Shown piece after piece: positions 1-20,500 of a DNA stretch of 20,500 nt (position 1 is its first letter; each line of letters begins with the position of its first letter). The notes below the pieces were generated by a model. The model did not search any database. It saw only the letters and a list, made by a program, of their open reading frames with translations, and was not told the origin of the DNA. The stretch covers positions 1 to 20,500 of IMG/VR virus record IMGVR_UViG_3300028084_000008, one strand, 5' to 3'. Made by a program: the position numbers and the translations under genes. The DNA comes from a virus.

Positions 1-550
1 CAGCGGCTACATGAACAGCGGCTACGGGAACAGCGGCGACGGGAACAGCGGCAACGGGAACAGCGGCTACGGGAACAGCGGCGACGGGAACAGCGGCGAC
101 GGGAACAGCGGCTACATGAACAGCGGCTACGGGAACAGCGGCAACTGGAACAGCGGCATATTCAACACGGATGAACCCAAAATGAGGTCATTTAATAAAG
201 ATTCCGATATGACCTATACCGAGTTCCGCGAAAAGTTTGGTTATAAGGATATTGATTTTCCTTTGAACGTCTGGTGCGATAAATCAGAAATGACCGACGA
301 AGAAAAGAAATCGGTTTCGGGTTGGGAGCAGATAGGCGGCTATCTTAAAACTTTGAGCTATAAGGAAGCATGGGCAGAGGGATGGAAGAAAGCCACACAA
401 GAGCAGAAGGACTGGTACAAATCATTTCCTAACTTTTCATCAGAAATCTTTTTCGAGATCACCGGCATTAAAATTGACGAACCGACGCTCAAAGGGAAAG
501 AAGTTGAGGTGAAATTGGATGGCGTAACTTATAAAGCAATCATAATATAA
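1..550 (+). CDS. NSGxG pentapeptide-like repeat protein, 5' end outside window
   Basis: The reading frame is already open at base 2, so the true start lies upstream. The visible part begins with a 15-nt tandem repeat coding Asn-Ser-Gly-X-Gly, where X is Tyr, Asp or Asn. After about residue 55 (counting from the first visible ATG at 11) comes a non-repetitive domain of about 120 residues, rich in aromatic and acidic residues (for example FPLNVWCDK and WYKSFPNFSSEIF). NxGxGN-type repeats occur in mycobacterial PPE proteins and in phage proteins, and probably form a regular beta fold. The C-terminal domain is one I do not recognise by name. A virion-surface or host-interaction role is only inference. 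The stop is TAA. Confidence 0.8.
   Translation, partial: SGYMNSGYGNSGDGNSGNGNSGYGNSGDGNSGDGNSGYMNSGYGNSGNWNSGIFNTDEPKMRSFNKDSDMTYTEFREKFGYKDIDFPLNVWCDKSEMTDEEKKSVSGWEQIGGYLKTLSYKEAWAEGWKKATQEQKDWYKSFPNFSSEIFFEITGIKIDEPTLKGKEVEVKLDGVTYKAIII
14..163 (+). repeat. 15-nt tandem repeat, 10 full units plus a partial unit
   Basis: Ten consecutive 15-nt units have an invariant AACAGCGGC core (Asn-Ser-Gly) followed by two variable codons. The fourth codon is TAC, GAC or AAC, differing only in its first base, until the last unit (ATA). The fifth is usually GGG, with single ATG, TGG and TTC variants. No synonymous change is seen in the core. Bases 1-13 are the tail of an earlier unit, so the array continues upstream. 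Confidence 0.95.
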
Positions 551-575
551 ACATGGGTAAAAAGGGCATGCGGTC

Positions 576-680
576 ATGAGAAAAGTGTACATACCGAGCA
601 GTATTGTATGGCTCATTGTTGTTTGTGTCCATCGTTTCAGCCCTCCACGGTCGCCCGCAAAGAAAACAAATAAGAAATGA
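576..680 (+). CDS. 34-aa peptide with short hydrophobic segment
   Basis: This short ORF starts at ATG 576 and ends at TGA 678-680, overlapping the next gene's ATG by four bases (ATGA), the arrangement used repeatedly in this genome. The peptide has a hydrophobic stretch (SSIVWLIVVCV, about residues 8-18) and a basic, proline-rich tail ending KKTNKK, so it could be a small membrane peptide. An 8-codon ORF (553-579) overlaps its start in the same ATGA fashion and could be a leader. No family is recognised. Support comes from gene arrangement only. Confidence 0.4.
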   Translation: MRKVYIPSSIVWLIVVCVHRFSPPRSPAKKTNKK

Positions 681-1129
681 GAAAATCATATAAAGGTCTT
701 CATAAAGTAGGGACAACTGACATCCAGCGAGCCATAGCAAATTTAGATCGTGATGTTTCCCACATGGTCTTAGCGAGGGATAGAGAGTGTATCACCTGTG
801 GCTCGACGACCGAGCAATGTGACTGCGGACATTTCAGAATCCGGCAGAATATGGCTACTAGGTTTCACCCCCTAAACTGCAATCGTCAAGGGACTAAGGA
901 AAATAGGTTCGAGGGGGGCAAGACATTTGAGTACGGGCTGGCGCTGGATAAAAAATATGGTAAAGGGTGCGCCATATTCCTTGAAAAGCTATCCCGAACG
1001 ATAGAAAACTGGACGGAGGGTGAGCTAGCTACGTTACGAGAAGCGGCGAAAATTGGAGAGAGAGTTTATGAGGATATTTATTATGGGTTAAGGCCGACAC
1101 ATCAATTCAAAAAATTAATAAAAAAATGA
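677..1129 (+). CDS. ninG: NinG/Rap-like recombination nuclease, altered zinc knuckle
   Basis: The 150-aa protein resembles lambda NinG (Rap), a structure-specific endonuclease that acts on recombination intermediates such as D-loops and Holliday junctions. Visible landmarks are CITC at residues 38-41, CDCGHF at 48-53, the TRFHPLNCN segment near 61-69, and an EYGLALDKKYG segment near 85-95 that matches the family's conserved C-terminal Tyr/Leu/Gly block. The usual second knuckle, QCxxCN, reads QGTKEN (71-76), so both expected cysteines are replaced by Gly and Glu; Cys68 lies nearby. Metal binding may therefore be changed or lost. The start overlaps the upstream micro-ORF by ATGA, and the stop overlaps the next small gene the same way. 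The family call is fairly safe; activity is uncertain. Confidence 0.75.
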   Translation: MRKSYKGLHKVGTTDIQRAIANLDRDVSHMVLARDRECITCGSTTEQCDCGHFRIRQNMATRFHPLNCNRQGTKENRFEGGKTFEYGLALDKKYGKGCAIFLEKLSRTIENWTEGELATLREAAKIGERVYEDIYYGLRPTHQFKKLIKK

Positions 1130-1293
1130 CAGATAAAGATTTAATCAGTAAAGCAATGTCCCTCTTGGTAAAGCGCCGGTACGACAACGAAACGCCGGAA
1201 ACAAGGATAAAGAACGCCAAAAGAGCTAACTTGGCGCGGCAGAAGAAGATGAAAATAGGGAAATATAAGCCTAAGGACTTATCCACAGGATAG
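1126..1293 (+). CDS. Small basic protein downstream of NinG-like gene
   Basis: This is a 55-aa ORF whose ATG overlaps the stop of the NinG-like gene (ATGA, 1126-1129) and which ends in TAG. The product is strongly basic (for example KRANLARQKKMKIGKYK), with a predicted helical first half (DLISKAMSLLVKRRYD). A nucleic-acid-binding role next to a recombination nuclease is plausible but unproven. I do not recognise the family. The overlap, helical character and absence of a competing frame support a real gene. Confidence 0.6.
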   Translation: MTDKDLISKAMSLLVKRRYDNETPETRIKNAKRANLARQKKMKIGKYKPKDLSTG

Positions 1294-1348
1294 GACTTGC
1301 ACACGGTAGGCGTTAGGAGTAGGATAGAGATAGTGGTTGATTTATTTC

Positions 1349-1378
1349 TTGGAAGTGGGTAATGAGGCGGTGTATAAA
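1349..1378 (+). promoter_or_regulatory. Possible sigma70 promoter before small membrane peptide
   Basis: TTGGAA (1349-1354) and TATAAA (1373-1378) are separated by 18 bp, matching 4/6 and 5/6 consensus bases. The region lies in the 184-bp gap before the 26-aa peptide gene at 1478. Chance matches of this quality are common, so this is only a candidate. Confidence 0.3.
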
Positions 1379-1398
1379 GCACTGGTTAATCACCACCC

Positions 1399-1426
1399 GC
1401 GAGAGATAATCTCATAAAAATCTCGC
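1399..1426 (+). promoter_or_regulatory. Stem-loop with two alternative foldings
   Basis: GCGAGA (1399-1404) pairs with TCTCGC (1421-1426). An overlapping smaller hairpin, GAGA (1403-1406) with TCTC (1410-1413), excludes the first. The pair sits about 50 bp upstream of the 26-aa peptide gene and could be an attenuator-like leader element. Both stems are short, so confidence is low. Confidence 0.3.
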
Positions 1427-1477
1427 CCAAGAAACAAGTCAATCACTAAAAGGCCGAAAAAAAACTAAAAAACCAAA

Positions 1478-1558
1478 ATGAAAGAAATAATCTTAGATAC
1501 AGGAGTTATCCTTTTGATCGTAGGTATTCTAACTATCACGGCGGCGATATTCTCATGA
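1478..1558 (+). CDS. 26-aa single-pass membrane peptide
   Basis: The ORF starts after an A-rich leader (ACTAAAAAACCAAAATG) and encodes a 26-residue peptide. From about residue 8 to 25 it is one continuous hydrophobic segment (GVILLIVGILTITAAIF), long enough to cross a membrane. Its TGA overlaps the ATG of the next small ORF (ATGA, 1555-1558). Phages encode many such peptides, including holin-like and superinfection-exclusion proteins. Nothing here decides between them. Confidence 0.5.
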   Translation: MKEIILDTGVILLIVGILTITAAIFS

Positions 1559-1680
1559 TAAGAATATTAGATGAAAATAATCCCGAAGATAAGGATTATA
1601 TCAGAGAGCAATTAGAAGGAGATGACGGTTGCTTAGGTGATGACGTGGTGGACGACGAGGAGATAGAGATGAACAAATAA
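1555..1680 (+). CDS. 41-aa acidic peptide coupled to membrane peptide
   Basis: The ORF begins at the ATGA overlap with the membrane-peptide gene and ends in TAA. The product is very acidic, with a DDVVDDEEIE run near its C-terminus. No domain is recognised. Tight coupling with the upstream membrane peptide suggests the two are made together. The acidic composition could reflect an inhibitor or mimic role, but that is speculation. Confidence 0.45.
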   Translation: MIRILDENNPEDKDYIREQLEGDDGCLGDDVVDDEEIEMNK

Positions 1681-1690
1681 ACAGGTTCGC

Positions 1691-1733
1691 ATTTCTCTCT
1701 CGGTTTTGCCGCGAAGCTGGCCGAGAGAGAAAT
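1691..1733 (+). promoter_or_regulatory. 13-bp perfect stem-loop before repeat-protein gene
   Basis: Bases 1691-1703 (ATTTCTCTCTCGG) are the exact reverse complement of 1721-1733, with a 17-nt loop. The hairpin ends 9 bp before the ATG at 1743. No T-tract follows on the + strand (ATAAAAAAC follows) and none follows on the - strand, so it is not a classical intrinsic terminator. It may control translation of the repeat protein, protect or process the mRNA, or terminate weakly. Confidence 0.6.
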
Positions 1734-1742
1734 ATAAAAAAC

Positions 1743-2837
1743 ATGAAAGAAACAATAATTAAAACTCAAAAAGAATTAGATAAACTTTCTCTTAAAACTG
1801 AGGGTTATATCTATATTGAAGGGGGAACCGAAAATGATCCATTAGTATTAAAAACTAATTTTGAATTTGCTTGTGTGATTATAAGAGGTTCGGCGTTCGT
1901 GCAGTCCGTGTCCGGCAATGCTACCGTGCAGTACGTGTACGATAATGCTACCGTGCAGTCCGTGTACGGCAATGCTACCGTGCAGTACGTGTCCGGCAAT
2001 GCTACCGTGCAGTACGTGTCCGATAATGCTACCGTGCGGTCCGTGTCCGATAATGCTACCATGCAGTACGTGTCCGATAATGCTACCGTGCAGTCCGTGT
2101 ACGGCAATGCTACCGTGCAGTCCGTGTACGGCAATGCTACCGTGCAGTCCGTGTACGGCAATGCTACCGTGCAGTCCGTGTCCGGCAATGCTACCGTGCA
2201 GTACGTGTCCGATAATGCTACCGTGCGGTCCGTGTCCGATAATGCTACCGTGCAGTCCGTGTACGGCAATGCTACCGTGCAGTCCGTGTCCGATAATGCT
2301 ACTCTTAATCTATTCGGTGAAGCGGTTATATCAAATGCTCGTGGAGCAAAAAAGATAGTTTTGAGCGGATATAATACGATAGTGGTACATAAATCAGATC
2401 AAAAGAAATTAGGGTTAGTGATGAATAAGAAATCTCACTTAGTTATTATTCCTGATAATAATTTATTAACAAAACCGACTTTTAAAGAGTTCGCTATAAG
2501 ATATGCTATAAAAACAAAAGGATTAAATGCGATTCTTTATAAATCTGTTCATAAGGTTGATGGAAAATATCTGTCAGATAAAGATAGGTCATTTGAGTAT
2601 AAAATCGGAGAGATAACAGAGCATGAAATAGATAATCAGATAAAATATTCTTGTGCAGTAGGACTTCATGTTTCTACTTTATTTTGGGCGGTAAGATTTG
2701 GGTCTGATTGGGAAGATAGAGTCATATTAGAGTGCGAGGTTCCTATAAAGAACATCATCGTCGCAAAAGATACCGATGGAAAGGTTAGGACATCAAAATT
2801 AAAGGTCTTGCGCGAGCTGGATAAAAAAGAATACTAA
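1743..2837 (+). CDS. Nine-residue repeat protein with CxxGLH-type C-terminal domain
   Basis: The 364-aa protein has three parts. Residues 1-58 form a short N-terminal domain. Residues 59-184 are fourteen tandem copies of NATV(Q/R)(S/Y)V(Y/S)(G/D), likely a beta-solenoid. Residues from about 250 form a globular domain with the motif CAVGLHV near 300 and a C-terminal segment typical of phage repeat proteins (I believe the domain Pfam calls DUF7666, but could not check). Repeats of this general kind (for example RGSSHVEAWGSSHV proteins) are common in phage accessory regions. Their function is unknown; surface attachment or variation has been proposed by inference. The start is the ATG after the 13-bp hairpin, without an SD site. 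Confidence 0.8.
   Translation: MKETIIKTQKELDKLSLKTEGYIYIEGGTENDPLVLKTNFEFACVIIRGSAFVQSVSGNATVQYVYDNATVQSVYGNATVQYVSGNATVQYVSDNATVRSVSDNATMQYVSDNATVQSVYGNATVQSVYGNATVQSVYGNATVQSVSGNATVQYVSDNATVRSVSDNATVQSVYGNATVQSVSDNATLNLFGEAVISNARGAKKIVLSGYNTIVVHKSDQKKLGLVMNKKSHLVIIPDNNLLTKPTFKEFAIRYAIKTKGLNAILYKSVHKVDGKYLSDKDRSFEYKIGEITEHEIDNQIKYSCAVGLHVSTLFWAVRFGSDWEDRVILECEVPIKNIIVAKDTDGKVRTSKLKVLRELDKKEY
1917..2294 (+). repeat. 27-nt tandem repeat, 14 units
   Basis: Fourteen in-frame 27-nt units begin AATGCTACC and continue GTGCAGTNCGTGTNCGRY. Variation is almost confined to a few bases: TCC/TAC at codon 6, TAC/TCC at codon 8, GGC/GAT at codon 9, with rare CAG to CGG and GTG to ATG changes. All changes are non-synonymous. 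A two-unit block (QYVSD then RSVSD) occurs twice, at units 4-5 and 11-12, pointing to block duplication. A degenerate unit precedes the array and another follows it. Confidence 0.95.
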
Positions 2838-2838
2838 T

Positions 2839-3039
2839 ATGATTACTTTCCAATATGAGTTTATCGAGAAGCAAGAGGAGGTAAGAAAGCATATCCAAGA
2901 ATGCGAAGGGAGGCATACCCAGCAAGCGATCTATTCCACTTTCCACGATGCCTTGACGCAAATATGTTTTGGTTGCCATAAAATAAGAAGTACGATTTTT
3001 TTCGTGGAAAAACAAAAAGAAAAACATGATACAAGATAA
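2839..3039 (+). CDS. Small CxxC protein of unknown role
   Basis: This is a 66-aa ORF starting one base after the previous stop, with an ACTAATATG leader. It is helical and charged at the N-terminus, then has a CFGCHKIR motif near residues 43-50, with His26, His36 and Cys22 upstream as possible metal ligands. A small zinc-binding fold is likely but unproven. It overlaps the next gene by 14 bases. I do not recognise the family. Confidence 0.6.
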   Translation: MITFQYEFIEKQEEVRKHIQECEGRHTQQAIYSTFHDALTQICFGCHKIRSTIFFVEKQKEKHDTR

Positions 3040-3259
3040 TAATTATCGTAAAAATCATCCTGGGACTTCAGGAATAATGGACTTCTTGGTTCCGAGCGAA
3101 AGAAGTCCACTGGAAAAGATACTATGTCCTTCATGTGGTCTAATGATGAAAAGAAAAGACTTTTTGCCGAGCGAGGAGATATGTAATGAATATTTAGATG
3201 TTCGTTTGATAGAAAATGAAGCAAGGTCGGAAGGTCATGAATATCAATTAGCAAACTAA
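3026..3259 (+). CDS. Small CPSCG-motif protein
   Basis: The 77-aa protein has one zinc-ribbon-like half site, CPSCG near residues 34-38, and an acidic C-terminal half (RLIENEARSEGHEYQL). The second pair of metal ligands is not obvious, so it may bind metal as a dimer or not at all. It starts within the end of the preceding gene and ends two bases before the next ATG. Function unknown. Confidence 0.6.
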   Translation: MIQDNNYRKNHPGTSGIMDFLVPSERSPLEKILCPSCGLMMKRKDFLPSEEICNEYLDVRLIENEARSEGHEYQLAN

Positions 3260-3260
3260 C

Positions 3261-3608
3261 ATGAAGAAAAAAATAAAGAAGATAAAGAAAAAGGAAAATA
3301 TCGTTACGATCTGTCGTAGTTTCTCTTATAAGTTAAATCTTGAAAATATAATCGGTGCGGCTGGTAGATATGAGAGTAGAGATTTTTTCGCAAGTCAGAG
3401 TTCGCAATGCAAGGAGAAGGACGCAGAGACAACGAGTGAGGCGCTATATCAGTTTTGCAAGAAAGATGTCATCAAGGCAGTTAATGCCTATATCAGTGAA
3501 GTTCGCGCGGAAAAGATGAAAAAGGAAACTGTAAAACAAAGAGCTATCGAAGTTAAACAAGAAAGTAAAGAACGCGCTATCGAAAGCGCAGCAGAAAATC
3601 AAGAATAA
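3261..3608 (+). CDS. Conserved-type phage protein, lysine-rich start
   Basis: The 115-aa protein begins with a strongly basic segment (KKKIKKIKKKENI), followed by a core with ICRSFSYKLNL and YESRDFF motifs and a helical C-terminal half with a FCKKDV segment. I recall similar proteins in phage replication and recombination regions, but none with a function I can name. It starts with ACTAACATG immediately after the previous TAA. Nucleic-acid binding is possible from its charge. Confidence 0.65.
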   Translation: MKKKIKKIKKKENIVTICRSFSYKLNLENIIGAAGRYESRDFFASQSSQCKEKDAETTSEALYQFCKKDVIKAVNAYISEVRAEKMKKETVKQRAIEVKQESKERAIESAAENQE

Positions 3609-3663
3609 AATCGAGGTAGTCCTTGAAATGGGAACAACGGCGAGATAAAATAACTACAAAATT

Positions 3664-4158
3664 ATGGCATATCAAAAACCTAAAATAGAAAGCAAGATCA
3701 TTAGCTTAAATGTTGATTGGGTTTCAGAGATAAAAGAAAATAAGAAAGGAAAGCCTTTTATTTCTGTAAAGTCAGGAAAGGATATGTTCTGGTATGTCGG
3801 AGATGAACGAATATTTCATTACTTTAAGAAGGGTGAAACGGTGCAATGTCTTGTGCAGGATGGAGAGTTTAAGTCAGTGATTGATGTTGTTGATGATTCA
3901 TTTGTCGCCGCGCGGGAAAAAAATGGAAGAGAAGAAAAAAGAGAAAATATATCAAGTCCTGAATTTTTTGTTACAAAGCATGACTGGGATTTATTGAATA
4001 GCAAATTAGATAAGATAGGTAAAATAGTAGTTGAGAATGGTTCCATGCTAACCGAACTAACCTTAGGTCTTGCGCTAGATCAAAATGGGAAGAAGGATGA
4101 GGAAGAAGTGCCAGACTTGGATAAAACAGCTTTTCCTCCAAAACAAAAAACATACTAA
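3664..4158 (+). CDS. Unknown protein with possible OB-like N-terminal domain
   Basis: The 164-aa protein opens with an alternating hydrophobic and charged region of about 80 residues (for example GKPFISVKSGKDMFWYVGD, then ETVQCLVQDGEFKSVIDV) that reads like a small beta-barrel. A charged linker and a helical segment follow, and it ends in an acidic stretch (KKDEEEVPDLDK) with a Pro-rich tip. This layout is reminiscent of single-strand DNA-binding proteins, but no diagnostic motif is present. A 55-bp gap with no gene precedes it. Confidence 0.6.
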   Translation: MAYQKPKIESKIISLNVDWVSEIKENKKGKPFISVKSGKDMFWYVGDERIFHYFKKGETVQCLVQDGEFKSVIDVVDDSFVAAREKNGREEKRENISSPEFFVTKHDWDLLNSKLDKIGKIVVENGSMLTELTLGLALDQNGKKDEEEVPDLDKTAFPPKQKTY

Positions 4159-4159
4159 A

Positions 4160-4495
4160 ATGGATAAGGTAAATAGCGATGACATTCTGGGTTATATGAA
4201 AGGTTTGGTAGAGTCAAAACAATCAGTCCCACGCGAGGACTGGCTAACGGCAGCATTTAATTTAGAGATATTGCGATTAGACGAGGCAAAGCTTTTAAAT
4301 CAAATGAGGCAGGATATAGCGATAAAGCGAAGAGATATATTATATAGTCAAGATGGAAAAAAGAATGTTACCGCTTGTAATGTTGATATCGAAGCGTTAG
4401 ATGAATTTAGATTCATGAAAAATCAGGAAGAAAAATTGTATACCGTGGACGAGTTGGTAAGAATCGCAAAGAAGAATAGCGACACGAACTTCTAA
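4160..4495 (+). CDS. Small helical protein of unknown function
   Basis: The start at 4160 is preferred over an in-frame ATG at 4085 because it follows the previous stop (ACTAAAATG) and avoids a long overlap. The 111-aa product is mainly helical and charged, with segments such as WLTAAFNLEILRLDEAKLL and YTVDELVRIAKK. It contains no recognised catalytic motif. Its neighbours are equally anonymous small proteins between the recombination and chaperonin modules. Confidence 0.6.
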   Translation: MDKVNSDDILGYMKGLVESKQSVPREDWLTAAFNLEILRLDEAKLLNQMRQDIAIKRRDILYSQDGKKNVTACNVDIEALDEFRFMKNQEEKLYTVDELVRIAKKNSDTNF

Positions 4496-4582
4496 AATTT
4501 GCGGGGGAAAATAAAAAACTTAAAGGGTCGATAAATCTAATAAAAGCAAAAAAGCTGCATTGTGACTGTTGCGACGACTAAA

Positions 4583-4861
4583 ATGAAAATCCTATCCCTC
4601 AAAGAACTATTAGTAAAGGAATGTCCCTATGACTGGTTTAATGGGGGATGGGTGGAACGCTTCGCCATGGAGCATGGCTACAAGGCTTCAAATGGCTCTC
4701 GCCGGGCAAGAGAATTAGAAAATTCCGGAGCGTGGGAGCGAAAAGAAGAAAAAGGTTCAGTATGGTACAGACGCGCGGAAAAAGAAAAGAAAGCAGTCAT
4801 AAACGGTATTGAGGTAAAGGTGTTTAAGGAGAAGATTCCAGAAGAAAAGGGACTATGGTAG
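4583..4861 (+). CDS. Winged-helix-like small DNA-binding protein candidate
   Basis: The frame is also open from GTG 4562, but ATG 4583 carries the ACTAAAATG leader used by neighbours and is the better start, giving 92 aa. Residues about 20-62 (GGWVERFAMEHGY, then GSRRARELENSG and GSVWYRRA) fit a helix-turn-helix plus wing, as in small phage regulators and MarR-like folds. A regulatory role at the boundary with the chaperonin module is attractive but inferred. The stop is TAG, and a promoter-like -10 follows within 30 bases. Confidence 0.6.
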   Translation: MKILSLKELLVKECPYDWFNGGWVERFAMEHGYKASNGSRRARELENSGAWERKEEKGSVWYRRAEKEKKAVINGIEVKVFKEKIPEEKGLW

Positions 4862-4890
4862 TTGCGCGGAAAAGAAAAAAAGAGTATAAT
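4862..4890 (+). promoter_or_regulatory. Candidate promoter before chaperonin genes
   Basis: TATAAT (4885-4890) matches the -10 consensus exactly. The hexamer 17 bp upstream is TTGCGC (4862-4867), a 3/6 match to -35. It lies at the start of the 181-bp gap before the GroES-like gene. If it is used, transcripts would carry a leader of about 145 nt. Confidence 0.45.
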
Positions 4891-4928
4891 TAGTCTAGTG
4901 AGGATTGCTATCGCCCACCTGCATCTTT

Positions 4929-4970
4929 TGGGAAAAGGAATCAAATAATTTAAATCATCCATTTTTCCCA
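4929..4970 (+). promoter_or_regulatory. Stem-loop in leader of chaperonin genes
   Basis: TGGGAAAA (4929-4936) pairs with TTTTCCCA (4963-4970), and a further GGA/TCC helix forms inside after a 2-nt bulge. It sits in the untranslated gap before the GroES-like gene, which is otherwise AT-rich and holds only a 6-codon ORF (5026-5046) overlapping the start. It could be a leader control element or a weak terminator. Confidence 0.35.
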
Positions 4971-5042
4971 TAATAAGGAAGCGATACTCAATAGAGTTAT
5001 AAAAGCATATTATCTCCATTTAAATATGAAATACGAAAATAA

Positions 5043-5312
5043 ATGATAAATCCAATAAACGGTCATGTTTTAATAGAACCATTAAAGCATCAAACATATC
5101 TTCCGACCGAAAAAGGAACATATGAAGAAGTAGGTATTGTTTTAAAAAGACCATGGTATAAGTTCTGGTATCCAAACGAGGGTGATAAAGTGTACTACGA
5201 TTCATGGTTAGCCACCAAACATCCTACCGGAGAAGATGATAGTTATTTTTGGCTCGTTCCATTCAAAGATATTCATGCGGTCGAAAAGAAAGAAAAAGAT
5301 GGAGAGAAATAA
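5043..5312 (+). CDS. groES: GroES-like co-chaperonin
   Basis: This 89-aa protein follows the GroES pattern. NPINGHVLIEPL (residues 3-14) aligns with the first strand of GroES. TYEEVGIVL (26-34) aligns with the strand after the mobile loop, EGDKVYYDS (46-54) with the conserved GD(I/K)V segment, and FWLVPFKDIHAV (69-80) with the C-terminal LIxxxDILAIV strand. The mobile loop region (about 15-25) is short and lacks the usual GGIVL tripeptide, so partner specificity may differ. It would cap a GroEL ring; the GroEL homologue lies 565 bp downstream in the same orientation. T4 gp31 is a precedent for a divergent phage GroES. Confidence 0.75.
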   Translation: MINPINGHVLIEPLKHQTYLPTEKGTYEEVGIVLKRPWYKFWYPNEGDKVYYDSWLATKHPTGEDDSYFWLVPFKDIHAVEKKEKDGEK

Positions 5313-5314
5313 AA

Positions 5315-5554
5315 ATGGCATTTGAAACGAGGTATCAGAATAGTGTTTGCCGAGAACGCCGCGGTATTCTCCATAAATGGATTACGATTAAATATACAGA
5401 CAAGGGTGAATTGGTTCGATGCGAGAGGTGTGGAACGAAGATGCACTTAGCAAATGATATGCCACGCCACATACAAGCCAGTTTTCTTATACGTTCCCTG
5501 CTCAAATCAGATGATCCGCTATTCAAAAAGGAATATCCCACAATAACCACATGA
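5315..5554 (+). CDS. Small CxxC/His protein in chaperonin operon
   Basis: The chosen start, ATG 5315, lies two bases after the GroES-like stop; an upstream in-frame ATG at 5249 would overlap the GroES-like gene heavily. The 79-aa product contains CERCGTKMHLANDMPRH (about residues 36-52), a CxxC plus two histidines consistent with a small zinc finger, preceded by a basic beta-hairpin-like segment (RRGILHKWITIKY). It shares an ATGA overlap with the next gene. Function unknown. Confidence 0.65.
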   Translation: MAFETRYQNSVCRERRGILHKWITIKYTDKGELVRCERCGTKMHLANDMPRHIQASFLIRSLLKSDDPLFKKEYPTITT

Positions 5555-5880
5555 AAGACATAGAACTTGGTGCGATGACTTGGGCGCAGGATAATCCTTT
5601 TCGAGTGGTTCATGTCATCATAAGTCCGACGCAAGAGAGATTTTTTCTCAAAGGAGATATTTTCAAGAGTCCTGAATCATGGAAAGGAGGAGATATATGT
5701 ACGACTAATATAATGTTTTTTAAGGACGATATAAGAGTAAACAAAAAAGAAGGTATGGATAAACTGAGAAAAGTGGTCCGTGAGGGCAGACTCCAAGACC
5801 TAAAAGATGTTTACAAAATGGCGACGGAAACCGATGGAAGCAAAGTAAACTGGAAACCAATAATTTATAAAAACAAATGA
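5551..5880 (+). CDS. Unknown protein directly upstream of GroEL homologue
   Basis: The 109-aa protein has ATGA overlaps with both neighbours (5551-5554 and 5877-5880), so it is almost certainly translated with the GroEL homologue. It reads as a mixed alpha/beta protein, for example NPFRVVHVIISP then ERFFLKGDIF, with a basic helical C-terminal half (GMDKLRKVVREGRLQDLKDVYKM). I do not recognise a family. Its position suggests a client or a chaperonin-associated factor, but that is inference. Confidence 0.65.
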   Translation: MKDIELGAMTWAQDNPFRVVHVIISPTQERFFLKGDIFKSPESWKGGDICTTNIMFFKDDIRVNKKEGMDKLRKVVREGRLQDLKDVYKMATETDGSKVNWKPIIYKNK

Positions 5881-7463
5881 AAGATAACTTATTCACAGGT
5901 GATGAGGCGCGCGCAGGTTTAATGAACGGAATAAGAAAAGCAACAGAAGCGGTAGCTGGAACTCTCGGAACGTCGGGAAAAAATAGTCTTCTTCAAGCAT
6001 TTGCGTCGCCTTTTTTCTACCCCACAAATGACGGAATATCTATATTAGGCGCGATAAGATTCGCAGACCCGTTAGAAGAAATGGGAAGAAATATATTGGG
6101 CGAGGCAGTTTCCCGCGCAAATCGTGCTAACGGCGATGGTTCTTCAACAACGTGCGTTCTAACTTCTGCTATTTTAGAAGAAGGCATGAAACATCTTGAT
6201 GAGGCCTCTCCTATGGACATTCAGAAATCTCTTAATGAGTGTATTCCGGTCATCGAGGAATCACTGAAATCACAAAGAAAAGAAGTGGTTGACAAAGATG
6301 GTGTTATTGACTTTAAGTTGCTAGAACAAGTGGCTACAATTTCAAGCGAAGACCCTGCTATCGGTAAGATGATCGCAGAGATTTATTCTAAAATCGGCAA
6401 GGATGGAATCATAAATTGGGAATCATCAAAGGATAATAAGGATTCCTACACTATTGGAACGGGAATCAAGATAGACGGGGCTACCTATGCTTCCCGGTAT
6501 ATGTGCGACGCAGACGGAAATAACTTCACCTATCAAGCTACCATTGAAAATCCATTGGTTCTTCTCGCTTACTCAAAGATAACCGCACAATCGGAGATGG
6601 AAAAGTTGATAGGAGAACTCGTGGAAAAAGGAGTCAAAGACTTAGTTATCTTCTGTAACGAGATGGACGCACCAATTCTCAATAGTTTTATTATGGCTCG
6701 TGCGCCGCAAACGTTGGGTATCAGGTTCTTGGTGATAAAATTACCAACAGTCCTCAATGATTTATGGTGGGAAGATTTAGAGAAGGCATCGGGTGGCAGA
6801 ATCATAAGTCCGGCCTCTGGCATCAGAATGAAAGATGTAGGTATGCAGTTCCTGGGTAAGTTCGGAAAGATCACGGTGAATCGAGATGACACTTTCATTG
6901 ACGGGATAGCGGACCTATCGAATCATTTGATGGCATTGAAAGTGGACGGTTCGGAGGAGTCATTAGCGCGCGTCGCGCGGTTGAACACAAAGACTGCTCG
7001 TTATTACGTGGGAGCTAACTCGGAATCAACCTTAAGGCAGAAACGCGATAAGGTGGAGGATGCTATCAATTCAGCGTGGAGTGCGATGCAAAATGGGATT
7101 CTTCCGGGTGGTGGAATTGCGTTATTGAATGCCGCGAAAGAATTAGATGGAAAATTTATAGGAGATCAAATTCTCATGCAGGCGTTGTGTTCTCCGTGGA
7201 GGCAAATAGTCGAAAATAGTGGATACGAAACATCGAAAGTTCTCAAGATAGGTGGGGAGATGGGTTTCAATTCTAGGTCGGGTAAGGTGGAAAATATGTT
7301 CAATTCCGGAATCGTCGATAGTTTTGACGTTGTAATGGGCGCGGTAAAAAATGCAATCGGTGTTGCTTCTGGTATTTTGACCTGTGGAAGCGTCGTTCTC
7401 CTGCCTCGTAATGAAAACTCGGTCGATGAAGCGATCAAAGCAATAGTACAGAACCCTCAATAA
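5877..7463 (+). CDS. groEL: Phage-encoded GroEL (HSP60, group I chaperonin)
   Basis: The 528-aa protein is a full-length group I chaperonin, an ATP-driven ring that encloses and folds client proteins. ATPase residues fall at E. coli positions: D52 in PTNDGIS, D87 in NGDGSSTT, and D395 in VEDAINSAW (D398 in E. coli), with LPGGG at 409-413. In the apical domain, YASRYM aligns with the YLSPYF substrate- and GroES-binding segment, keeping Tyr, Ser and Tyr. The usual KAPGFGDRR loop is replaced by KLPTVLNDL, and the C-terminal Gly-Gly-Met tail is absent. Divergence throughout is clear, as in phage EL-type chaperonins. It starts in an ATGA overlap. Folding of virion proteins is the likely job. Confidence 0.92.
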   Translation: MKDNLFTGDEARAGLMNGIRKATEAVAGTLGTSGKNSLLQAFASPFFYPTNDGISILGAIRFADPLEEMGRNILGEAVSRANRANGDGSSTTCVLTSAILEEGMKHLDEASPMDIQKSLNECIPVIEESLKSQRKEVVDKDGVIDFKLLEQVATISSEDPAIGKMIAEIYSKIGKDGIINWESSKDNKDSYTIGTGIKIDGATYASRYMCDADGNNFTYQATIENPLVLLAYSKITAQSEMEKLIGELVEKGVKDLVIFCNEMDAPILNSFIMARAPQTLGIRFLVIKLPTVLNDLWWEDLEKASGGRIISPASGIRMKDVGMQFLGKFGKITVNRDDTFIDGIADLSNHLMALKVDGSEESLARVARLNTKTARYYVGANSESTLRQKRDKVEDAINSAWSAMQNGILPGGGIALLNAAKELDGKFIGDQILMQALCSPWRQIVENSGYETSKVLKIGGEMGFNSRSGKVENMFNSGIVDSFDVVMGAVKNAIGVASGILTCGSVVLLPRNENSVDEAIKAIVQNPQ

Positions 7464-7464
7464 A

Positions 7465-7752
7465 ATGAAAGATTTAGCGAAGGAATGGAAAGAATTTAAG
7501 AAATTTCGTATAAAAAAGCGAGAAGAAAATCTTAAATCGGCAGAATATCTTTTGGCACAAGAAGAACTGAGAAAGGCATTTGCATCACAACCTAAGTCGG
7601 TAGATATATCTCCTTATTCGTTTATAGTATGGGAAATGGCTGAAATGATATGGAAAATTGCATTAATGTCGAGAGATATGGCGGAAAGTAGAGGGATACC
7701 ACCCGAAAATGTCGAAGGATTACTTGATTGGCTTTCAAACGATAAAAAATGA
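7465..7752 (+). CDS. Small helical protein of unknown function
   Basis: This 95-aa ORF starts one base after the GroEL homologue's stop. The N-terminal 40 residues are a charged helix (KEWKEFKKFRIKKREENLK), and the rest includes a hydrophobic, Trp-containing segment (YSFIVWEMAEMIWKIALM) and a short GLLDWLSN tail. It is probably all-alpha. No known motif is visible. Its stop overlaps the next gene as ATGA. Confidence 0.6.
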   Translation: MKDLAKEWKEFKKFRIKKREENLKSAEYLLAQEELRKAFASQPKSVDISPYSFIVWEMAEMIWKIALMSRDMAESRGIPPENVEGLLDWLSNDKK

Positions 7753-7922
7753 TTTTCTTCCTAAAACGCTGTGAGAATTGCCACAAATTACGCTTCAAAT
7801 GGACAGTAAAGAAGCAGAAGATTTACGTTCAGCAGATAAAAGAAGTAGTAACGGGACGGCTGGCGACATGTGGGGGTTGCAGGAAAAAGGTCGAGGCGGC
7901 ACTAAGGGAACGGAATATATAA
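7749..7922 (+). CDS. 57-aa double-CxxC zinc-ribbon protein
   Basis: A short ORF starts at the ATGA overlap with the previous gene and ends in TAATG, sharing a base with the next ATG. The product has CENC at residues 8-11 and CGGC at 41-44, separated by 29 residues of basic beta-rich sequence, the layout of a small zinc ribbon. The C-terminus is a charged helix (RKKVEAALRERN). Overlaps on both sides and paired cysteines make this the real gene here rather than the longer frame starting at 7778. Confidence 0.7.
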   Translation: MIFFLKRCENCHKLRFKWTVKKQKIYVQQIKEVVTGRLATCGGCRKKVEAALRERNI

Positions 7923-8155
7923 TGTTTGATCAAAAACCCGAAGAAGCGATAAAAGAAGCAGAGGAAATGGCAGGTAAGAATTATGTGGATATGAAAGATG
8001 AAGAGTTTAACCCAATACATAATCCCGAAGCGATCAGTATAATCAAGCAGAAAGATGGTAATTTCAAGTTATGGGGTCAGCGATTCGGAAAGGTTATCGA
8101 GTTAAGAGCGGGAAAGCCTGAAGATGCACTGGTGGCGTTCTTGACGCACGAGTAA
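7922..8155 (+). CDS. Unknown 77-aa acidic protein
   Basis: The frame is open from ATG 7778, but the TAATG junction at 7920-7924 and the zinc-ribbon gene in another frame argue for a start at 7922. The product is acidic and helical at the N-terminus (QKPEEAIKEAEEMAG), then has a small beta-like region (GNFKLWGQRFGKVIELRAGKPED). It is the last gene before the strong promoter at 8160, so it may end a transcription unit. Function unknown. Confidence 0.6.
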   Translation: MFDQKPEEAIKEAEEMAGKNYVDMKDEEFNPIHNPEAISIIKQKDGNFKLWGQRFGKVIELRAGKPEDALVAFLTHE

Positions 8156-8159
8156 TTGT

Positions 8160-8188
8160 TTGACAAGTCAATGGAATTGCCATATAAT
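8160..8188 (+). promoter_or_regulatory. Perfect consensus sigma70 promoter before packaging genes
   Basis: TTGACA (8160-8165), a 17-bp spacer and TATAAT (8183-8188) match the sigma70 consensus at all twelve positions with ideal spacing. Transcription would start near 8195, giving a leader of under 20 nt before the ATG at 8213. A perfect 8-bp palindrome, TAACGTTA (8198-8205), overlaps the expected start and could be an operator. This is the best promoter in the window and should drive the terminase and head genes. Confidence 0.85.
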
Positions 8189-8212
8189 TGTGTTACATAA
8201 CGTTAAAATAAC

Positions 8213-8479
8213 ATGGCATTTCAAAAAGGCAATACAATGGGGAAGGGTAGACCTAAGGGTTCTTTGAATGTTGAAACGATGACGAAACTAGAACGTCGCG
8301 CTCATTTTGAGAAACGCGCCCAAGAAAAGTTTGATAAATGGATTGATGAATGTAGGGCTGAATATGGCTTAGATCAGTTTCTCGGAAAATCGCCTGATAT
8401 TATCGAGGGAGTTATCAAGACGGAGCCGAGTGAGAGGATTAAAGAATTAGCGAAAAAACTCAAAGAACTCAATGCGTAA
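8213..8479 (+). CDS. Putative small terminase subunit or DNA-binding packaging protein
   Basis: The 88-aa protein opens with FQKGNTMGKGRPKGSLN, a Gly/Lys/Arg segment resembling the AT-hook-like N-terminus of many phage proteins found just before the large terminase. Two charged helices follow (LERRAHFEKRAQEKFDKWIDE and ERIKELAKKLKEL). Small terminase subunits recognise phage DNA and load the large subunit. The assignment rests on position and the N-terminal motif, and the protein is short for the family. Translation starts under 20 nt from the predicted transcription start. Confidence 0.5.
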   Translation: MAFQKGNTMGKGRPKGSLNVETMTKLERRAHFEKRAQEKFDKWIDECRAEYGLDQFLGKSPDIIEGVIKTEPSERIKELAKKLKELNA

Positions 8480-8561
8480 TAGAACAGATATTAAAAACGG
8501 CATGACACTATGCGTTCCATGCCACAAAAAGACTGATAACTATGCCGGTAGAGTTAAATGA
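8472..8561 (+). CDS. 29-aa HNH-like micro-ORF (LCVPCHKKTDNY)
   Basis: This ORF overlaps the previous gene by 8 bases and the terminase start by 20. Its product, including NGMTLCVPCHKKTDNYAG, matches the C-terminal half of HNH endonucleases (the LCxxCHxxT block). The N-terminal half with the first CxxC and catalytic His is absent from all frames upstream. It is either a remnant of an HNH gene, common beside terminases, or a minimal metal-binding peptide. Confidence 0.45.
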   Translation: MRNRTDIKNGMTLCVPCHKKTDNYAGRVK

Positions 8562-10248
8562 GTACACCGATAAGGAGTTGGTTGAGGCGACGGAATTATA
8601 TCCTGCGCTATGGGTGATTCAAAACGAGATTAAAAATGAAGTAGGTTTTCCTATTGAGTTTAAGAAGAGAAAGTTTCTCGTAGACATTTACAACGATTTA
8701 AGCCCACTCCAAGTAATCTTAAAAAGTCCGCAGGTAGGCATGACGGTTTGTAACGCCATTAAAAGTTTCTATGTAGCGAAGAAGTTACATCGCCAAATCA
8801 TATATACTTTGCCTACGATCAGCGATATTCAAGACATGGTAGGCGGTTCGTTTAATCGCATCATCGCTCAGAATCCTATTTTGAGTGCATGGGTGCGCGA
8901 TCACGATACCATTGAACAAAAATCGGTTGGAGATTCAATCATTTTCTATCGCGGCACTTTTACAGCAAAGCAAGCCATGATGATTCCATCGGGCTTGAAC
9001 ATACACGATGAGGTCGATATTTCTAACGCGGAAGTAATAACAGCTTATGAGAACAGGCTACAGGCGCAGGAAGATGGTGGTTGGCGCTGGTATTTCAGTC
9101 ATCCTTCCTTGGCTGGACATGGTGTCGACGTGTACTGGCAGAAGTCGGATAAAAAAGAATGGTTTATAAAATGTAAAAATTGCTATGAAGAACAAATCCT
9201 TAGTTGGCCGGAAAGTATCAATATGGGACGCGAATCGTATTGTTGTAAAAAGTGCGGAACAGATATTGAAGACGATATTCGCATTAATGGATGCTGGCGT
9301 AAAACCGCTATCGGAGATTTCAGTGGTTATCACATATCCCAACTCATGCTCTACAACAAGAGCGCGAAAGACATCATCAAAGCGTTCAACGACCCGCAAA
9401 AAGACAAGCAATACTTCTACAACTACGTCCTAGGGCTTCCGTATATCGGGAGTGAGGATAGAATTGAACCTAAGACCGTATTACAGAACTGTGTCGATGA
9501 AGTGAACGATTACTACGCCAAGGATGACCGAGTCATCATCGGTTGCGATACAGGGCATGGAATACATTACGTTCTAAGAAACAAGCAGGGAGTATTCTTA
9601 TATGGTCACGAAACTGAAATAACGGCGACAAAAGACCCTTACGACAAGATAGCTTCATTCCTTAATACGTTCGAGAAGTCGATCGCCGTGTTTGACCAAG
9701 GAGGCGATTTGATCGGTGTTCGTAAGCTGCAAGCCAAGTATCCCGGACGAGTGTTCCTCTGTTTCTATCGTAAAGATCGCAAGAGCAACGAGTATGTTGA
9801 ATGGGGCGTGGATGACGAGTTCGGCACCGTGAGGGTGGACAGAAACCGTCAGATGACCATTATGGTCGAGCAGATGAGGGATATTGGACGTTATCGGCTT
9901 AATGGTTCAAAGGAGGAATGGGCGGAGTTTGCTTCACACTTTGGGTATCTGTATCGGGAAGAAATTACGACCGACGCGAAACCCGGAAAAGATGATAGGA
10001 GTCTGTTAGGGACAGAGTACATTTGGAAACGTTCGGGGCCTGACCACTTCGCTCATGCTTTGCTCTATAGTGACATCGGTATGCAACACTTCAATCATTC
10101 ACAAGCTAAAATCTTCGGCACGAGAAACGCCATGTCCGGTATCCCGAAAGCGGAGGTGGTAGAAGCCAATGGCATGGTGAGGGCAAGAGGAGTTCCAAGC
10201 GCAGATATGGCGCAAGTAGTCTTGTTAAATTGGGATAGTGCAAAATGA
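8542..10248 (+). CDS. terL: Terminase large subunit, lambda GpA type
   Basis: The 568-aa protein is the ATP-driven motor and nuclease that packages DNA into the prohead. Residues 61-68 (KSPQVGMT) form the deviant Walker A box with the lysine first, as in lambda gpA. IHDEVD (154-159) is the Walker B/DE motif. An inserted zinc knuckle uses C211, C214, C235 and C238. The C-terminal nuclease domain shows GCDTGHG (D336), VFDQGGD (D385) and DHFAHALLYSD near 505, the acidic triad of the RNase H-like fold. Length and order fit GpA-like terminases. The stop overlaps the next start as ATGA. Confidence 0.92.
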   Translation: MPVELNEYTDKELVEATELYPALWVIQNEIKNEVGFPIEFKKRKFLVDIYNDLSPLQVILKSPQVGMTVCNAIKSFYVAKKLHRQIIYTLPTISDIQDMVGGSFNRIIAQNPILSAWVRDHDTIEQKSVGDSIIFYRGTFTAKQAMMIPSGLNIHDEVDISNAEVITAYENRLQAQEDGGWRWYFSHPSLAGHGVDVYWQKSDKKEWFIKCKNCYEEQILSWPESINMGRESYCCKKCGTDIEDDIRINGCWRKTAIGDFSGYHISQLMLYNKSAKDIIKAFNDPQKDKQYFYNYVLGLPYIGSEDRIEPKTVLQNCVDEVNDYYAKDDRVIIGCDTGHGIHYVLRNKQGVFLYGHETEITATKDPYDKIASFLNTFEKSIAVFDQGGDLIGVRKLQAKYPGRVFLCFYRKDRKSNEYVEWGVDDEFGTVRVDRNRQMTIMVEQMRDIGRYRLNGSKEEWAEFASHFGYLYREEITTDAKPGKDDRSLLGTEYIWKRSGPDHFAHALLYSDIGMQHFNHSQAKIFGTRNAMSGIPKAEVVEANGMVRARGVPSADMAQVVLLNWDSAK

Positions 10249-10481
10249 ATCGAGAACAATGGCGTGTTTATAATCGAGAGAAACAGAGAATATATCGCGA
10301 GATAAAGCGAGGTTGCCCAGCGCGGCCATATGTTAAAATAGAAGAGATCATGAAAGCCGCAGGACATTGTGGGTTCTGTGGAATGTTGTTGACCTCAGAA
10401 TATCATCAAAAACATCCCTTGATAGGTTGCCAGAAGTTCATGGGTAGGGGTCTAGGATCGTCGGACTCTCCAAAAGTCTGA
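10245..10481 (+). CDS. Small basic CxxC protein running into tRNA gene
   Basis: The 78-aa product starts in an ATGA overlap with the terminase. It has a strongly basic helical N-terminus (REQWRVYNREKQRIYREIKRG) and a CGFCG motif near residues 42-46, with a histidine-containing stretch after it. The last 13 codons lie inside the tRNA-Trp gene (10442-10509), so the C-terminal sequence MGRGLGSSDSPKV is dictated by tRNA sequence. A small nucleic-acid-binding or HNH-related protein is possible. Confidence 0.6.
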   Translation: MNREQWRVYNREKQRIYREIKRGCPARPYVKIEEIMKAAGHCGFCGMLLTSEYHQKHPLIGCQKFMGRGLGSSDSPKV

Positions 10482-10509
10482 TAGCAAGGTTCGATTCCTT
10501 GTCTACCCG
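10442..10509 (+). tRNA. tRNA-Trp (anticodon CCA), short D-arm
   Basis: The acceptor stem GGGTAGG (10442-10448) pairs with TCTACCC (10502-10508), followed by discriminator G 10509. The anticodon arm is GGACT (10463-10467), loop CTCCAAA with anticodon CCA at 10470-10472, and AGTCT (10475-10479). A five-base variable loop precedes a perfect T-arm, CAAGG-TTCGATT-CCTTG (10485-10501). The D-region is only 14 nt and forms at best GGTC/GATC with a 3-nt loop, and U8 is missing, so the molecule is 68 nt long. CCA is not encoded. The G discriminator suits bacterial tRNA-Trp. Confidence 0.78.
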
Positions 10510-10557
10510 CTATACACGAATATATATATCGTGACATTATGATTTAAAATTATCGTA

Positions 10558-11097
10558 ATGCCACAATCTTTGCCACAATCTTTTCAACAGCAACCTCAGT
10601 TGCCCAGTGGAATTGTTAATCAATCTGGTACGTCTAATCAGCAATTTAAACAAGCATTTAATCCACGACGGAACTCACTAAATAATGCACTAGCAGGGAC
10701 GATTCCTAGCCAATTTGGGAATGTTTGGGGTCAAACACCTCAGCAGGTTCAGAATGAATCGCAAAGATTCAATCAGAAGTTAGGTCAATTGGGAGGCAAA
10801 TTAGCTCCAGGTGTTACGCCTCATTTGAATCCGAATGAAGGATATCCTATGCAAGCTCAACCTACTACACTCGCAGGTCATTTGGCGGGCGTAGCTACAG
10901 TGAATCCTTTGATGCAACAACAGATTCAGCAACAAACCTTAGGGAGATTGGCTCAACCTAATAGTTTCAAACACGGCGGAAAAGTTAATAAAACGGGATA
11001 TGCCCTTGTCCATAAAGGCGAAAAGGTTTTAACGAAAAAACAACAGCAGTCGTTAAAATCTAAAGCGTTGCTAAAAAAATTAACATCGCGTGATTAA
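10558..11097 (+). CDS. Gln-rich protein with GGKV...VHKGEKV tail motif
   Basis: The 179-aa protein is dominated by Gln, Asn and Pro up to about residue 138, with low complexity. It ends with FKHGGKVNKTGYALVHKGEKVL (about 139-160), a motif I have seen in phage structural proteins, followed by a basic tail. It lies directly upstream of the portal gene with a two-base gap. A virion-associated or ejected protein is plausible. The function is not known from sequence. Confidence 0.6.
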   Translation: MPQSLPQSFQQQPQLPSGIVNQSGTSNQQFKQAFNPRRNSLNNALAGTIPSQFGNVWGQTPQQVQNESQRFNQKLGQLGGKLAPGVTPHLNPNEGYPMQAQPTTLAGHLAGVATVNPLMQQQIQQQTLGRLAQPNSFKHGGKVNKTGYALVHKGEKVLTKKQQQSLKSKALLKKLTSRD

Positions 11098-11099
11098 CT

Positions 11100-13109
11100 A
11101 TGCCTGATTTTGATAGTTTTGTCCAAAATCTGGTTGGTGTCGATGACCTTATTTCCAGCGACACGAACAAGATTCGCGTAAAAGGTGATTTCGCTCCAGA
11201 AGGCAAGGTAAGCGAGGAAATTGACGTACTCGAATTACCAATGTCGGATGAGAAACTCTTGAAACTCCGCAACGAGTGGGAGGGTGCTTATGCTCCATAT
11301 GAATCTGCGGTGGCTATACCAACAAGACAGAGAAACCTAAGAAGTTATCTCGGACGAAACGGAATGGGTGAAGTTCCTGGCGAGGAAGAAATCGTCGCGG
11401 CTAATTTACAGTTCGAGTCAGAAGAGACCTTCTTACCTGCGGCTACGTCACAAGACCCCAGCCCTTTCGTATACGGTGCTAATGACCAACAGATCAACGC
11501 TCTCGCCCAGAAAGTTCAGACGATGCTCCAGTTTCACGCTCAACAGCTTCTTCTCCGCAGGAAGATAGCAGTTATGGTGCGCCAGTGGTCAATCAATCAT
11601 CTTGGAGTTCTAAAGCCCGGCTGGAATGAAGACATCAAAGATGTAGCTATCGAGAATAGAAAGATACAGGACTTCATATTTGACCCGAATGGATATGTTG
11701 ATGTTTATGGTGATTTCAGTTCATGGCTCGGAGAGAGGATTTATGTAACCGCAGAGAAGCTCTGCGATCTATTCCCGAAGAAGACGGCGGACATTATCTT
11801 AGAAGTCGACGGTAAGATGGGAACGAAAGTTTGTTACACCGAATGGTGGAACGATGACTATTGTTTCTCAACGTTCAAGCGTATTGTTTTGGACAAGCAT
11901 AAGAACGAGTATTTCAATTACGAGAAGCAGGAAGACCAACAGCCCGACCCTTTGACGGGTCAAGTAAAGCCGGTCAAGCGGAATCATTTTGCTATTCCTA
12001 AGAAGCCTTATATCTTCTTGTCGGTCTTTAGTTTACAGGAGAGACCTCATGATATCACGGGTTTGATAGAACAGAGCATCCCAGATCAAAGGAGACTTAG
12101 TAATCGAGCAGACCAGATAAATAACAACGTCAGCCAAGGAAACAACGGCTTGTTGTTTAGCGAGGACAATTTTAATCAGGAAACAGCTAAACAGGGATAT
12201 GACGCTTTGACCAAGAAAGGTCATGGCGGTGTTTTGGTTCCAAAGTCAGAAAATGGCAATGGCGCGGAAGGTTCAATCATACGATTGGACGCACCAAATT
12301 TTCCACAGGCGGCGTTCGATGAGGTTGAACTCTTGGAGAATCACATTAAGAGTCGGTGGGGTACGCAGGGAATTTCAAGTCAGCCAGCAAGGCCGGACGA
12401 AACGGCACGAGGTATGACATTGAATCAGCAGAGAGACACTTCTCGGATAGGTGGTGGAATCGGAGACGTAATCGAGCAGTCGGTCGCTAAGTCTTGTTTC
12501 GATTGGCTCGTTCAGCTTTATTGCGTGTTCTACGATGAAAGACATTTCGGCGCGGTAATGGGTTCGGGAGAGGCTACGCAGTACGTTGAATTAGAAGCGC
12601 AAGAAATAGATCAGCAGTTGGTCGTGGGTGTAACTGCCAATTCAATGCAACCGAAAGACCAGATTTCGGAAGGCAATCAAGCGATGAGTTTGTACTCAGC
12701 TGGTGCTATTGGCCCGAAGACATTGCTTGAAACCTTGAACTTTGCTAACCCAGATGATGCTTCAGAAGACGGAGTTTTCTGGACATATAGTCAGAAATCG
12801 GACGGCGGTATGAGTTACATAACATTGAACTTCCCCCAACTCGCCCAGAAACTTCAACAGATGCAAGCCCAACAGCAACAGGCGGCGCAACAGCAACAGG
12901 CTCAACAAGTACAGCAGGAGGCACAATCAGGTCAGCAACAGATTCAACAAAAACAAGCACAGGGTCAGGCACAATTACAGCAGGGTGAGGCAAGTCATCG
13001 GCAGAAAATGAGGCAAGAACAGGAAAGCCACGCCCAGAAGCTAGCGTTATCCAAAGAGGTGGCTAGTGCGGCGATGCAAGCTAAGACCGCAGGAACACAA
13101 CCAAAATGA
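11100..13109 (+). CDS. Portal protein (head-tail connector)
   Basis: The 669-aa protein is the right size and place (after terminase, before scaffold and capsid) for the portal, the dodecameric ring through which DNA enters and leaves. Supporting segments include the wing/stem-like region with SRWGTQGISSQ, ETARGMTLNQQRDTSRI and a long helical stem around residues 450-480. The last 110 residues are very rich in Gln and Ala (560-640) and probably form an extended helical barrel or coiled coil, as in P22-like portals. Direct motif support is modest, so the call leans on context. The stop overlaps the next gene as ATGA. Confidence 0.8.
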   Translation: MPDFDSFVQNLVGVDDLISSDTNKIRVKGDFAPEGKVSEEIDVLELPMSDEKLLKLRNEWEGAYAPYESAVAIPTRQRNLRSYLGRNGMGEVPGEEEIVAANLQFESEETFLPAATSQDPSPFVYGANDQQINALAQKVQTMLQFHAQQLLLRRKIAVMVRQWSINHLGVLKPGWNEDIKDVAIENRKIQDFIFDPNGYVDVYGDFSSWLGERIYVTAEKLCDLFPKKTADIILEVDGKMGTKVCYTEWWNDDYCFSTFKRIVLDKHKNEYFNYEKQEDQQPDPLTGQVKPVKRNHFAIPKKPYIFLSVFSLQERPHDITGLIEQSIPDQRRLSNRADQINNNVSQGNNGLLFSEDNFNQETAKQGYDALTKKGHGGVLVPKSENGNGAEGSIIRLDAPNFPQAAFDEVELLENHIKSRWGTQGISSQPARPDETARGMTLNQQRDTSRIGGGIGDVIEQSVAKSCFDWLVQLYCVFYDERHFGAVMGSGEATQYVELEAQEIDQQLVVGVTANSMQPKDQISEGNQAMSLYSAGAIGPKTLLETLNFANPDDASEDGVFWTYSQKSDGGMSYITLNFPQLAQKLQQMQAQQQQAAQQQQAQQVQQEAQSGQQQIQQKQAQGQAQLQQGEASHRQKMRQEQESHAQKLALSKEVASAAMQAKTAGTQPK

Positions 13110-13297
13110 GAAATTTAGAGGAGAAAATACAGCGTGATATGGAGTCAACGGCGATAGACATGGAGGTAGCCAGTATCAAGGTATACGAGAGGTTGATAGA
13201 AACATCGGAAAGTCCTCACGATCGAAGAATCTATGAGGAGATACTACAGGATGAGAAGGATCATGAGCGAAAGGTAAAAGCGATAAGGGGTCGATAA
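13106..13297 (+). CDS. 63-aa helical protein with ferritin-like DExxH motif
   Basis: This ORF starts in the portal's stop codon (ATGA). It encodes two charged helices; the second contains EEILQDEKDHERK, resembling the ExxDExxH metal-binding helix of ferritin-like and rubrerythrin-type proteins, and the first has EVASIKVYERLIE. At 63 residues it is only half of a four-helix bundle, so a dimer would be needed. The motif may instead be chance in a charged helix. It ends RGR with the GGTCGATAA element across its stop. Confidence 0.55.
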   Translation: MRNLEEKIQRDMESTAIDMEVASIKVYERLIETSESPHDRRIYEEILQDEKDHERKVKAIRGR

Positions 13298-13341
13298 TAC
13301 ACGAAAAAGTAAAAACAAACTAATTATTATAAAATATCAGT

Positions 13342-13665
13342 ATGACACATGATGAAAAGATTTCTCAGATGGCGCGATATATGGATAAGCACGGTTCGCG
13401 CACTGAATATGATATGAGAAAGGGCAAATCAGAACATAAGCCTGCGACTATGTCATTTGAGGATTTTCGCAAGAGCGAAAAAAAACCTTCCCCCGCCCGC
13501 TCAAATGCGTTGAAGAAGAAGAAATTAGTAGGTGAGTATAAAGATGCCAAAGACCACCGTTTGGGGAAAATAGGTTCTGATATAAAATCTTTCCGCCGCC
13601 ATTTTGAAAAATCGGGAGAAAGAATTGAAAACGCCCACAAAAGTAAAGAAGTAAAGTTTTACTAA
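13342..13665 (+). CDS. Lysine-rich small protein 1 of head-gene cluster
   Basis: The 107-aa product is very basic (for example KSEKKPSPARSNALKKKK) with a Lys/Arg-rich tail. It is one of a set of short Lys/Glu-rich proteins lying between portal and scaffold that share an ALxK-type motif. No enzyme domain is visible. DNA-binding or internal virion protein roles fit the charge and location but are not shown. A 44-bp AT-rich gap precedes it. Confidence 0.6.
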   Translation: MTHDEKISQMARYMDKHGSRTEYDMRKGKSEHKPATMSFEDFRKSEKKPSPARSNALKKKKLVGEYKDAKDHRLGKIGSDIKSFRRHFEKSGERIENAHKSKEVKFY

Positions 13666-13671
13666 CTAACA

Positions 13672-13776
13672 ATGACCACTCTTTCTAAAATCCTTTCAGG
13701 TATCGTTGGACTCGCGAAGGATACCCTACATCTTAATAAGAATAGAAAGTGTAACGAGTGCAATGAATCCTATTAA
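13672..13776 (+). CDS. 34-aa peptide ending in CNEC
   Basis: A short ORF follows the previous gene by six bases with an ACTAACAATG leader. It encodes an amphipathic N-terminal helix (TLSKILSGIVGLAKDTLHL) and a CNECNESY tail with one CxxC. Size and composition resemble other tiny genes in the window. Function unknown. Confidence 0.45.
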   Translation: MTTLSKILSGIVGLAKDTLHLNKNRKCNECNESY

Positions 13777-13808
13777 GAAATAACCCATGTCCGACCTAAA
13801 TAACTAAT

Positions 13809-14090
13809 ATGCCAAAGTTCCTCGAAAAAAAACTTGATAAGGAATATCCGAATGAACCGGATGCGAAGTATAAAATAATGAACTCCCTCGGCGTGATGCG
13901 GGGCAATAAGGAGACCGCAAAGGGTCGACGCGAGGAGAAGAAGCACGATGCGAAGACAAAAGCATTGGAGAAGGGAAGGGAGATAACCCCTCATAGGGCA
14001 ACTGATAAAGAAGTAGAAGGATTGCCGAAATGTAAGATATGTGGGAAGCGAGCAACGAGAATGGATTTTCATATGCAAGAACACAAATAG
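13809..14090 (+). CDS. Lysine-rich small protein 2 with C-terminal zinc finger
   Basis: The 93-aa product starts with a basic region containing DAKYKIMNSLGVMRGNKETA and a TKALEKGR motif, then ends with CKICGKRATRMDFHMQEHK, a C2H2-like zinc finger (CxxC, then HxxxH). The start carries the ACTAATATG leader. C-terminal single zinc fingers on small basic phage proteins suggest nucleic-acid contact. It ends in TAG just inside a GGTCGATAA element. Confidence 0.65.
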   Translation: MPKFLEKKLDKEYPNEPDAKYKIMNSLGVMRGNKETAKGRREEKKHDAKTKALEKGREITPHRATDKEVEGLPKCKICGKRATRMDFHMQEHK

Positions 14091-14124
14091 GTCGATAAAA
14101 TACAAATACCAACATGGCAAAAGA
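14090..14124 (+). repeat. 35-nt direct repeat, copy 1 (GGTCGATAA leader)
   Basis: This 35-nt stretch recurs at 14306-14340 with one mismatch (C at 14113, T at 14329). It begins GGTCGATAAAATACAAATAC and includes the start codon of the following gene plus its next codons (ATGGCAAAAGA). Shorter relatives starting GGTCGATAA lie at 4526 and 13289, with a looser copy near 17038. Confidence 0.85.
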
Positions 14125-14314
14125 CCAATTAAAAAACGCCAACAATTATCTTCACGGAGTCAAAAACAGGGCATTGGAGAAAAAAGCGAAAGAATCTACT
14201 CGCTGGCTTAATAAACATGTTTCTGCCCAGAAGAAATCGCATGGGAAATTATGGAAACTGATTAGGGAAGCCCCTGAAATTTCAGAGAGCGAAGAACCTA
14301 ATAACGGTCGATAA
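14114..14314 (+). CDS. Lysine-rich small protein 3
   Basis: The 66-aa product is basic and helical (KNRALEKKAKESTRWLNK, then AQKKSHGKLWKLIRE), with an acidic tail (ISESEEPN). The RALEK motif matches those of its neighbours. Its start lies in copy 1 of the 35-nt repeat, and its stop lies in copy 2 (GGTCGATAA). Function unknown; a head-internal or DNA-binding role is possible. Confidence 0.6.
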   Translation: MAKDQLKNANNYLHGVKNRALEKKAKESTRWLNKHVSAQKKSHGKLWKLIREAPEISESEEPNNGR

Positions 14315-14340
14315 AATACAAATACCAATATGGCAAAAGA
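14306..14340 (+). repeat. 35-nt direct repeat, copy 2 (GGTCGATAA leader)
   Basis: This is the second copy of the element at 14090-14124, 216 bp downstream, again overlapping a start codon. Identity across 34 of 35 positions, including the non-coding leader, points to recent duplication or selection on the leader. Confidence 0.85.
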
Positions 14341-14539
14341 AAAAGAAGCGAAGTCCAAGGCACTTGAATCCCGCCTCATCGATAACATCGGCTATTGCCC
14401 TGAGTGCCACAAGAAGCACGCGAAAGGCAAGCACGACAAAGAAGAGAAGACCGAGAGGAAGCACGGTAAGAAGGAAGAGGAAGAAGAGAAGGAAGATGAG
14501 GACGAAGAAGAGAAGGAAGATGAGGACGAAGAAGAATAG
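14330..14539 (+). CDS. CxxCH protein with long acidic tail
   Basis: The 69-aa product has KSKALESRL near the N-terminus, CPECHKKH near residues 23-30, a Lys-rich stretch and then a tail made almost wholly of Glu, Asp and Lys. The tail contains a 24-nt perfect tandem duplication (14480-14503 and 14504-14527). It ends in TAG, after which the same frame stays open for 49 more codons. Acidic tails can mimic DNA or bind basic partners. Function unknown. Confidence 0.6.
   Translation: MAKEKEAKSKALESRLIDNIGYCPECHKKHAKGKHDKEEKTERKHGKKEEEEEKEDEDEEEKEDEDEEE
14480..14527 (+). repeat. 24-nt perfect tandem duplication in acidic tail
   Basis: GAAGAAGAGAAGGAAGATGA followed by GGAC occurs twice in direct succession, extending the Glu/Asp tail by eight residues. 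Such purine-rich repeats are prone to slippage. Confidence 0.85.
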
Positions 14540-14560
14540 GAATCTCAAGTTAGAGAATTA

Positions 14561-14689
14561 TTGTTCAATGTTTGCAATATCGGTCTGGGTAATTTGAAAG
14601 ATGATATTCAGATTCTCCAGTCCGCTATTGCATACTTGCAGAAGTATTCAGAGCGTCTGGTTACCCCTGTAAAGGAAAACCCAGAATAA
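14561..14689 (+). CDS. Possible 42-aa gene with TTG start or TAG readthrough
   Basis: In frame after the TAG at 14537-14539, 49 codons stay open to the TAA at 14687-14689. The translation includes GNLKDDIQILQSAIAYLQKY, a good amphipathic helix, so it looks coding. There is no ATG in this frame. TTG 14561 could start a separate small gene, or the amber codon could be read through at low level to extend the acidic-tail protein. Confidence 0.4.
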   Translation: MFNVCNIGLGNLKDDIQILQSAIAYLQKYSERLVTPVKENPE

Positions 14690-14700
14690 ATAAAAATCCC

Positions 14701-14714
14701 GCCTTGCGAAAGGC
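14701..14714 (+). promoter_or_regulatory. Small GC-rich hairpin with GCGA tetraloop
   Basis: GCCTT (14701-14705) pairs with AAGGC (14710-14714), closed by a GNRA-type GCGA loop, 30 bp before the scaffold-like gene. No T-tract follows. It may be a transcript stability or leader element. Confidence 0.3.
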
Positions 14715-14743
14715 CGCAGTTAATAACTTGAAAAAGCAAAAAT

Positions 14744-15499
14744 ATGCCAGATGAATTAAACAGTTTTTTGAAAGATTTGGGTGTGCCGGATGAATCCATA
14801 TTGGACAAACCTCTTGACGGAACTGACGAGGAACCTGAAAAGGAAACCCCAGTGCGTAAGGTGGAGCTTGACGACGATGGTTACGCCAGAAATCGTCAGG
14901 GTCGCCGGAAGAGGGAAGCAGATCAGCGTATGCGTGATGAGGTTTTACAGCTCAATGAGCGCGTGAAGGTTCTCTCGGAAGTAGGGAAGTTTAGGGAAGA
15001 AGTTGGCGACGACGAACTAAGAAAAGTTGAAGCCATCTTCGGTACTGATACCCCCGAAAAATTAGCGGCGACGAACATACTCAAGGAAGCACTTTCCGGT
15101 TTGACCGAAAGAGCCAAAAAGGAAACATTGCGAGAGTTGGACTCCCGCCAAGAAGAGGAATTAGGCGCGCAGGAGGAAGCAGACGATGAGGTTGATGAGT
15201 TTCTTGACATAGCAGAGGAAGAAGGACTTGATACAGAAGATGACAATACCCGCAAAGGACTGATAACGCTCATGGAGCGTATGTCCTCCAAATATAATGA
15301 CGGGAACATCAAAGAGTTCGCAGACTCCGAAGCGGTGATAGAAACTTATAAGGAACTCCAGAAGCGTCAGGGTTCAAGCAAGGCCAGAGAACTGGCGAGC
15401 AGGAGCATGACGCACAGTGGAGAATCTCAATCATCGAAATTGCCTCAAAACGCAATTGAGCGATATATGGAAGAGAACGGACTTACGGGCAGTTGGTAA
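14744..15499 (+). CDS. Putative head scaffolding protein
   Basis: The 251-aa protein is acidic and predicted almost wholly helical, with charged coiled-coil-like stretches (for example RDEVLQLNERVKVLSEVGKF, and residues 110-160 rich in Glu). It lies immediately before the major capsid gene, after the portal. Scaffolding proteins have this charge, helicity and position, and act as internal templates for prohead assembly before leaving or being cleaved. No sequence motif proves it. The C-terminal end (NAIERYMEENGLTGSW) could be the capsid-binding helix, which in P22 is C-terminal. Confidence 0.7.
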   Translation: MPDELNSFLKDLGVPDESILDKPLDGTDEEPEKETPVRKVELDDDGYARNRQGRRKREADQRMRDEVLQLNERVKVLSEVGKFREEVGDDELRKVEAIFGTDTPEKLAATNILKEALSGLTERAKKETLRELDSRQEEELGAQEEADDEVDEFLDIAEEEGLDTEDDNTRKGLITLMERMSSKYNDGNIKEFADSEAVIETYKELQKRQGSSKARELASRSMTHSGESQSSKLPQNAIERYMEENGLTGSW

Positions 15500-15522
15500 A
15501 TAAATTAAATTAAACAAACAAT

Positions 15523-16566
15523 ATGGCTGGAGGTACAGCCCCAAACGTAACCATTCAATCAGTGACGAACCAGTATCTGGCTCCGAAGTGGTATGATTTG
15601 GTTTTACGCGATAACTATTTCTTTGGGAAGTTGATGGAAAAGACGAAGAAATGGGATGGCTCACAAATGCTTTTTCCGATTAAGTGGCAAAAAGGAATCT
15701 CGACCGTGGCTTTCAATGGCTACGACTTGCTCCCTATCAGTCAGCAACCAGTGACGGTGAATATGACCTTTTATCCGAGTTTTACTGCTACCAATGTTTC
15801 ATTGGCTGGCACTGACTTGTCTATCAATGACACGGATATGCAGACCATTAAACTGATGTCAGTTATGATGGAGAGCAGGGCGCAGGATGGTTCCGATGAC
15901 CTTGGAAACTTTTTGCAGGGTGATGGTACGAGCTTTGGTGGCAAGGCTCCGAACGGTTTGGCGAACACGATTGATAACGGTACGGTATCATCGACGTACG
16001 GTGGTCTTACTCGCGCTTCTTACCCCGGTTTGAACGCGTATGAGACGGTAGCTACGAACAATGCTATTTCCTTGTTACAGCTTCGGACGACATGGAACAA
16101 CATTTCAGATGGTGGTGTTATCCCGGATTTCGTTCTTGGAGATTACACGACTTGGGCTTATATCGAACAGCTCCAGACTCCGTTCCAGAAAAACAATCAG
16201 GACTTTTCACCGCATGATCGGACTGTCTCGCAGGTTTCGGGTTATTCCGAGCTTCGCTGGGACGGTATGATCATCTCGCGTGATAAGAAAGTCACGGCTG
16301 GTTCACTCTACATGATGAACTTGAAGTTCTTGGAGTGGTACGGTTTGAAGTGGTGGAAAGGTGAGAAGGTAACTGCAAGAGCGAAAGATATCGAAGGTAA
16401 CGTTTATGCCGAGAAGCTCTACGCACCTGCGGTCTTCACGTGGACGGGTATGGTCGAGGCTTACAATCAGGGCACTGTTAACGGTTTCATGATTGTCGGC
16501 GGTCAGCTCATCTGTACCGCTCCGTTACGTCAGGGTCTTATTACCGGAATCCAGTCGGCCGCGTAA
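15523..16566 (+). CDS. Major capsid protein (HK97-fold type)
   Basis: The 347-aa protein has the size, position and composition of a phage major capsid protein. It has an N-terminal arm region, an internal stretch with TNVSLAGTDLSINDTDM leading into a helix (QTIKLMSVMMESRAQDGSDD, like the spine helix), and a C-terminal part with SLYMMNLKFLEWYGLKWW and RAKDIEGNVYAEKLYAP typical of capsid P- and A-domains. It is the likely main client if the phage chaperonins fold virion protein. It starts in an A-rich leader without SD. Confidence 0.85.
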   Translation: MAGGTAPNVTIQSVTNQYLAPKWYDLVLRDNYFFGKLMEKTKKWDGSQMLFPIKWQKGISTVAFNGYDLLPISQQPVTVNMTFYPSFTATNVSLAGTDLSINDTDMQTIKLMSVMMESRAQDGSDDLGNFLQGDGTSFGGKAPNGLANTIDNGTVSSTYGGLTRASYPGLNAYETVATNNAISLLQLRTTWNNISDGGVIPDFVLGDYTTWAYIEQLQTPFQKNNQDFSPHDRTVSQVSGYSELRWDGMIISRDKKVTAGSLYMMNLKFLEWYGLKWWKGEKVTARAKDIEGNVYAEKLYAPAVFTWTGMVEAYNQGTVNGFMIVGGQLICTAPLRQGLITGIQSAA

Positions 16567-16570
16567 TCAA

Positions 16571-16598
16571 TGTTGGTAATAAACTAATATAACCAACA
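16571..16598 (+). promoter_or_regulatory. Hairpin abutting the start codon of decoration-like gene
   Basis: TGTTGGT (16571-16577) pairs perfectly with ACCAACA (16592-16598), a 7-bp stem with a 14-nt AT-rich loop. The last paired base is the A of the ATG at 16598. In an mRNA without an SD site, this could set the ratio of decoration protein to capsid protein. Confidence 0.45.
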
Positions 16599-17035
16599 TG
16601 ATAAACATCGAAAAGTATCTCGCAGGTCCGCTTGAGGACGGTTTCGCTACGGGTCTGAACTTCATTCAGAACCACAACACGCCACTTAACGCTATCAACG
16701 CGACGGCTACCGCTACGGCGGCACAGATCGCTTCGGGGTATATCACCTCGACCTCTGCGTCTGCTACGACCATTACGCTTCCCACGGGAACGCTCTTGGG
16801 CAAGTATCTCGGTGCGGCGCAGGGGACTTCGCTTGAGTTCTCTATCGACAACACGGCTGGCTCGAATACCGTGACGGTTGCGGTTGCGACGAACGGTATC
16901 TTGTCGGCGGCGGCGGCGGCGGGTTCGGGCAGTGGTGTCGGATTACTCACGGTTCCTTCGGGCGCGACGGGTATCGGTCAGTTCGAGATAATCTTCAGTA
17001 GCCCCACGGCGTATGTCTTCAGTCGAGTCGCTTAA
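16598..17035 (+). CDS. Decoration or fibre-like beta-rich virion protein
   Basis: The 145-aa protein is dominated by Ala, Thr, Ser and Gly, with alternating hydrophobic strands, for example ATTITLPTGTLLGKYLGAAQ and TVTVAVATNGIL. This pattern (TITLPT...LG...G) recurs in phage head decoration and fibre proteins. It directly follows the major capsid gene, which favours a capsid decoration role. It contains an Ala/Gly low-complexity run (residues about 104-114). Confidence 0.65.
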   Translation: MINIEKYLAGPLEDGFATGLNFIQNHNTPLNAINATATATAAQIASGYITSTSASATTITLPTGTLLGKYLGAAQGTSLEFSIDNTAGSNTVTVAVATNGILSAAAAAGSGSGVGLLTVPSGATGIGQFEIIFSSPTAYVFSRVA

Positions 17036-17065
17036 AGGGTCGAAAATAAACTAAAATAAAACAAA

Positions 17066-17839
17066 ATGTCTAATATTACACAGAGGGGTTTTGGTGCTCC
17101 TCTTGGGCTTCAGGCGAATGGTGTGTTTCAGACTTCGACGGATGTGGCTTTGGCTACGCTCGTTGGTACACGCTGGGACACTTCTGATGGTCGTGAATTG
17201 ATCTTGGTTTCCACTCCGGCTGGGACAGCAACGGCGGCTGGTTATCTTTATCAGGACGCGGCTATCATAGCGGGTCATCAGGGTCTTACCGTTACGGCGT
17301 TCAATCCGTATGGTACGACGAATGGTATAGCGAATCTTAGTAGTTCTCCTGCGACGGTAACGGTTACCTTGGGTGGTACGGCCGCGACAGTCAATCAGTA
17401 TCAGGGTGGCTTCCTTACCGTAGCTTCGGGTGCAGGTATCGGTCAGACGCTTCGTATTCAGGGGAATACGGCGCAGACCTCTACGACTGGTTCGGTTGTT
17501 GTCACGTTGGAAGATGGCCCGAATACGGCTCTTACCACGTCATCGGTCGTTTCTTTGTCTCCGGCGCATGGCGCTAACGTCATCATCGGTTCTGCTACTC
17601 TCACGGGTGCGGCTACAGGTGTTGCTCTTTACGTCATTCCGGTTTCAAGCTACGGCTTCTTGGTTGCGAAGGGCTTGACGGCGGCTGTTACGGTTACTAC
17701 CTCTCCGACGATAGGTCAGGAAGTGACTAGTGCGGCGTCTGGTCAGCTTACAGTTGGAACAGCTACTGGAGTAAGCCTTGGCTATGCTGCTTATAGCGGT
17801 TCAACGGGTACGGCGACCTTGGTGTTCATCAATATCTAA
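17066..17839 (+). CDS. Beta-rich virion protein following capsid genes
   Basis: The 257-aa protein is rich in Gly, Thr, Ser, Ala and Val, and its second half (for example GGFLTVASGAGIGQTLRIQG, then GSVVVTLEDGPNTAL and VSLSPAHGANVIIG) is a regular succession of beta strands. Similar proteins are common next to phage capsid genes and are probably decoration or structural proteins. It begins with a GGGTCGAAAATAA element in its leader and is followed by a hairpin pair that may end transcription. It is more GC-rich than upstream genes. Confidence 0.65.
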   Translation: MSNITQRGFGAPLGLQANGVFQTSTDVALATLVGTRWDTSDGRELILVSTPAGTATAAGYLYQDAAIIAGHQGLTVTAFNPYGTTNGIANLSSSPATVTVTLGGTAATVNQYQGGFLTVASGAGIGQTLRIQGNTAQTSTTGSVVVTLEDGPNTALTTSSVVSLSPAHGANVIIGSATLTGAATGVALYVIPVSSYGFLVAKGLTAAVTVTTSPTIGQEVTSAASGQLTVGTATGVSLGYAAYSGSTGTATLVFINI

Positions 17840-17851
17840 AATATTGAGAAG

Positions 17852-17892
17852 GGAGGGCGATTATCGGTCGCCCTCCAAGGCCTCGTAAGAGG
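17852..17892 (+). terminator. Two adjacent hairpins after capsid/decoration genes
   Basis: GGAGGGCGA (17852-17860) pairs perfectly with TCGCCCTCC (17868-17876), a 9-bp GC-rich stem with a 7-nt loop. A second hairpin, CCTC-GTAA-GAGG (17881-17892), with a GNRA-type loop follows at once. There is no clear T-tract (TAAATAAACTTTAA follows), so a rho-independent terminator is plausible but not textbook. It may instead protect the abundant head-gene mRNA from 3' decay. Confidence 0.5.
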
Positions 17893-17920
17893 TAAATAAA
17901 CTTTAATCCTGTATAAGGAA

Positions 17921-18442
17921 ATGGAACAAAAACAAAACGTCATGGAGCGCGTTAAGATGCTCCCAGAGAATTTCGATGGTATCGTTCGGTTCACGAATTG
18001 GTCGGATGAGGATTTTATCGGTCGTTGGAACTCGAAAGATTATGAGTTCAAAGCGAATACGACATCTCCATTATTCATCGCGGAACATTCGCCTTTGGAA
18101 TTGCTGAACATTGTAAAGAAATTTGCTAAAGATTTAGCAGAAAGGGAATGGGGCAAGAGCGAGTGGACGAAAAATGCACTGAAAAGAGAACGGAACTCCG
18201 ATGGGACACCTCGTGGATATGGTATGTCGATTGCTTCGACCTATTCGATAGACCAATTGGCTCCGTTGATTCAGAAAGGACTTTATATTTATTCCGAGTC
18301 CAAAGCTAAAGTAGCAGATGCTCTCCGTCCGAAACTCGAAGATAAACTGAGCCGAGATACGGAAACGGGACACTTAAATACGAAGGCTGTAAAAAAGGGT
18401 GCATCCATGAGCGATCTGGCGGCATCGTTTGAAAAAGAATAA
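17921..18442 (+). CDS. Unknown structural-region protein
   Basis: The 173-aa protein has an N-terminal mixed region containing FTNWSDEDFIGRWNSKDYEF, a signature I have seen in other phage morphogenesis clusters, and a helical second half ending in a charged tail. No function is known. It follows the hairpin pair, so it may begin a separate transcription unit. Upstream AAGGA lies one base from the ATG, too close for a normal SD. Its stop overlaps the next start as TAATG. Confidence 0.6.
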   Translation: MEQKQNVMERVKMLPENFDGIVRFTNWSDEDFIGRWNSKDYEFKANTTSPLFIAEHSPLELLNIVKKFAKDLAEREWGKSEWTKNALKRERNSDGTPRGYGMSIASTYSIDQLAPLIQKGLYIYSESKAKVADALRPKLEDKLSRDTETGHLNTKAVKKGASMSDLAASFEKE

Positions 18443-19161
18443 TGATAAAGCTCCTTCCAAAATCAGATTTAGCAAAAGAAAAGGCTAAACAGACTTCACG
18501 TGAGATTCAGGAGGGAGTTAAAATCGCTACGCGCGTTGACGGGTTGCGTTCTCTTTGGGCAAAGACCGAACAGGACTTTGAAAAGTACAAGATTGCAACC
18601 CTTGGCGCAATTCAAAAGGACATAGACTCATTGAATGGAAAGAAAGATAATCTTTCCGTTGAATTGCATGAGATGCAGAGTAAATATGATTCTTTGATGC
18701 CTGATATTGTTTCAAAAAGACTCGAACTGGCTCAGTTTGAAAAGAGTTTGACTTCTTGGGAGAAGAAATTGGACAAAAGAGAGGAAGGATTGAATATTTT
18801 TGAGAAAGAAGTCAATGATTCTTTCAAGAAAGTGGAAGATTCTCGTATAAGAACGGAAGATAACGAAAGAATCAGTCAAAATCTTCTTCATGCCGCGGAT
18901 GAAAAGAATAAGCAGGCGCAAATAGCATTGAGTACGGCGAATAATATTCAAGACGAAGCTCGCATTAGTAAAACAGAGATAGAAAAATTGCTTAACGATC
19001 GGGAAAATATCATAAACGAGAAAGAAAAAGAGTTAGCAGAAGAAGATTTGCTTTTAATGAACGAACGCAAGGATTTAGATAAAAATAAGATAAAGGTCAA
19101 TGATATGCGGCAGACACTAGAAAGGAGCATACAGAGAATAAAGGAAGGAAAAAGAGCATAA
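18442..19161 (+). CDS. Long coiled-coil protein of the structural region
   Basis: Of 239 residues, about 35-235 form almost uninterrupted coiled coil with heptad-like Leu/Ile spacing and high Lys/Glu content (for example KDNLSVELHEMQSKYDSL and KEKELAEEDLLLMNERKDLD). No signal peptide, membrane segment or enzyme motif is present. Such proteins in the head-to-tail region can be scaffolds, internal head proteins or tail assembly factors. It starts at TAATG and ends directly before the large virion protein. Confidence 0.65.
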   Translation: MIKLLPKSDLAKEKAKQTSREIQEGVKIATRVDGLRSLWAKTEQDFEKYKIATLGAIQKDIDSLNGKKDNLSVELHEMQSKYDSLMPDIVSKRLELAQFEKSLTSWEKKLDKREEGLNIFEKEVNDSFKKVEDSRIRTEDNERISQNLLHAADEKNKQAQIALSTANNIQDEARISKTEIEKLLNDRENIINEKEKELAEEDLLLMNERKDLDKNKIKVNDMRQTLERSIQRIKEGKRA

Positions 19162-20500
19162 ATGTATAACATCGACCCACAAAATGGAGATATCGTAATT
19201 TCAGGTTTTGAAAATGGAATCGGAGATTCTCCTTATTCTGGGTTGACTGATATGCGGAATATCAACACGGTAAGCATCCCCGGCGAGGCGGATGTTAATT
19301 TTTCTACCGTGTTAAGTTCTAACCCTACTTTTACGGGTAACATAATTTCGGCAACGGGGAGTACTTTTACCTATACGACAACGACGGGAACTCCAGTGGG
19401 AAATATTTTACAAGCAGTCGTATTTTCTAACGTATCGGGACTTATGGGAAGTCCGGGGATAACCGCAGGGACGGTGTATTGGATGGCTTCGTCCAATTCG
19501 GGGTCTACGTTTTATGTCTATACGACCCTATTCGGAACGAGTCCCGTGAATATAACGCTCACGGGTACAGCTACTTTTGCAACGGTAGATATGGGAACTC
19601 CACGCCATTGGTCTTATTCCGTGCAATCCAATACGGCGAATGTATTAGAAAATTATCTAATAGACTCTAACGGCAGGGCGTGGGTGAACGTAAATGGTCA
19701 GGCAGGATGGACGTTTTTAGGCAACACATTATTTTCAGATTCCTATGGAAACGGACTTGTTTGGTACGAAGGGGCGAACCCGCCGACGAATACGGTGACG
19801 GTAAAAGGTGCGATAACTGGTTCTACATTTGGTGGAGCAAGCAGAACTCCCGCGCTCATAACTTACACGCAGAACGCAAATTATGCGGCACCCCAGAACG
19901 GAGATATGATTTCTTTTATAGCTCCCGGTGGTTCTTTGCATTTACCTGCAGGAATCGTCAACAGTTATTACTGGATAGGAAATGTAACATCGACAACTTT
20001 CAATATATTCACTGATCCGGGAATAACGCAATTATTATATCTCCCTTGGTATGCTGGTTCGGTAACGTCAGCATCTTCATCCACACATCTTTATACTTAT
20101 ACTGATAGTTTGGGAGCGTTAGCAAATGGAGACCCCATCATATTTGAGTCCGTAACTGGAACTTCTGGGATATCTGCGGGAAATACTTATTATGTTGGTA
20201 GCGTTACGGGAACCACATTCGCACTTTATAACGATTCCGCGCTAACCTCACAGGTTATCCCATTTGGTTCGGGTACAGCTACTTTTGCCAGTACAGGAAC
20301 GGGAACTTTTCAAAATTACACAACAAACCAAGATGAAGGGTATCTTTTTGTTTTTCGCGGTTCAGCAATAGATTTCATGTATGTCCCAACGAGAACATGG
20401 GTCTATAACTGGTGGCCTCCGAATCCCGCACTCTCTACTGTTGTTTCTCCCTATCTCAACACTCCAACGGGGACAGATAATTCGCATTATGCTTTAGTGG
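19162..20500 (+). CDS. Large repeat-containing virion protein, 3' end outside window
   Basis: The ORF starts at ATG 19162, one base after the previous stop, and stays open to the window end (446 codons). The translation is beta-rich in Thr, Ser, Gly and Asn. It contains three related modules of about 55-75 residues, near residues 74-140, 244-295 and 319-385. Each has an (A/P)G(I/T)xxxYY(V/W)xxVT(G/S)TTF core, for example SAGNTYYVGSVTGTTFALYN. Such modules are frequent in phage tail, fibre and other appendage proteins. The full length and exact role cannot be judged here. Confidence 0.75.
   Translation, partial: MYNIDPQNGDIVISGFENGIGDSPYSGLTDMRNINTVSIPGEADVNFSTVLSSNPTFTGNIISATGSTFTYTTTTGTPVGNILQAVVFSNVSGLMGSPGITAGTVYWMASSNSGSTFYVYTTLFGTSPVNITLTGTATFATVDMGTPRHWSYSVQSNTANVLENYLIDSNGRAWVNVNGQAGWTFLGNTLFSDSYGNGLVWYEGANPPTNTVTVKGAITGSTFGGASRTPALITYTQNANYAAPQNGDMISFIAPGGSLHLPAGIVNSYYWIGNVTSTTFNIFTDPGITQLLYLPWYAGSVTSASSSTHLYTYTDSLGALANGDPIIFESVTGTSGISAGNTYYVGSVTGTTFALYNDSALTSQVIPFGSGTATFASTGTGTFQNYTTNQDEGYLFVFRGSAIDFMYVPTRTWVYNWWPPNPALSTVVSPYLNTPTGTDNSHYALV

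Follow-up and report, generated by a model that had tools for sequence, protein, structure and literature searches.

The window under study, which is the entire 20,500-base IMG/VR virus record, carries genes for a GroES-like and a GroEL-like protein in one tight gene run. Chaperonins of group I are usually regarded as machines with two components, and the locus raises the question of whether the phage makes a chaperonin of its own and, if so, which of the genes packed around the pair belong to it. The relevant features are the following:

5043-5312, plus strand: ES, GroES/Cpn10-like lid protein of 89 aa, whose mobile loop is shortened (T18-Y-L-P-T-E)
5315-5554, plus strand: ZN, 79-aa zinc protein (C12, H20, C36, C39), the probable third part of the module
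5551-5880, plus strand: 109-aa protein with ATGA coupling at both ends, regarded as a passenger that entered between ZN and EL
5877-7463, plus strand: EL, predicted Cpn60/GroEL-like ATPase ring subunit of 528 aa
7119-7256, plus strand: variable equatorial segment of EL (residues ~415-460; boundaries approximate)
7465-7752, plus strand: lineage-specific 95-aa protein between EL and Zn2, found in 2 of 35 contigs
7749-7922, plus strand: Zn2, a second zinc-ribbon protein of 57 aa (CxxC...CxxC), found in 32 of 35 contigs and always downstream of EL
7922-8155, plus strand: conserved 77-aa protein, found in 26 of 35 contigs
8542-10248, plus strand: terminase large subunit (TerL; PHROG 675 match, 1.4e-82), a landmark downstream of the module

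ZN was taken to start with the ATG at 5315 rather than with the TTG that the ORF listing gives at 5249. ATGA overlaps join ZN to the 109-aa gene (5551-5554) and the latter to EL (5877-5880), and the portal and major capsid genes follow the terminase large subunit gene, downstream of the chaperonin run. The overlapping gene run beside packaging genes that an earlier note on this DNA had described is thus present. A tRNA search of the 20,500-base window found none. Two repeat-bearing proteins are encoded elsewhere in the window: a 364-aa protein (1743-2837) with many near-identical 'NATVQSVYG'-type repeats and a match to the YdcK beta-solenoid (4.8e-20), and a 179-aa ORF (11-550) whose N-terminus is a run of 'GNSGY/D' five-residue repeats.

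Viral contigs were scanned with EL, ES, ZN and TerL and then dereplicated, and the resulting sample contains 46 lineage contigs with a complete EL, 37 of which have at least 900 bases upstream. As judged from its sequence, EL is unmistakably a full-length member of the Cpn60/GroEL family: it matches Pfam Cpn60_TCP1 (PF00118) at 1.3e-31, with a domain that spans profile positions 3-486 of 490 and scores 110 bits against a curated cut-off of 34, and it also matches PHROG 5725 (GroEL) at 6e-90 and GroEL entries of the PDB at about 1e-56 to 1e-66. Residues were compared with those of E. coli GroEL, whose sequence was checked against the PDB. D52, D87 and D395 are intact in the window EL, the latter being the equivalent of E. 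coli D398; in E. coli numbering, D52, D87 and D398 are kept in 46/46 dereplicated module ELs, and D495 in 42/46. Pfam, PHROG and the residue alignment therefore bear out the initial description of a full-length GroEL homologue with these three aspartates.

Other positions have changed throughout the lineage. K51 is replaced by N in 45 of the 46 ELs and G375 by K in 39. The GGM tail is absent from the window EL, as first noticed, and was found in none of the ten module EL C-termini inspected. The apical groove is largely recognizable, with Y203 kept in 41/46, a mostly aromatic residue at position 199 and mostly hydrophobic ones at 259 and 263. Helix H, which in GroEL is part of the lid-binding groove, is altered in the 46 module ELs, where L234 is usually E, N or D; this change would count against capping of EL by ES.

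One explanation for such a pair is that the phage has recently captured an essentially host-like groESL operon. Certain other phage GroELs (Vibrio 2.275, Va1 and SJC03) do nest inside cellular clades, and they lend some credit to this explanation. However, the best match to EL among the cellular GroELs found here reaches at most ~33% identity. A scan of genome contigs gave cellular GroELs only. In a maximum-likelihood tree, which was built by a quick method, has several long branches and relies on a cellular sample leaning to Bacteroidota, the module ELs cluster together (support 94; 100 in a 24-row core), outside the cellular group. Because of this low cellular identity and of the separate viral clade of EL, recent host capture was rejected; we consider it hardly credible. 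The phylogeny that the earlier note had proposed as a check thus indicates that the pair is not a recent copy of host genes.

The relationship of ES to GroES was examined with sequence, profile and structure comparisons. The window ES alone falls under the Cpn10 (PF00166) threshold (E 0.005; 17.2 bits, with a cut-off of 21.1), and searches of the PDB by sequence, with a single sequence or with a profile, gave zero matches. Cpn10 matches were found in 8 of 15 members of the ES family, the best at 1.7e-6; the cut-off is exceeded in the L015 and L017 records, and L241 scores 46 bits. When the ES family profile was compared with that of cellular GroES, a match with 92.5% probability (E 5e-7) was obtained. 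The AlphaFold2 model of ES (mean pLDDT 76) shows a GroES fold, and its best structural matches are Cpn10 structures, up to Z 9.5 (1wnr), with T4 gp31 at 8.1. In the fold list (VIA), the best 16 entries are all Cpn10, T4 gp31 or the ClpP-Cpn10 complex (Z 7.6-9.5), and the next family scores 5.5. Altogether, the Cpn10 matches of the family, the profile-profile match and the predicted fold indicate that ES is a real GroES relative. Structure prediction for 5043-5312 therefore agrees with the fold first proposed, and the claim that a genuine GroES/GroEL pair is present holds for both partners.

The mobile loop of ES is about 6 residues shorter; the profile alignment places the gap just before 'TYLP', which falls at the end of the hydrophobic tripeptide through which GroES binds GroEL. 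Near relatives share the loop motif T-Y/F/L-L/I-P/A, including those whose ES is otherwise only ~36% identical. Hence, the view that the GGIVL of the loop is missing stands as regards the shortening, but the element is not simply missing.

The presence of both partners does not necessarily mean that they act on each other. EL might work alone without encapsulation, like the chaperonin of phage phiEL, or as single rings, while ES would serve the host GroEL in the style of T4 gp31. Salt-bridge residues of EL are altered (R197 to A in 35/46 module ELs; D83 to K or R in 40/46), as reported for phiEL (PMC7185714), the E434-bearing loop is deleted in 46/46, the ring-ring segment is variable and helix H is changed, all of which would suit a lone chaperonin. 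The strict linkage of ES to EL, the joint divergence of both proteins and the fact that the phiEL record has no recognised GroES point in the opposite direction, and we regard separate action of ES and EL as improbable.

The variable segment itself shows an unusual pattern of divergence. Residues ~415-460 of EL correspond to residues ~420-475 of E. coli GroEL, the ring-ring interface region. The window EL and that of L006 are 30% identical in this segment and 80-96% in all other regions; compared with the EL of L003, identity is 89% in the segment and 48% at the N-terminus. L196 and L020 likewise share 37% identity in the segment and 73-93% elsewhere. Rather than simple drift, the segment appears to have been exchanged between relatives, and a guess is that it sets the specificity of ring pairing. 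That the interface is an exchangeable, type-specific segment which blocks ring mixing with other phages or with the host is less certain than the rather unlikely three-part chaperonin considered below. It is plausible that the pair does not mix with host chaperonins, and the loss of R197 and D83, the changes in helix H and the apparent exchange of the interface would fit a non-mixing pair.

Which of the neighbouring genes accompany the pair was examined in the related contigs. ES, ZN and EL occur together in all 37 contigs with enough upstream sequence, in the order ES-ZN-EL in 36 and EL-ES-ZN in one; a second EL-ES-ZN contig, L231, has too short an upstream sequence to enter this count. In the 35 contigs where TerL is present as well, EL and ZN were detected in 35 and ES in 34, the exception being L217, in which a Cpn10-like ORF was found by eye and Pfam gave no match. 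Most immediate neighbours, in contrast with the 34-35 contigs of ES, ZN and EL, are present in 2-10 of the 35: an 88-aa gene appears in 8, and genes of 95, 99, 109, 136 and 164 aa in 2 or 3. No match to the ZN model was found at 80 cellular groEL loci or in the surroundings of 16 groEL genes from other phages, and queries with ES and ZN gave nothing significant in a cultured-phage collection. Contigs L212, L216, L217, L231, L234 and L241 were included in the extended models, and their E-values there are circular; independent ZN matches for L231, L234 and L241 range from 4e-6 to 4e-9.

The 109-aa gene was found in 2 of 35 related contigs, in one of which, L007, it lies downstream of EL; the window and a near-identical contig are the only ones in which it stands between ZN and EL. 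Its ATGA coupling to the GroEL homologue at 5877-5880 is as first described, but the suggestion that its product might belong to the machine was rejected because of this scarcity and of its inconstant position; the conserved partner is the 79-aa ZN, which the note had not singled out. In L004, an HNH-type gene (7295-8011) occupies the same slot between ZN and EL.

A terminase relative with 35% identity is encoded in L245 (7866-9353), and ES, ZN and EL are all absent from the 7.8 kb upstream; this contig may lie at the limit of the module's distribution. Other terminase genes in the sample are interrupted. Those of L007 (12364-13221) and L182 (2994-3851) contain an in-frame intein of 286 aa, inside which an HNH-type endonuclease ORF of 189-191 aa is found in another frame (12612-13178 and 3242-3814, respectively). 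Substitutions at intein codon positions 1, 2 and 3 amount to 18, 15 and 56 outside the overlap (97 codons) and to 27, 58 and 44 inside it (189 codons), the shift from position 3 to position 2 that one would expect from selection on the endonuclease frame. The terminase gene of L236 (1076-3481) has a different in-frame insertion, which is apparently an intein located elsewhere in the gene.

The C-H-C-C pattern of ZN is as expected of a zinc site: Cys occupies its three positions in 41/41 proteins, and His is found in 40/41, with Cys in the exception. The predicted fold of ZN (pLDDT 82) has a best match of Z 2.6 to solved structures, and neither the PDB, searched by sequence and fold, nor BFVD yielded a convincing match. 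Sequence matches are weak and below cut-off: they involve zinc ribbons of the nucleic-acid type and PHROG 2670, a group of phage proteins of unknown function that is weakly matched by 12 of 15 ZN proteins (best 7.7e-5).

These weak matches and the failure to find a related fold admit the explanation that ES and EL work together while ZN is an unrelated zinc-ribbon regulator, linked to them only by its position in the late block. The link may be only positional because adjacent genes are co-inherited, and Zn2, a second zinc-ribbon gene, is likewise conserved downstream; the good conservation of both Zn2 and the 77-aa gene was counted against ZN as a special partner. Several observations are harder to accommodate if ZN is a mere regulator. 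ZN is present in 35/35 contigs, while most other neighbours are not kept, and it moves with ES when the order changes to EL-ES-ZN. In L005 and L008, ES and ZN are 32-37% identical to those of the window, compared with 68% for EL and 82-83% for TerL, a pattern suggesting that ES and ZN, but not EL and TerL, were jointly replaced in that lineage. Furthermore, the pairwise divergences of ES, ZN and EL covary when the effects of TerL and of the third gene are taken out (partial rank correlations 0.35-0.50; permutation p 0.001), part of which could come from physical linkage alone. Regulation by ZN is possible though doubtful, and not much less likely than a role of ZN in helping the machine. Zn2, in turn, is a possible fourth member of the module.

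The interpretation that we favour is a chaperonin of the phage's own, in which an EL ring and an ES lid fold phage proteins with ZN as a dedicated accessory. Sequence, predicted fold and gene linkage are the basis of the whole mechanism, and from them we infer ring assembly, lid action, the clients and any role of ZN. EL would assemble as an ATP-hydrolysing ring of the group I type, and ES would cap it, docking in the EL apical groove through the shortened loop T-Y/F-L-P. The chamber would then fold phage proteins without host GroE, most likely the head and packaging proteins encoded just downstream, and ZN might be an adaptor that brings clients or a helper of ES or EL. The part that concerns ES and EL is, on its own, one that we hold with considerable confidence. 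With ZN added as a dedicated accessory, the proposal becomes tentative, its probability falling slightly short of even odds. A stricter version, a three-part chaperonin in which ZN is an obligate co-chaperone or client adaptor, seems rather unlikely.

With ZN retained in a viral lineage as strictly as EL and ES, the possibility of a third chaperonin component can be put to a defined test. In addition, the lineage supplies a set of natural GroEL variants that have lost allosteric salt bridges and appear to have swapped the interfaces between rings; these could show what cooperation within a double ring is for. The lineage, with genomes of roughly 40 kb, carries a whole folding machine beside its packaging genes.

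Comparison with known systems shows a mixture of shared and divergent traits. The module resembles bacterial GroEL/GroES in the order and length of the Cpn60 domain, in D52, D87 and D398, in the GroES fold of ES and in the adjacency of the genes, and EL largely keeps Y203 and the hydrophobic groove residues 259 and 263. Unlike bacterial GroEL, however, EL (~30% identity) has undergone the changes K51 to N, G375 to K, R197 to A and D83 to K/R and has lost the E434 loop, and the module differs further in the absence of a GGM tail, in the shorter mobile loop and in the presence of ZN between ES and EL.

Phage T4 is not known to encode a GroEL; its gp31 acts on the host GroEL. ES is likewise phage-encoded and has a GroES fold (VIA Z 8.1 with gp31), but, unlike that co-chaperonin, it is linked to an adjacent EL of its own.

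The chaperonin gp146 of phage phiEL is, like EL, a phage-encoded, diverged GroEL; its salt bridges R197-E386 and D83-K327 are reported not to be conserved (PMC7185714), and they are not kept in EL either. It has also been reported that gp146 does not interact with E. coli GroES (PMC7185714). The two chaperonins are very distant in sequence, and the phiEL record has no Cpn10 match, whereas the module has ES; a lone GroEL of the phiEL type does not describe a lineage with ES in 37/37 contigs.

The notion that phages rarely carry both partners was not sustained: in a hand-picked set of 16 phage records with a GroEL, 10 contain a Cpn10 that exceeds the Pfam cut-off, and the existence of phages with both GroES and GroEL has been reported (PMC7185714). 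An eleventh record, cthkR962, has a Cpn10 just under the cut-off beside its GroEL. Flavobacterium phages immuto and elemo, Cellulophaga phage phi40:1 and cthkR962 resemble the module in encoding both partners, adjacent or nearly so; they differ in that ZN was not found in the stretches examined there and in that their ELs are at most ~30% identical. A gene located between Cpn10 and GroEL in phi40:1 was considered as a candidate ZN and rejected, both by eye and with the ZN model. In the tree, the EL of cthkR962 branches closest to the module ELs, as their sister (support 90), and its ES-EL pair lies upstream of the terminase. A phage GroEL/GroES pair is therefore already known; what is new is the fixed three-gene module, ES-ZN-EL.
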